DNA of 53,463 bases from Gammaproteobacteria bacterium (lineage in GTDB: Bacteria > Pseudomonadota > Gammaproteobacteria > UBA6429 > Thiohalophilaceae). A program made the position numbers and the translations under genes. Positions 1 through 53,463 of this stretch are shown piece by piece. The stretch spans positions 1 to 53,463 of the forward strand of contig JAPHTF010000037.1 in the NCBI GenBank assembly GCA_026197095.1. Reading direction: 5' to 3'. The notes under the pieces are model-generated. The model searched no databases. It was not told the DNA's origin and was given only the letters and a program-made list of their open reading frames with translations. Each line of letters begins with the position of its first letter. Positions within the stretch are counted from its first letter, which is position 1.

Positions 1-334
1 CACTAACCTGGTTACGTGCCCAGTAAATATCCGTTCCATCTTCGAAATCTATTTTAATAATACTCAAGGCGTACTTAGTGATTGAACGCAATACAGTTTG
101 CCGTGGTAAACCCTGCATCTCCAACTCAAGTGGAACAGTGATTCGGCTTTCCACTTCAGTGGGTGACAAGCCTGGTGCTTTTACAATGATTTGTACCTGA
201 GGAGCAGAAATTTCAGGGAAGGCATCAATCGGTAAGGTTTTAAAAGACCAGAGTCCAACAGCAGCAAAAGATGATGCGAGTAATAAAATCATCAATCGTT
301 GAATTAATGAAAAACGTATTAAAGTGGCAATCAT
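1..334 (-). CDS. Heavy-metal efflux RND pump, CzcA/CusA family (N-terminal part)
   Basis: The gene runs off the left edge; only the first 111 codons are visible. The translation from the ATG at 334 begins with a hydrophobic first membrane helix, then has the segment LPIDAFPEISAPQVQI and the stretch SPTEVESRITVPLELEMQGL, both typical of the N-terminus of heavy-metal RND (HME-RND) proton/metal antiporters. Such pumps sit in the inner membrane and export cations such as Cu, Ag, Zn, Co or Cd through a tripartite complex. The start lies one base after the stop of the outer-membrane factor gene upstream, so the two are almost certainly co-translated. The metal cannot be assigned because the proton-relay region lies outside the window. 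Confidence 0.9.
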   Translation of the reverse strand, partial: MIATLIRFSLIQRLMILLLASSFAAVGLWSFKTLPIDAFPEISAPQVQIIVKAPGLSPTEVESRITVPLELEMQGLPRQTVLRSITKYALSIIKIDFEDGTDIYWARNQVS

Positions 335-335
335 T

Positions 336-1628
336 TTAATTTACCTCGCCAAATTTAGTTGTTTTGCTAGTGCCTATCACAGAAAGTCCTGCGCTCTTGC
401 GTAACTCAGCAAGCTCCAACCAACCTAGCTGTAATAATTCAAGGTACCGCTCTTGAGCATTAAAATAAGTGTTATTCGCATCAATAAGTGTAAGAATATT
501 TAATTCTCCCGCATTGAAACCTTTGCGTGTTAAGTTGAATACTTCTTTTGCAGGTTGCAGTAATTTTTCTCTATAGTGTTCGGCTTGTGTAATCAAGTGG
601 CCAAGATGTAAATAACTTTTGTATAGGCTAGTGCTCAACTCACGTTGTTTAAAATCTAATTCAGATTGTGCCTGATAGACTTCAGCTTTAGCCTGATTCA
701 CGCGCCCCTTATTCTGGTTCCACAGTGGCACCTGAATACTTAACATGATTCCCGTAGCATCTTGTTTGCGACCACCAAGATAATCTTGTTCCTGAAACAA
801 GGTTAAGGTTGGATCATCAAATCGTTGTGAGCTGGCAACGTCGACACCTGCTCTTGCAGCTACGACAGCCTGTTTGTCAGCTTCTAAAATGGGATGCTCT
901 TGCAACAATATATCTTTTGACGTTTTAATTTCCGTTGGCACTGTGACAGGTTTAAGTGGTATCAGTTGTAAAGTGCTTTTAACAGGTATGGCCAATAAGG
1001 CCTTAAAACTTGCCGCAGCTTCATTAAATTCACCTTCTGCAACTTCAACAGTCTGTTTTGCAGCTTGCAGCACAATATCCAGGCGCATCGTTTCGAGTGG
1101 TGTGAGATAGCGTATTAGCTGATCGTTAGCTGTACGCTTGCGCCCGGTCTTCTGATAACGACTTGCCTGTTCCAGGTGTTTTTCAGCTAATTGCAATCTT
1201 GCTTCAGCAAGCTGCAAAGTATGAAAACGTTGTGCAATTGTAAATTCTAGCAGTAGTTGCTGATGGCGACGGTGCGCTTCTGCACCTGCAAGTTCTGCTT
1301 CAGCCTGTTTACGTTGATGTGCTAAACGACCAAATGGCAATGCCTGAGAAATGGCAACCTGGGTAACATCATATCCACCACTTGCATCTTCGAGCCCTAG
1401 CTTGTTATCAGCCTGAACACTGATACTGGGGTTTGGCCATGCATCAGCCTGTTCTAAATTCCCTTTTTGCTTATCGATTTCAGCATCAGCTGTTTTCATT
1501 TCAGGCGCAACTTCGACAGCGCGTAGAATACTTGAATCCAAGGTCCATTGTGGATTAGTTTCAGCGAAGGCCGCGGGAGACATAACGAGTCCAATACTTA
1601 TTAGCATAGACACTAATATATTATTCAT
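336..1628 (-). CDS. TolC-like outer-membrane efflux protein (CzcC/CusC type)
   Basis: A 430-residue protein with a cleavable signal peptide (residues 1-22, ending AAFA) and two copies of the outer-membrane efflux protein (OEP) pattern rich in long amphipathic helices with Ala, Gln and Glu. The second half contains the typical segment IQVPLWNQNKGRVNQAKAEV, and the C-terminal helix contains the usual AGELNILTLIDANNTY stretch. It would form the trimeric outer-membrane duct of a metal efflux complex. The next gene is the RND pump, one base downstream. In the classical czcCBA order a membrane fusion protein gene lies between them; it is absent here and may lie beyond the left edge. Confidence 0.92.
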   Translation of the reverse strand: MNNILVSMLISIGLVMSPAAFAETNPQWTLDSSILRAVEVAPEMKTADAEIDKQKGNLEQADAWPNPSISVQADNKLGLEDASGGYDVTQVAISQALPFGRLAHQRKQAEAELAGAEAHRRHQQLLLEFTIAQRFHTLQLAEARLQLAEKHLEQASRYQKTGRKRTANDQLIRYLTPLETMRLDIVLQAAKQTVEVAEGEFNEAAASFKALLAIPVKSTLQLIPLKPVTVPTEIKTSKDILLQEHPILEADKQAVVAARAGVDVASSQRFDDPTLTLFQEQDYLGGRKQDATGIMLSIQVPLWNQNKGRVNQAKAEVYQAQSELDFKQRELSTSLYKSYLHLGHLITQAEHYREKLLQPAKEVFNLTRKGFNAGELNILTLIDANNTYFNAQERYLELLQLGWLELAELRKSAGLSVIGTSKTTKFGEVN

Positions 1629-1780
1629 AAAAATTATCCATTCTTTCTTAATGGTGGTAACACCATTAAATATCTTAATTTAAAAATACAAACTTAATTT
1701 TTTAAATTACACAGCAGGCTAATAGTTAATAACAGCAATGCAATTGCTTGTTAGAAAAATATTACAGATGACTGTTGTAA

Positions 1781-2191
1781 TTAAATAGAAGAATGAACTG
1801 GCGGCGCGCGTAGAGGAGGACTGAGTAAATAATAGTTGGGGGAGGGATTAGTTTGACTGTGCTGTCCGAAAACAGATCGTAATTTTGGAATACCAAGAAA
1901 AAAAATAACGAAAAGAAATAATAAGATGTATGGATTAAACGATTCAATTTTTTTCACAAAATTATCGGGCGTAACCTCAATCTCGGCAAGGTATTCATCC
2001 TGATAAGAAATATTAGGTGTGAAATCGTGCAATGTAGCGGCTACATGCACATTCAATTTGTGTACTGTCGTTGTTGATGAGAAAGGCTCAACATGCATAT
2101 GCAACTTGAATGCCTGACCAACCATTAAGGCTATGGCCAGGCAAGCAATTAACACATACTGAAAGACTGAATTATTTATAAGGTTGTTCAT
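1781..2191 (-). CDS. Small His-containing membrane protein heading the metal efflux operon
   Basis: The frame is open from 2242, but the ATG at 2191 gives a more natural N-terminus: a hydrophobic helix (about residues 10-27) directly followed by HMHVE. A second short His patch (NVHVA) follows, then an acidic middle region (YQDEYLAEIEV) and a second membrane helix near residues 86-104, before a Pro-rich tail ending in HSSI. Neither start has a clear ribosome binding site. It stands about 150 bases upstream of the outer-membrane factor gene on the same strand. Small proteins of this layout are found at the head of some heavy-metal efflux operons, so a role in periplasmic metal sensing or binding is possible but inferred. 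Confidence 0.65.
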   Translation of the reverse strand: MNNLINNSVFQYVLIACLAIALMVGQAFKLHMHVEPFSSTTTVHKLNVHVAATLHDFTPNISYQDEYLAEIEVTPDNFVKKIESFNPYILLFLFVIFFLGIPKLRSVFGQHSQTNPSPNYYLLSPPLRAPPVHSSI

Positions 2192-2494
2192 TTGCGCGAT
2201 TTTAATGTAGCCTGGTACCTGCTTCAAGAGACATAATTCCATTATTTATACATGCAGCAGAAAAAATCTGAATGTAATTCTTTGTTATCCGGGCATGGGG
2301 CACTTTATAGTTGATAAAGTTCCATAAAATTATTAAATAAATTACAGCCAATAAGTCCAATGACAAGTCGCATATACATTCATTAACGCAGAAATGACTA
2401 CCGGGTGGGGCTTTAGTAAAACTTTTCGCTTCGCTTGCAATAGCACGAACAACCTAATAGCTTTCCTGGAAAAATATACGCACTAAAACTCTGA
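2192..2494. other. Gene-free stretch upstream of the efflux operon
   Basis: About 300 AT-rich bases separate the efflux operon from the YdeI-like gene. A short perfect hairpin (ACTTTAT, 5-base loop, ATAAAGT) lies at 2302-2320 and could be part of an operator or a weak terminator for the YdeI-like gene, which is transcribed towards it. The promoter of the efflux operon should lie here, but no confident -35/-10 pair was found. Confidence 0.4.
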
Positions 2495-2746
2495 CTATAT
2501 CTCCGATGGAGAGTGCTTCATCTTCATATATATCCCGCCTTTTTTCAGCTCATCAAGCATTTGATTGAGGCGTTTATCCTTTGTCTCTTGTTTTTTCGCA
2601 CTGTTAATCCAGCCAATATAATCATTTTTTTGATAAGCAGGACGTTCATTGTATTTTTTCATTAATCCGTGCTTTTCCAGCGCATTCTTAACAAAGTCTG
2701 GCACAGAATATCGTTGCCGTTTTAATTTAGAGTAATCCGTTTTCAT
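2495..2746 (-). CDS. YdeI/OmpD-associated family protein (short form)
   Basis: An 83-residue protein with the pattern of the C-terminal domain of the YdeI/OmpD-associated family: a basic start with SVPDFVKNAL, then the characteristic YIGWINSAKKQETKDKRLNQ helix, where Trp and the K/R-E-T-R/K-xx-R-L positions are conserved. Family members are linked to bacteriocin or peptide tolerance, but the molecular role is not established. It lies 20 bases downstream of rsgA on the same strand, so it is probably cotranscribed. It is shorter than the two-domain members, which appears to be a normal stand-alone form and not a truncation. Confidence 0.7.
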   Translation of the reverse strand: MKTDYSKLKRQRYSVPDFVKNALEKHGLMKKYNERPAYQKNDYIGWINSAKKQETKDKRLNQMLDELKKGGIYMKMKHSPSEI

Positions 2747-2766
2747 AATTTGTTATTAATAGAGTA

Positions 2767-3831
2767 TCAGCGGTTTTTACTTTTTATGACAGATTTAATC
2801 ATTTTTCCAAAGTCTTTATCTTTCTTTCTTTTTTCGGAATAAGACATTTCATTAAAGGCTGACTCGTTTTTCATTTTCAGGTAATTTTTATAACGCTGCT
2901 CGGATAACTCACCTTCATTTATAGCTGCTAATATCGCGCAGCCTTTTTCTTTAGTGTGAGAGCAATTGCTAAATTTGCAGTTCTGCGAAAGTTCGACTAT
3001 TTCAGCAAAAGTTTCATCCATGCCCGTATCTACCGACAAGTTACCCAGCTCTCTCATACCCGGCGTGTCTATTAACATTGCGCTATTTTCTAACTGTATT
3101 AGTTCGCGACTTGTCGTGGTGTGCCTTCCTTTGCTTTCTTTTTTACTCACTGATTGTGTTACAAATTGTTCGCGACCTATGATGCTGTTTAATAACGTTG
3201 TCTTGCCAACACCTGATGAACCAAGCAGACAGTATGTATGAGCAGGTAATAGAGAACTTTTAATGTCATCAATTTTTTCACCACTCACATTACTAAATGC
3301 CTGTACTGTCACTTGAGGGGCGATAGTTAAAATACTTTCAATTATTTTATTAACTTCATCTTGCGAAAGAAGATCGCACTTACTCAGAAGAATGATGGGT
3401 GTAATACCACTTTCGTTGACCATAACAAGATATCGTTCCAGCCTTCTAAGATTAAAATTGTCGTCTGCTGATTGGATAATAAAGGCAATATCAATATTTG
3501 CCGCGATCAACTGAAAGTCAACCGTCTTTCCGGCGGTTTTTCTTTTTAAAAATGTTTTTCTCGGAACGATCGCATGGATGATGGCATGAGTATCATCGTC
3601 ATAAAAATCAGCATAAACCCAGTCACCGGTTGTTGGCAGATCAGTAGCGGAACTCGCGGTATATAATAGATGACCGGTTAACTCAGCAAAAACCTCCGCC
3701 GAGCCATTGGTTATTATGTAGCTGTCTTTGTGTACTGAAACGACACGCGCAAGTTCATGAACAGCAAGTTTATCGGCATCAACTTTACTGCTAAACCAAT
3801 CGCTATATCCTATTTTTTTTAGCTTATCCAT
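2767..3831 (-). CDS. rsgA: Ribosome small-subunit-dependent GTPase RsgA
   Basis: A 354-residue circularly permuted GTPase that checks late 30S subunit maturation. The G motifs come in the permuted order G4-G1-G3: SKCD at residues 150-153 (in place of the usual NKxD), the P-loop GSSGVGKT at about 204-211, and DTPG at 255-258. An N-terminal OB-fold part precedes them. A C-terminal zinc knuckle is visible as Cys285, Cys290, His292 and Cys298. The Ser at the first G4 position is a mild deviation. The length agrees with the family. The start ATG at 3831 gives a normal N-terminus. Confidence 0.93.
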   Translation of the reverse strand: MDKLKKIGYSDWFSSKVDADKLAVHELARVVSVHKDSYIITNGSAEVFAELTGHLLYTASSATDLPTTGDWVYADFYDDDTHAIIHAIVPRKTFLKRKTAGKTVDFQLIAANIDIAFIIQSADDNFNLRRLERYLVMVNESGITPIILLSKCDLLSQDEVNKIIESILTIAPQVTVQAFSNVSGEKIDDIKSSLLPAHTYCLLGSSGVGKTTLLNSIIGREQFVTQSVSKKESKGRHTTTSRELIQLENSAMLIDTPGMRELGNLSVDTGMDETFAEIVELSQNCKFSNCSHTKEKGCAILAAINEGELSEQRYKNYLKMKNESAFNEMSYSEKRKKDKDFGKMIKSVIKSKNR

Positions 3832-4001
3832 AATCGGATTTATATCTCGCGCCGCAGTGAATACATTAAATTACCATTCTTTTTTTAGTGGTACTTCTTT
3901 GAGTATGGTTAAGAATAATGTTGAAACCAACAGACATTAATGGCTCACCTAACAACGGCTTTGTTGTCTAGTTAGACTAAACTTGACTATAACTTTGTCG
4001 T

Positions 4002-4550
4002 TTATTTTGGTGGAAATTCTTTGAGTATTTCAGCAACAAGTCTATTGGCCATACGTGTGTATGTTTCTGGCGTTGCACCACCATCTAAACTATAACCTAA
4101 TGATCCTCGCCAAACGAGTTTGCCGGTATCAGTTGAAATAAAATCTATAGTCAGAAATAGTTTATCAACACTATAGGATTCACCGACAGGGAATAAAAAA
4201 CCCATACCAACAGAAGAATGGTAACCCGATGTCCCAAAACCAATCGAGACAGATGATTCTTCTGTTTCAATATCTTTCTTAACATCCATAAAATACTTAA
4301 CTTTTAAGTTCGCATTTTTAGTAACCTTGCCAAGACCTTTTTTTGCTAACTCAGTGTCAATCGCCTTAATAATACGTTCTTGCATAAAGGGTGTTGTAAC
4401 ACGCGTGTCATCATCAACCCTAACAGGCTTCTCTTGCATGCTATAGGTAGAAAATGATTTGAAATCAATATTGCTATCATAATCAATATTGGCCATTGAT
4501 GAGCAGGCAGTTAAAAAGAGATAAAGCAATGAAAGGCTGATAAGACGCAT
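4002..4550 (-). CDS. DUF4136-type lipoprotein
   Basis: The frame is open from an ATG at 4574, but the ATG at 4550 gives a clean lipoprotein signal: MRLISLSLLYLFLTAC with lipobox LTAC, so the mature protein starts at Cys16. The body matches the DUF4136 pattern: YDSNIDFKSFSTYSM near the N-terminus, a helix where residues after FMQERIIKAIDTELAKKGL form the partner segment, then alternating beta strands, a Gly-rich middle and the closing helix RMANRLVAEILKEFPP. Function is not established; these are small outer-membrane-anchored periplasmic proteins. No operon partner is evident. Confidence 0.8.
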   Translation of the reverse strand: MRLISLSLLYLFLTACSSMANIDYDSNIDFKSFSTYSMQEKPVRVDDDTRVTTPFMQERIIKAIDTELAKKGLGKVTKNANLKVKYFMDVKKDIETEESSVSIGFGTSGYHSSVGMGFLFPVGESYSVDKLFLTIDFISTDTGKLVWRGSLGYSLDGGATPETYTRMANRLVAEILKEFPPK

Positions 4551-4608
4551 TTTAAATAACTCCATGTATAGCATTTGATAACTTAATTATAGTCTATTTT
4601 TTACTAAG

Positions 4609-5256
4609 CTATTTTGTAACAGGTTGACTACGTTTACTTCTTAACCATTTAATTAATGGATCCCACTGCTCCAAATCTTGCCAGACGCGTGAAGGTGCCA
4701 TTTCAAAAATGCCGATTCCTTTGTCTTCTGCATAAATATAATTTTGTGTGTCACGTAAAGTGGTTACAAACGGAATCTTTAAACTTTTCAGAAAAGCATA
4801 TAAGGCGTGATAGCTTAATGTATTTTCACGGACACGATTAGCAACGACGGCAAGTTTTGTTTCATTTCGTGAAACACGTCCATTTGTTAATAGCTCTTTT
4901 ATAAAGCTTGCCGCGGCGCGAATATCAATAGGTGAAGGCAACACCGGAATAATGACCGTTTCGACACGTTTAACCAGGTTAGCCAACTCACGTCCTTCTA
5001 CACGCGCAGGTACATCCATAATGACAATGTCCGTATCTTTAGAAAAACGCACGGCTTCTTTAGTAGCATTAATTGCCTGTATTTTGGGATGTTGAGAGGA
5101 ACGTACTTTTAACCAGTCCAGACTTGAGCCCTGAGGATCAAAATCAACCAGGGTGACATTTTTTTGCTCATAATAAGCATAGTAGCTGGCAAGATTGGTG
5201 GCGATGGTGCTTTTTCCGCAACCACCTTTTGAATTTAACACCATTATTTTTCGCAT
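4609..5256 (-). CDS. ParA/MinD-like ATPase (orphan)
   Basis: A 215-residue deviant-Walker ATPase. The motif KGGCGKST (residues 10-17) carries the signature first Lys of ParA-type dimerising ATPases; DFDPQGSSLDW forms Walker A' and VIMDVPA forms the Walker B region. ParA-like proteins position DNA, protein clusters or carboxysome-like cargo by binding nucleoid DNA as ATP dimers. There is no parB, parS-like repeat or replication gene nearby, so it is not a plasmid partition cassette. The sensor kinase gene ends 71 bases upstream on the same strand, and the pair could be one transcript. The cargo cannot be inferred. Confidence 0.85.
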   Translation of the reverse strand: MRKIMVLNSKGGCGKSTIATNLASYYAYYEQKNVTLVDFDPQGSSLDWLKVRSSQHPKIQAINATKEAVRFSKDTDIVIMDVPARVEGRELANLVKRVETVIIPVLPSPIDIRAAASFIKELLTNGRVSRNETKLAVVANRVRENTLSYHALYAFLKSLKIPFVTTLRDTQNYIYAEDKGIGIFEMAPSRVWQDLEQWDPLIKWLRSKRSQPVTK

Positions 5257-5327
5257 ACTGAATCTTATCCTGCCAATAAATAAACTTTATTGATAATAAT
5301 TCTTACTACGTTAAATCAATTTAATCA

Positions 5328-6878
5328 CTATATCAATGGCAATATAATGTAGAACACTGTTCCCCTGTTAATTGTTGATTCAAAATTAACTTCTCCACCG
5401 TGAAACTGTATTATTGTTTTTGCTATATTCAATCCTAAACCAGTCCCCTTTACCACATCTGTTTTACGAGAGTGAGCCTGGGTAAATTTATCAAATAATG
5501 TCTCATGATGTATTTCAGGAATCCCTTCACCATGATCTTCAATATTAACGCGAATGCTATTGCCTAACTCCAGAAAGTTAACTTTAATGGTATCGGACTC
5601 TGCACCGTATTTAATGGCATTTGACAACAAGTTTTCAAATACCTGAAGTAAACGTAATTTGTCTGCATCTACAAAATATTTTTTTTCTGGTTTATCAAAA
5701 TCAATATTTGCATCAAACCTTGAAGCAAACGGTTCAACATTTGTGATTGCTTGTTCAACCACATCAACAAGGTTAATTTTTTCCCTAATGATGTCAAACT
5801 CACCAGACTCCATTTTTTTCACATCTAATATGTCGTTCACCAGGTTTGACAATCGATCAATGTTTTCAGATGCCATATTAATATAAGGTTTCATTTCATC
5901 AAGAGTGTTACCCAAATGCCCATTCTCTAAAAGTTTTATTGCGCCATTTATTGAGGTTAACGGTGTGCGCAATTCATGACTTACAATGGTGACAAATTCT
6001 TCTTTAATCGCTTCAGCTTTTTTCCTTTTTACTTCTTCCTTTTTAACCAGTGAGTAAAATAACGCGCTGACAAATGAGAACACTAAAAAAACCAGTAACG
6101 CGCTGACAAGCATTTTTTCTTCAAAATCTGAAAACAACTTGTCTTTATAAAAATCATATACAGTCCACGAACTTCCGGGAACGGGTTTTTCAGAAAGAAG
6201 ATAGCTGAGTTCTTTATCTGTTAATCGATAGTCTTCTCTAAAATATTTATTTCTTGCACCATCCGTAGTAATTTCTAATAAATTTTGATTTTCTTTGTAT
6301 ACCAGCACTGTTTTATGGCCAGGTGCCTGCGAGTTTTTTAAGTAAGTTGCAATTTCATCTGCGGTGAAACTAATAAAAATCACATAATGCTGCTTACCAA
6401 TTTGAAAGTCAGCCATTAGATCATAATGATAACTAAACGAGTTTGGATGAATGCGTGGTAAATTATTTTTATCTTTTGAATAGCTTTTTATATCAGCAAC
6501 ACATAAGTCTCCAACATAACCCTCAAAGTCATCATAATAAGGATTACCATCTACATCAGATATCGTATAAGAAAAAAAAGTGGGGAAATAATTTTTTATT
6601 TTTGATTCCAGAGTAGCTGCAAGTGTTTGATTCTCTGGTTTATTTAATACTTGTTGAATAAGGTCGACATTATCTTTTGCAAGGATTTGCATGAGTCTTT
6701 TACGGTTAATAATGAATTGGCTAATCGACTCACTCACATTAGCGGTAGCATTTTCCGCCAGTAAGCGATGGTATTTTTTGTAATCACTTACTCTTAAATT
6801 TGCCGCCCAAAGTAATATCACCAGGACAACGATCATCATGGTAAAGAAAGAAAATTGTGGAAGCTTTTTGATTCGCAT
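5328..6878 (-). CDS. Membrane sensor histidine kinase
   Basis: A 516-residue kinase with two membrane helices (about residues 11-27 and 257-278) enclosing a roughly 225-residue periplasmic sensor region. A HisKA domain follows with the phosphoacceptor His301 in VSHELRTPL, and a HATPase domain with N box (NLLSNAIKYG), G1 box (DHGEGIPE) and G2 box (GTGLGLNIAK). There is no receiver or HAMP domain that can be recognised. No response regulator gene is adjacent, so this is an orphan kinase in this window. The periplasmic part resembles double-Cache-type sensors in size, but this is a guess and the ligand is unknown. Confidence 0.88.
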   Translation of the reverse strand: MRIKKLPQFSFFTMMIVVLVILLWAANLRVSDYKKYHRLLAENATANVSESISQFIINRKRLMQILAKDNVDLIQQVLNKPENQTLAATLESKIKNYFPTFFSYTISDVDGNPYYDDFEGYVGDLCVADIKSYSKDKNNLPRIHPNSFSYHYDLMADFQIGKQHYVIFISFTADEIATYLKNSQAPGHKTVLVYKENQNLLEITTDGARNKYFREDYRLTDKELSYLLSEKPVPGSSWTVYDFYKDKLFSDFEEKMLVSALLVFLVFSFVSALFYSLVKKEEVKRKKAEAIKEEFVTIVSHELRTPLTSINGAIKLLENGHLGNTLDEMKPYINMASENIDRLSNLVNDILDVKKMESGEFDIIREKINLVDVVEQAITNVEPFASRFDANIDFDKPEKKYFVDADKLRLLQVFENLLSNAIKYGAESDTIKVNFLELGNSIRVNIEDHGEGIPEIHHETLFDKFTQAHSRKTDVVKGTGLGLNIAKTIIQFHGGEVNFESTINRGTVFYIILPLI

Positions 6879-6930
6879 AGAAAATGATCTATTAAAACAT
6901 ATTCCTTTTCTATAACGGCAGGTAGAGAAC

Positions 6931-8400
6931 TTATTTTAGTATTTTTAGATCATCCCACATCTCATCTACACGATTTTTTACACTTTCATCCATAATAATA
7001 GGTTCACCCCATTCGCGATTGGTCTCACCGGGCCATTTATTGGTCGCATCCATCCCCATCTTGCTGCCTAAACCTGAAACAGGTGAGGCAAAGTCGAGGT
7101 AATCAATAGGGGTATTTTCAATAATGGTTGTATCACGCGCAGGATCCATTCGTGTCGTCATGGCCCAGATAACATCATTCCAGTCACGCACGTTGACATC
7201 ATCATCGGTCACTATCACAAACTTGGTATACATAAACTGGCGTAAGAAAGACCATACCCCTAACATAATGCGTTTAGCATGACCGGGATATTGTTTTTTC
7301 ATACTCACTACCGCCATGCGGTAAGAACAGCCTTCCGGCGGTAAATAGAAATCAACAATTTCCGGGAATTGTTTTTTAAGAATCGGCACAAAGACTTCGT
7401 TTAACGCTAAACCTAAAATCGCCGGTTCATCCGGTGGACGTCCGGTATAAGTAGAATGGTAAATAGGATCTTTACGATGAGTAATGCGTTCAATGGTAAA
7501 AACCGGAAAACTTTCTACTTCATTGTAGTATCCAGTGTGATCACCAAACGGACCTTCGTCGGCTTCTTCACCCGGCATTAAATAACCTTCCAGAACATAT
7601 TCCGCTGAAGCCGGGACTTGTAGATCAGAGCCGATACACTTAACGACTTCAGTTTTATCACCACGTAATAAGCCGGCAAAACCATATTCGGATAAACTAT
7701 CAGGCACAGGTGTGACTGCTGCTAAAATTGTTGCCGGATCCGCGCCTAATGCAACGGCAACGGGGAACGGTTCGCCCGGATGTTTTTCCTGCCAATCTTT
7801 ATAGTCTAATGCACCACCACGATGTGCCAACCAACGCATAATCACTTTATTTTTTGCGATAACTTGCTGGCGATAGATACCTAAATTTTGCCGCTCTTTA
7901 TTCGGCCCTTTAGTCACAACCAGGGCCCATGTTATCAATGGCCCGGCATCACCCGGCCAGCATGTTTGAACAGGTAACGTTGATAAATCAACATCGTCGC
8001 CTTCGATAACGACTTTCTGGCAGGCCGCTTTGCTTACAACTTTTGGTGCCATGTTTAAAACTTGCTTAAAAACAGGCAGTTTTTCCCAGGCATCTTTTAA
8101 ACCTTTGGGTGGCTCAGGTTCTTTTAAAAAAGCGAGCAACTCACCGACTTCGCGCAGAGCTTCAACCGACTCTTCACCCATACCCATTGCTACACGTTCA
8201 GGTGTACCAAATAAATTTGCTAATACAGGGACATCAAAACCTTTTGGATTTTCAAATAAAATGGCCGGACCGGCCGCGCGTAAAGTACGATCACAAATCT
8301 CGGTCATCTCAAGATTGGGATCCACTTCTTGCGAGACACGAACCAACTCACCCTTAGCTTCAAGTTGTTTTATAAAATCACGTAAGTCTTTATATTTCAT
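6931..8400 (-). CDS. ubiD: 4-hydroxy-3-polyprenylbenzoate decarboxylase UbiD
   Basis: A 489-residue protein of the UbiD family, the prenylated-FMN-dependent decarboxylase of ubiquinone synthesis. Conserved segments include [21 protein letters not shown] at the start, the central WALVVTKGP and NLGIYRQQV region, the [11 protein letters not shown] motif that carries catalytic acidic residues, and the C-terminal [21 protein letters not shown]. The length agrees with the enterobacterial enzyme. The cofactor-making partner UbiX is not in the window. The gene stands apart, with an inverted-repeat element upstream. Confidence 0.95.
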
Positions 8401-8437
8401 AACTGCCTAATTCTAAAGTCAAAATCAAAGTCAAAAA

Positions 8438-8640
8438 ATTTCAACGCAAAGGCGCAAAGAACGCCAAGGGTCGCAAAGAAAATATTAAAATATTTAAACT
8501 TACAACCGCATGTAAATAATACACCCTAATATAACTAGTGTTTAGAGCAACGCTATTTGTTCAACTTATTTATTAACCAGACTTTTCTTTGTCTTCTCTG
8601 CGTTCCTTTGCGTTCTTTGCGCCTCTGCGTTGGATCTTGG
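8438..8640. repeat. Inverted-repeat element with GCGCAAAGAACGC arms
   Basis: The left arm (about 8441-8480, CAACGCAAAGGCGCAAAGAA...) and the right arm (about 8586-8637) are inverted copies of each other, differing at a few positions, with roughly 105 bases between them. Arms built from CAACGC(A/G)(A/G)AGGCGCAAAGAACGC are of a kind widely dispersed between genes in many bacteria. The element fills most of the gap between ubiD and the SH3-domain gene. An RNA hairpin with long arms would form on either strand, so it may also act as a terminator or mRNA stabiliser. It could be a small non-autonomous transposable element. Confidence 0.75.
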
Positions 8641-8644
8641 TTTT

Positions 8645-9439
8645 TTAAATACGGAAGCCACCATGACGACGACGGAATCGATAATCCATAATAAAGTAAC
8701 CCGCAATAATACCAAGCAATAAAATGATCACTAACAGTGTCCAGTACCATGTTGGAAATTGTGGACGAATACTTGCCAACTCTTCAGCGGTTGGAATACG
8801 CGTACCATTTAAATGTGCCAGGGCAACATCAATACGTTTTTGCATCACATCATTTTTATCTTTAACTTCTTTGAGTTCATCGAAAAGCTGCTTTTGATCA
8901 ACTTCAACTTTTGGCTGTGGTTCTTTTTCCAGCTCAACAATTTTAAGCTTTAACTCTTCAACTTCTTTCTCTGCTGCTTCTAATTTAATTTCCAATTCCG
9001 GATCAACTACAACGGCTCCACCTTTTTGTTTTTTTAATTCTTTAATGGTTGTTGTTGCATTTGATACCTGATCACGTCGCACTTGTAATTCACGATTAAT
9101 TTTTTCGTATTCAACTTTAAACTTATCAAGCTCCTGGGTTGTTTGTTCATATTGATGGGCCAGCACATCATACTTTCGTGTTGATGGCGTTTCTTTCATG
9201 ACAAAACCTGTACTGACCCAGCCTTCGGTACCATCTTCAAGTTTAATTTTGACAAACCCTTCAGCCGTTTCCAGCACTTCTAATTCTGTTCCACTCGGTA
9301 CCGACTTGATGAGTGCACTGGCTTCATCTGCCTCAGTGTGTATACCCAATAATATACGATCAGTAACATAGCGTTTTTCGGCTAACGCCTGGGTTGTTAT
9401 TGATAAAAACAATGTGATAAAAATGACTATTCTTTTCAT
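8645..9439 (-). CDS. SH3-domain, coiled-coil, tail-anchored protein (YgiM-like)
   Basis: A 264-residue protein matching the YgiM/TIGR04211 layout: signal peptide (residues 1-20, ending ALA), a bacterial SH3 domain (about 22-85; RYVTDRILLGIHTE and GWVSTGFV are the typical ends), a long Glu/Lys-rich coiled coil (about 95-205), and a C-terminal membrane helix (about 232-251) followed by a basic tail. The SH3 fold should face the periplasm. The role is not well defined; family members are associated with the cell envelope. The start is fixed by the signal peptide. Confidence 0.85.
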   Translation of the reverse strand: MKRIVIFITLFLSITTQALAEKRYVTDRILLGIHTEADEASALIKSVPSGTELEVLETAEGFVKIKLEDGTEGWVSTGFVMKETPSTRKYDVLAHQYEQTTQELDKFKVEYEKINRELQVRRDQVSNATTTIKELKKQKGGAVVVDPELEIKLEAAEKEVEELKLKIVELEKEPQPKVEVDQKQLFDELKEVKDKNDVMQKRIDVALAHLNGTRIPTAEELASIRPQFPTWYWTLLVIILLLGIIAGYFIMDYRFRRRHGGFRI

Positions 9440-9477
9440 TTATTTTTTCCAGCTCTTATTATTTTTATAAAACTAAA

Positions 9478-11556
9478 TTACGCTATTCCTGAATGACGCA
9501 GTAACGCATCAATCTGGGGTTCACGGCCACGAAATTGTCTGAACAACTCCATTGGCTCTTTTGTTCCACCTTGTTCAAGCACACATTCTAAAAAGGCTTC
9601 GCCCGTCTCTGAATCAAAAATACCTTTTTCTTCAAATAAAGAAAATGCATCGGCAGATAATACTTCAGCCCATTTATAACTGTAATAGCCGGCGGCATAG
9701 CCCCCCGCAAAAATGTGCGAGAAGCCGTGTTGAAAACGGTTATAAGACGGAGGTGAAATCACGGCCACTTCACTTCGTACTTCATCTAATATTTTCTGAA
9801 TACTTCCCGTGCCTTTGAGTTCTGGTTGGTATTCGTAATACATACGAAAATCAAACAGAGAAAATTCAATCTGACGCACCATTTGCATGCCGGCCTGAAA
9901 ATTCTTTGCAGCATACATTTTGTTAAATAATTCTTCCGGTATTGGTTCACCAGTTTGATAATGTGCCGCTATACAATCGAGTGCTTCACGTTCCCAGCAC
10001 CAGTTTTCCATAAACTGGCTGGGCAATTCGACGGCATCCCAGGCCACACCATTTATTCCTGAAACACCAATATGTTCTACTTTGGTTAACATGTGATGTA
10101 AGCCATGACCGAACTCGTGAAATAATGTTGTTACTTCATCATGAGTAAATAAGGCCGGGTCATCACCAATCGGCTGGGTTAAGTTACAGGTTAAATAGGC
10201 CACGGGAATTTGTAATGAACCATCTACGTTTCGTTTACGCCCCATGCAGTCATCCATCCATGCACCGCCGCGTTTTTTATCACGCGCATAAAGGTCAAGG
10301 TAAAACTGTCCACGCAGTTCATTTTTATCGTCACGAATTTCATAGAAGTGCACATCCTCATGCCATGTTTCAACTGCATTATCACTGCTGGCTTCTATTT
10401 CATTAATTGAAATACCGTATAGACGTTTCACTACTGCAAACATACCGGGTATGACTGTTGTTTCGGGGAAGTACGGTTTTAGATCTTCCTGACTAATATC
10501 GTAAGTATGTTGGCGTAACTTTTCACCATAATAAGCCACATCCCATGCAGACAAATCTGCAACATTATCTTCCTGCCTGGCAAAACCCGTGAGTTCTGCG
10601 AGTTCCTGTTTCGCCATGGGTTTAGATCGTTTTGCCAGGTCATGCAAAAAAGTTAACACCTGTTCAGGTGTCTCGGCCATTTTGGTCGCTAATGATCGTT
10701 CAGCATAATTTTCAAAACCGAGTAGCTGTGCGAGTTCATGACGCAGGCTAAGAATATCTTCCATTACTTCACTGTTATCAAACTCGCCGGCATTGGGCCC
10801 CTGTTCAGAAGCACGCGTTGAATAGGCCTGGTACATTTCTTCACGCAAGGCACGATCATCTGCATAACTCACGATGGAATAATAAGAAGGAAAGTTTAGG
10901 GTAAATAACCAGCCGTCTAATTCTTTCGCTTCAGCAGCTTGTTTAGCCATGGCTAAAGCAGACTCGGGTAAGCCACTTAATTGTTTTTTATCCGTGATAT
11001 GTTTTGACCAGGCCTGTGTCGCATCTAAAACATTCTCTTCATACTTACTGGTGAGCTTGGAAAGTTGCTGACGAATCTCACGAAAACGTTTTTTCTCTTC
11101 TACCGGTAAATCGATACCGGATAAATGAAAATCACGTAAGGCATTATCAATGATTTTCTTTTGTGCAATATCTAACGTGCTGTACTCAGGTGAATCTTTA
11201 ATAGATTGGTACGCTTCATAAAGCTCAACGTTTTGCCCCATCTCGGTACTGTATTCACTTAATAACGGCAGGCCGTTGTTATAGGCGTCACGCAATTCAT
11301 CTGAGTTTACCACCGAGTTCATATGGCTCACTGGTGACCACATCCGACCTAACCTGTCATCCATATCTTCTAATGGCTGAATTAAATTATCCCAGGTGTA
11401 ATTTTGCTGATCATCTACAGCCTTATGTAAAAGCTTTTCAATCTGTTCGCGATTCGATTGAATCAAAGCTTCAAGCGCAGGTTCAACATGTTCAGGCTTA
11501 ATGTGCTGAAAAGGAGGTAAACCTGTCATGCTTAATAGGGGGTTATCTGTGATCAT
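9478..11556 (-). CDS. prlC: Oligopeptidase A (M3 family)
   Basis: A 692-residue zinc metallopeptidase of the M3 family, close in length to enterobacterial oligopeptidase A. The catalytic motif HEFGH is present in TLFHEFGHGLHHML, and the downstream zinc-ligand Glu lies in the VELPSQFMENW segment. It degrades short peptides in the cytoplasm, including cleaved signal peptides. It is divergent from srkA, whose ATG lies 75 bases away, so the two share a compact promoter region. Confidence 0.95.
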   Translation of the reverse strand: MITDNPLLSMTGLPPFQHIKPEHVEPALEALIQSNREQIEKLLHKAVDDQQNYTWDNLIQPLEDMDDRLGRMWSPVSHMNSVVNSDELRDAYNNGLPLLSEYSTEMGQNVELYEAYQSIKDSPEYSTLDIAQKKIIDNALRDFHLSGIDLPVEEKKRFREIRQQLSKLTSKYEENVLDATQAWSKHITDKKQLSGLPESALAMAKQAAEAKELDGWLFTLNFPSYYSIVSYADDRALREEMYQAYSTRASEQGPNAGEFDNSEVMEDILSLRHELAQLLGFENYAERSLATKMAETPEQVLTFLHDLAKRSKPMAKQELAELTGFARQEDNVADLSAWDVAYYGEKLRQHTYDISQEDLKPYFPETTVIPGMFAVVKRLYGISINEIEASSDNAVETWHEDVHFYEIRDDKNELRGQFYLDLYARDKKRGGAWMDDCMGRKRNVDGSLQIPVAYLTCNLTQPIGDDPALFTHDEVTTLFHEFGHGLHHMLTKVEHIGVSGINGVAWDAVELPSQFMENWCWEREALDCIAAHYQTGEPIPEELFNKMYAAKNFQAGMQMVRQIEFSLFDFRMYYEYQPELKGTGSIQKILDEVRSEVAVISPPSYNRFQHGFSHIFAGGYAAGYYSYKWAEVLSADAFSLFEEKGIFDSETGEAFLECVLEQGGTKEPMELFRQFRGREPQIDALLRHSGIA

Positions 11557-11630
11557 TTAATACTTTTTCCTGATACGGTTCGCGTACAATGTCGCTATGT
11601 CGTTATTATATAAAGGTGTCGTAATTTAAC

Positions 11631-12632
11631 ATGTCAGGCTCTGATACAACAGCAAACAACTCTGCGCATCCTTACGAACTGCTCAATCCGGATTGTATTC
11701 TTGATGCCCTTGAAGAGGTTGGATTTGAACCTACCGGCAGCCTGTTAGCACTTAATAGTTATGAGAACCGGGTTTATCAAGCCAGCCTTGAAGATGGAAG
11801 TTTTGTTATTGCCAAATTTTATCGTCCCGATCGCTGGTCGGATGCCGCCATTTTAGAAGAGCATGCTTTTTCACAGGAACTTGCCGATCAAGACATTCCC
11901 ATTGTAGTGCCGCTGGCCATCAACAATAAAACGCTATTTGAATTTAAGCATTTCCGCTTTGCCGTCTTTCCCCGTCAGGGTGGCCGAACCCCCGAACTCG
12001 AACAACCTGAAACCCTGAAACAACTTGGTCGATTTTTAGGCCGATTACATTCAGTTGGTGCCGCCAGGCCTTTTCATGATCGTCCTAAAATTACCGTGCA
12101 AAACTTTGGTTATGATTCACTTAATTTCTTATTAGACAATGATTTCATCTCTTCTGAAGTAAGGACTAACTATCAGAGTGCGGCTGAAGAAGTCTTACAA
12201 TTAGTTGAACAACGCTATGAAGCCATATTGCCTCGGAACATTCGCCTGCATGGCGATTGTCACCCCGGTAATTTGCTTTGGCGCGATGATGCCCCCCATT
12301 TTGTTGATCTTGATGACTGCCGTATGGGCCCTGCGGTTCAGGATTTATGGATGTTACTTTCAGGTACGAGTGATGAAATGAGTGTCCAGTTCAGGCATAT
12401 CCTTGAAGGTTATGAAATGTTTTTTGAATTTGATCCGGCTGAACTCTCATTGATTGAAGCGTTGCGTACCTTACGAATATTGCACTACAGCGCCTGGCTC
12501 GCCAGGCGTTGGGATGATCCCGCCTTCCCGTTACACTTCCCCTGGTTTGATAGTCCCCGTTATTGGGAGGATCAAATGATCACATTACGCGAACAGATTG
12601 AGCGTATACAACAACCGGCTATTCAACTCTAA
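11631..12632 (+). CDS. srkA: Stress response kinase A (SrkA/YihE)
   Basis: A 333-residue aminoglycoside-phosphotransferase-fold kinase. The catalytic loop is visible as RLHGDCHPGNLLW and the metal-binding motif as FVDLDDCRMGP, both diagnostic of the SrkA/RdoA family. The N-terminal lobe has YENRVYQASLEDG and FVIAKFYRPDRWS with the ATP-binding Lys. In enterobacteria it phosphorylates Ser/Thr and counteracts MazE/MazF-linked stress death. The start ATG lies after the short divergent gap with prlC. Confidence 0.93.
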   Translation: MSGSDTTANNSAHPYELLNPDCILDALEEVGFEPTGSLLALNSYENRVYQASLEDGSFVIAKFYRPDRWSDAAILEEHAFSQELADQDIPIVVPLAINNKTLFEFKHFRFAVFPRQGGRTPELEQPETLKQLGRFLGRLHSVGAARPFHDRPKITVQNFGYDSLNFLLDNDFISSEVRTNYQSAAEEVLQLVEQRYEAILPRNIRLHGDCHPGNLLWRDDAPHFVDLDDCRMGPAVQDLWMLLSGTSDEMSVQFRHILEGYEMFFEFDPAELSLIEALRTLRILHYSAWLARRWDDPAFPLHFPWFDSPRYWEDQMITLREQIERIQQPAIQL

Positions 12633-12889
12633 TGGCCCCTCCTTTATCAAAACTCTTCAAAAAATTGAATATTTATATACAAATATTTGACCTTTTATAT
12701 CTAATTAATCGATGTATATAGATAAATCATACACTTATAAGGGTTATTAACATTTAATAATATTCCCTCATTCTTATTAAGGTGATTTATTTGCCTATAA
12801 GTTTTATACATACTCTCTCTCGCTCTAATAACTAACAACAATTATAAAAATGAGTTACCCCACGTTCTTTTTCACATGAGGAGAGGTCT
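12633..12889. other. AT-rich leader region of the multicopper oxidase operon
   Basis: About 257 bases, strongly AT-rich, precede the oxidase pair. The promoter must lie here, since srkA ends just upstream and the region is far longer than the usual spacing. Several TATA-like strings occur between 12665 and 12790, so a single -10 cannot be chosen. A good ribosome binding site (GAGGAGAGG) lies at about 12878-12886, just ahead of the ATG at 12890. No copper-regulator operator was recognised. Confidence 0.4.
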
Positions 12890-13903
12890 ATGAAAAAAAG
12901 TATGGATAGGCGTACTTTTTTAAAATTCAGCAGTGCAGGTATTGCAAGTGCATTAGTAACGAGTACAGGCCTGCTAAGTTGGAATCCACGCGCTGAAGCA
13001 GCAACTATTAACCAAACGTTTTATATCACTGAAGGGTTTATTACTCAGCCGGATGGTGTTGATGTTTATTTCAGAGGTTTTAGTCCAGGCAGAAATAACC
13101 TGACGGTTCCCGGTGCACAAATGATTGTGCAAGAAGGGGATACTGTCCGGGTGACCATCGTTAATACTTTAGGCACGAGTCATAGTTTCAAAATTGACGG
13201 CATTATTGACAGTGGGCGTATTCGGGGTGGTGAAAGCAAAACAATTGAATTTCAAGTTAACCGCGCTGGCACTTATATGTATTACGATGCGCGCAATGCA
13301 CCTTATAACCGCTTAAGTGGTTTGCATGGAGGTTTTGCGGTAATGCCAAACGGCAGCAGTAATAAAGTTTATGCTGGCAGCCCCACCTTTGTTCAACAAT
13401 ATTTCTGGTTATTCCATGATATTGATCCGGTCTGGCACAACACCATTCGAAATGGCAATACGCCCAACACTCGATACAGTCCCCGCTATTTCACCATGAA
13501 TGGTTTAAGCGCGCGCCCACCTGGTGCACCCGGGGCCATGGATCCAAATACAGATAGCATGGCCGATCCACGTTCTGCATTACATGGTCACGTCGGTGAT
13601 CGTACCTTAGTCAGAGTGCTTAATGCCGGACTCTGCCAGCAATCAGTACATACTCATGGTAACCACATGGAATGGCTTACTGATAATGGCCAGGTACGTG
13701 ACGATGTCTGGTCGAAAGATTGCATCTATCTTGAAGGCAACATGGGTAAGTTTGATGCCATCTATCCATTTGAATCCCCACCAGATGCCTGGCCGCCTGT
13801 TACAACAGGGATCTATCCAATGCATTTGCATACAGAAATGTCACAAACCGCAGGCGGTGGTCTGTATATGTTTGGCGCGCTAACTGACATTCACTTTGAG
13901 TAA
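12890..13903 (+). CDS. Multicopper oxidase subunit carrying type 2/3 motifs 1-2 (Tat signal)
   Basis: A 337-residue protein with a Tat-type signal (DRRTFLKF at 6-13, then a hydrophobic stretch, cut near AEA at 35-37). Two cupredoxin domains follow. Domain 1 (about 39-155) has lost copper ligands: the places of the HxH motifs read HSF (98-100) and YMYYDA (129-133). Domain 2 (about 160-337) has HTHGNH (His254, His256, His259) and MHLHTEMSQTAGGG (His312, His314), matching the first two laccase motifs that feed the type 2/type 3 cluster. No Cys with type 1 context is present. The next gene, 11 bases downstream, supplies the missing motifs. A periplasmic subunit of a heteromeric oxidase is inferred; the substrate is unknown. 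Confidence 0.82.
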   Translation: MKKSMDRRTFLKFSSAGIASALVTSTGLLSWNPRAEAATINQTFYITEGFITQPDGVDVYFRGFSPGRNNLTVPGAQMIVQEGDTVRVTIVNTLGTSHSFKIDGIIDSGRIRGGESKTIEFQVNRAGTYMYYDARNAPYNRLSGLHGGFAVMPNGSSNKVYAGSPTFVQQYFWLFHDIDPVWHNTIRNGNTPNTRYSPRYFTMNGLSARPPGAPGAMDPNTDSMADPRSALHGHVGDRTLVRVLNAGLCQQSVHTHGNHMEWLTDNGQVRDDVWSKDCIYLEGNMGKFDAIYPFESPPDAWPPVTTGIYPMHLHTEMSQTAGGGLYMFGALTDIHFE

Positions 13904-13914
13904 GGGGAATCATT

Positions 13915-14964
13915 ATGGGAAGAAGACGATCAAGTAATACTGATACAACAACAACGACATCATCAATGGGCGGTGGTGGTGGAATGGGCGGCGGTGGCGG
14001 CGGTATGGGTGGTGGCGCATGCTATGTTTATCCTGGTGCACCTGCAACTCCCGGTTTAGTGAATGCCGATGTCACTTTTAACCTGGGCATTGATATGAAT
14101 ATTCCACTCACTATGGATGATGGCACCACCATTAACATGTGGGGCTTTAGTGGCAGTGGTGGCGGTATGGGTGGCATGGGTGGAGCGGGCACTTTTCCTT
14201 CACCGGCTATGCGGGTAACCGAAGGTGATATTGTTCATACTAATCTCAGTGTGAATATGATGATGATGCACACTATTCATCACCATGGCATTGAACCCGC
14301 GCATACTTCTGATGGTGTCGGGCACATCACCTGGGATGTTGCCAATGGCACCTATACATATCAATGGCGACCTGCTCATGCAGGAACCTACTTTTATCAT
14401 TGCCACACCAATACCGTATTGCACGCGGAAATGGGAATGTATGGTGCACTCATTGTTGATCCCCCCGAAGGTGCTGGAACCTTATTCTCGGGTGGTCCTG
14501 ACTATGATGTAGAAGCATTTTGGGTTGTTGATGAAATTGATTCGTCATGGCATACCTTGCCCTGGACAGCTGGAACATGTGGGGGTGATGTAGGTTTAAA
14601 CGAACTCAATCCTGATTATTTTGTCATTACTGGTGTGGATGGTAGCGGTAATAGTGCGATGAATGCCCCGCCCATTTCAGCCACGGTACAACGTGGTCAA
14701 AAGTTACTGGCGCGTTATATTTGCGCCGGTTACCACCCACAAAAAATTCGCTTTGGTGGTTTAACCGGAAAAATCTATGCCTCGGATGGCAGACCACTTC
14801 CAAAACCTGTAAGTGTGACTGAAATTCGTGCAGCTTCTGCAGAACGTTATGACATTATCTTTGAACCTGCCCAAACAGGAACCTATCTTATTGAAACAGA
14901 CATTATCCATTGGGTAAGCGGAGATGTACTTGGGACAACACGCGCAAGTATTACCGTAGTTTAA
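13915..14964 (+). CDS. Multicopper oxidase subunit carrying the type 1 site and motifs 3-4
   Basis: A 349-residue protein without a visible signal peptide. It opens with a hydrophilic Thr-rich stretch and a Gly/Met-rich linker (about residues 18-35). Cupredoxin domain 1 (about 45-185) has HTIHHHG (His119, His122, His124, equivalent to the HxxHxH motif) and YHCHTNTVLHAEMGM (His162, Cys163, His164, His170, Met175), equivalent to the HCHxxxH(x)4M motif with two extra residues. A second Gly/Met-rich segment lies at about 81-91. Domain 2 (about 195-349) has no copper ligands. Motifs 1-2 are missing here but present in the preceding gene. An upstream GGGG gives a ribosome binding site. Export without its own signal suggests transport as a complex with the Tat partner (inference). 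Confidence 0.82.
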   Translation: MGRRRSSNTDTTTTTSSMGGGGGMGGGGGGMGGGACYVYPGAPATPGLVNADVTFNLGIDMNIPLTMDDGTTINMWGFSGSGGGMGGMGGAGTFPSPAMRVTEGDIVHTNLSVNMMMMHTIHHHGIEPAHTSDGVGHITWDVANGTYTYQWRPAHAGTYFYHCHTNTVLHAEMGMYGALIVDPPEGAGTLFSGGPDYDVEAFWVVDEIDSSWHTLPWTAGTCGGDVGLNELNPDYFVITGVDGSGNSAMNAPPISATVQRGQKLLARYICAGYHPQKIRFGGLTGKIYASDGRPLPKPVSVTEIRAASAERYDIIFEPAQTGTYLIETDIIHWVSGDVLGTTRASITVV

Positions 14965-14990
14965 AAAATTATAATAATAACGATAAATAA

Positions 14991-15010
14991 TAAAGCGTTT
15001 GAACGCTTTA
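14991..15010. other. Short hairpin after the oxidase operon
   Basis: TAAAGCG, a 6-base loop and CGCTTTA form a perfect 7-base-pair stem just after the second oxidase gene. There is no T run directly after it, so alone it is a weak terminator; the stronger one follows at 15019. Confidence 0.5.
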
Positions 15011-15018
15011 CTTCGGGT

Positions 15019-15056
15019 GGGGAGAAAAGAAGAAATTCTTTTCCCCTTATTTTTTC
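15019..15056 (+). terminator. Rho-independent terminator of the oxidase pair
   Basis: A GC-capped stem pairs GGGGAGAAAAGAA with TTCTTTTCCCC (one bulged base) and is followed by TTATTTTTTC. It lies between the convergent oxidase and SCO genes and may serve both strands. A near copy of its core recurs at 16361-16382. Confidence 0.7.
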
Positions 15057-15070
15057 TAATAATTAAACAA

Positions 15071-15679
15071 TCACATCACTGATCGTAATGTAGCGACTAT
15101 ATCATCTGGACTAGTGCCATGCTCAATGAACGTTTTGACCTTACCATCTGAGTCCATAACGTAATAACGAGAAGAATGATCAACCGCATACCCCATGGCT
15201 GAATTTGGCATATTCACCTTCATATACATCACACCATAGCGTTTCGCGATATCTGCTAATTGTTCTTTTGTACCCGTAATTCCCTTAATACTGGGATGAA
15301 AAGCCGCAGTATAAGTTTTGAGTTTATCGACCGTATCGCGTTCCGGATCAACACTAATAAAAAAAGCTTGTATCTTCTTCAGTTCTTCAGGTTTTAATTT
15401 TTGCAGTGCTAATGAAAGCAGCCCCAAACTGGTTGGGCAAACATCTGGACAAAACGCGTAACCAAAATATAAAACAATCACTTTATCTTTATAGTCAGAA
15501 AGTGAGACCGGGCCTTCTGCCGATTGCAAAACAAAGTCTCCACCGATTTCTGCGTAAGCTTGCAACGTATTATGCTTGGCGGGGTTGTTCTGCAATAACA
15601 GTGCTGAGCCGGCGATTAAAATGATGACACTTAAGCTCAGTACGATAAGTGAAGTTCGATTGATTTTTTTATCTGTCAC
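15071..15679 (-). CDS. SCO1/SenC/PrrC-family copper chaperone
   Basis: A 202-residue thioredoxin-fold protein anchored by one N-terminal membrane helix (about residues 11-30). The copper-binding CxxxC motif is FCPDVC with Cys77 and Cys81, and the third ligand His168 is in the AVDHSS segment. These proteins deliver copper to the CuA site of cytochrome oxidase or act as periplasmic thiol-disulfide proteins. The gene follows the PCuAC gene, 20 bases away on the same strand, which is the usual partnership for periplasmic copper delivery. It converges with the oxidase pair, so the copper theme of this block is clear. Confidence 0.93.
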   Translation of the reverse strand: MTDKKINRTSLIVLSLSVIILIAGSALLLQNNPAKHNTLQAYAEIGGDFVLQSAEGPVSLSDYKDKVIVLYFGYAFCPDVCPTSLGLLSLALQKLKPEELKKIQAFFISVDPERDTVDKLKTYTAAFHPSIKGITGTKEQLADIAKRYGVMYMKVNMPNSAMGYAVDHSSRYYVMDSDGKVKTFIEHGTSPDDIVATLRSVM

Positions 15680-15699
15680 TTAAATTTATCCTGAATAGT

Positions 15700-16185
15700 T
15701 TACTGTTGCTTTCTCATTTTCATCATACCCATACCTGCTACTTCTTTAACCGGTACAGATACTTTAACTATTTCACCATTATCAAACTCAAGTGCCAGAT
15801 CAATGTTGTTGCCTACTGTTAGCTGCTGTTTAAGACCGATAAACATAATATGTAAACCACCCGGTTTTAATACCGTTTGACTTTTTGTCTTCACCACAAT
15901 CTTCTCAACCTGACGCATGCGCATCATGCCACCTTCTTTTTTATGGGTGTGAAGTTCAACAACGTTACTAATGGAGCTACTTGCTTTGACTAATGCACGA
16001 TCTTGAGATGAGGTATTATTGAGCACCATAAAAGCGGCACTATTTGGATGGCCTTCGGCAACTGCGCGAGCATAAGGATTCATAACTGAGACACTGCCTG
16101 CTGCATAACTTGTAATGGAGATTAATGTTAAGGCAAGTATACTCATTGCCGTGTTAACTAAGTTATACATATTATGACTGGCCAT
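15700..16185 (-). CDS. Periplasmic copper chaperone PCu(A)C
   Basis: The frame is open further upstream, but the ATG at 16185 has a good ribosome binding site (AAGGA) and gives a signal-peptide N-terminus, so a 161-residue protein is chosen. The copper motif H-x10-M-x21-H-x-M fits exactly: His79, Met90, His112 and Met114. A Met-rich tail (GMGMMKMRKQQ) follows the beta-sandwich. PCuAC binds Cu(I) in the periplasm and passes it to cytochrome oxidase assembly factors. It is the first gene of a two-gene unit with the SCO protein. Confidence 0.9.
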   Translation of the reverse strand: MASHNMYNLVNTAMSILALTLISITSYAAGSVSVMNPYARAVAEGHPNSAAFMVLNNTSSQDRALVKASSSISNVVELHTHKKEGGMMRMRQVEKIVVKTKSQTVLKPGGLHIMFIGLKQQLTVGNNIDLALEFDNGEIVKVSVPVKEVAGMGMMKMRKQQ

Positions 16186-16360
16186 TGGTTTTTCCTTTTG
16201 TACAGGTGCACTATTAATTTTTAAAGTGGCATTGTCTTCTATACAACAACATTTAACGTTGATTTTGATCAAGTTTGCTCTTTTAAATTACTTATTCAAG
16301 TATCGAGCGTGATAAATCTGAATTTAGCTTAAATTAAATATCTTTTTACTTTTACCAGGC

Positions 16361-16382
16361 AGAAAAGAAGAAGTTCTTTTCC
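16361..16382. repeat. Second copy of the AAAAGAAG/TTCTTTT hairpin
   Basis: The 22 bases AGAAAAGAAGAAGTTCTTTTCC match 15023-15044 with a single difference and can form the same small stem. The copies flank the SCO-PCuAC pair. On the minus strand this copy would lie just after the metallo-beta-lactamase-fold gene, where it could end its transcript, though the T run is poor. Confidence 0.6.
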
Positions 16383-16414
16383 TTAGTAATTTAATTTTCT
16401 TTACTTTAAATACA

Positions 16415-17341
16415 TTATTCCCACTCAAGCTCGGTGTACACCTTAAGCGCATTGCGGCCGCTTAATGTATCAAAGTTACTCAAATAATTAAATTTTGATT
16501 GATTAATTTTACTGATATCTGATGCATCACCACCCTGTTCGATAAATACTGCAATGGCATTGCGCAAATGTGCAATATAGTCACGGGTATCTTTTATAGC
16601 GATGTTTAAAGTAGTCGGAGAGCCATGGCCGGGAACAATATGCTGTGGTTTATGACTTGCCATCGCATCGAAAGATGCTAACCAGGTTTTACTTTTTGAC
16701 TGCTCACCTATACCTAACATACGTTCGGTATAAACTATGTCACCGGTAAACATCACTTTACTCTGGGGTAACCAAATAAATGCATCGCCGGGTGTATGTG
16801 CCTGGCCACGATGATAAACCTCAAACTGTATGTTTCCTAAAGTAAATTTATAGTCCGCTTTAAAAACAATATCAGCAAATTTTTCCTTAGTTCCTTTAAT
16901 ACCTTCTGCACCAATCAGTGTTTCCAGCATTGACCATTGTGAACTTGAACGTGTTTGATGATCTTTTTTAGCGGCCTCACTGGAAATAATTTTTGCACCT
17001 AAAGAACTAAAATAATCATTTCCAAACCAGCGATGATCCTGGCCACCTGAATTAATAACATAACGGACTGGTTTGTTGCTAACAGTTTTAATTATTTCAT
17101 GTATTGCTTTAGCTCCATTAAAACTGCCTCCTGAATCAATCAGAACAATGCCTTCATCGGTTACCACAAAACCAAAGGTTGCATTGTTGCCCAGATTTTC
17201 TTTGTCACGGTTCGTTAACGGCCCAACTATTGACCAAACATTATTATCAACTTTCTTTAAAACAAGATTTTGCTTTTCAGATGCATAAGAAAAACTGCCA
17301 TACATACAAAATAAAAGAATAAACAGTTTAAATTTTTTCAT
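16415..17341 (-). CDS. Exported metallo-beta-lactamase-fold protein with altered first metal motif
   Basis: The ATG at 17341 gives a signal peptide (MKKFKLFILLFCMYGSFSYA) and a 308-residue protein. The metallo-beta-lactamase fold is clear from FVVTDEGIVLIDSGG, His182 (GQAHTPGDAFIW), Asp201 (FTGDIVY) and His239 (VPGHGSP). The usual HxHxDH motif reads SGGQDH (98-103): the two first His are Ser and Gly while Asp102 and His103 remain. Metal site 1 should therefore be lost, and site 2 residues (Asp102, His103, Asp201, His239) could still bind one metal. I believe a subfamily with this GGQDHRW signature exists, but could not check it. The neighbours suggest the periplasmic copper/oxidase block; the substrate is unknown. 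Confidence 0.75.
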   Translation of the reverse strand: MKKFKLFILLFCMYGSFSYASEKQNLVLKKVDNNVWSIVGPLTNRDKENLGNNATFGFVVTDEGIVLIDSGGSFNGAKAIHEIIKTVSNKPVRYVINSGGQDHRWFGNDYFSSLGAKIISSEAAKKDHQTRSSSQWSMLETLIGAEGIKGTKEKFADIVFKADYKFTLGNIQFEVYHRGQAHTPGDAFIWLPQSKVMFTGDIVYTERMLGIGEQSKSKTWLASFDAMASHKPQHIVPGHGSPTTLNIAIKDTRDYIAHLRNAIAVFIEQGGDASDISKINQSKFNYLSNFDTLSGRNALKVYTELEWE

Positions 17342-17500
17342 TATGGCTTTCTCATAGTGGATTAAGGAAAGGTGGTAGCGAGATAATAAGAACAAATAAC
17401 CTTTATAATTAAAAGGTTATCATACTCCTATTATCTATCTTGCAGCTAGCGCTAATTTATTGATTAACTCAATTTGAAGCCTGAATAAAAACCAGGAAGT

Positions 17501-17830
17501 TTATTCTGGTTTCCAGATACCTACTGCAGGATCGTCAGTCGCAACACTTTTGCCTGCAGCAGCAGGTGCTTGTTGTTGTGCCGATTGTTGTTGATCTTGC
17601 TGTTGATTTGCGCGATCGCCTGAGACATTTTTGGTAAATGCAGCAAGTTGATCAATCAATTCTTCACGTTCTTCATCAGAACCCGGGTAATCACCCAACA
17701 TATAGCCTGAAACGGCTGCGAAATACTGTAGTGCAACCATCATATTTTGTTTTGCTGATTCATCATGCTGGCAAATCACACCGTATAAATTATCAATTAA
17801 TTGATCTGATAACGTAATATCATTACTCAT
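17501..17830 (-). CDS. Small acidic protein with Gln-rich linker, unknown function
   Basis: A 109-residue protein. The first 65 residues look like a small helical domain (QLIDNLYGVICQHDESAKQN and VALQYFAAVSGYML), then a low-complexity Gln/Ala-rich linker (about 74-92), and a short conserved-looking end DDPAVGIWKPE. No signal, cofactor motif or membrane helix is visible. It is divergent from gor, about 130 bases away. I do not recognise a family with certainty. Confidence 0.6.
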   Translation of the reverse strand: MSNDITLSDQLIDNLYGVICQHDESAKQNMMVALQYFAAVSGYMLGDYPGSDEEREELIDQLAAFTKNVSGDRANQQQDQQQSAQQQAPAAAGKSVATDDPAVGIWKPE

Positions 17831-17962
17831 TTTACTGCCCTTTCACATATTTATTAGGCCGATGATTCTACATTCCTTTATAATGAGGTAACAGTAAAAC
17901 ATGTCCTGACATTTTTTCAGGTATATAACAGCGATAAATAAAACAGCGATAAAGAGACCATT

Positions 17963-19312
17963 ATGAGCACACATTACGACCTACTTTCTATTGGTGCCGG
18001 CAGCGGCGGATTATCAGCATGTGAACGTGCAGCAGAATACGGTAAAAAAACGGCCGTTATTGAAAACAAAACTGTGGGTGGTACCTGCGTTAACATCGGC
18101 TGTGTACCGAAAAAAGTCATGTGGTTTGCTTCTGAAGTAGCAGCCGCGTTACATGATGCTAAAGGTTACGGCTTTGATGTCACGGTAAATAACTTTGACT
18201 GGAAAAAACTGGTTGATGCCCGCCAAAACTACATTAAAGGTATTACTGACTGGTACGGGAACTATTTAAAAGATTCAAATATTGATTACCTTCAAGGTAC
18301 TGCAAGTTTTATTGACGCACATACTATTGATGTTGATGGTAAACAATATACTGCTGATCATATTGTCATCTCTCCTGGTGGCTACCCGATAGTGCCTGAT
18401 GTTCCCGGAGCTGAACACGGTATTACTTCAGATGGATTTTTTGCTTTACAGAAACAACCTAAACGAGTCGCTGTAGTGGGTGCAGGTTATATCGCGGTTG
18501 AACTCGCGGGTGTCTTAAACGGATTGGGTAGTGAAGTCTCGATGCTATTACGCCGTGAACATTTCCTTGGCAGCTTCGATGCCATGCTACGCGAAACATT
18601 AATGGAAGATATGATTAATGCCGGTGTTAACTTAATGACTCGCATTAATGTCGAAAGAATTGATAAAAATGATGACGGTACTTTAACTGTTCATTGCCAG
18701 GGCGGTATTGTTTTGGAAAACCTTGATGCACTCATCTGGGCGATTGGTCGTGCGCCAAATACAGAACCATTGAATTTAGACGCCGCTGAAATTAACTATA
18801 CTGATCAAGGTTATATTCCCACTGATGAATTTCAGCAAACCAATGTTAAAGGTGTCTATGCCGTAGGTGATGTTATTGGTGAAGCTCAGCTGACTCCGGT
18901 TGCGATTAATGCCGCGCGTCGTTTATCTGATCGTTTATTTAACAATATGCCTGAGCGCAAACTTGATTACACTAACATCCCAACAGTCATGTTTAGTCAC
19001 CCGCCTATCGGCACCATGGGTTTAACTGAAGAGCAGGCACGTGAACAACATGGCGACGCTGTACGTTGTTATCAAACCAGCTTTACGGCCATGTATCACG
19101 CCCTGGTTGAACATAAACAACAAACAGCTATGAAATTAGTTTGTGTTGGCGCACAGGAAAAAGTCGTTGGTATTCATATTATCGGCAAAGGTGCCGATGA
19201 AATGTTACAAGGTTTTGGTGTCGCGATTAAAATGGGCGCAACGAAAAAAGACTTTGATAATGTAGTTGCTATTCATCCAACCAGTTCTGAAGAACTGGTG
19301 ACCATGCGTTAA
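17963..19312 (+). CDS. gor: Glutathione-disulfide reductase
   Basis: A 449-residue pyridine nucleotide-disulfide oxidoreductase. The redox-active pair is [13 protein letters not shown] (Cys42 and Cys47), the FAD fold begins [11 protein letters not shown], the NADPH fold begins [12 protein letters not shown], and the C-terminus has the catalytic [11 protein letters not shown] (His then Glu). It reduces glutathione disulfide with NADPH in the cytoplasm. Length agrees with gamma-proteobacterial Gor. The gene is closed by a strong hairpin terminator at 19331. Confidence 0.95.
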
Positions 19313-19330
19313 AATATTTTTAACGCAATA

Positions 19331-19369
19331 AAAAGCGCGGTAAGAAATAAATCTTACCGCGCTTTTTTT
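19331..19369 (+). terminator. Bidirectional terminator between gor and a lipoprotein gene
   Basis: A perfect 14-base-pair stem, AAAAGCGCGGTAAG with CTTACCGCGCTTTT, closes an 8-base loop and ends in a T run on the plus strand (19363-19369) and on the minus strand because of the flanking A run. It serves gor and the convergent lipoprotein gene. Confidence 0.92.
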
Positions 19370-19378
19370 ATGCCGGCA

Positions 19379-19666
19379 TTATTTTTTAATCTGCGAGTTT
19401 TTAATAAAAACCCTGGCACGTTTTGCTTTATCTATACAATTTGGATATTTTCCAAATTCATATTGAATTGAAGCACCCGTGATTAATGTTGTTGCTTTCG
19501 TAAATTCAACTGTCCCGGAAAACCCTTTTGCTTTAGCAAAATCTAATTCCTGATTTGCCAGTTTTAATAAACGCTGACATTCACGCGCACTTGAACTTGC
19601 AGGGTTAGTTTGACAACCCGTGATTAAAACCAATGAGAATATTAGAGAGTAGGATAATATTTTCAT
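19379..19666 (-). CDS. Small predicted lipoprotein, unknown function
   Basis: The frame extends to 19726, but the ATG at 19666 gives a typical lipoprotein signal ending in LITGC, with mature Cys18 of a 95-residue product. The mature part is helical, with CQRLLKLANQELDFAKAKGF and a second helix CIDKAKRARVFIKN; such paired helices resemble the small DUF4398-like lipoproteins, but this is not certain. A ribosome-binding-site-like AGGT precedes this start. Confidence 0.7.
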   Translation of the reverse strand: MKILSYSLIFSLVLITGCQTNPASSSARECQRLLKLANQELDFAKAKGFSGTVEFTKATTLITGASIQYEFGKYPNCIDKAKRARVFIKNSQIKK

Positions 19667-19771
19667 AATAAACTGACCTTTTTTTGTACATTTAAATTTT
19701 AAGCACATGTAGTCTATCACCGCCACTATAAAAAGGGTGGTACTACATCATAAATACGCTATAGTTTTCAC

Positions 19772-20296
19772 ATGACAATACGCAACTTTGAAGATAAACA
19801 ACCCAGGATTCATGCCTCGACATTTATAGATGAGAGCGCGCTGGTTTTAGGTGATGTGCAAATTGGTGAGAACTGCTCAATTTGGCCACTCACTGTTGTT
19901 CGCGGTGATGTTAATGCTATTCAAATTGGTAATAATACCAATATTCAGGATAATTCTGTACTTCATGTCACCCATGATGGTCCCTACAACCCGGGTGGTT
20001 ATGACTTAAAAGTGGGTAACAATGTGACTGTTGGGCATAGAGTCATTTTGCATGGCTGCCATATTGGCGACTCATGTTTAATTGGCATGGGCGCCACGAT
20101 TATGGATGGCGCTGTCATTGAATCCCATAATCTTATCGGTGCGGGTTCTCTGGTTACACCTAATAAACATCTTGAATCCGGACACCTCTGGATGGGGAGC
20201 CCTGTTCGAAAAGTGAGAAAATTAAGCGATGAAGAACTTGAGTCAATAGAGTACTCAGCCGCTAATTATGTAAAGCTTAAAAACAGGCATCAATAG
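19772..20296 (+). CDS. Gamma-carbonic anhydrase family protein
   Basis: A 174-residue left-handed beta-helix protein of the YrdA/CaiE group. Hexapeptide repeats are visible (IGENCSIWPLTVVRGDVNAIQIGNN), with metal-ligand candidates His in VLHVTHDG and in GHRVILHGCHIG. Family members bind Zn or Fe and some hydrate CO2, but many lack demonstrated activity. The C-terminal helix ends in a short basic tail. It stands alone between the small lipoprotein and the ldhA remnant. Confidence 0.88.
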   Translation: MTIRNFEDKQPRIHASTFIDESALVLGDVQIGENCSIWPLTVVRGDVNAIQIGNNTNIQDNSVLHVTHDGPYNPGGYDLKVGNNVTVGHRVILHGCHIGDSCLIGMGATIMDGAVIESHNLIGAGSLVTPNKHLESGHLWMGSPVRKVRKLSDEELESIEYSAANYVKLKNRHQ

Positions 20297-20384
20297 TGCG
20301 ATAAATAAAGACGCCGATCACTTACTTTACAAAACTAAAGATTCAGATAGAAATATTGTAACAAGCAGTATCGAAATCACTTAA

Positions 20385-20537
20385 ATGAAAATAGACTTTT
20401 CTAGCAGCCAACCTTATGACGTAACTTTTTTTGAAAAGGTTAAGCAAAACTATCAACATGATTTAATTTTCCATGAGTATCAGCTTAATGAAGAAACTGT
20501 CAACCTGGTAGCCGCTGTCTTCATTCTTGCCATATAA
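20385..20537 (+). pseudogene. N-terminal remnant of a D-lactate dehydrogenase-like gene
   Basis: A 50-codon frame that ends at TAA immediately before the glycosylase ATG. It reads MKIDFSSSQPYDVTFFEKVK and then LNEETVNLVAAVFILAI. The N-terminus of fermentative D-lactate dehydrogenases (LdhA-like 2-hydroxyacid dehydrogenases) has the same layout: a short strand, YD, an amphipathic helix, a second strand and an LxxETxxLA segment before a deeply buried strand. Full proteins are about 330 residues; here all later NAD-binding and catalytic regions are gone and the reading ends after the AVFILAI segment, consistent with a deletion. Its stop touches the next start, so its translation might couple to the glycosylase gene. 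Confidence 0.65.
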
Positions 20538-21197
20538 ATGATTCTTCCGGCTGACTTCTTTTCTCAAAACGCCTGTGATGTTGCGCAAGCATTAATAGGC
20601 AAAATCATTCGCCGTAAATTTAATAATCAATGGCTCGCAGCTCGCATCATTGAAACCGAAGCCTATTATTTATCTGATAAAGCCAGTCACTCTTCTCTTG
20701 GCTACACTGAAAAACGTAAAGCGATGTTCATGCCAGCAGGAACGATTTATATGTATTATGCCAGGGGACATGATTCATTAAATATCAGCTGTGGTAATGA
20801 AGGCGACGCTGTTTTAATTAAATCTGCATTTCCTTTTGTGGATAAAAAATCCCCTGAAAAAAACATTAAAACAATGCAGAAACTTAACCCCGCAAATAAC
20901 GGCTCACTGCGTCCGTTAGAAAAACTTTGTGCCGGTCAAACCTTATTGTGCAAAGCATTAAATTTAAAAGTGACTGAATGGGATCAAAAACAATTTAATA
21001 AAAATAAATTTTATATTGAAGATATAAACATTACTCCAAATAAAATAATCCAAACCACACGCCTGGGCATTCATCGGGATCGTGATGCACATTTACATTA
21101 TCGTTTTATTGACTATGAGTATGTAAAATATAGTAGCAACAACCCATTAACAAAAAAAATGTATAAAGAAGGCAAAGAGTATATTATTCTGTCTTAA
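20538..21197 (+). CDS. DNA-3-methyladenine glycosylase (AAG/Mpg family)
   Basis: A 219-residue protein with the AAG/MPG pattern: ARIIETEAYYLSDKASHSS with the catalytic Glu, then the YTEKRKAMFMPAGTIYMYYARG segment, and RLGIHRDRDAHLHYRF near the end. This family removes alkylated and deaminated bases in base-excision repair. The ATG directly follows the stop of the ldhA remnant with no spacing and no clear ribosome binding site, so translation may rely on coupling. The Lys-rich insertions give it a slightly long form compared with the bacterial average of about 200 residues. Confidence 0.85.
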   Translation: MILPADFFSQNACDVAQALIGKIIRRKFNNQWLAARIIETEAYYLSDKASHSSLGYTEKRKAMFMPAGTIYMYYARGHDSLNISCGNEGDAVLIKSAFPFVDKKSPEKNIKTMQKLNPANNGSLRPLEKLCAGQTLLCKALNLKVTEWDQKQFNKNKFYIEDINITPNKIIQTTRLGIHRDRDAHLHYRFIDYEYVKYSSNNPLTKKMYKEGKEYIILS

Positions 21198-21244
21198 TCT
21201 CATGTTTAGAATTTACTAATTTTACTCAGTGCGGAATATAATTA

Positions 21245-22006
21245 ATGGATATCGTTTTAGCATCGCCATATTTCCTGGCCGCTCTTTTTTTTATTGTCGC
21301 GTTTGTTTATTCCTCTGTCGGGCTTGGTGGCGGTTCATCTTACACTGCTTTAATGGCCATATTTGGCATTAATACCTTGGCCATACCGATGGTTTCATTG
21401 TCACTTAATCTGTTTGTTACTTCGATCGGCAGCTATAATTTTATACGAAACAAACATGCCAGGATAAAACTCATTCTGCCATTTTTAATCTCCTCAATAC
21501 CCATGGCTTATATAGGTGGGGCACTTTCAGTATCGAAAGAATTTTTTTACTGGGTTCTTTTAATCTCTTTAATTTTTGTCGCCGCACGTATTTATCTTTG
21601 GCAAAGCGTAACCATTAAACTTAATCTTACTCAGAAAGAAAAAATTATTATCTCACTTATTACCGGTTCAGTTCTGGGTTTAATTGCCGGTATAGTTGGT
21701 ATTGGTGGCGGTATTTACCTTGTACCATTAATTATTATTTTAGGATTAGGCTCAGAAAAAGAAGCTGCGGCCTGTGGTGCTATTTTTATCTGGCTTAATT
21801 CACTGTCAGGTTTATTATCACGCTTACAATATAACTCGATTGACTTAACAAACTATATTCCATTAATTATAGCCGTTATAGCGGGTGGGGCACTGGGCTC
21901 ATATTTGGGTGCATTTAAGTTTTCACCTAAACTGATGGATAAAATATTAGGTATCGTTATTGTTGTTGCAATCTTTTTCTTAGCACAAAAATTATTTTCT
22001 TTATAA
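21245..22006 (+). CDS. TauE/SafE-family membrane exporter
   Basis: A 253-residue protein with about eight membrane helices and the two inverted halves of the TauE/SafE family: YSSVGLGGGSSYTALM in the first half and LIAGIVGIGGGIYLVPLII in the second. Family members export sulfite, sulfoacetate or related organosulfur anions. In a sulfur-oxidising background this fits, but the substrate is not shown by sequence. It stands 47 bases downstream of the glycosylase gene and may be read from the same transcript. Confidence 0.85.
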   Translation: MDIVLASPYFLAALFFIVAFVYSSVGLGGGSSYTALMAIFGINTLAIPMVSLSLNLFVTSIGSYNFIRNKHARIKLILPFLISSIPMAYIGGALSVSKEFFYWVLLISLIFVAARIYLWQSVTIKLNLTQKEKIIISLITGSVLGLIAGIVGIGGGIYLVPLIIILGLGSEKEAAACGAIFIWLNSLSGLLSRLQYNSIDLTNYIPLIIAVIAGGALGSYLGAFKFSPKLMDKILGIVIVVAIFFLAQKLFSL

Positions 22007-22063
22007 TTAAGGATATCTGTTTTAAAAGGACTGCCTTTATTCAGCTAAATTAGTTAGATCAAA

Positions 22064-22915
22064 TTAAAGCTGGAGTTCTTTACGCAACTTCTCAATAACA
22101 ACTTTTGTTTCAGGTTTAACATTACGCCAGATATAAAATGATTCTGCTGCTTGCTCTACCAACATGCCTAAACCATCTAACACTTTCACCGCTTTATGCT
22201 CTGTTGCCCAGTTCATAAAGGGAGTTGCTTTTGCCGAATACATCATGTCATAACAACTGGCGTTATTATTTAATAACGTATCAGGTAAGGGAGGCAATTC
22301 GCCCTGTAAACTGGCTGCGGTTGCGTTGATAATAATATCAAACTTTTTATCTGTTAAAGATTCATAACCGCCACCTTCTACTGAACCTAAGTCAGCAAAA
22401 GCATCCGCTAAATCTTTTGCTTTATCCGGTGTCCTGTTTGCAATAAATAAAGAAGCGGGTTGTTGCTTTAATAATGGAACAAGTACACCTCGTGCTGCGC
22501 CACCGGCGCCCATGAGTAAGATATTTTTATTTTTTAACTCAATACCGTTATTTATGGTCAAATCATTAACCAGGCCAACACCATCTGTGTTATCACCATA
22601 CACTTTACCATCCATAAACTTAATGGTATTAACAGCACCCGCGCGTTCCGCACGTTCACTACGCTCAGTAACGAGCTGCCATGCTTCTTGTTTAAACGGA
22701 ACGGTAACATTTAAACCTTTACCACCGCTTGCAGCAAAGTTACCAACAGCTTGTGTAAAGCCACCAAGGTCAACATGAATAGCGGTATACAAAATTGACT
22801 GCTGAGTTTGTTCTGCAAAGAGTGTATGGATAGAGGGTGATTTGCTGTGCGAGATGGGGTTACCCATCACCGCATAGTCATCAATTTTTTTACCAAAATC
22901 GAAAAGATCTTTCAC
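22064..22915 (-). CDS. aroE: Shikimate 5-dehydrogenase
   Basis: A 283-residue protein with the full AroE signature: substrate-binding MGNPISHSKSPSIH, catalytic Lys in NVTVPFKQEAW, GDNTDGVGLV, NADP-binding LLMGAGGAARGVLVPL and NRTPDKAKDLA. It reduces 3-dehydroshikimate with NADPH in aromatic amino acid synthesis. It is the last gene of a three-gene unit with the phosphate transporter and DUF47 protein, only 2 bases after the transporter stop, an uncommon partnership. Confidence 0.95.
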   Translation of the reverse strand: MKDLFDFGKKIDDYAVMGNPISHSKSPSIHTLFAEQTQQSILYTAIHVDLGGFTQAVGNFAASGGKGLNVTVPFKQEAWQLVTERSERAERAGAVNTIKFMDGKVYGDNTDGVGLVNDLTINNGIELKNKNILLMGAGGAARGVLVPLLKQQPASLFIANRTPDKAKDLADAFADLGSVEGGGYESLTDKKFDIIINATAASLQGELPPLPDTLLNNNASCYDMMYSAKATPFMNWATEHKAVKVLDGLGMLVEQAAESFYIWRNVKPETKVVIEKLRKELQL

Positions 22916-22917
22916 GT

Positions 22918-24171
22918 TTAACTAAAAATACCTTTAAATGTGAAGAAGAACAGAATCGACATTAAGGCACCCGCCGGTAAAGTCACAATCCACGAAAGAA
23001 AGATGGTGCGTACAACGTTTAAGTTTAATGCTCCAATGCCTCGGGCAAGTCCAACACCGAGAACGGCACCAACCAGGGTATGCGTTGTTGAAATGGGTAA
23101 CCCAGTGCCTGATGCAATAACAACGGTCGTTGCCGCAGCAAGTGTTGCGGCAAATCCGCGGCTTGGTGTGAGTTCAGTGATATTTTTACCAATAGTGGCA
23201 ATGACGTGTTTACCATACATCATTAAACCAAGAACGATACCGCCACCACCTAAGAGCAATACCCAAATAGGTAACGCAGATTTACTTGCGACTTCACCAC
23301 CACTTTGAACAATACCCACCACGGCTGCAACCGGACCAATGGCATTAGCCACATCATTTGAACCATGCGCAAAGGCCATGGCACATGCTGTAACCACCAT
23401 AAGCACACCAAAGACACGCTCTACATTGGCAAAGTGAAAATCTCTGTCTGCTTCCGGTTTAATTTCAATTTTACGTGTGTAATGCATACTTACAAACATA
23501 ATGATTAAACCAATGATAACGGCCATGCTATAGTTTTGTATTAAAGTCGTCTCTAAGCCAACATGTTTAAGACCTTTAAACATGGTGACTAAAGCAATGA
23601 CAAACCCGGTTAAAAACACATATAAAGGCACATACCGTTTTGCGTTTTCAAAAGGATTTTCTGTATTTAAAATGAGTTTCTGTACGCTACGGAAAAGCCA
23701 ATACGAGACGATACCAGCTAACGCTGGAGAAACTACCCAGCTCATAACAATTGTACCGACCTTGCTCCAGTGTACTGCTTCAAAACCAATACCCACGGCA
23801 GCAAAACCGACAATAGCACCGACAATCGTGTGCGTAGTAGAGACTGGCCAGCCAAATTTAGAGGCGACGAGTAACCAGATGCCTGCGGCTAATAACGAAG
23901 CCAGCATTCCGAAGACCAGTAACTCAGGTGTACTTGATAGCAAGTCAGCATCAACGATGCCTTTACGAATTGTTTTTGTAACCTGACCACCCGCTAAAAA
24001 TGCGCCAGCAAATTCGAAGATGGCGGCAATAAGTACAGCTTGTTTAATGGTAATAGCGCCAGAACCAACTGAGGTACCCATTGCGTTAGCAACATCGTTC
24101 GCACCAATACCCCAGGCCATAAACAAACCAAAGACGCAGGCCAAAATAAGGAAAATCGTTCCATATTCCAT
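22918..24171 (-). CDS. PiT-family inorganic phosphate transporter
   Basis: A 417-residue membrane protein with the duplicated PiT signature: GANDVANAMGTSVGSGAI near the N-terminus and GSNDVANAIGPVAAV in the second half, and about ten to eleven membrane helices. It imports phosphate with a cation, generally with low affinity. The DUF47 gene 13 bases upstream is the usual operon partner of this family. Confidence 0.93.
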   Translation of the reverse strand: MEYGTIFLILACVFGLFMAWGIGANDVANAMGTSVGSGAITIKQAVLIAAIFEFAGAFLAGGQVTKTIRKGIVDADLLSSTPELLVFGMLASLLAAGIWLLVASKFGWPVSTTHTIVGAIVGFAAVGIGFEAVHWSKVGTIVMSWVVSPALAGIVSYWLFRSVQKLILNTENPFENAKRYVPLYVFLTGFVIALVTMFKGLKHVGLETTLIQNYSMAVIIGLIIMFVSMHYTRKIEIKPEADRDFHFANVERVFGVLMVVTACAMAFAHGSNDVANAIGPVAAVVGIVQSGGEVASKSALPIWVLLLGGGGIVLGLMMYGKHVIATIGKNITELTPSRGFAATLAAATTVVIASGTGLPISTTHTLVGAVLGVGLARGIGALNLNVVRTIFLSWIVTLPAGALMSILFFFTFKGIFS

Positions 24172-24184
24172 AACGATTCTCCCC

Positions 24185-24862
24185 TTAACGAGCCAACATG
24201 AGCTCTAAACGACTACCAACACGTTGTGACAAATCGGCTAGATCGCCAATACCATCAATAACGCGATACATAAACATCACGTCGACCGGCGGTAAGTCCT
24301 TTTCCTGTTTAAAGAGTTCTGCGCGAACTTTTACCTGAATCTTATCCGTATCTGATTCGATGTCATCCAGTGTTTTAATCATTTCCTGAACAAGGTTAAC
24401 TTCACGTCCACTAAAACCAGTCTCAACCAGTTCATCAAGTTCGTTAATGGCTGTTTGTGCTTGTTTGGAAGCATCAATACAACGCTGCACAAAATCAATG
24501 AGCTTTTCACTGACTTCTATAGGGAAGGTCATTTTGCGGCCAATAATAATACCGGCAATATCTTTGGATTTATTCGCAATTTTATCTTGCATGGTCAGCA
24601 CTTCGAGTAAGTCTCGACGTGATATCGGCATGAATAAACTTTTTGGCAAATGTAGGCGCAGTTGTTTTTTTAACTTGTCTGCTTCACCTTCGAGTTTTGC
24701 AATTTTCTTTTGTTGTGCTTTAGCTTTTTTCCAATCCTCTTCTAATACTGCTTTAAAAAAGGGAATGAGTTCAGCAATACAATCCTGAACACTGGCCATA
24801 TGCGTTTGTAAAGGAGCGACGGGAGATGAGCCAAACAGACTCGAGATAGTGGTGCGTGCCAT
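24185..24862 (-). CDS. DUF47/PhoU-like protein (TIGR00153 type)
   Basis: A 225-residue all-helical protein. Residues around FFKAVLEEDWKKAKAQQKKIAKLE and the IIIGRKMTFPIEVSEKLIDFV region match the DUF47 family, PhoU-like proteins encoded upstream of PiT transporters and thought to modulate them. It heads the unit DUF47-pit-aroE on the minus strand. The start follows a GAGGAA ribosome binding site. Confidence 0.9.
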   Translation of the reverse strand: MARTTISSLFGSSPVAPLQTHMASVQDCIAELIPFFKAVLEEDWKKAKAQQKKIAKLEGEADKLKKQLRLHLPKSLFMPISRRDLLEVLTMQDKIANKSKDIAGIIIGRKMTFPIEVSEKLIDFVQRCIDASKQAQTAINELDELVETGFSGREVNLVQEMIKTLDDIESDTDKIQVKVRAELFKQEKDLPPVDVMFMYRVIDGIGDLADLSQRVGSRLELMLAR

Positions 24863-25034
24863 ACATATTCCTCTTGTTTTAATACTGCCTTCAGTATCAA
24901 TTTTAGAATTAGACCTTGTATGGCGCGAAGTATACTAAAGTGCTTCGCCAATAAAAAACACTTTGTTAAACTTTTATTACAATTAAATATATTGTTTAAA
25001 TGATAATGATGTGATTAATAATTAGATCGTATAA

Positions 25035-26072
<1,038 letters not shown>

Positions 26073-26088
26073 CTATTTAAATATCTGC

Positions 26089-26120
26089 TTGTCTTATACA
26101 CATATTTGATACTATATAAT
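26089..26120 (+). promoter_or_regulatory. Possible promoter of the mlaC-msrB-sox unit
   Basis: A TTGTCT at 26089-26094 is followed 18 bases later by TATATAAT (26113-26120), a sensible sigma-70 spacing in the hemB-mlaC divergent region. The -35 match is poor, so this is a suggestion only. Confidence 0.3.
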
Positions 26121-26223
26121 ATAAAAGCATTATTTGTCCCGCTTTTAAGATTGATGACTATTTCACAGCAGCAGGGTCACATTAAGATTATCGTCATCGA
26201 AATTACAACTTTTGGAGCTCAGT

Positions 26224-26901
26224 ATGTCGACTTACTCGCAAACATTTAAAAACGGATTTTTTGCATTTGCCATTTCACTGTTATTTATTGCTAACAGCCA
26301 GGCCCAGGCCACTATTCAGCCACCCGATGAATTAATTAAAGACAATACAATAAAAATGCTCCGCTCAATTAACGAGCATCGCCCTGAAATTAAGAAAACG
26401 CCGGAAAAGCTGACCGCTTTAGTCGAAGAAATTATTTTGCCACACCTTGATTTTATTACGGCGTCTAAAATGGTCATGGGTAAATACTGGCGCCGAGCTG
26501 AAAAGGAACAAAAAATTAAATTTATTCGCGAATTTCGACTTTTACTTCTGCGTTTTTACTCCTCTGCACTCTCTGAATACCTGAATGGAAAAGATAATGA
26601 TTTAAAATTAGATCTTATAAAATATTTTCCCGTCACCCTTAAAGAAGGCGAAACAGCATTAACCGTGCGAGGTGAAGTAGAGCAGCAAAATGGTCCGGCC
26701 ATTCCCATTCACTACCGTATGCACCTTACCAGTAAGGGTTGGAAAATTTTTGATGTCTCAGTTGAAGGCATTAGTATGATTACGACTTATAAAAATAATT
26801 TTGCAACACAATTTCAGACAGACGGCATTGATGCACTCATTGTTTCTCTTGAAGAAAAAAACAAAGATATGCTGGCAACAAATACCAGTAAAACAAATTA
26901 A
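26224..26901 (+). CDS. MlaC/Ttg2D-type phospholipid-binding protein
   Basis: A 225-residue protein from the ATG at 26224, chosen over an upstream TTG because GGAG lies 8 bases ahead. The signal peptide (about residues 1-27, ending QAQA) leads to the MlaC pattern: LVEEIILPHLDFITASKMVMGKYWRRAEKEQKIKFIREFR and the GWKIFDVSVEGISMITTYKNNF motif. MlaC carries phospholipid across the periplasm between MlaA-OmpC and MlaFEDB. Here it is separate from any mlaFED genes and heads a unit with msrB, soxX and soxA. Confidence 0.88.
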   Translation: MSTYSQTFKNGFFAFAISLLFIANSQAQATIQPPDELIKDNTIKMLRSINEHRPEIKKTPEKLTALVEEIILPHLDFITASKMVMGKYWRRAEKEQKIKFIREFRLLLLRFYSSALSEYLNGKDNDLKLDLIKYFPVTLKEGETALTVRGEVEQQNGPAIPIHYRMHLTSKGWKIFDVSVEGISMITTYKNNFATQFQTDGIDALIVSLEEKNKDMLATNTSKTN

Positions 26902-26906
26902 ACCTT

Positions 26907-27314
26907 ATGTCAGAAAAATCAGAACAAGATTGGCAGAAAAGTCTTTCAGCAGAACAGTATAGAGTGATGCGTCAGCATGGCACTGAACACCCGTTCAGTG
27001 GAAAATATGCAGACTGTAAGACTAATGGCACCTATGTTTGTGCTGCTTGTGGTGAAGAACTCTTTTCATCAGAGACTAAATTTGATTCTGGAACAGGCTG
27101 GCCAAGTTATTATCAGGCTATTAATAAAACGGCTGTTGAGGAAACGGTGGACAACTCTTTAGGCATGTCTCGTGTTGAAGTACATTGCCAAAAGTGTGGT
27201 TCACACCTGGGGCATGTTTTTCCTGATGGGCCACAGCCTACAGGTTTACGTTACTGCATAAACTCTGTTTCACTTAATTTAATTGAAAAATCACCTTTAG
27301 AAGAAAAAGAATAA
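26907..27314 (+). CDS. msrB: Peptide-methionine (R)-S-oxide reductase
   Basis: A 135-residue MsrB. The structural zinc pairs are CAAC (Cys45, Cys48) and CQKC (Cys94, Cys97), and the catalytic Cys117 is in GLRYCINSVSL. The FDSGTGWPSYY motif is conserved. No signal peptide is visible, so the cytoplasmic form is predicted. It starts 5 bases after the mlaC stop, so the two are cotranscribed. Confidence 0.95.
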   Translation: MSEKSEQDWQKSLSAEQYRVMRQHGTEHPFSGKYADCKTNGTYVCAACGEELFSSETKFDSGTGWPSYYQAINKTAVEETVDNSLGMSRVEVHCQKCGSHLGHVFPDGPQPTGLRYCINSVSLNLIEKSPLEEKE

Positions 27315-27391
27315 CCTTACTACTGTATTTTTTTCACACGGTCATGTATTTTAAAAAAGACTTCAGTCTGGTGCTTGGAGAAAATACAACA

Positions 27392-27862
27392 ATGAATACC
27401 CGGAATATTAATCACACTCTACATTTATTTGTCGTGTTATTAATGTCCTTTGCTATAACGTCCCCCTCTAACGCTGCTCAAAAATTTCACCCATGGAAAA
27501 TGGAAAACTACGCCATAAATAAACCTTTAGGTGGTTTTAGTGGTAATGCGCAGCGCGGCCGTAAAATCGTGATAGATAAAGATAAAGGTAATTGCCTGGC
27601 CTGCCACGCATTACCCATTGCTGAAGAATCTTTTCATGGCACAGTAGGCCCTGCCTTACATGGCATTGCTTCACGCTTAACCCGGGCACAATTACGCTTA
27701 CGTGTTGCTGATGAACAGAAAGTTAACCCAATGACGATCATGCCCGGCTTTTATAAAAATCCTAAAGAGAACAACCGGGTTGATGATGAATACTGGGGTA
27801 AACCCGTGTTGACTGCTCAGGAAGCTGAGGATGTTATTGCTTATTTAATGACGCTTAAATAA
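27392..27862 (+). CDS. soxX: SoxX, c-type cytochrome subunit of the Sox thiosulfate-oxidising complex
   Basis: The ATG at 27392 is preferred to the upstream one because TTGGAG precedes it and it gives a good signal peptide (MNTRNINHTLHLFVVLLMSF...NA). The 156-residue protein carries one haem motif CLACH (Cys68, Cys71, His72) and a Met-rich stretch with MTIMPGFYKN that holds the axial ligand. SoxX pairs with SoxA to conjugate thiosulfate to the carrier SoxYZ in the periplasm. SoxY, SoxZ and SoxB are not in this window. Confidence 0.92.
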   Translation: MNTRNINHTLHLFVVLLMSFAITSPSNAAQKFHPWKMENYAINKPLGGFSGNAQRGRKIVIDKDKGNCLACHALPIAEESFHGTVGPALHGIASRLTRAQLRLRVADEQKVNPMTIMPGFYKNPKENNRVDDEYWGKPVLTAQEAEDVIAYLMTLK

Positions 27863-27873
27863 AAATAAACTTT

Positions 27874-28647
27874 ATGATTAATAACAAAAAACTTTTAGCC
27901 TGTGTTTTTCTACTACCTGTTTTATTTTTAAACTCGGTCACAGCACGCGATCTCAAATCCGGTTCTGAATACTTAACCCCGGCAACACGTGAAATGCAAA
28001 ATGATGAATTTGCAAACCCGGGGATGACAGCCGTAGAAGAAGGTCGTATAGAATTTCATCGCGCGGGCGTCAATGAAAAAACCTGCGCAACGTGCCATGG
28101 TGAAAACGGCAGTAAATTCGACTTAAAAAAAATTGCCAGCTATCCCGTATACAATAAAGAATACGAAAAACCTTTTACTCTACAAGAGCAAATAAATTTT
28201 TGTGGTGAAGAATACCTGGACAATGTGCCCTATGTTTATGACTGTGTCGACCTGGTTGAAATCGAAAGCTACGTTCGTTACTTGGCGCGAGGTGAAAAAG
28301 TAAATGTCACTATCACAGAATCCCTTAAGCCATTTTATGAAAAAGGTAAAAAAATCTACAACACCCGCTATGGGCAAATGAACATGGCCTGTAATGTTTG
28401 CCATGATCAATTTGATGGCCAACGCTTACGTGGGCAAGTACTCAGCCAGGGACACAGTAATGGTTTTCCTTTGTATCGTTTGGGAAGCGGTAAAATGACC
28501 AGCTTACATGGCCGCATCAAGGAATGTTTTCGTTCCTTCAGGGCTGAACCTTTTTTCTTAGGCTCAGAAGAACTGATTAGCCTTGAACTCTATTTGCATG
28601 CCAGGGGTAACGGTTTAGCAATTGAAACACCGGCTGTTCGATACTAA
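27874..28647 (+). CDS. soxA: SoxA, dihaem cytochrome subunit of the Sox complex
   Basis: A 257-residue protein with a signal peptide (about residues 1-24) and two haem motifs, CATCH (Cys71, Cys74, His75) and CNVCH (Cys173, Cys176, His177). The catalytic Cys ligand, found as a persulfide in characterised SoxA, is Cys218 in RIKECFRSFRAEP. Other conserved cysteines are Cys110 and Cys124. The gene follows soxX by 11 bases and the pair forms the SoxXA complex. A hairpin terminator follows. Confidence 0.93.
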   Translation: MINNKKLLACVFLLPVLFLNSVTARDLKSGSEYLTPATREMQNDEFANPGMTAVEEGRIEFHRAGVNEKTCATCHGENGSKFDLKKIASYPVYNKEYEKPFTLQEQINFCGEEYLDNVPYVYDCVDLVEIESYVRYLARGEKVNVTITESLKPFYEKGKKIYNTRYGQMNMACNVCHDQFDGQRLRGQVLSQGHSNGFPLYRLGSGKMTSLHGRIKECFRSFRAEPFFLGSEELISLELYLHARGNGLAIETPAVRY

Positions 28648-28670
28648 AAATAGCCCCTGTTTTTAAAATA

Positions 28671-28711
28671 AAAAAAACGGAAGCAACTTTTATATTGATT
28701 CCGCTTTTTTT
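28671..28711 (+). terminator. Terminator after soxA
   Basis: A stem of about nine pairs (CGGAAGCAA with TTGATTCCG, one mismatch) flanked by A and T runs lies between soxA and the convergent TRAP lipoprotein gene. It can work on both strands. Confidence 0.75.
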
Positions 28712-28727
28712 GTCAGTAAAAATTAAT

Positions 28728-29849
28728 TTACTTTAAGCTACGTGCCCGTAAAAATGCCTTCTCTGAAATTTCATGCCAGGCATCAACTTGCTCACGATAG
28801 GTTTTAAACGAACTGTATATACGTTTAGCGGTTTCATCTTTTGCTGCTAACTCTGCAACAACCTCATCTGAAATTTTACGTAATTCTTTTAAAACATCAT
28901 CCGGGAAGGCGCGTAACTGAACTTTATGTTCATTGACTAATGTTACTAAGGCTGCATTATTTCGTGCTGTATATTCAGCTAACATATCCTGATTTGCTAC
29001 CTTGCATGCACTGAGCACAATTTCTTGTAAATCAGCCGGTAATGCATCAAAAGCATCTTTATTAATAATCGCTTCAAGTGTTGTGCCTGGTTCATGCCAG
29101 CCCGGGTAGTAGTAATACTTTGCTACCTTATAAAAACCAAAAGCTAAATCATTATATGGGCCGACCCATTCTGTTGCATCTAGTGCACCCGTTTGCAGTG
29201 CAGTATAAAGTTCGCCACCCGGTAAATTAACCGGCGTTCCACCCGCGCGCTTAAATACTTCACCCCCTAAACCAGGGATACGCATTTTCAGACCTTTAAG
29301 ATCTTCAAGTGAATTAATTTCTCTGTTAAACCAGCCACCCATTTGCACACCGGTATTTCCAGCGGCTGCCGGGACTAAATTATATTGTGCGTAAACTTCT
29401 TGCCACAGTTTTAAGCCACCACCATGGTATAACCAGCCATTCATTTCCTGTGCGGTTAAACCAAATGGTACCGTTGAGAAAAACTGAATGGCTTCATTTT
29501 TTCCTTTCCAGTAATAAGCCGATCCATGCCCCATTTCTGCTGTACCGCTTGAGACAGCATCAAACACTTCAAATGCGGGTACTAATTCTTTTGCACCATA
29601 CACTTTTACCTGAATTCGACCACCACTCATTTTGGTGATCATTTCTGCAACGGTGTTCGCACCTGTGCCAAGACCAGGAAAATTTTTTGGCCAGGTCGTG
29701 ACCATTTTCCAGTGATGCACTTTTGTCGCTTTCGCTTTTTCAGTCGTACCCTTTTCCTGCCCATCTTGTTTGGAGCAACCTGCTGTCATAATCAGGCAAA
29801 CAGCTAAAAAACTGATGCTCAATTTAGTGATTAAATTGTTTCTTTTCAT
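28728..29849 (-). CDS. TRAP-type (DctP/TakP) solute-binding lipoprotein
   Basis: A 373-residue protein with lipobox MTAGC (mature Cys25), then the TRAP receptor pattern: KMVTTWPKNFPGLGTGANTVAEMI, the ligand-binding Arg region in LKMRIPGLGGEVFKRAGGTPV and GALDATEWVGPYNDL. These lines resemble the alpha-keto-acid and carboxylate-binding group. No DctQ or DctM membrane genes are adjacent, so the partner must lie elsewhere. The protein is lipid-anchored, unlike most TRAP receptors, which are free in the periplasm. It converges with soxA across the terminator. Confidence 0.88.
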   Translation of the reverse strand: MKRNNLITKLSISFLAVCLIMTAGCSKQDGQEKGTTEKAKATKVHHWKMVTTWPKNFPGLGTGANTVAEMITKMSGGRIQVKVYGAKELVPAFEVFDAVSSGTAEMGHGSAYYWKGKNEAIQFFSTVPFGLTAQEMNGWLYHGGGLKLWQEVYAQYNLVPAAAGNTGVQMGGWFNREINSLEDLKGLKMRIPGLGGEVFKRAGGTPVNLPGGELYTALQTGALDATEWVGPYNDLAFGFYKVAKYYYYPGWHEPGTTLEAIINKDAFDALPADLQEIVLSACKVANQDMLAEYTARNNAALVTLVNEHKVQLRAFPDDVLKELRKISDEVVAELAAKDETAKRIYSSFKTYREQVDAWHEISEKAFLRARSLK

Positions 29850-30145
29850 GACGCTTCCTTATTTTTGTTAATCTATTTTATTAATATGAGCTCTAATCAC
29901 TTTGCACTAGCTGTTCTTAACTGATCCTGAGCAACTTGATCCTGTTCCTTATCATAAGCAAGCTTCAAGTAAATACTGCCATCAAGAAAATATTTTTCTC
30001 AATTTCCAGGCAACATTAGAAAACACTTAAATTACGGCTTATTCGTTATTTTTTATAGTATCAAGGCACTGATTCTGACATGATATTACTCTGTTTTAAA
30101 AGGGCGTAACTTCTCTTTACATAATAAAAATAAAGAAAAATTAAA
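29850..30145. other. Gene-free stretch with a possible coding remnant
   Basis: This region separates the TRAP receptor from the GGDEF/EAL gene, both of which start from it. On the minus strand a 33-codon open stretch at 29897-29998 reads like a protein end (EKYFLDGSIYLKLAYDKEQD and then QVAQDQLRTASAK) but has no ATG and is preceded by a stop. It may be the tail of a decayed gene. No clear promoter pair was found. Confidence 0.35.
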
Positions 30146-33025
30146 ATGAAACAGGCACTTTTACTTATTCAACGGCGTTTATTCATCGTCACGCTAATCA
30201 GCTTCGCAATAACACCGGTTATTGGTTACGCCACTGCCAGTTTTTTTGACATGGTTGAACTTACAAGTTTATTTACCGGCAATTCTGGCCTTGCATTAAT
30301 TGCTATCTATAGCAGCTTATTACTTTGGTGTGCCGCTCATTTTAAAAATTTTTTACAGCCTATTATTAACTGGAAACTGCATCACCCCGATAATAACTTT
30401 TTACCTGATGAACTGAATGTACAATTACAAAGCTTTGGTAATCGTTACTGGATGTTTTTTTTACTTTATATTCTGACTATACCCACAATACATCACTGGT
30501 TTTTACAGTCTGCAGGCATCACCGTCAGTGTCTCTTCATTACTGCAATTCATTTTATTACAGTTAACCATTACTATTTTAGTCGGCTTACCGGGATACCT
30601 TGATGGTTTATCAACATTAGGCAAACTCACGCGTTACACGGGCTTATCCAATGTGCAGGTGAGCATGCGTACCAAAATGTTGTTAGTCGGTGGTTACATT
30701 CCACTTTTAACAACCTCTATTTTATTAAAATATTACTGGTGGCAAACCGGCTTTATCTCACATGAAGTTGTGCTGGCATGGGCATTAATGGGACTCGCCA
30801 CGATTCTTTCAACCATTGTGGCTTATCGCAGTTTAACGCAATCACTAAAACCGGTAGAAATGGTGACATCAAATACGGGGGCGACCAGCCATGCGGATTT
30901 GGCAAAACAATTACAGCCGCATTCCAATGATGAGATTGGTTTTTTAGTCCAGACTTTAAGCCGCCTTTTTCATCGTGTCGGCGAACAAGACACCTATGTT
31001 CAGGCCATTGTTGAACATGCTGCTGAATGCATTATTGTGGTTAACGATACACAACAAATTGAAGTGTTTAATCCTGCTGCTGAACGCCTTTTTGGTTATC
31101 AAGGCAACGAAATTTGCCATCGCAATTTATCCTGGTTATTACCCAACCTGACCTTACCTAAAGAAAATAATAAAAAGGATGTCATTCATCAGGAAATGAA
31201 GGTTGCTCACCGTAACGGATGCAAACTCACCGTCTCCATGCACATAAGTCACATGCATATGAATGATGTGCTCTATTATATTTTACTTATTGCAGACATT
31301 ACCGAAAGCAAAGCCACTGAAACAATGTTGCTTGAAGCAGAAGAACGCTACCGCAACCTGGTTGTCACGGCACATGATTTAGTCTGGAGTATGGATACGC
31401 AAGGACGCTGGACTTATCTTAATTCAGCTGCTCATCATATCTATGGTTATGATGCTAAAGAACTTCTGAATGAATCTTTATCCATGTTACAAACGAAAGA
31501 ATCTAAAAAACGCGATGAACAAGCGTTTGCTTCTGTGCTTCAGGGAAATGAATTACTTGGCTATGAAACGGTACATTTAGATAAAGACGGCCAGGCACGA
31601 CAAATCAGTTTTAATGCCTGCCCGCATATTGGGTCGGATGGAAAAGTACAGTATATCACTGGCACAGCGCGAGACATTACTGAACAAAAAGCCTATGAAA
31701 CTGAACTCACTTACCAGGCGCAACATGACAAGTTAACAGGTTTACAAAACAGAAGTTTTTTCCAGGAGGAACTCGAATGTTTAATTAGTCGTATTGGGCG
31801 CAGAAATGAAACATGTGCTTTAATTTATCTTGATCTTGACCAGTTTAAATACGTTAATGACACCATCGGTCATGCTGCTGGCGACGACTTACTAATAGAA
31901 GTCGCACAATTATTAAAAGACAAGTTACGCGATGGCGATTTACTTGCACGTTTCGGTGGCGATGAATTTACTATTTTGCTTTATGATACCAATGATCAGG
32001 CTGTTGAGATTATTGCGCATAACTTATTAGGTTTTTTTGAATCCTATAAATTTTATTCAAAAGGCCAGCACTTTAATATCACTTGCAGCATGGGCATCAC
32101 CTACATTAATAAAAAAACCAAGTCAGCTGAAAGTGCTTTATCGCAGGCTGATATCGCTTGTAACATGGCAAAAACACAAGGACGAAATACTTTCCATATT
32201 TATGATGTGGCAAATAAACAACTTGATGGCATGACTGAAGACATCGGCTGGGCAAGCCGTGTTAAAAGTGCTTATGAAAATGATCTCTTCTCTTTAGTTT
32301 ATCAGCCCATTATTTCTGTGCACGATGGCAAAGTTGAAGATTATGAAGTCTTGCTAAGAATGGACCTCGATGATGGGCAACGCATTTTACCGGGTGGTTT
32401 TATTCCGGCCGCTGAACGTTTTGGCTTAATTAATAACGTTGATCGCTGGACAGTACGCAGCGCCATGCGCGCACTGGTAAAGCTGCATGAAAAAAACAGC
32501 AGCATTCGTTTTGCCATCAACCTTTCCGGCCGCGCCTTTGAAGACAAGGAATTATTACCCATGATTCAGGGTATTCTGGATAACACCAAGTTAGAGCCCA
32601 CCAGCCTGACCTTTGAAATTACTGAAACAGCAGCTATTGCAAACTTAACTGCAGCAAAAAACTTTATTGCAAAACTTAAAGATATGGGTTGCCAGTTTGC
32701 TCTTGATGATTTTGGAACAGGCTTCTGCTCATTTGCTTACTTAAAGAATTTGCCAGTCGATAAACTAAAGATTGATGGCTCATTTGTACAGTCACTCGAT
32801 ACTTCAAAAGTTGACCGCGCTATGGTGAAGTCTATGCACCAAATTGCACATGCACTTGATAAAAAAACTATTGCCGAATTTGTACAAAATGAAAAAACAC
32901 TGAATATTTTAAAAGACTACGGCGTTGATTTTGCGCAAGGTCATCATATCGGTAAACCCTTGCCAACTATTGATACACAACAAATTTTCATTCCGCCTTC
33001 AGCCAAAAAAATTATTTATAGCTAG
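30146..33025 (+). CDS. Membrane PAS-GGDEF-EAL cyclic-di-GMP protein
   Basis: A 959-residue protein: about 5-6 membrane helices in the first 240 residues, a HAMP-like linker, two PAS domains (about 285-390 and 400-525), GGDEF (about 535-690) and EAL (about 700-950). The GGDEF motif RFGGDEFT is intact with an RxxD inhibitory-site motif (RDGD) five residues before it. EAL key residues are retained: YEVLLRM, FAINLSG, FEITETA, LDDFGTGFCSF and AQGHHIGKP. Both cyclase and phosphodiesterase activity are therefore possible. The membrane sensor part is not a recognised family. Confidence 0.9.
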   Translation: MKQALLLIQRRLFIVTLISFAITPVIGYATASFFDMVELTSLFTGNSGLALIAIYSSLLLWCAAHFKNFLQPIINWKLHHPDNNFLPDELNVQLQSFGNRYWMFFLLYILTIPTIHHWFLQSAGITVSVSSLLQFILLQLTITILVGLPGYLDGLSTLGKLTRYTGLSNVQVSMRTKMLLVGGYIPLLTTSILLKYYWWQTGFISHEVVLAWALMGLATILSTIVAYRSLTQSLKPVEMVTSNTGATSHADLAKQLQPHSNDEIGFLVQTLSRLFHRVGEQDTYVQAIVEHAAECIIVVNDTQQIEVFNPAAERLFGYQGNEICHRNLSWLLPNLTLPKENNKKDVIHQEMKVAHRNGCKLTVSMHISHMHMNDVLYYILLIADITESKATETMLLEAEERYRNLVVTAHDLVWSMDTQGRWTYLNSAAHHIYGYDAKELLNESLSMLQTKESKKRDEQAFASVLQGNELLGYETVHLDKDGQARQISFNACPHIGSDGKVQYITGTARDITEQKAYETELTYQAQHDKLTGLQNRSFFQEELECLISRIGRRNETCALIYLDLDQFKYVNDTIGHAAGDDLLIEVAQLLKDKLRDGDLLARFGGDEFTILLYDTNDQAVEIIAHNLLGFFESYKFYSKGQHFNITCSMGITYINKKTKSAESALSQADIACNMAKTQGRNTFHIYDVANKQLDGMTEDIGWASRVKSAYENDLFSLVYQPIISVHDGKVEDYEVLLRMDLDDGQRILPGGFIPAAERFGLINNVDRWTVRSAMRALVKLHEKNSSIRFAINLSGRAFEDKELLPMIQGILDNTKLEPTSLTFEITETAAIANLTAAKNFIAKLKDMGCQFALDDFGTGFCSFAYLKNLPVDKLKIDGSFVQSLDTSKVDRAMVKSMHQIAHALDKKTIAEFVQNEKTLNILKDYGVDFAQGHHIGKPLPTIDTQQIFIPPSAKKIIYS

Positions 33026-33188
33026 AGCGCTGCGATTCTAATTCACTGGCAAAAGACGATAGCAAAAACGTAGAACATTTGATATCGGCACACAACTTCT
33101 AGGAAATAAAACAATATTCATTTCTCACAATGCTTTAATTTGCCATTAATTAAAAACCAGAGCCATTTCAAATATAAGAATTAAAATA

Positions 33189-34079
33189 ATGAAACTAAAA
33201 ATTGTATTACAAACCATTCGTCCATCATTTCTTATTTTAACACCTGTTTGTTTATTTTTAGGTTTAAGCACTTCGCTGACAGCCGGGTCGCCACTAAATT
33301 TTCCTCTGTTTTTTCTTATATTAACCGGTGCAGTTTCTGCTCATATAAGCGTAAACATGCTTAATGAATACTACGATTTTAAAAGTGGGCTCGACTTAAA
33401 AACAACAAGAACACCCTTTAGCGGGGGCAGTGGCGCATTACCTGACAATCCAGCAATGGCTGAGCCAGTATTAATTGCCGCAGTGGTATCATTGTTGATC
33501 GCCATCATTATTGGCATCTATCTTATTCTTATACGTGGCATGCTTATCCTGCCAATTGGCATAGTGGGTTTAGCATTGATTATTACCTATACGCAATGGC
33601 TTAACCGTTTACCTTTTTTATGCCTCATTGCGCCTGGTTTAGGCTTTGGTGTCCTGATGGTTGTCGGTACGCATGTGATATTAAAAGGAGAGCACTCCCA
33701 GTTAGCCTGGCTGCTAGCACTCATTCCTTTTTTTCTGATCAATAACCTGCTGCTATTAAATCAATACCCCGATATAAAAGCTGATGCCAGTGTTGGCCGA
33801 AATACTTTTCCAATTGCCTTTGGCCTGGTTACAAGTAACATTGTTTATGCGCTTTTTATATTGGCCGCGTATTCATTACTTTTGTTTTATATTGTTAAGG
33901 GGTACATACCGAAGCTGAGTATTATTGCTTTAATTCCTATGCCATTTTCCATATTTGCACTTAGTGGTGCAGTTAAATATACCGCGAACATTGGTAATTA
34001 CCCTCAATACATGGGCGCAAATGTAGTGGCGGCAATATCAACGCCACTCTTGCTTGGGATTTCTATAATCAATGCCTGA
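33189..34079 (+). CDS. UbiA-superfamily prenyltransferase (MenA-like)
   Basis: A 296-residue membrane protein with about eight helices. The first Asp-rich site is NEYYDFKSGLD and the second is YPDIKADASVGRNTF, both diagnostic of UbiA-type prenyltransferases that join a polyprenyl diphosphate to an aromatic ring. The pattern is nearer to MenA-like members than to UbiA itself. With ubiquinone genes nearby, a separate acceptor is possible; the substrate is not given by sequence. Confidence 0.85.
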   Translation: MKLKIVLQTIRPSFLILTPVCLFLGLSTSLTAGSPLNFPLFFLILTGAVSAHISVNMLNEYYDFKSGLDLKTTRTPFSGGSGALPDNPAMAEPVLIAAVVSLLIAIIIGIYLILIRGMLILPIGIVGLALIITYTQWLNRLPFLCLIAPGLGFGVLMVVGTHVILKGEHSQLAWLLALIPFFLINNLLLLNQYPDIKADASVGRNTFPIAFGLVTSNIVYALFILAAYSLLLFYIVKGYIPKLSIIALIPMPFSIFALSGAVKYTANIGNYPQYMGANVVAAISTPLLLGISIINA

Positions 34080-34255
34080 TAAAGGTATTCCCCATTCTGA
34101 TTATTGAGTACGATAACCCCATCAATGCAGGTATGTATGGAAAAGTCATCTGCTTATATCTGCAAAACACACTTCCCTAACAGTTTTATTTGCATTTAAA
34201 TCTGTATCGTAAATAATGACTATTTAAGTATTTTTACTTTTTAGGAGTAAACAAT

Positions 34256-34717
34256 ATGCGTGCTGTTTTATTGATAATCACTACTTTTCTTGCTTTGCCG
34301 GTTATGGCTGAGCCACCGCAAGGTTACCCGTTTCTGCCATTTGATAAAGCCATGCAACAGGCTCGCTCTGAGAATAAACTACTCTTCGTTTATTTTGGGC
34401 GGTACGGATGCGGCTATTGTGAAAAAACCAACAAGGAAGCCTTTTCAGATAACAAGGTGCGCGAAACCTATAGCAAAAACTATGTATTAACCTATGTCGA
34501 TTCAGAAAGCGGTAAACGTTTGCGCCTGCCCAGTGGCGAGCGAGTGACCGAGCGAGAGGTAGGTACTCGTTATAATGCATTTGTTACGCCCGTGTTTACT
34601 TTTATGACAGCCAAAGGCAAACCACTATTACGCCTTGTGGGCGTACAGCGCATTGAAGATTTACAGGAAGCAAATGACAAAGTACAGCAATTCCTGAATA
34701 AAGAGGTCAAACCATGA
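34256..34717 (+). CDS. Exported thioredoxin-fold protein (CGYC)
   Basis: A 153-residue protein with a signal peptide (MRAVLLIITTFLALPVMA) and a thioredoxin-like domain with active site CGYC in LFVYFGRYGCGYCEKTNKEAF. The cis-Pro region is NAFVTPVFTFM. It resembles the SoxW/DUF255-type periplasmic thioredoxins that reduce or protect partner cysteines. Its stop overlaps the start of the next gene by four bases (ATGA), so the two are translationally coupled. The ribosome binding site AGGAG lies upstream of the ATG. Confidence 0.85.
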   Translation: MRAVLLIITTFLALPVMAEPPQGYPFLPFDKAMQQARSENKLLFVYFGRYGCGYCEKTNKEAFSDNKVRETYSKNYVLTYVDSESGKRLRLPSGERVTEREVGTRYNAFVTPVFTFMTAKGKPLLRLVGVQRIEDLQEANDKVQQFLNKEVKP

Positions 34718-35958
34718 GATTACCAGCAGGCTGGTTTATTTTGCTCTTTACTGTTGTTCCTTTGAGTGCACAAGCCGACCCCTGGGAATTTGCTGAACCC
34801 ATCGCGGTTACCTCGGCTAATGGTGATAATATTTTTCATCATCTTGAGTCGGCTGGTCGACGTAACATCGCTGTCTCTGCAGACACGGTTGCTGTGGCAT
34901 GGGAAGACAATCGTGACGGTACGCCGCGAATATACCTGGCACGTAAGGCGCGCAATAGTCAGGCGTTTTTGAGCGAAGTAAAAATCAGTGGTCAAGGTGA
35001 GGCTTACGAGCCATCACTTGTCTCATTGAGCAACAATCGCTTTGCACTGGCCTGGGAAGAAGATGCGCGTATTCACTTGCGCATCGTTACCCCGACCGAG
35101 TTGGGGCCGGTTATCACTCTGGGTACGGGCGAAGCAATTCAGCCCAGTCTCGCCAGTCATGATCAACAATTGTTACTCGTGTATTCCCAACGCGATGGCC
35201 GTTATGGTCGCATCTGGATGCAAGACATCAAGATTAATGGACAGGCATTACAACCAAAACAGGCATGCGCCGTGGATGTCGAACCCGCGAAAGATGAACA
35301 ACTCTACCCCACTGTCGCCAGGCTTACAGATAGCATCATCGTTGCCTGGGAAGATCGTCGCCCGGGACATACCATCATTATGGCGGCTCAAAATGATGAT
35401 CTTAAGTCCTGCCGCTTTCAGCCACCACAGCGGATTAGCCTTCGTTTACCAGATCCTTCTAACGAAGGGTCGTCCTCCCGCAAAAACCCGTATGGCAAAG
35501 GCCATGGTGTCGCCCGGGTTGCACTTGCTCCGTACGGTGCCGGACAATTACTCGCCGCCTGGGCGGATAAGCGTGATTTCCGCGAAGGTTATGATATCTA
35601 CTCGGCCAACTACCCGGCTGGCAGCAAACTCTTATTTGGTCCCAACCTCATGGTGCAAGATAGCTTTGGTGGTGTTGCACAGCAATGGCATGCAACAGTA
35701 GCGGGCGATCACGCTGGCAGGCTGGTTGTCGGCTGGGATGATACACGTAATGGAGATGCCAATATTATGCTGAGTTGGCGTGAAGATGACGCCTGGAGTG
35801 ATGACGTTAGCGTGCCCGGAGCAGATGGTACGGGGGAACAGAACCATCCCACTATCAGCCTGGACGCTGAAGGTAACCTGCATCTGGCCTGGGTTGAACG
35901 CTCAACGGTAGATGGCCCCACTCGTGTGCGCTATCTGTTTGGCAAGCTCAGGAAGTAA
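34714..35958 (+). CDS. Exported WEDxR-repeat beta-propeller-like protein
   Basis: A 414-residue protein with a signal peptide (about residues 1-21, ending AQA). About six repeats of a short motif are visible: AWEDNRDG, AWEEDAR, AWEDRRPG, AWADKRDF, GWDDTRNG and AWVERST, each followed by strand-like residues. This resembles the Asp-box/BNR-type blades of six-bladed beta-propellers. No catalytic triad of a sialidase could be shown. The gene is coupled to the CGYC thioredoxin by an ATGA overlap and is GC-richer than its flanks by eye, so the pair may have been acquired together. Function is unknown. Confidence 0.75.
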   Translation: MRLPAGWFILLFTVVPLSAQADPWEFAEPIAVTSANGDNIFHHLESAGRRNIAVSADTVAVAWEDNRDGTPRIYLARKARNSQAFLSEVKISGQGEAYEPSLVSLSNNRFALAWEEDARIHLRIVTPTELGPVITLGTGEAIQPSLASHDQQLLLVYSQRDGRYGRIWMQDIKINGQALQPKQACAVDVEPAKDEQLYPTVARLTDSIIVAWEDRRPGHTIIMAAQNDDLKSCRFQPPQRISLRLPDPSNEGSSSRKNPYGKGHGVARVALAPYGAGQLLAAWADKRDFREGYDIYSANYPAGSKLLFGPNLMVQDSFGGVAQQWHATVAGDHAGRLVVGWDDTRNGDANIMLSWREDDAWSDDVSVPGADGTGEQNHPTISLDAEGNLHLAWVERSTVDGPTRVRYLFGKLRK

Positions 35959-36041
35959 TACACAACAATTCGTTTAAGTGAGTGAGCGCCAAATCGCTTG
36001 CTATATTTACTCTTACGCTAAATGATAGTAGAGATAATTCT

Positions 36042-36266
36042 GTGATTGATAAAAAACATCATAAATTAGTATTTTCATTTTTTATGTCGCTGCTCATGTC
36101 CTGCATCATGTCTTTCGTCATTACCATTTTTAATATTGGTTTTGTCAGCAATATATTAATGGTATGGCTCAAGGCCTGGAGCTTTGCATTTGCAGTTGCG
36201 TTTCCAACTATTTTCCTGGTTTCACCTCTTGTGCATAAACTCGTTAGCCTGGTTTTAAAGGAATAG
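36042..36266 (+). CDS. DUF2798-type small membrane protein
   Basis: The frame is open from 35982, but the GTG at 36042 gives a 74-residue protein (MIDKKHHKLVFSFFMSLLMS...) that matches the usual DUF2798 N-terminus: a basic start and a hairpin of two membrane helices, with a short loop VSNILMVWLKAW and the PTIFLVSPLVHKLV segment. A purine-rich GAGA lies upstream of the GTG. Function is unknown. Confidence 0.72.
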   Translation: MIDKKHHKLVFSFFMSLLMSCIMSFVITIFNIGFVSNILMVWLKAWSFAFAVAFPTIFLVSPLVHKLVSLVLKE

Positions 36267-36619
36267 AAAATTGGCACTACTTTGCAGGAGCATTCCTGTA
36301 ATAGAATTATTAACACCGCGGAGACGAGCTCAAAAATATTCGAAATGTATTTAACGACTATAAAGCACGTACAGCTTATCGCCTTGTAGTTCGCACAGTT
36401 AATGCAGCAAAAGCAGTGGGTCGTAGTCTTTCAATTTATGATTCTAGTGGTAATCAATTTGGATTGTCATTAAATTAGAATCTTGCAAAGGTAATAACAT
36501 ATTTCGCATTACTAAAGAAAAGCTCATTCAGCAATGCTGTCATCCGTTACTAAATAGTCTTACGCTTGATTTAAATAATATTGTTAATAACCAGAAAAAT
36601 AAAATAACGAGAATATCTT
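36267..36619. other. Intergenic region with an ORF remnant and a repeated leader
   Basis: About 350 bases without an intact gene. The first half holds a 55-codon open stretch without a start codon (36314-36478). The second half is the leader of the antiporter gene, which is partly duplicated before the transglutaminase gene (see the repeat entries). Confidence 0.55.
36314..36478 (+). pseudogene. C-terminal remnant of an unrecognised gene
   Basis: An open stretch of 54 codons after an in-frame stop, with no ATG, ending at TAG. It reads ELKNIRNVFNDYKARTAYRL and then VVRTVNAAKAVGRSLS, with good codon usage and a balanced residue mix, unlike noise. I do not recognise the family. It may be the tail of a gene lost when the DUF2798 and antiporter genes became neighbours. 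Confidence 0.35.
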
Positions 36620-36621
36620 AT
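36584..36621. repeat. Leader repeat, copy 1 (before the antiporter)
   Basis: The string TTAATAACCAGAAAAATAAA followed by ATAACGAGAATATCTTA directly precedes the antiporter and covers its first bases. A near-identical copy lies at 37934-37970 before the transglutaminase gene. A shorter matching block, ACGCTTGAT(T/G)TAAAT, stands upstream in both copies (36562 and 37883). Confidence 0.8.
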
Positions 36622-37792
36622 GCCTCAAATTGCAGAGTTCCTTATCGTCATTGGCAGTATTCTCTTACTCGGCCTTGCCACAGACTTTTTAGGTAAACGT
36701 ACTTTTTTACCCCGGGTAACACTCTTACTCATTTTTGGGATTATTGTTGGCAAAGAAGCGTTGGGAATCATTCCGGTCAGCATGATGAACCGCTTTGAAA
36801 TTATTACCAATATTGCACTATTGATGATCGGTTTTTTACTTGGAGGTAAGTTATCGCTTAGCTCATTTAAAAAAGACCGTAGCCAAATAATCTGGATTTC
36901 CCTCTCCGCCGCACTTGGAACAACCATACTTGTTGCGCTTGCATTAATCGCAGTAGGAATTTCAAAAGAAATTGCAATCTTATTGGGCTGCACCGCAGCG
37001 GCAACTGCACCTGCAGCAACGGTAGAGACCGTTCTTGAATCAAATAAAGACAGTCATTTCTCTAAGTTACTCTTAGCAATCGTTGCTATTGATGATGTAT
37101 GGGCTTTAATTTTCTTTAGCTTGGGTCTCGCGTTCGTATCCATCATGAGTGGCGCTCAAGATAGCGCTGTTTATCTCGGGCACGCTTCTTATGAAATTTT
37201 TGGCGCACTGATTCTTGGTGGCATCATTGGCATACCTGCCGCTTTCCTGACTGGACGCGTTAAACCCGGCCAACCTATGTTAACAGAAGCGCTTGGACTG
37301 GTTTTTGTTTGTGGTGGAATCAGTCTTTGGTTAGACGTTTCTTTTTTAATTGCAGCGATAACTATGGGGGCCGTTGTCACCAACTTAGCAAAACATCATG
37401 AGTATCCTTTTCATGAAATTGAAAATATCGAACGCCCTTTTTTAATTCTCTTTTTTATTTTAGCCGGTGCCTCACTCGAAATCAGCATGCTAGCGGGCCT
37501 GGGGTTGATTGGTGTTGTATATATACTCTCTCGTGTTGCAGGGAAGATAATAGGCGCCTGGATAGGTGCACGCGCTGCAAAAGCAAACATTGAAGTGCAA
37601 CACTGGATGGGGCTCGCTCTCATGCCACAAGCGGGTGTAGCTATTGGTATGGCATTATTAATTGCCAATCGATTTCCTGAATATCAACAAACCATTTTGT
37701 CTATAGTGATAAGTACTACCGTCATTTTTGAATTAGTAGGACCTGTGTTTACTCGTATGGCACTCAATCGTACAACATCATCAAATGATTAA
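36620..37792 (+). CDS. CPA2-family cation:proton antiporter (Kef-like membrane domain)
   Basis: A 390-residue protein with about twelve membrane helices. The family signature is visible as LLILFGIIVGKEALGI in the first helices, the core CTAAATAPAATVETV, and AIDDVWALIFF with the conserved Asp-Asp. There is no C-terminal TrkA-N or RCK domain. It should exchange K+ or Na+ for protons. It lies between the two leader repeats. Confidence 0.9.
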   Translation: MPQIAEFLIVIGSILLLGLATDFLGKRTFLPRVTLLLIFGIIVGKEALGIIPVSMMNRFEIITNIALLMIGFLLGGKLSLSSFKKDRSQIIWISLSAALGTTILVALALIAVGISKEIAILLGCTAAATAPAATVETVLESNKDSHFSKLLLAIVAIDDVWALIFFSLGLAFVSIMSGAQDSAVYLGHASYEIFGALILGGIIGIPAAFLTGRVKPGQPMLTEALGLVFVCGGISLWLDVSFLIAAITMGAVVTNLAKHHEYPFHEIENIERPFLILFFILAGASLEISMLAGLGLIGVVYILSRVAGKIIGAWIGARAAKANIEVQHWMGLALMPQAGVAIGMALLIANRFPEYQQTILSIVISTTVIFELVGPVFTRMALNRTTSSND

Positions 37793-37933
37793 GTGTGCAA
37801 ATACTATAACTAACCATTTACTTAATAAATTATCTAAAGGCCATAAATTATTTCGTATTAGAGCTGTTAATAAATTGGGCTGACGCTTGATGTAAATGCT
37901 GTTCCCAGGCTTGTACTATAATTATTTAATAGT

Positions 37934-37970
37934 ATTAATAACCAGAAAATAAAATAACAAGAATATCTTA
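37934..37970. repeat. Leader repeat, copy 2 (before the transglutaminase)
   Basis: TTAATAACCAGAAAATAAAA followed by TAACAAGAATATCTTA matches copy 1 at 36584 with two differences. Here the ATG of copy 1 is changed to ATA, and the real start lies 18 bases further on. Confidence 0.8.
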
Positions 37971-37988
37971 TACTAAAGGATTTAATAC

Positions 37989-38786
37989 ATGTGGTTACGC
38001 ACAAGCTGTGATTTAACGTTCGACATATCGGTACCAACACCTTTCATTTTGATGCTGCGGCCACGCAGCGGTGCCCAGCAGTGGATAGCGCGTGAGGAAT
38101 ACAGGCTCGAACCGAGTATCCCGGTAACCGAATATACAGATATCTACGCTAATCTCTGTCAGCGATTGGTTGCTCCTCCCGGAAATTTCGAGATTCACAC
38201 GATCGCTGATGTAAAGACTGCAGATTTTACCGATGAGGCACCGGGAGCACCGTTCGTTGATGTCCAGTATCTGCCCGATGCCGTGCTTACTTACCTCTTA
38301 CCTAGCCGGTACTGTGAGTCAGAACTGTTTGCTCAAATGACTGCCGAAATTACGGCCGGATATATGCTGGGCTATGATCAGGTCGCGGCCATCGAAACAT
38401 GGTTGCGTAACAACATTCGCTACGAACCCGGAAGCAGTGATACACCCATGTCAGCAGTCGGTGTCAATACCCGGCAATCGGGCGTCTGCCGGGATCTTTC
38501 ACACCTGGGCATTGCAATGTGTCGCAGTCTCAGTATTCCCGCGCGATTAGTGGTGGGTTATCTTTACGGGCTTGAGCCGATGGATATGCATGCCTGGTTC
38601 GAAGCATACGTTGGTGGACGCTGGTATACATTCGATGCAACACAAAGCGGAACCAAAGGAGGTTATGTGGCAATCGGTTATGGACGTGATGCAGCTGATG
38701 TCGCTGTTTACAACCAGTTTGGCCCTCCGACGTATCCTACTTCACAGAGTTTTCAAGTGGAGCGTATCGACAGGGAAGAATCATAA
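37989..38786 (+). CDS. Transglutaminase-like cysteine protein of the Anbu island
   Basis: A 265-residue protein with a bacterial transglutaminase N-terminal region and a transglutaminase-like core. The catalytic triad is visible as Cys167 (SGVCRDLSHLGIAMCRSL), His201 (DMHAWFEAYV) and Asp216 (YTFDATQ). Such proteins are regular partners of the ATP-grasp, alpha-E and Anbu genes that follow. They may act as peptidases or amide-forming enzymes; the substrate is unknown. The gene is GC-richer than its neighbours by eye, and it stands after the duplicated leader, so it may have entered separately. Confidence 0.85.
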   Translation: MWLRTSCDLTFDISVPTPFILMLRPRSGAQQWIAREEYRLEPSIPVTEYTDIYANLCQRLVAPPGNFEIHTIADVKTADFTDEAPGAPFVDVQYLPDAVLTYLLPSRYCESELFAQMTAEITAGYMLGYDQVAAIETWLRNNIRYEPGSSDTPMSAVGVNTRQSGVCRDLSHLGIAMCRSLSIPARLVVGYLYGLEPMDMHAWFEAYVGGRWYTFDATQSGTKGGYVAIGYGRDAADVAVYNQFGPPTYPTSQSFQVERIDREES

Positions 38787-38847
38787 GTTGTGATACCATC
38801 GAATGATTCTTGAGTATTTGTGAAATAATCAAAGCAGAGGTGAAAAC

Positions 38848-39921
38848 TTGCGAACTTTTAACTGCACCTGTGGCAACACTTTGTACTTTGATAACACTCA
38901 GTGCTTACAGTGTGGTAAATCATTGGGTTTTGATACAAGTCATCTCGAAGTTATACCCTTACTCGAAATACAGGAAGACAATTGGCACTCAGATAGCAAT
39001 CCTGATTTAAAATTTCGTAAGTGTAATAATTCACAAAACGCCAATCGTTGTAACTGGTTAATCCCTGCAAATGAGAATGAATCATTTTGTATGGCCTGTC
39101 GCTTGAATGTTGTTATTCCTGATTTATCTAAGCCAGAAAACGAACAACGCTGGCGAAAACTGGAAAACGCCAAACGACGTCTTATCTACACCTTATTGAC
39201 GTTACGCTTACCGATTATTAACTATCATCAAGATGCGGATCACGGACTGGGTTTTCGTTTTATGGAAGATATCAAAGGATTTGATATGTTCTCTGAAGAA
39301 GTTGTGACCTATCAAAAAATCATGACGGGACACAATGCCGGCACCATCACTATAAATATTTTAGAAGCGGATGACAGTGAGCGCGAAAAAATAAGAACGC
39401 TCATGAACGAAGCTTATCGCACGATCTTAGGTCACTTTCGCCATGAAATCGGACATTACTACTGGGATCAGTTTATTGCACGGACCGATAAGCTTGATGA
39501 GTTTAGATTGTTATTCGGTGATGAACGTATTGATTATGAAAGCGCATTATCGACTCATTATCAAAACGGCGCACAAAGAGACTGGCAAGAAACATACATT
39601 AGCGCCTATGCCAGCTCGCATCCCTGGGAAGACTGGGCTGAAAGCTGGGCGCATTACTTACATTTTATGGACGTGCTGGAAACAGCGAGTCATCATCATG
39701 TCGGCATACAAGGTGATGAAATTAAATATACACAAAATAATTTACGCGATTGGCTTGAGTTCCACAGCTTTGAAAGCATTTTCGGCCAACTGGCGAAACT
39801 TATGCGTACGCTCAATGAGTTAAATCGTAGTTTGGGATTTCCTGATCCATATCCGTTTGAGCATTCACCAATTGTAATTAACAAGCTCGCGTTTATTCAC
39901 CGTGTCGTCATGTCAAGCTAA
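38848..39921 (+). CDS. Zinc-ribbon metallopeptidase with HEIGH motif
   Basis: A 357-residue protein that starts with TTG at 38848, preceded by GAGGTG. It has two Cys pairs typical of zinc ribbons: Cys6, Cys8, Cys19, Cys22 and Cys59, Cys68, Cys81, Cys84. The catalytic zinc motif is HEIGH (199-203) in HFRHEIGHYYWDQF, and a likely third ligand is in the DWAESWAHYLHFMD segment. It fits the putative zinc-binding peptidase family often found next to Anbu, alpha-E and ATP-grasp genes. No signal peptide is visible, so it is cytoplasmic. Confidence 0.88.
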   Translation: MRTFNCTCGNTLYFDNTQCLQCGKSLGFDTSHLEVIPLLEIQEDNWHSDSNPDLKFRKCNNSQNANRCNWLIPANENESFCMACRLNVVIPDLSKPENEQRWRKLENAKRRLIYTLLTLRLPIINYHQDADHGLGFRFMEDIKGFDMFSEEVVTYQKIMTGHNAGTITINILEADDSEREKIRTLMNEAYRTILGHFRHEIGHYYWDQFIARTDKLDEFRLLFGDERIDYESALSTHYQNGAQRDWQETYISAYASSHPWEDWAESWAHYLHFMDVLETASHHHVGIQGDEIKYTQNNLRDWLEFHSFESIFGQLAKLMRTLNELNRSLGFPDPYPFEHSPIVINKLAFIHRVVMSS

Positions 39922-39927
39922 TAAAAA

Positions 39928-39959
39928 TTAACATGGTTTAACTGGTCAAACCATGTTAA
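39928..39959. terminator. Perfect 12-base-pair hairpin after the zinc peptidase
   Basis: TTAACATGGTTT pairs exactly with AAACCATGTTAA around an 8-base loop. A T run follows on the minus strand but not on the plus strand, so termination on the plus strand is uncertain. It may equally be an operator or RNA stability element. Confidence 0.5.
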
Positions 39960-40216
39960 ACGTTTACACTTTGATGTAGCTAAGAATGTAATCTTACACC
40001 CTGCGTTAGCACGAGAATCAAGTACCCTCACAAGACCGTCATCTACTTTTATTGCCACACAACAGGTCATTCATAACTCACTTTAAAAAAGATCGCACCA
40101 CAACCATGCAAAAAAATATTTTTATATAATGGCATTTTTATAATTGCGTGCTAGTTTTACATTCCAATAGTCAATTGTTATAGTAAAAATACATTTAACA
40201 GGTAAAGCGAATTTTT
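39960..40216. other. Upstream region of the ATP-grasp/alpha-E operon
   Basis: About 260 bases with no gene. It should hold the promoter of the ATP-grasp, alpha-E and Anbu genes; AT-rich patches at 40120-40200 contain several TATA-like strings, but no -35 could be matched to one of them. Confidence 0.35.
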
Positions 40217-41674
40217 ATGGCCATCCGATGGGGCAGTTACAAAGTAAAAGGTTTTTATGATGAGCTTATTCGTGTTGCAGGTAAACCAAGGCCTGTCGCT
40301 GAAGTTCTTTGTAGCTATGTGCGAAATCTTAAAGACCGTGAAATAGAAGAATATAAATCTGCTTCCGATATGGCAATACATGTCATGGGCGTATCTTTTA
40401 CTGTTTACAATGAAGATGAGGGCTCAATTGATCGCGCCTGGCCTTTCGATATTATTCCTCGTGTTATTCCAAAATCTGAATGGCTGCAAATTGAGGTTGG
40501 ACTAAAGCAACGTGTAAAAGCGTTAAACATGTTTATTGATGATTTATATAATGATCAAAAAATTGTAAAAGACGGCATCTTCCCTGCCAGCCTGTTAAAA
40601 GACTCGGTTAACTTTCGTAAACAATGCATTGGTGTTAAACCTGTTGGCGGGATTTGGGCGCATATATGTGGCTCTGATTTAGTCCGCGACAAAGACGGCA
40701 CCATGTATGTGCTCGAAGATAATTTACGCGTACCTTCCGGTGTTTCTTATATGCTGGAGAATCGCCTGGTAATGAAACGTGTCTTCCCGGATTTATTTGC
40801 AAACCAGACTATTTTACCTGTCGATGATTATCCTTCCCAGCTTTACGATATGCTAGCGGCCATGTCGCCGCGTAAAATTGAACAACCTGAAATTGTAGTT
40901 CTCACACCCGGCATTTATAACTCCGCATACTTTGAACACTCATACCTTGCCCAACAAATGGGGGCAGAACTTGTTGAAGGTCGTGACCTTGTTGTCAAAA
41001 AAGATAACTGTGTTTATATGCGTACCGTGGAAGGTTTATCTCGTGTTGATGTTATCTACCGGCGTGTTGATGATATGTTTCTTGATCCGGAAGTCTTTAA
41101 TCCGGATTCTACACTGGGTGTCCCGGGTTTAATGCGCGCATGGAAAGCAGGTAATGTTGCCCTGGCAAATGCACCGGGAGCCGGTGTCGCTGATGATAAA
41201 GTTGTCTATTCATATGTACCGGATATTATTCGTTATTATCTTAACGAAGAGCCTCAAATAGAAAATGTACCGACTTATCGCTGCATTATTCCCGAAGAAA
41301 AAGAATATGTGCTTGAGCATATTGCTGAACTGGTGATCAAGCCCGCCAATGAATCCGGCGGTTATGGTATGTTAATCGGACCCCAGGCAACGAAAAAAGA
41401 ACTGACTCACTTTAAAAAACTGATTAATAAAGATCCACGCAACTATATTGGTCAGCCTTTATTAACCCTTTCTACTGCACCAACATTAATTGGTAACCGG
41501 GTTGAACCACGTCATCTTGATTTACGTCCATTTATTTTATCAGGACCAAAAACAACCTATGTCACAACAGGCGGTTTAACCCGCGTCGCACTGCGCAAAG
41601 GTTCAACCATCGTAAATTCATCCCAGGGTGGTGGCAGTAAAGATACCTGGATCATTGATGATGAGGCGCAATAG
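40217..41674 (+). CDS. Circularly permuted type 2 ATP-grasp protein
   Basis: A 485-residue protein of the circularly permuted ATP-grasp type 2 family. Typical segments are the central CGSDLVRDKDGTMYVLEDNL, PSGVSYMLENR, VDVIYRRVDDMFLDP, VIKPANESGGYGMLIGPQAT and the close RHLDLRPFILSG. The fold suggests ATP-dependent formation of an amide or peptide bond. The next gene (alpha-E) starts 2 bases after its stop, and the two usually act together. The substrate is unknown. Confidence 0.92.
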   Translation: MAIRWGSYKVKGFYDELIRVAGKPRPVAEVLCSYVRNLKDREIEEYKSASDMAIHVMGVSFTVYNEDEGSIDRAWPFDIIPRVIPKSEWLQIEVGLKQRVKALNMFIDDLYNDQKIVKDGIFPASLLKDSVNFRKQCIGVKPVGGIWAHICGSDLVRDKDGTMYVLEDNLRVPSGVSYMLENRLVMKRVFPDLFANQTILPVDDYPSQLYDMLAAMSPRKIEQPEIVVLTPGIYNSAYFEHSYLAQQMGAELVEGRDLVVKKDNCVYMRTVEGLSRVDVIYRRVDDMFLDPEVFNPDSTLGVPGLMRAWKAGNVALANAPGAGVADDKVVYSYVPDIIRYYLNEEPQIENVPTYRCIIPEEKEYVLEHIAELVIKPANESGGYGMLIGPQATKKELTHFKKLINKDPRNYIGQPLLTLSTAPTLIGNRVEPRHLDLRPFILSGPKTTYVTTGGLTRVALRKGSTIVNSSQGGGSKDTWIIDDEAQ

Positions 41675-41676
41675 TT

Positions 41677-42597
41677 ATGTTGTCACGTGTTGCTGAAAAT
41701 ATTTACTGGATGGCTCGCTATATAGAACGTGCAGAAAATACTGCGCGTCTGATTACAGTAAATACAAACTTATTACTGGATTTACCTAAAGGTGTTCAAC
41801 CCGGCTGGCACCCCATTATAAAAATTCTTGGCTGTGAAGAATTTTATTTAAGTCAGAATAATGGTTTTGATGAGCGTGCTGTTCTGAAATTTTTAATTTC
41901 TGACATCAATAGTCCAAACTCAATATTGTATGCACTACGCCAGGCGCGGGAAAATGCACGAACCATACGTGACATTATTCCGCGTGAAGCCTGGGAACAA
42001 ATCAATAATTTATTCCATTGTGCAAAAACAAATGCACAAAGTGGTTACTCAAAAAAAGGACGTTATGCTTATATGCATAACATCATTTTAGGCGCGCAAA
42101 CGATAACCGGCATGTTAGCCGGTACCATGTTGCATGACATGGGTTATGCTTTCCTCAAGATGGGGCGTAATATAGAACGTGCCGACATGACAACACGAAT
42201 TATTGATGTGCGTTCAGCTGATTTACTCCCTGAGCATGAATCATTAACGCCGTTTGAAAATATTCAATGGATGAGTGTTTTAAAATCATTAACGGCTTAT
42301 CAAATGTACCGTCGACTTGTTCAGGAACGTGTCAGCCGTCCCTATGTGCTTAAATTTCTGTTAAAAGAAAAAACCTTTCCACGTTCATTTTTCCATTCGT
42401 TGCTCGAAGTAAAAAGTTGTTTAAAGGAGTTACCGCGACATAAAAAATTAATAACCTCGCTAAATGAAGTGGGTAAAAAGGTCTTGCGTGCCGATCAAGC
42501 AATTCTCGAACAGGAAGAATTGCATCAATTTATTGATGAACTACAGCTTGGCCTTGCTAAGCTAAATTCAGAAATCACTCGAAATTATTATACCTAG
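41677..42597 (+). CDS. Alpha-E domain protein
   Basis: A 306-residue helical protein with the alpha-E pattern: LSRVAENIYWMARYIERAENTARLI at the N-terminus, REAWEQINNL, LGRNIERADMTTRIIDV near the middle, and SLTAYQMYRRLVQERVS. These proteins regularly follow ATP-grasp type 2 genes and are thought to be partners of that enzyme. Stop-to-start spacing is 2 bases, so translation is coupled. Confidence 0.92.
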   Translation: MLSRVAENIYWMARYIERAENTARLITVNTNLLLDLPKGVQPGWHPIIKILGCEEFYLSQNNGFDERAVLKFLISDINSPNSILYALRQARENARTIRDIIPREAWEQINNLFHCAKTNAQSGYSKKGRYAYMHNIILGAQTITGMLAGTMLHDMGYAFLKMGRNIERADMTTRIIDVRSADLLPEHESLTPFENIQWMSVLKSLTAYQMYRRLVQERVSRPYVLKFLLKEKTFPRSFFHSLLEVKSCLKELPRHKKLITSLNEVGKKVLRADQAILEQEELHQFIDELQLGLAKLNSEITRNYYT

Positions 42598-42742
42598 TGA
42601 ACAGGGCTTATCAGGCTGGGGTTAGCCATATCAGCCTGCTTTATAGCTAAAACTTGGCTGGATAAATCGCCTATATAGTTATTTCAGGTCTCCAGTAAAT
42701 GAACTACAATGCTTTTTTAATCGCTCAATTCGGGGCTCAAGA

Positions 42743-43525
42743 ATGACTTATTGCGTGGCAGTATCTACAGAAGGTGGATTGGTTTTTTGTTCGGACTCCC
42801 GCACCAATGCGGGGCCTGACATGCTATCGAGCTATAGCAAGATGCATATCTTTAACCCGGCTGATGACCGTGTCTTTGTCTTGCTAACCGCCGGCAACCT
42901 TGCCACTACACAGTCAATTCTCAGTCGTATTGAACAGGACCTTGAGGAAGATAAACCCAATCTGCGCAGCTGTAGCAAGATGATCGAGGCTGCGCGCTAC
43001 GTTTCGCAAATATGTCGCAAAGAACACGAACAGGCACAAATTGATACCGGTTCAGCTGATATTAATACCTCGGCCTCGATCATCTTAGGGGGACAAATCA
43101 AGGGTGGGGCGACAGAATTGTACATGCTGTATTCTGCAGGCAATTTTATTAATAGTGCTGATGAAACACCTTACTTTCAAATTGGTGAAAGCAAGTATGG
43201 TAAACCCATTCTGGATCGCATTATTTCCCGCGAAACATCACTTGAAGATGCAGCCCGTTGTACGATTGTCTCAATGGATTCCACAATCAAATCAAATGCC
43301 ACTGTCGGCGCGCCCATTGAAGTTCTGGTATACGAAAAAGATTCTTTTGAAACAAATCACTATATCAAGATGGAAGAAGACGATAACTACCTGCGTGAAA
43401 TTAAACAGGCCTGGAATGAAGCATTAAGTGTCGCTTTCGCCAAGTTACCGTTATTTCATTGGGAAAAACGAAGTGTAAACCTGCAAACTGTAACTGAGAA
43501 TTATCAGAACAACTCAAACAAATAA
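42743..43525 (+). CDS. Anbu, proteasome-like peptidase
   Basis: A 260-residue Ntn-hydrolase of the Anbu (ancestral beta subunit) type. After removal of Met1 the N-terminal residue is Thr2 (MTYCVAVSTEGGLVFCSDSR), the proposed nucleophile, and the Asp18 and Arg20 of the SDSRT segment and the Lys in SYSKMHIF follow, as in this family. Anbu forms open ring-like assemblies; its substrates are unknown. It closes the island with the transglutaminase, zinc peptidase, ATP-grasp and alpha-E genes. Confidence 0.9.
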   Translation: MTYCVAVSTEGGLVFCSDSRTNAGPDMLSSYSKMHIFNPADDRVFVLLTAGNLATTQSILSRIEQDLEEDKPNLRSCSKMIEAARYVSQICRKEHEQAQIDTGSADINTSASIILGGQIKGGATELYMLYSAGNFINSADETPYFQIGESKYGKPILDRIISRETSLEDAARCTIVSMDSTIKSNATVGAPIEVLVYEKDSFETNHYIKMEEDDNYLREIKQAWNEALSVAFAKLPLFHWEKRSVNLQTVTENYQNNSNK

Positions 43526-43563
43526 GCCCGATACTTACCTGTTAGTTTAAATTTTATTATTTC

Positions 43564-45738
43564 TTATACAATTAAATTCGCATATTCCATGACTAGCCAT
43601 TTGCTACCCAGATCATCAAAGTTAATTTGAATGCGTGCATGACGGCCTTCACCTTCATAATTTAACACCACACCCTCACCAAACTTTTCATGGAACACGC
43701 GTTGACCTAATTGAACCGGCGCGGCTTCTCTTACGGCTTTTTCTTTTTGTACCGGATAAGAACCCTGATAACCTGAAACCGGCGTTGCACTCCCTTGCAT
43801 GCGCACATGCTGGGTAAATTCATCCGGAATCTCCGTTAAAAAACGTGATGGACGTGCGTAGCTTTCTTCACCGTATAAACGCCTTTTCTCCGCATGTGAA
43901 AGCGTGAGTTTTTCCATTGCGCGTGTCATGCCGACATAACAAAGGCGGCGCTCTTCTTCGAGTTGACCACTTTCTTCTGATGAGCGACTGTGTGGAAACA
44001 ACCCTTCTTCCAGGCCCGCCAGAAACACTTGCTTAAATTCCAGGCCTTTGGCTGAATGTAAGGTCATCAGTTGTACACTATCTTCACCTTCATTCGCCTG
44101 TCCTTCACCTGCTTCTAATGAAGCATGTGAAATAAATGCTGTCATTTTATCTACTTCAGATTCTTCCCAGTTTTCTGGTTCAAAATCTCGTCCGGCACTA
44201 ATTAACTCATCCAGATTTTCTATGCGGTTGCGCCCTTTCTCACCTTTTTCTTTTTCATAATGAGCAATGAGTGTGCTTTGATGAATCACATGTTCAATTT
44301 GCTCATGTAATTCCATATTTGCGATATCGATTTGCATTTCACTGATTAAATCAACAAATTGTTGTAACGAACTTAAAGCACGAGATGTGATTTCGCCTTG
44401 CTCAATCAGTTCTAAGGTTGCTTGCCACATTGAAATATTATTAGCACGTGCTTTGCTGCGCACTAAATCAACCGTTTTATTACCAATGCCACGTGTTGGC
44501 ACATTAACAATTCGTTCATATGAAGCATCATCTGTTTTAATCGCAATTAGACGTAAGTAAGCCAGGGCATCTTTAATTTCCTGACGCTCGAAGAAACGTA
44601 AACCACCATAGATGCGGTAGGGTGTGCCGCTTTGCATTAAGGCCTCTTCAAGTACGCGGGACTGGGCATTGGAACGGTATAAAATAGCATTCTCACTTCT
44701 TAGTCCTGCTTGATCCGTCCAGCTTGCAATTTTATCAACAATATAACGCGCTTCTTCAACTTCATTAAACGCGCTATAAATTTCGATCAGCTCTCCATCA
44801 CTGCCATCGGTCCACAACTCTTTACCCATGCGATCAGCATTGTTTGCAATCAGCGCATTGGCAGCACCAAGAATATTCCCGGTTGAACGGTAATTTTGTT
44901 CTAAGCGAAAGTTAGAAGCATTTTTATAATCTTTGGCAAACTTATAGATGTTTTCTATTTGCGCGCCACGCCAGCCATAAATAGACTGATCATCATCACC
45001 CACAACAAAAACATTTGAACTGTTGCCGGCCAGAATTTTGATCCAGGCATACTGAATCGTGTTGGTGTCCTGAAACTCATCGACCAGGATATTTTGAAAA
45101 CGTTGTTGATAATGCTGCAGTACATCAGGCCGTTTAATCCATAACTCATAAGCCCGTAACAGCAACTCGGCAAAATCAAGCGAGCCATTACGCCGACACA
45201 TGGCTTCATACTCGCGATAAATTTCGATCATGTGTCGCAAATAGGTATCATTTTTATGTTCAATATTTTCTGGACGTAAGCCTTCATCTTTTCGAGCATT
45301 GATCCACCACTGTGCTTCACGTGGTACCCAACGTTTTTCATCCAGCCCCATTTCCCGGACAACACGTTTTAACGCCCGATGCTGATCTTCGCTGTCCATG
45401 ATTTGGAAAGTTTGCGGTAACTCGGCTTCTTTCCAGTGGGCGCGCAATAAGCGATGTGCAATACCATGAAAAGTCCCGACCCACAAACCACTCGACGGTA
45501 TACCCAATAATTTTTCAATCCGACCACGCATTTCAGCGGCAGCTTTATTGGTAAAGGTCACAGCTAAAATACCATAAGGAGAAATATTTTCAGCCTGCAT
45601 CAGCCAGGCGATGCGGTGTACCAGAACGCGTGTTTTACCACTACCGGCGCCTGCCAATACCAGAATATTTGATGCAGGCGCACACACCGCCTGGCGCTGG
45701 GCATCATTTAAAGGGTCAATTATATAAGAAACATCCAT
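43564..45738 (-). CDS. uvrD: DNA helicase II (UvrD)
   Basis: A 724-residue superfamily 1A helicase with all motifs: Q motif LNDAQRQAV, Walker A GAGSGKTRVLVHR, motif II VDEFQDTN, GDDDQSIYGWRGA, RLEQNYRSTGNI and LMTLHSAKGLEF. Length and the C-terminal FGEGVVLNYEG region agree with UvrD rather than Rep or PcrA of other groups. It acts in nucleotide-excision and mismatch repair. It converges with Anbu. Confidence 0.95.
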   Translation of the reverse strand: MDVSYIIDPLNDAQRQAVCAPASNILVLAGAGSGKTRVLVHRIAWLMQAENISPYGILAVTFTNKAAAEMRGRIEKLLGIPSSGLWVGTFHGIAHRLLRAHWKEAELPQTFQIMDSEDQHRALKRVVREMGLDEKRWVPREAQWWINARKDEGLRPENIEHKNDTYLRHMIEIYREYEAMCRRNGSLDFAELLLRAYELWIKRPDVLQHYQQRFQNILVDEFQDTNTIQYAWIKILAGNSSNVFVVGDDDQSIYGWRGAQIENIYKFAKDYKNASNFRLEQNYRSTGNILGAANALIANNADRMGKELWTDGSDGELIEIYSAFNEVEEARYIVDKIASWTDQAGLRSENAILYRSNAQSRVLEEALMQSGTPYRIYGGLRFFERQEIKDALAYLRLIAIKTDDASYERIVNVPTRGIGNKTVDLVRSKARANNISMWQATLELIEQGEITSRALSSLQQFVDLISEMQIDIANMELHEQIEHVIHQSTLIAHYEKEKGEKGRNRIENLDELISAGRDFEPENWEESEVDKMTAFISHASLEAGEGQANEGEDSVQLMTLHSAKGLEFKQVFLAGLEEGLFPHSRSSEESGQLEEERRLCYVGMTRAMEKLTLSHAEKRRLYGEESYARPSRFLTEIPDEFTQHVRMQGSATPVSGYQGSYPVQKEKAVREAAPVQLGQRVFHEKFGEGVVLNYEGEGRHARIQINFDDLGSKWLVMEYANLIV

Positions 45739-45875
45739 CGGGCTATTCTAACAAAATGTTGCGTTTGATTGCGGCTTTATCTCAAATGCGCCACCTTTTT
45801 TATTTATGTGCTAATCTTACTCACAATGAAATAGTCAGCAATAAAAATAAGAACAAAAGTAAGCATAACAATAAA

Positions 45876-46232
45876 ATGAATGACGATAAAAAAAACCAGT
45901 TCCGTGAACGCATAGCAGCATTACATGAAAAGTACACCAAACAGCTACCTGAGAAATATCAGGACATTGAGACAAGCTGGAAAGATTATCAATCTGACTT
46001 TAGTAACCCAGATTATTACGAAACATTTTACCGGCTGATTCACACCCTTAAAGGTACGGCTGCAACATTTGGATTCAATAAACAAGCCGATATTTGTTTT
46101 GCGATTCAGCAAATATTAACCGCGATAAACGAGCAGTCTGTTGTAGCAGAAGATTCAGTTGAAGCTATTCAATCTCACTTGCAGCAACTTAAAAATTATA
46201 TCAATACACCTGCTGATGGTATCGACGATTAA
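45876..46232 (+). CDS. Single-domain Hpt phosphotransfer protein
   Basis: A 118-residue protein from the ATG at 45876 (the open frame extends upstream into uvrD on the other strand and is not used). The histidine phosphotransfer motif is HTLKGTAATFGF with the phosphorylatable His56. No other domain is present. It would shuttle phosphate between a hybrid kinase and a response regulator; no partner is adjacent. It is divergent from uvrD and convergent with the rubredoxin reductase gene. Confidence 0.82.
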   Translation: MNDDKKNQFRERIAALHEKYTKQLPEKYQDIETSWKDYQSDFSNPDYYETFYRLIHTLKGTAATFGFNKQADICFAIQQILTAINEQSVVAEDSVEAIQSHLQQLKNYINTPADGIDD

Positions 46233-46259
46233 TTTCTAATGATTAATATATTTTACCAA

Positions 46260-47453
46260 CTACACTAACACTGCAGGTAATTCTTTCGTTAAAGCTTGCT
46301 TATCTTCAACCGCTTTACCCACCAGGGCAAAACCTTGCAGCTTTCCATTTTGATCAAAGTACTGAGCATGCACACCAGCTCCATCAGTTTTAATTGCCCA
46401 CTCACCCTCGATATTATTAGCCGGCGCCGCAACGACAACTGAACATGAAGGTGTTTTAACCAATACAGGCATTGCCGGATACGTGACGTTGCTGATCTCC
46501 CCATTTAACGTTTTCGCTAAAGCACGAGCAGAATTCATTAGTGGCATAACATAGGGTAAAAATAAACCTGCAACTTCTGCACAATCACCTAATGCATAAA
46601 TATCTTTATAATTTGTTTCCAGATTTTGCTTAACAACAATCGCTTTATTGACCTCTATTCCTGCTTCTTTTGCTAGTTGAATATTCGGTCTTAAACCAAT
46701 CGCCGATAAAACAACATCTGCCTCTAACGTTATGCCTTTAGCAGATGACGTATTGTTTTCTAATTCAGTGCGGCTTTCCAGTTTGATATTAAATACGGAA
46801 TCAACGACATTAATTTCTTTTGTCTCCTGACCAAGATACCAGTTAACTCCTTGCTCAGCTAAAGCGGCTTTTAAATACTCCGCCGCCTGCTCAGGTAACA
46901 AACGATCAAGCGGGTTGTTTTCAAGGCCGATAACAGAAACATCATAACCTGATAACACCAGGTCATTGGCAAACTCACAGCCAATTAAACCTGCACCAAT
47001 AATCGTAATTTTTTTCTTGCCTGCTATCGCCTCTCTGAAAGCAGCGTAACTCTCAAGATCATTCACTGTGAAAATTTTATCTGCCGCATTTCCACTTATT
47101 GGTAATGTTATGGACGATGCACCAAGCGCAAGAACTAACTTGCTATAGTTTAGCATTTCATTATTGCTGGTATATAGCGCATGATTATCCGGATCTATTT
47201 TATTAACCCGGGTATGCTTGAGAATTTTTGCATTAAGATCTTTCGCCATCTTATCTGCATTAGCAATGGGTAAATCTTTAGCCGTTTTATTTTTTGCCAA
47301 CGCATTGGATAACATCGGTTTTGAATAAAAATCAGCAGCATCATTTGCAATAAGAATAAGTTCAGCTGTTGTATTTAATTTGCGAAATTCTCTTGCAACA
47401 TTATAGCCGGCTAAACCACTGCCAATAATAATAATGGGATATTCAGAGTGCAT
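46260..47453 (-). CDS. Rubredoxin-NAD(P) reductase-like flavoprotein
   Basis: A 397-residue FAD/NAD(P)-dependent oxidoreductase. The FAD fold starts IIIGSGLAGYNVAREFRKL, the NAD(P) fold is TIIGAGLIGCEFANDLVLSGYDVSVIG, and the C-terminal FAD segment is DIYALGDCAEVAGLFLPYVMPL. It follows the rubredoxin gene by 5 bases, so transfer of electrons from NAD(P)H to rubredoxin is the likely job, in oxidative stress or alkane-type hydroxylation; the terminal acceptor is not in this window. Confidence 0.88.
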   Translation of the reverse strand: MHSEYPIIIIGSGLAGYNVAREFRKLNTTAELILIANDAADFYSKPMLSNALAKNKTAKDLPIANADKMAKDLNAKILKHTRVNKIDPDNHALYTSNNEMLNYSKLVLALGASSITLPISGNAADKIFTVNDLESYAAFREAIAGKKKITIIGAGLIGCEFANDLVLSGYDVSVIGLENNPLDRLLPEQAAEYLKAALAEQGVNWYLGQETKEINVVDSVFNIKLESRTELENNTSSAKGITLEADVVLSAIGLRPNIQLAKEAGIEVNKAIVVKQNLETNYKDIYALGDCAEVAGLFLPYVMPLMNSARALAKTLNGEISNVTYPAMPVLVKTPSCSVVVAAPANNIEGEWAIKTDGAGVHAQYFDQNGKLQGFALVGKAVEDKQALTKELPAVLV

Positions 47454-47458
47454 AATCG

Positions 47459-47626
47459 TTATTCAACTTCTTCCATCTCAAAATCAGATTTACCCACACC
47501 GCAATCCGGGCACATCCAGTCGTCGGGGATGTCTTCCCATTTAGTACCGGGAACTATACCTTCATCGGGTAAACCCACTACTTCATCATAAATAAAACCA
47601 CACACTAAACACTTCCATTTTTTCAT
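47459..47626 (-). CDS. Rubredoxin
   Basis: A 55-residue protein, too short for most gene callers: [20 protein letters not shown] and then [20 protein letters not shown]. The two iron-binding pairs CLVCG and CPDCG are complete (Cys6, Cys9, Cys39, Cys42), and the aromatic core residues are in place. It carries one electron between the adjacent reductase and an unknown partner in the cytoplasm. The reductase gene follows by 5 bases. Confidence 0.95.
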
Positions 47627-47899
47627 TTATTCAAACCTCATATTATTGAATACTAAATTATTGTTACATCTTAAGGGCAAAGATTATAAATTCAATTAAA
47701 GTCACGTTATCTTCTGTAAATATATTATATAAGTTGTACCGTTCTGATCAGACTTAAATATATTTGTGTTTGCTCAATGGAAAAGCTATATTTTTGCCGA
47801 ATAAGCATAAAGTGTGATATAGCTTCAACTTAAACATAAAAAAATGTAAGAAATAACCTAAACTGTATGTCAGTACTAAAATAACGGGGTTACATAACA

Positions 47900-48757
47900 A
47901 TGTCGACAGCTGAAATTCAGGACTTAGTTAATAACGCAAGTAGCTTAATCTCACTTCCCGAAATTTCACTTCGTGTTAATGAGTTGGCTAATAATCCTGA
48001 ATCTACCGCTGATGATATGGGCAAAGCCATCTCACAAGATCCTGCGCTTGTTGTACGCATGTTAAAAATTGCCAATAGCGCCTATTACGGACTTTCGACT
48101 GAAGTTGATACCATTACCCGCGCTATCGCCATTCTTGGTACGAATAAAATTCGTGACTTAGTATTATCAACCACTACCAGCCAGGCATTTGATGGTATCC
48201 CTAATAATTTAATTACCATGCAGGACTTCTGGCACCACAGTTTATATTGTGGTTTATTGGCGCAAATCCTTTCTAAAAAAAGTAAAAAAGCCAATGCAGA
48301 ATCAATCTTTATCGCAGGTTTATTGCATGATATTGGTCAACTCCTGATGTTTAACCAATTACCGGAAAAATCTCACGAAGCGATTTTACTGTTAATGGAA
48401 GGCACTGAAGAATTAGAAAGCTATGAAGCAGAACGTCATGTCTTTGGCTTTGATCATATGCAAGTGGGTGCTGAATTAATCAAAAGCTGGAAGCTTGCAC
48501 CCGTACTACAAGAGTGTGTTGGATTTCATCATGAACCACAAAAAGCAAAAGCCTTCCCGGCGGAAGTAGCTCTTATCAATATCGCTAATGCAGTGGCTGT
48601 AATGGCAGACTTTGATTCGATGAGTGAAGAAGATGAAATACCTAAAATTGATCCTATGTCATGGGAGTTAACCGGATTATCAAAAAATGATCTCCCCGCT
48701 GCAATAAAAGAAGCACAAGCAGAAATTACCGAGATTGAATCAGTACTCTTTCCTTAA
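47900..48757 (+). CDS. HDOD-domain signalling protein
   Basis: A 285-residue protein with an HDOD domain over about residues 15-215: SLPEISLRVNELANNPESTADDMGKAISQDPAL, RAIAILGTNKIRDLVLSTT and the HD-like HDIGQLLMFNQLPEKS with FDHMQVGAELIKSWKL. The HD residues are partly replaced, as usual for HDOD, so it is probably a binding and not a hydrolytic protein. Such proteins take part in regulation by second messengers or stress signals. No other domain is fused. Confidence 0.88.
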   Translation: MSTAEIQDLVNNASSLISLPEISLRVNELANNPESTADDMGKAISQDPALVVRMLKIANSAYYGLSTEVDTITRAIAILGTNKIRDLVLSTTTSQAFDGIPNNLITMQDFWHHSLYCGLLAQILSKKSKKANAESIFIAGLLHDIGQLLMFNQLPEKSHEAILLLMEGTEELESYEAERHVFGFDHMQVGAELIKSWKLAPVLQECVGFHHEPQKAKAFPAEVALINIANAVAVMADFDSMSEEDEIPKIDPMSWELTGLSKNDLPAAIKEAQAEITEIESVLFP

Positions 48758-48971
48758 TAACTTTATATAAGTATTTTATGGTTTACTTATAAATCATGGG
48801 TAAATACCTATACCCCCCTATTTCACAAGTAACCCTTAAAAATGTAAACTATAAAAAATAGTTTTATCTATATCTAAAGAGCGCATAATATTAAAGTCCC
48901 TACGATGTGTGCCGTTATATAACGTAAATAATAAGTACTAAATAAATACTAAAAATGGAAGGATTTAAACA

Positions 48972-49379
48972 ATGGGTTTTTGTTTACAAAAAATTTCTTT
49001 TATACGTATCAGCTTACAGGCCGTATTTTTAACCTGCCTCTACTTAAGCGCTGTATCAGTCTCACCCACTTATGCCGACCTCTATATTACGGATGATTAT
49101 TTAAAAGGGCTTGATGCCGAGGTTGAAGATACCGAGTTATCTCCAGAGACAAATAAAGATTCAACTGCCGCTCAGGCAACGACTCCTGCTGATATAAACA
49201 AAGCAACAGAGTCCAGGTTTAACTTTGAAACATTATTAAGAACTAAACATCCAACAAGCTATGTTGTGTATACCAAGTTATCTACCAGTGACCGCATTCT
49301 CATTTATGACAAGTTCAAAGACACAAAAAATGTCTCTACTGCAAAACAAATGATTATTAATAAATTTGAATCAAGATAA
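48972..49379 (+). CDS. Small exported protein, unknown function
   Basis: A 135-residue protein with a signal peptide (about residues 1-35, ending TYA) after a GGAAGGA ribosome binding site. The middle is acidic and Thr/Ala-rich (about 45-75), followed by a compact basic C-terminal part (RFNFETLLRTKHPTSYVVYT and LIYDKFKDTKNVSTAKQMII). I do not recognise the family. The rhodanese gene follows on the same strand, 49 bases downstream, so the two may act in the periplasm together. Confidence 0.65.
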   Translation: MGFCLQKISFIRISLQAVFLTCLYLSAVSVSPTYADLYITDDYLKGLDAEVEDTELSPETNKDSTAAQATTPADINKATESRFNFETLLRTKHPTSYVVYTKLSTSDRILIYDKFKDTKNVSTAKQMIINKFESR

Positions 49380-49428
49380 CTCTTACAAAAAATAAATATC
49401 AACATTGATTTTATTAAGGAAGCCTTTA

Positions 49429-50139
49429 ATGAAAATAAATTTAATCGCTCGCACGCTAGGTTCAGTAATATCACTCAGCCTACTTGCCTTTAGTCATACC
49501 GCATTCGCCCTTGATGTAAACATTACAGAAAAAATACCTTACATCGCAGTACAACATAAAGGTAAAACCGTGCGTATACAGCGCATACAAGACCAGAATC
49601 ATCATTTAACAGGCAGCTTTACCAAAACCTCCAGGAAGTGCCCACCTTTCTGTATTCAACCCATGAATGTTGCGCCTGGTGTAGAAACATTTGGTGAACT
49701 TGAAGTAATCAATTTTATTGAGAATTATGTTAAAACAAATAAAGGTCTGCTTATTGATGCGCGGACACCTTCATTTTATGAAAAAGGGACGATTCCCCTT
49801 TCCATTAATATTCCTTTCACTGTATTTTCATTAGGCCGTAACGATAAAGATTTAATCGATGCCATGAAAAAAATTGGTGTCGAGCGCCGCAAGGAAAAAT
49901 TAGAAGGTTACTGGACTGATTTAAAAGACGTAACGGGTATAGAGAAAAAACCTAATCCATACTGGGACTTTAGTAATGCAAAAAATCTTACACTTTGGTG
50001 TAACGGAATGTGGTGTGGCCAATCACCGCGTGCAATTGAAGGGCTGATTAAAATGGGTTATCCCGTCGAAAAAATTCACTACTATCGTGCAGGTATGCAA
50101 GGATGGTTAGTGCTTGGTTTATCCATTACTGTTCCTTAA
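49429..50139 (+). CDS. Exported rhodanese-domain protein
   Basis: The ATG at 49429 is chosen because AAGGA lies 8 bases ahead and the product (236 residues) has a signal peptide (about 1-25, ending AFA). A leading segment holds CPPFCIQP, and the rhodanese core follows: LLIDARTPSFYEKGTIPLSINIPF and the active-site loop WCNGMWCGQSPRAI, where the catalytic Cys is the second Cys of the CNGxxC pattern. In this sulfur-oxidising setting a periplasmic sulfur-transfer role is plausible (inference). Confidence 0.85.
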   Translation: MKINLIARTLGSVISLSLLAFSHTAFALDVNITEKIPYIAVQHKGKTVRIQRIQDQNHHLTGSFTKTSRKCPPFCIQPMNVAPGVETFGELEVINFIENYVKTNKGLLIDARTPSFYEKGTIPLSINIPFTVFSLGRNDKDLIDAMKKIGVERRKEKLEGYWTDLKDVTGIEKKPNPYWDFSNAKNLTLWCNGMWCGQSPRAIEGLIKMGYPVEKIHYYRAGMQGWLVLGLSITVP

Positions 50140-50184
50140 ATATATACAAACAAATTATTCGATACACAGGGGATAATCACCCCA

Positions 50185-50218
50185 CCCTCCCCCTTGAAGG
50201 GGGAGGGACTCATTTTTA
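50185..50218 (+). terminator. GC-rich terminator after the rhodanese gene
   Basis: A perfect stem CCCTCCCCCT / AGGGGGAGGG with a 3-base loop is followed by ACTCATTTTT. The string resembles common repetitive CCCTCCCCC hairpins of intergenic regions in proteobacteria. Confidence 0.6.
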
Positions 50219-50329
50219 AATTTTATTCTCTTAACTGCATGCATTAGCCTGTAGCCGCTTTTTTATTGCCTTACTCAAAATGAACCCCGGGCTAAGTCAT
50301 TGAAAAAACAATAATTAGTCTGTTTTAGT

Positions 50330-50358
50330 TTGTTCCAGTACTCCCAGGGGTGTACAAT
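50330..50358 (+). promoter_or_regulatory. Possible promoter of hslVU
   Basis: TTGTTC (50330-50335) is followed 17 bases later by TACAAT (50353-50358), a good -10 with a poor -35. No sigma-32-type CCCCAT element was found at the matching distance, though hslVU is a heat-shock operon in related bacteria. Confidence 0.4.
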
Positions 50359-50420
50359 CGGCGCCCTTAATTAATTAGCTTACTCTGTAATTCTTCTGTC
50401 ATTCCCTTAAGGAGTCTGTC

Positions 50421-50960
50421 TTGGATCAATATCGAGGTACTACCGTTCTTTCAGTTCGTCGCGGCAACCAGGTCGTTATTGGCGCAGATGGTCAGGTCAC
50501 GTTGGGTGATACGGTCATGAAAGGCAATGCACGTAAAGTGCGCCGCTTGTATAACAATAAGGTCATTGCAGGTTTTGCCGGTGGTACAGCGGACGCATTT
50601 ACCTTATTTGAGTATTTTGAGGCCAAGCTTGAAAAGCATTCGGGTCAGCTCGTTCGTGCAGCTGTTGAAATGGCGAAGGATTGGCGCACTGACCGCACTC
50701 TGCGACGTTTAGAAGCATTACTTGCGGTGGCTGATGAAACAGCGTCTCTCATTATTTCGGGTAATGGCGATGTGATAGAGCCGGAAGAAGGTATCATCGC
50801 AATTGGTTCTGGTGGTAATTATGCACTCTCCGCCGCACGTGCCCTGCATAAACATACCGAATTAAGCGCAAAAGAAATTGCCCTGGAAGCCTTGAATATT
50901 GCCGGCGACATCTGCATCTATACTAATCACAATTTTGTAATGGAAGAACTGGAATTCTAA
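50421..50960 (+). CDS. hslV: ATP-dependent protease subunit HslV
   Basis: A 179-residue proteasome-like subunit of the HslVU (ClpYQ) protease. It starts with TTG, preceded by AAGGAG. The N-terminal nucleophile Thr lies in [11 protein letters not shown], exposed after processing, followed by the conserved [22 protein letters not shown] and [15 protein letters not shown] segments. The next gene, hslU, is its ATPase partner. The short intergenic gap holds a repeat element. Confidence 0.95.
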
Positions 50961-50968
50961 AGCTGCCC

Positions 50969-51051
50969 GTCATTGCGAGGGAATAGCATGACCGTGGCAA
51001 TTTCATAAACAATTGCAATAAACATGAGATTGCCACGCGTTGCTCGCAAAC
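50969..51051. repeat. Inverted repeat of the GTCATTGCGAG...GTGGCAAT type
   Basis: The left arm (about 50969-51006) and right arm (about 51023-51051) pair as TTGCGAG...GTGGCAAT(T/C)TCAT with their inverse ATGAGATTGCCAC...CTCGCAA, with a short loop. This dispersed repeat family lies between hslV and hslU, so it is transcribed within the operon and could form a stable RNA hairpin. Confidence 0.75.
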
Positions 51052-51091
51052 ACAGCAGACATTAATTTTAAATATAAAGCGAAAATTTTTT

Positions 51092-52426
51092 ATGTCCCAA
51101 ATGACACCCCGTGAAATTGTTCACGAACTCGATAAACACATCGTTGGTCAGGCCGCGGCGAAACGTGCCGTGGCCATTGCACTCAGAAATCGCTGGCGTC
51201 GTAGCCAGGTTGATGAAGATTTACGTAACGAAATCACGCCTAAAAATATTTTAATGATCGGCCCAACCGGTGTGGGTAAAACTGAAATTGCGCGTCGCCT
51301 GGCTAAACTCGCACGTGCACCTTTTTTAAAGATCGAGGCGACTAAATTTACTGAAGTGGGTTATGTTGGCCGGGACGTCGAATCGATTGTTCGTGACTTA
51401 ATGGAAATCTCTATCAAACTCACACGTGAAAATGCGATGGAAAAAGTCAAAGCACGTGCAGAAGATGCCGCTGAAGAACGTATTCTTGATATTTTACTGC
51501 CTCCTGCGCGTGATTTTGGTTCTCATGAAACCGAAGATAAGAATGAAAATCCCACCCGACAAAAGTTTCGTAAAAAACTGCGTGAAGGTAGTCTCGACGA
51601 AAAAGAAATTGAGATTGAAATAAGTGTCCCGCAAATGGGCGTTGAAATTATGGCCCCCCCTGGTATGGAAGAAATGACCAACCAGCTACAGGGCATGTTT
51701 CAGAACCTGGGTTCTAACCAGACTAAGCGTTCCCGCAAAATGGAAATTAAACACGCTTACAAATTATTGATTGATGAAGAAGCCGCTAATTTAATTAATG
51801 AAGAAGAAATCAAAGACGATGCATTAACCAATGTTGAACAGCACGGCATTGTCTTTTTAGATGAGATGGACAAAATTGCCAAACGCGGTGAAACCAGTGG
51901 TGCTGATGTTTCGCGTGAAGGAGTACAGCGTGACTTGTTGCCTTTAGTTGAGGGTTCAACAGTCTCAACAAAATATGGCATGGTGAAAACGGATCATATT
52001 TTATTTATTGCCTCAGGGGCATTTCATCTCACTAAACCCTCTGATTTAATTCCTGAGCTGCAGGGTCGTTTCCCCATTCGAGTGGAACTCGATGCTTTAA
52101 CTTCAGATGACTTCATGCGCATTCTGGTAGAACCTGATGCTTCATTAACGGAGCAATATCGTGCCCTACTGGCAACGGAAGAAGTTACGCTCGAATTCAC
52201 TGAAGACGGTATACGTCGCATTGCTGAAACGGCTTACCAGGTAAATGAGCGCACAGAAAATATTGGTGCCCGTCGATTACATACAATTCTCGAACGTCTG
52301 CTCGAAGAGGTATCTTTCACCGCATCTGATAATAGCGGGTCAGAAGTTAAAATCACTGCAGAATATGTGGATGAAAATATCGCTGAATTAGCGCAGGATG
52401 AAGATCTCAGCCGTTACATACTATAG
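51092..52426 (+). CDS. hslU: ATPase subunit HslU
   Basis: A 444-residue AAA+ ATPase that unfolds substrates for HslV. The Walker A motif is [14 protein letters not shown], Walker B is IVFLDEMDK, and the pore loop GYVGRD is present near residues 89-94. The I-domain (about 110-230) is rich in charged residues. The C-terminal region ends in SRYIL, the tail that docks into HslV. Confidence 0.96.
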
Positions 52427-52428
52427 AT

Positions 52429-52521
52429 TCAACCACAGAGGTCACTGAGTTACACAGAGGTTTGTAAAAATAACAGCGTATTGAATTTACTCTGTGTACC
52501 TCCGGGTCCTCCGTGGTTTAA
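52429..52521. repeat. Inverted repeat element between hslU and DUF971 gene
   Basis: The arms AACCACAGAGGTCACTGAG (52431 on) and CTCTGTGTACCTCCGGGTCC with TCCGTGGTT (52491-52519) are imperfect inverse copies around an AT-rich loop. It is the third element of this type in the window and, like the others, lies in a short gap between genes. Confidence 0.7.
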
Positions 52522-52544
52522 GATTTATTATTAGGAAAACAACT

Positions 52545-52913
52545 ATGCCAAAACCTACAGATATCAAACTCCATCAAGCTTCACGTGTACTCGAAGTTGC
52601 TTTTGCAGATGGTAAAACTTTCAATTTACCCGTTGAATACTTACGTGTTAACTCGCCTTCAGCTGAAGTACAGGGTCATGGTCCAGGACAAGAAGTCTTA
52701 CAGATTGGTAAACAAAACGTAAACATTACCAAGATTGAAATGGTAGGTAATTATGCCATTCAACCTTTTTTTGATGACAATCATGATACCGGTATTTTCT
52801 CCTGGGACACGCTGTATCAACTAGGTGAAAACTATGATGAAAACTGGGCAAACTACCTGCAACGCTTAAAAGATGCAGGCAAAGAACGCCCTGAGCCCAA
52901 TCTCGGTAACTAA
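52545..52913 (+). CDS. DUF971 (GBBH-like N-terminal domain) protein
   Basis: A 122-residue protein from the ATG at 52545, preceded by TTAGGAAAA. It shows the DUF971 pattern: [31 protein letters not shown] near the start and [31 protein letters not shown] later. The position between hslU and ubiE is conserved in gammaproteobacteria. The molecular role is not established; the domain resembles the N-terminal domain of gamma-butyrobetaine hydroxylase. Confidence 0.9.
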
Positions 52914-52954
52914 AAAGCAAAGACCAGTACAGCTATTGCGGGTATAATCAAAAT

Positions 52955-53463
52955 ATGAAAGATGAAACAACACATTTTGGTTTTGAACAAGTTGCTTACG
53001 GCGATAAAGTAAATAAAGTCGCAGGCGTTTTTCACTCGGTTGCCAGTAAATACGATGTCATGAATGACTTGATGTCATTTGGCATTCATCGTGTCTGGAA
53101 ACGCTACACCATTGAAATGAGTGGTGTCCGTCATGGTCATCATGTTCTTGATCTCGCAGGTGGTACCGGTGACCTGGCGGCAAAATTTGCCCGCATTGTG
53201 GGTCAGCAAGGCTCAGTGACTGTCGCCGACATTAATGACTCGATGTTAAAGGTGGGGCGTGAGCGCTTGCTTGATAAAGGTATTGCGGGCAACGTTCAGT
53301 ATGTTCAGGCCAATGCTGAATGTTTACCTTTCCCAGACAATCATTTTGATGCCATTACCATTGCTTTTGGGTTGCGTAACGTGACCGATAAAGATGCCGC
53401 TTTACGTTCTATGTATCGTGTATTAAAACCGGGCGCACCTTTACTGGTTCTCGAATTCTCAAA
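52955..53463 (+). CDS. ubiE: Ubiquinone/menaquinone methyltransferase UbiE (N-terminal part)
   Basis: The gene runs off the right edge; about 169 codons are visible. The SAM-binding motif is [15 protein letters not shown], followed by [15 protein letters not shown] and the family signature [14 protein letters not shown]. The N-terminal [22 protein letters not shown] is also diagnostic. It C-methylates demethylated quinone precursors, completing ubiquinone with ubiD elsewhere in this window. Confidence 0.95.

Follow-up and report, generated by a model that had tools for sequence, protein, structure and literature searches.

Two adjacent genes on the forward strand of the window (the whole 53,463-nucleotide stretch analyzed, whose coordinates are used throughout) each encode a protein of two cupredoxin domains. 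The upstream open reading frame (P1) and the downstream one (P2) are 11 nt apart, and a ribosome-binding-like AAGGGG stretch is present. P1 begins with MDRRTFLKF, a twin-arginine signal, and its Pfam multicopper oxidase matches are Cu-oxidase_3 in domain 1 and, weakly, Cu-oxidase_2 in domain 2. P2 begins with MGRRRSSNTDTTTTT followed by Gly/Met-rich repeats, is without a hydrophobic stretch at this end, and matches Cu-oxidase_3/_2 in domain 1 and Cu-oxidase in domain 2. The features of the locus are as follows.

12890-13903, + strand: P1, putative cluster-half subunit, two-domain cupredoxin of 337 aa (open reading frame, Pfam, invariant ligands, profile match to 2zwn, structure model)
12908-12925, + strand: twin-arginine (Tat) motif RRTFLK of P1 (sequence; TIGR01409 match above cutoff)
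13007-13354, + strand: P1 domain 1, ligandless cupredoxin, limits approximate (PF07732 at residues 70-153; ligand table)
13649-13666, + strand: HTHGNH of P1 domain 2 (residues 254-259), predicted cluster ligands H254 and H256; invariant in 22 P1 rows and aligned with HSHGH of 2zwn domain 2
13820-13840, + strand: MHLHTEM of P1 domain 2 (residues 311-317), predicted cluster ligands H312 and H314; invariant and aligned with HDH of 2zwn
13915-14964, + strand: P2, putative type 1 half subunit, two-domain cupredoxin of 349 aa with a Gly/Met-rich N-terminus and no recognizable signal peptide (open reading frame, Pfam, match to 3g5w)
14269-14289, + strand: HTIHHHG of P2 domain 1 (residues 119-125), predicted type 1 ligand H119 and cluster ligands H122 and H124; invariant and aligned with HTIHWHG of 3g5w
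14398-14439, + strand: HCHTNTVLHAEMGM of P2 domain 1 (residues 162-175), predicted cluster ligands H162 and H164 and type 1 ligands C163, H170 and M175; invariant and aligned with 3g5w
14497-14961, + strand: P2 domain 2, ligandless cupredoxin, limits approximate (PF00394 at residues 230-329; ligand table)

The two open reading frames and the motifs named in the initial annotation hold when the residues are checked. HTHGNH and MHLHTEM lie in P1 domain 2, and the only cysteines of P1, C249 and C278, both sit away from the type 1 position. HTIHHHG and the type 1 motif lie in P2 domain 1, as had been described. The N-terminal domain of P2 has the entire type 1 copper site (H119, C163, H170, and M175), which is absent from P1, together with four histidines of the trinuclear cluster; P1 domain 2 has the remaining four. 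For each of these histidines, the choice between type 2 and type 3 copper is made by analogy. The outer domains, P1 domain 1 and P2 domain 2, have essentially no copper ligands, a loss noticed at this single locus that the ligand table of homologues bears out. All eight ligands of P2 and all four of P1 are invariant across family members and, since they are also missing from the other domain of each chain, the split is not a matter of chance.

P2 aligns over both domains with 3g5w (residues 92-337, E 1.1e-22), the blue copper oxidase of N. europaea, and HTIHHHG and HCHTNTVLHAEMGM match HTIHWHG and HCHVNVNEHVTMRGM in this alignment. A profile of the P1 family matches 2zwn across both domains (residues 39-331, E 2.3e-20), a metagenomic laccase that is of type C, like 3g5w. 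Here HxHGNH falls on HSHGHD and MHLH on FHDH, which are the cluster histidines of domain 2. A structure model of P1 (18 alignment rows) has two cupredoxin domains (pLDDT 76, pTM 0.78), and its closest solved whole-chain matches are two-domain copper enzymes, namely 4kns (Z 24.2), 3gdc (24.2), 3g5w (24.0), and 2zwn (23.7), scores that are tied at the given precision. The model superposes on 3g5w at 2.3 Å over 250 residues, and NirK is also among the best matches. A linked P1-P2 read-through chain, taken from a relative with P1 and P2 in frame and with TAG read as Gly, was modeled from only 14 rows, and its confidence (mean pLDDT 53, pTM 0.43) is too low to be informative about the interface. 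Of the earlier reading, the division of the four motifs between the two genes stands, with one correction of wording: homology points away from the three-domain laccase and to a type C two-domain oxidase, in which the type 1 domain comes first.

Conservation of the pair across genomes

The pair occurs widely within the family to which the window belongs (closest 58 genomes). Across a class-wide sample of 369 genomes, strong matches to P1 and to P2 occur in 23 genomes each, 22 being common to both, and in the two genomes with only one of the genes this gene lies at a contig end. The survey for the same gene pair that the initial annotation had suggested recovered 51 unique adjacent pairs with complementary ligand halves. 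All 51 are encoded on one strand with P1 first, and the halves are never swapped or merged: the type 1 half is solely in P2 and the cluster half solely in P1. One P1, in a MAG, is disrupted C-terminally, where it runs out of frame and loses the HxH ligands. Among 83 tabulated homologues, domain 1 of every P2-type chain has HHHHCHHM and domain 2 of all P1-type chains but the disrupted one has HHHH, and the opposite domain of either type retains at most one isolated His. Invariant positions number 18 of 160 in the live domain 2 of P1 versus 8 of 116 in its dead domain 1, and 24 of 132 in the live domain 1 of P2 versus 9 of 154 in its dead domain 2. The distance matrices of P1 and P2 are correlated (r 0.91 over 46 pairs, with 0 of 2000 permutations as high), a value to which shared species history contributes.

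We also considered whether the pair is a decaying or misassembled, frameshifted single gene; there is indeed a frameshift in one plasmid copy in addition to the disrupted P1 of the MAG. However, two conserved open reading frames with separate starts are present in 51 pairs, and the survey already refutes this reading, which we consider to have a negligible probability. Furthermore, a simple break of one oxidase gene would not yield the pattern because each chain has two full cupredoxin domains.

The actinobacterial plasmid copies (survey loci L183 and L184) comprise a run-on and a solitary P1. On the plasmid of Arthrobacter FW305-BF8, the P1 frame continues into P2 with no stop or new start between them; an apparent frameshift lies within P2 domain 1, for which sequencing error and decay are both possible. 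If intact relatives of this run-on exist, they would represent a natural P1-P2 fusion. Plasmid pTC1 has P1 beside mntH, without a detectable P2. No natural fusion of the pair was found in gammaproteobacteria among the sampled genomes. A 669-aa single gene (L129) was considered as a fusion and rejected, as its product is an ordinary type C-like oxidase extended by an additional region at the C-terminus. Three loci (L098, L148, and L156) considered as intermediates with a full and a dead paralogue were also rejected, the partners of the full genes being NirK-like and not dead. Separately, we note that single-gene type C oxidases adjoin a NirK-like gene at L098, L148, and L157/L158. The viral contigs searched contain no pair, and the sole viral-contig match (L180) is a different cupredoxin gene. 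On a MAG contig titled Nitrosomonas communis (L054), the pair is ~65% identical to the gammaproteobacterial one, which could reflect either transfer or mis-binning.

Export and the proposed enzyme

Export signals were judged by motif and hydropathy alone. P1 has a Tat signal (RR.F[LIM]-type motif) in 41 of the 51 pairs, and for 40 of these 41 a simple hydropathy scan detects no hydrophobic N-terminus on P2; the hydrophobic start of the remaining P2 is an artefact of an over-extended ORF start. The arrangement in these pairs, one subunit with a twin-arginine signal and a partner without, is that of Tat co-export. Divergent Sec-type pairs have a hydrophobic leader on both proteins, and in one further subgroup a few divergent P2s have an apparent Tat/lipoprotein-like signal of their own. 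A Tat signal on P1 combined with a signal-less P2 is consistent with Tat hitchhiking and so with folding of a P1-P2 complex before export. Judging from these signals, P2 most likely folds against P1 while still in the cytoplasm, and the two are exported together.

We considered whether the two proteins could have separate functions and be merely co-transcribed, with P2 as a type 1 blue-copper electron carrier and P1 as a periplasmic copper-binding protein or chaperone. The type 1 site is complete in P2 alone, the HxH...HxH set of P1 alone could bind copper, and SCO1 and PCuAC chaperone genes adjoin the pair in the window. However, a lone type 1 site requires none of the four cluster histidines that are invariant in P2, the histidines of P1 fall exactly on the cluster positions of 2zwn domain 2, an evident export signal is usually missing from P2, and the chaperone genes beside the pair are not conserved. 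This possibility thus seems unlikely to us. It is very improbable that P1 is a mere Tat escort or scaffold and that the enzyme is a P2 homo-oligomer, possibly nitrite-reductase-like with mononuclear type 2 copper. P2 matches copper nitrite reductase models and the Tat signal does come from P1, but P2 has HCH where NirK has HC-G, its domain 2 is without a conserved His at the type 2 position, and the invariant domain 2 histidines of P1 would be unexpected in a pure escort.

From the sequence evidence, P1 and P2 are very probably paralogous subunits of one secreted heteromeric multicopper oxidase with its active site where P2 domain 1 meets P1 domain 2. Since complementary halves are retained in dozens of genomes, a working enzyme would almost certainly form only at the contact between P1 and P2. 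The obligate heteromer with an interface active site proposed in the initial annotation is supported at this level by the 51 pairs, the co-occurrence of the genes, the Tat pattern, the correlation of the distance matrices, and the precedent of two-domain trimers. Single genes with all four motifs, which had been expected to speak against it, do exist; they do not damage the proposal, as these ordinary type C oxidases, with both ligand sets in one chain, fall in a clade of their own. The solitary P1 of pTC1, the disrupted P1, and the P2s with signals of their own weigh against the proposal, whereas the excess of invariant positions in the live domains, the three-gene operons described below, and the Arthrobacter run-on frame speak for it.

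Published two-domain oxidases are trimers in which two protomers supply the residues that coordinate the trinuclear cluster, and the type 1 copper of type C oxidases is in the N-terminal domain (PMC13151041; PMC3192119). The ancestor of the heteromeric oxidase was very probably a homotrimeric type C-like two-domain enzyme of this kind, with each cluster placed where domain 1 of a subunit faces domain 2 of its neighbor. Following gene duplication, each copy would have retained one half of the interface, domain 1 in P2 and domain 2 in P1, so that a complete site would be found solely where these two domains meet. Electrons would enter at the type 1 copper of P2 and reach the shared cluster along the His-Cys-His path of that chain, O2 would there be reduced to water, and P1 would provide the Tat signal for the complex. 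By analogy with its closest structurally characterized relatives, the complex probably has one active site in a trimeric ring of six cupredoxin domains. The gene pair, its homology and co-occurrence, the conserved ligand sets, and the fold of P1 are observed here, whereas we infer the assembly, stoichiometry, and activity of the complex, as well as its function in the O2-reducing oxidation of some reductant.

Three-gene operons, phylogeny, and known oxidases

Several genomes encode three tandem two-domain cupredoxin genes (L087-L092 and L174-L177). In these operons, A has the type 1 half, B has the cluster half, and C, which often has long C-terminal repeats or giant extensions, has neither. 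The three-gene form is also found on the megaplasmid of Cupriavidus metallidurans CH34 (L185, NC_007974.2 1338010-1350900), where the ligandless subunit is giant; as CH34 is a cultured laboratory strain, the system is amenable to genetics. Operons such as L087, L090, and L176 have in common a giant upstream gene (SdrD_B/fn3-like regions), a ~150-aa protein that matches no Pfam family, and a downstream subtilase.

B and C are sisters, with support of 100/97 in the careful tree and of 89 with ligand regions masked, and the ligandless third subunit C is derived from the cluster-half lineage. Within a trimeric ring with one live interface, a P1-derived third subunit would need no domain 2 histidines; C has lost these histidines, and this loss favors a one-site ring. 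As the dead third subunit is sister to the P1-type, P1:P1:P2 is mildly favored in two-gene systems as well, and a stoichiometry of two P1 and one P2 would be the slightly preferred one. One genome with P1-P2-P2', apparently across two contig ends (L161 and L173), argues against a universal ratio of two P1 to one P2; both of its P2 proteins have intact ligand sets and Tat/lipoprotein-like signals. Together, A, B, and C have the appearance expected of a six-cupredoxin-domain ring with a single active site, a "split ceruloplasmin."

The full alignment places the P1-type chains (P1, B, and C) in one group (97/94) and the P2-type chains (P2 and A) in another (97/91). The single-gene type C and NirK rows lie apart from both groups (99/93). 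The sub-groups of the two types mirror each other, as is partly expected from common species history. A single origin of the split is favored by the full alignment. With the ligand regions masked, deep branches are weak and an alternative A+B+C grouping is drawn; the AU test does not reject the single-split arrangement (p 0.67), and at this resolution of the deep branching the data would be compatible with either one split or two.

Classification of multicopper oxidases assumes a full ligand set in each chain. Like type C enzymes (3g5w and 2zwn), the pair has two cupredoxin domains per chain, its type 1 site in the first domain, and its trinuclear ligands split between the first and second domains; the homology is full-length, and P1 is also similar in fold. 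Unlike the pair, type C enzymes have both halves in every chain and form a homotrimer with three sites. No chain among the tabulated family members and the 51 pairs combines both trinuclear halves, and P1 and P2 do not cluster with the known single-gene type C oxidases in trees whose deep branches are weak under masking. Because the halves are on two gene products, no single chain can form a site. By its sequence, we class P1-P2 as a heteromeric variant of the type C two-domain oxidase that lies outside type C itself, as the defining single-chain ligand set is missing.

Ceruloplasmin and Bacillus MnxG are single-chain six-domain oxidases that form a ring with one trinuclear cluster and ligandless domains. 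The pair, known from sequence, is expected to resemble them in having a ring of six cupredoxin domains, one cluster, and ligandless domains, but two or three separate genes are involved here; each chain has two cupredoxin domains, and those of the three-gene operons would sum to six. NirK/AniA share the two-domain trimer fold (P1 model), whereas their site is a mononuclear type 2 site with one domain 2 His, compared to eight cluster His in the pair. The NirK-like genes adjoining oxidases have HC-G, in contrast to the HCH of P2 with no conserved His in domain 2. The three-domain laccases, CueO, and CopA have the same four copper-binding motifs, but in one chain of three domains.

Complementary pairs or triples are not described in the literature that we searched, where two-domain enzymes appear as trimers of a single protomer type. 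We see an about even chance that the pairs and triples constitute a new class of obligate heteromeric multicopper oxidases, in which six-domain rings of two or three different two-domain subunits would have exactly one site and represent a living link from homotrimeric two-domain oxidases to six-domain ones made of a single chain (ceruloplasmin and MnxG). The split system has the look of a natural halfway stage between simple three-copy copper oxidases and large six-domain ones, human ceruloplasmin among them, and the heteromer offers a testable bridge toward the latter. Its catalytically incomplete subunits would be a clean natural case of complementary degeneration (subfunctionalization) at an interface active site. 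Annotation or expression of single genes would misjudge P1 and P2 as dead or as lone laccases.

Neighboring genes and substrate hints

No conserved neighbors that indicate a substrate were found across families. Hints at the function are weak: the Met-rich stretches in P2, which might suggest Cu(I), the SCO1/PCuAC genes near the pair in the window, a gene for an NRAMP Mn transporter that adjoins the copies in Arthrobacter and Paenarthrobacter, and a CRP/FNR-family regulator. The substrate could be Cu(I), Mn(II), or a small reductant. The regulator gene is found ~400 bp or less from P1 at seven loci that represent different genera (L065, L067, L068, L074, L077, L080, and L081). The SCO1 and PCuAC copper chaperone genes are just downstream of P2 at 15071-16272 on the - strand. 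They adjoin the pair in the window and one close relative only, and SCO1 is also beside one Sec-type pair. A SoxH-related metallo-hydrolase (TIGR04559, below cutoff) is encoded at 16415-17395 on the - strand and is near the pair in close relatives as well. A CopA-like match in the window's own genome (G000:C101:29379-29699) has an in-frame TAA.
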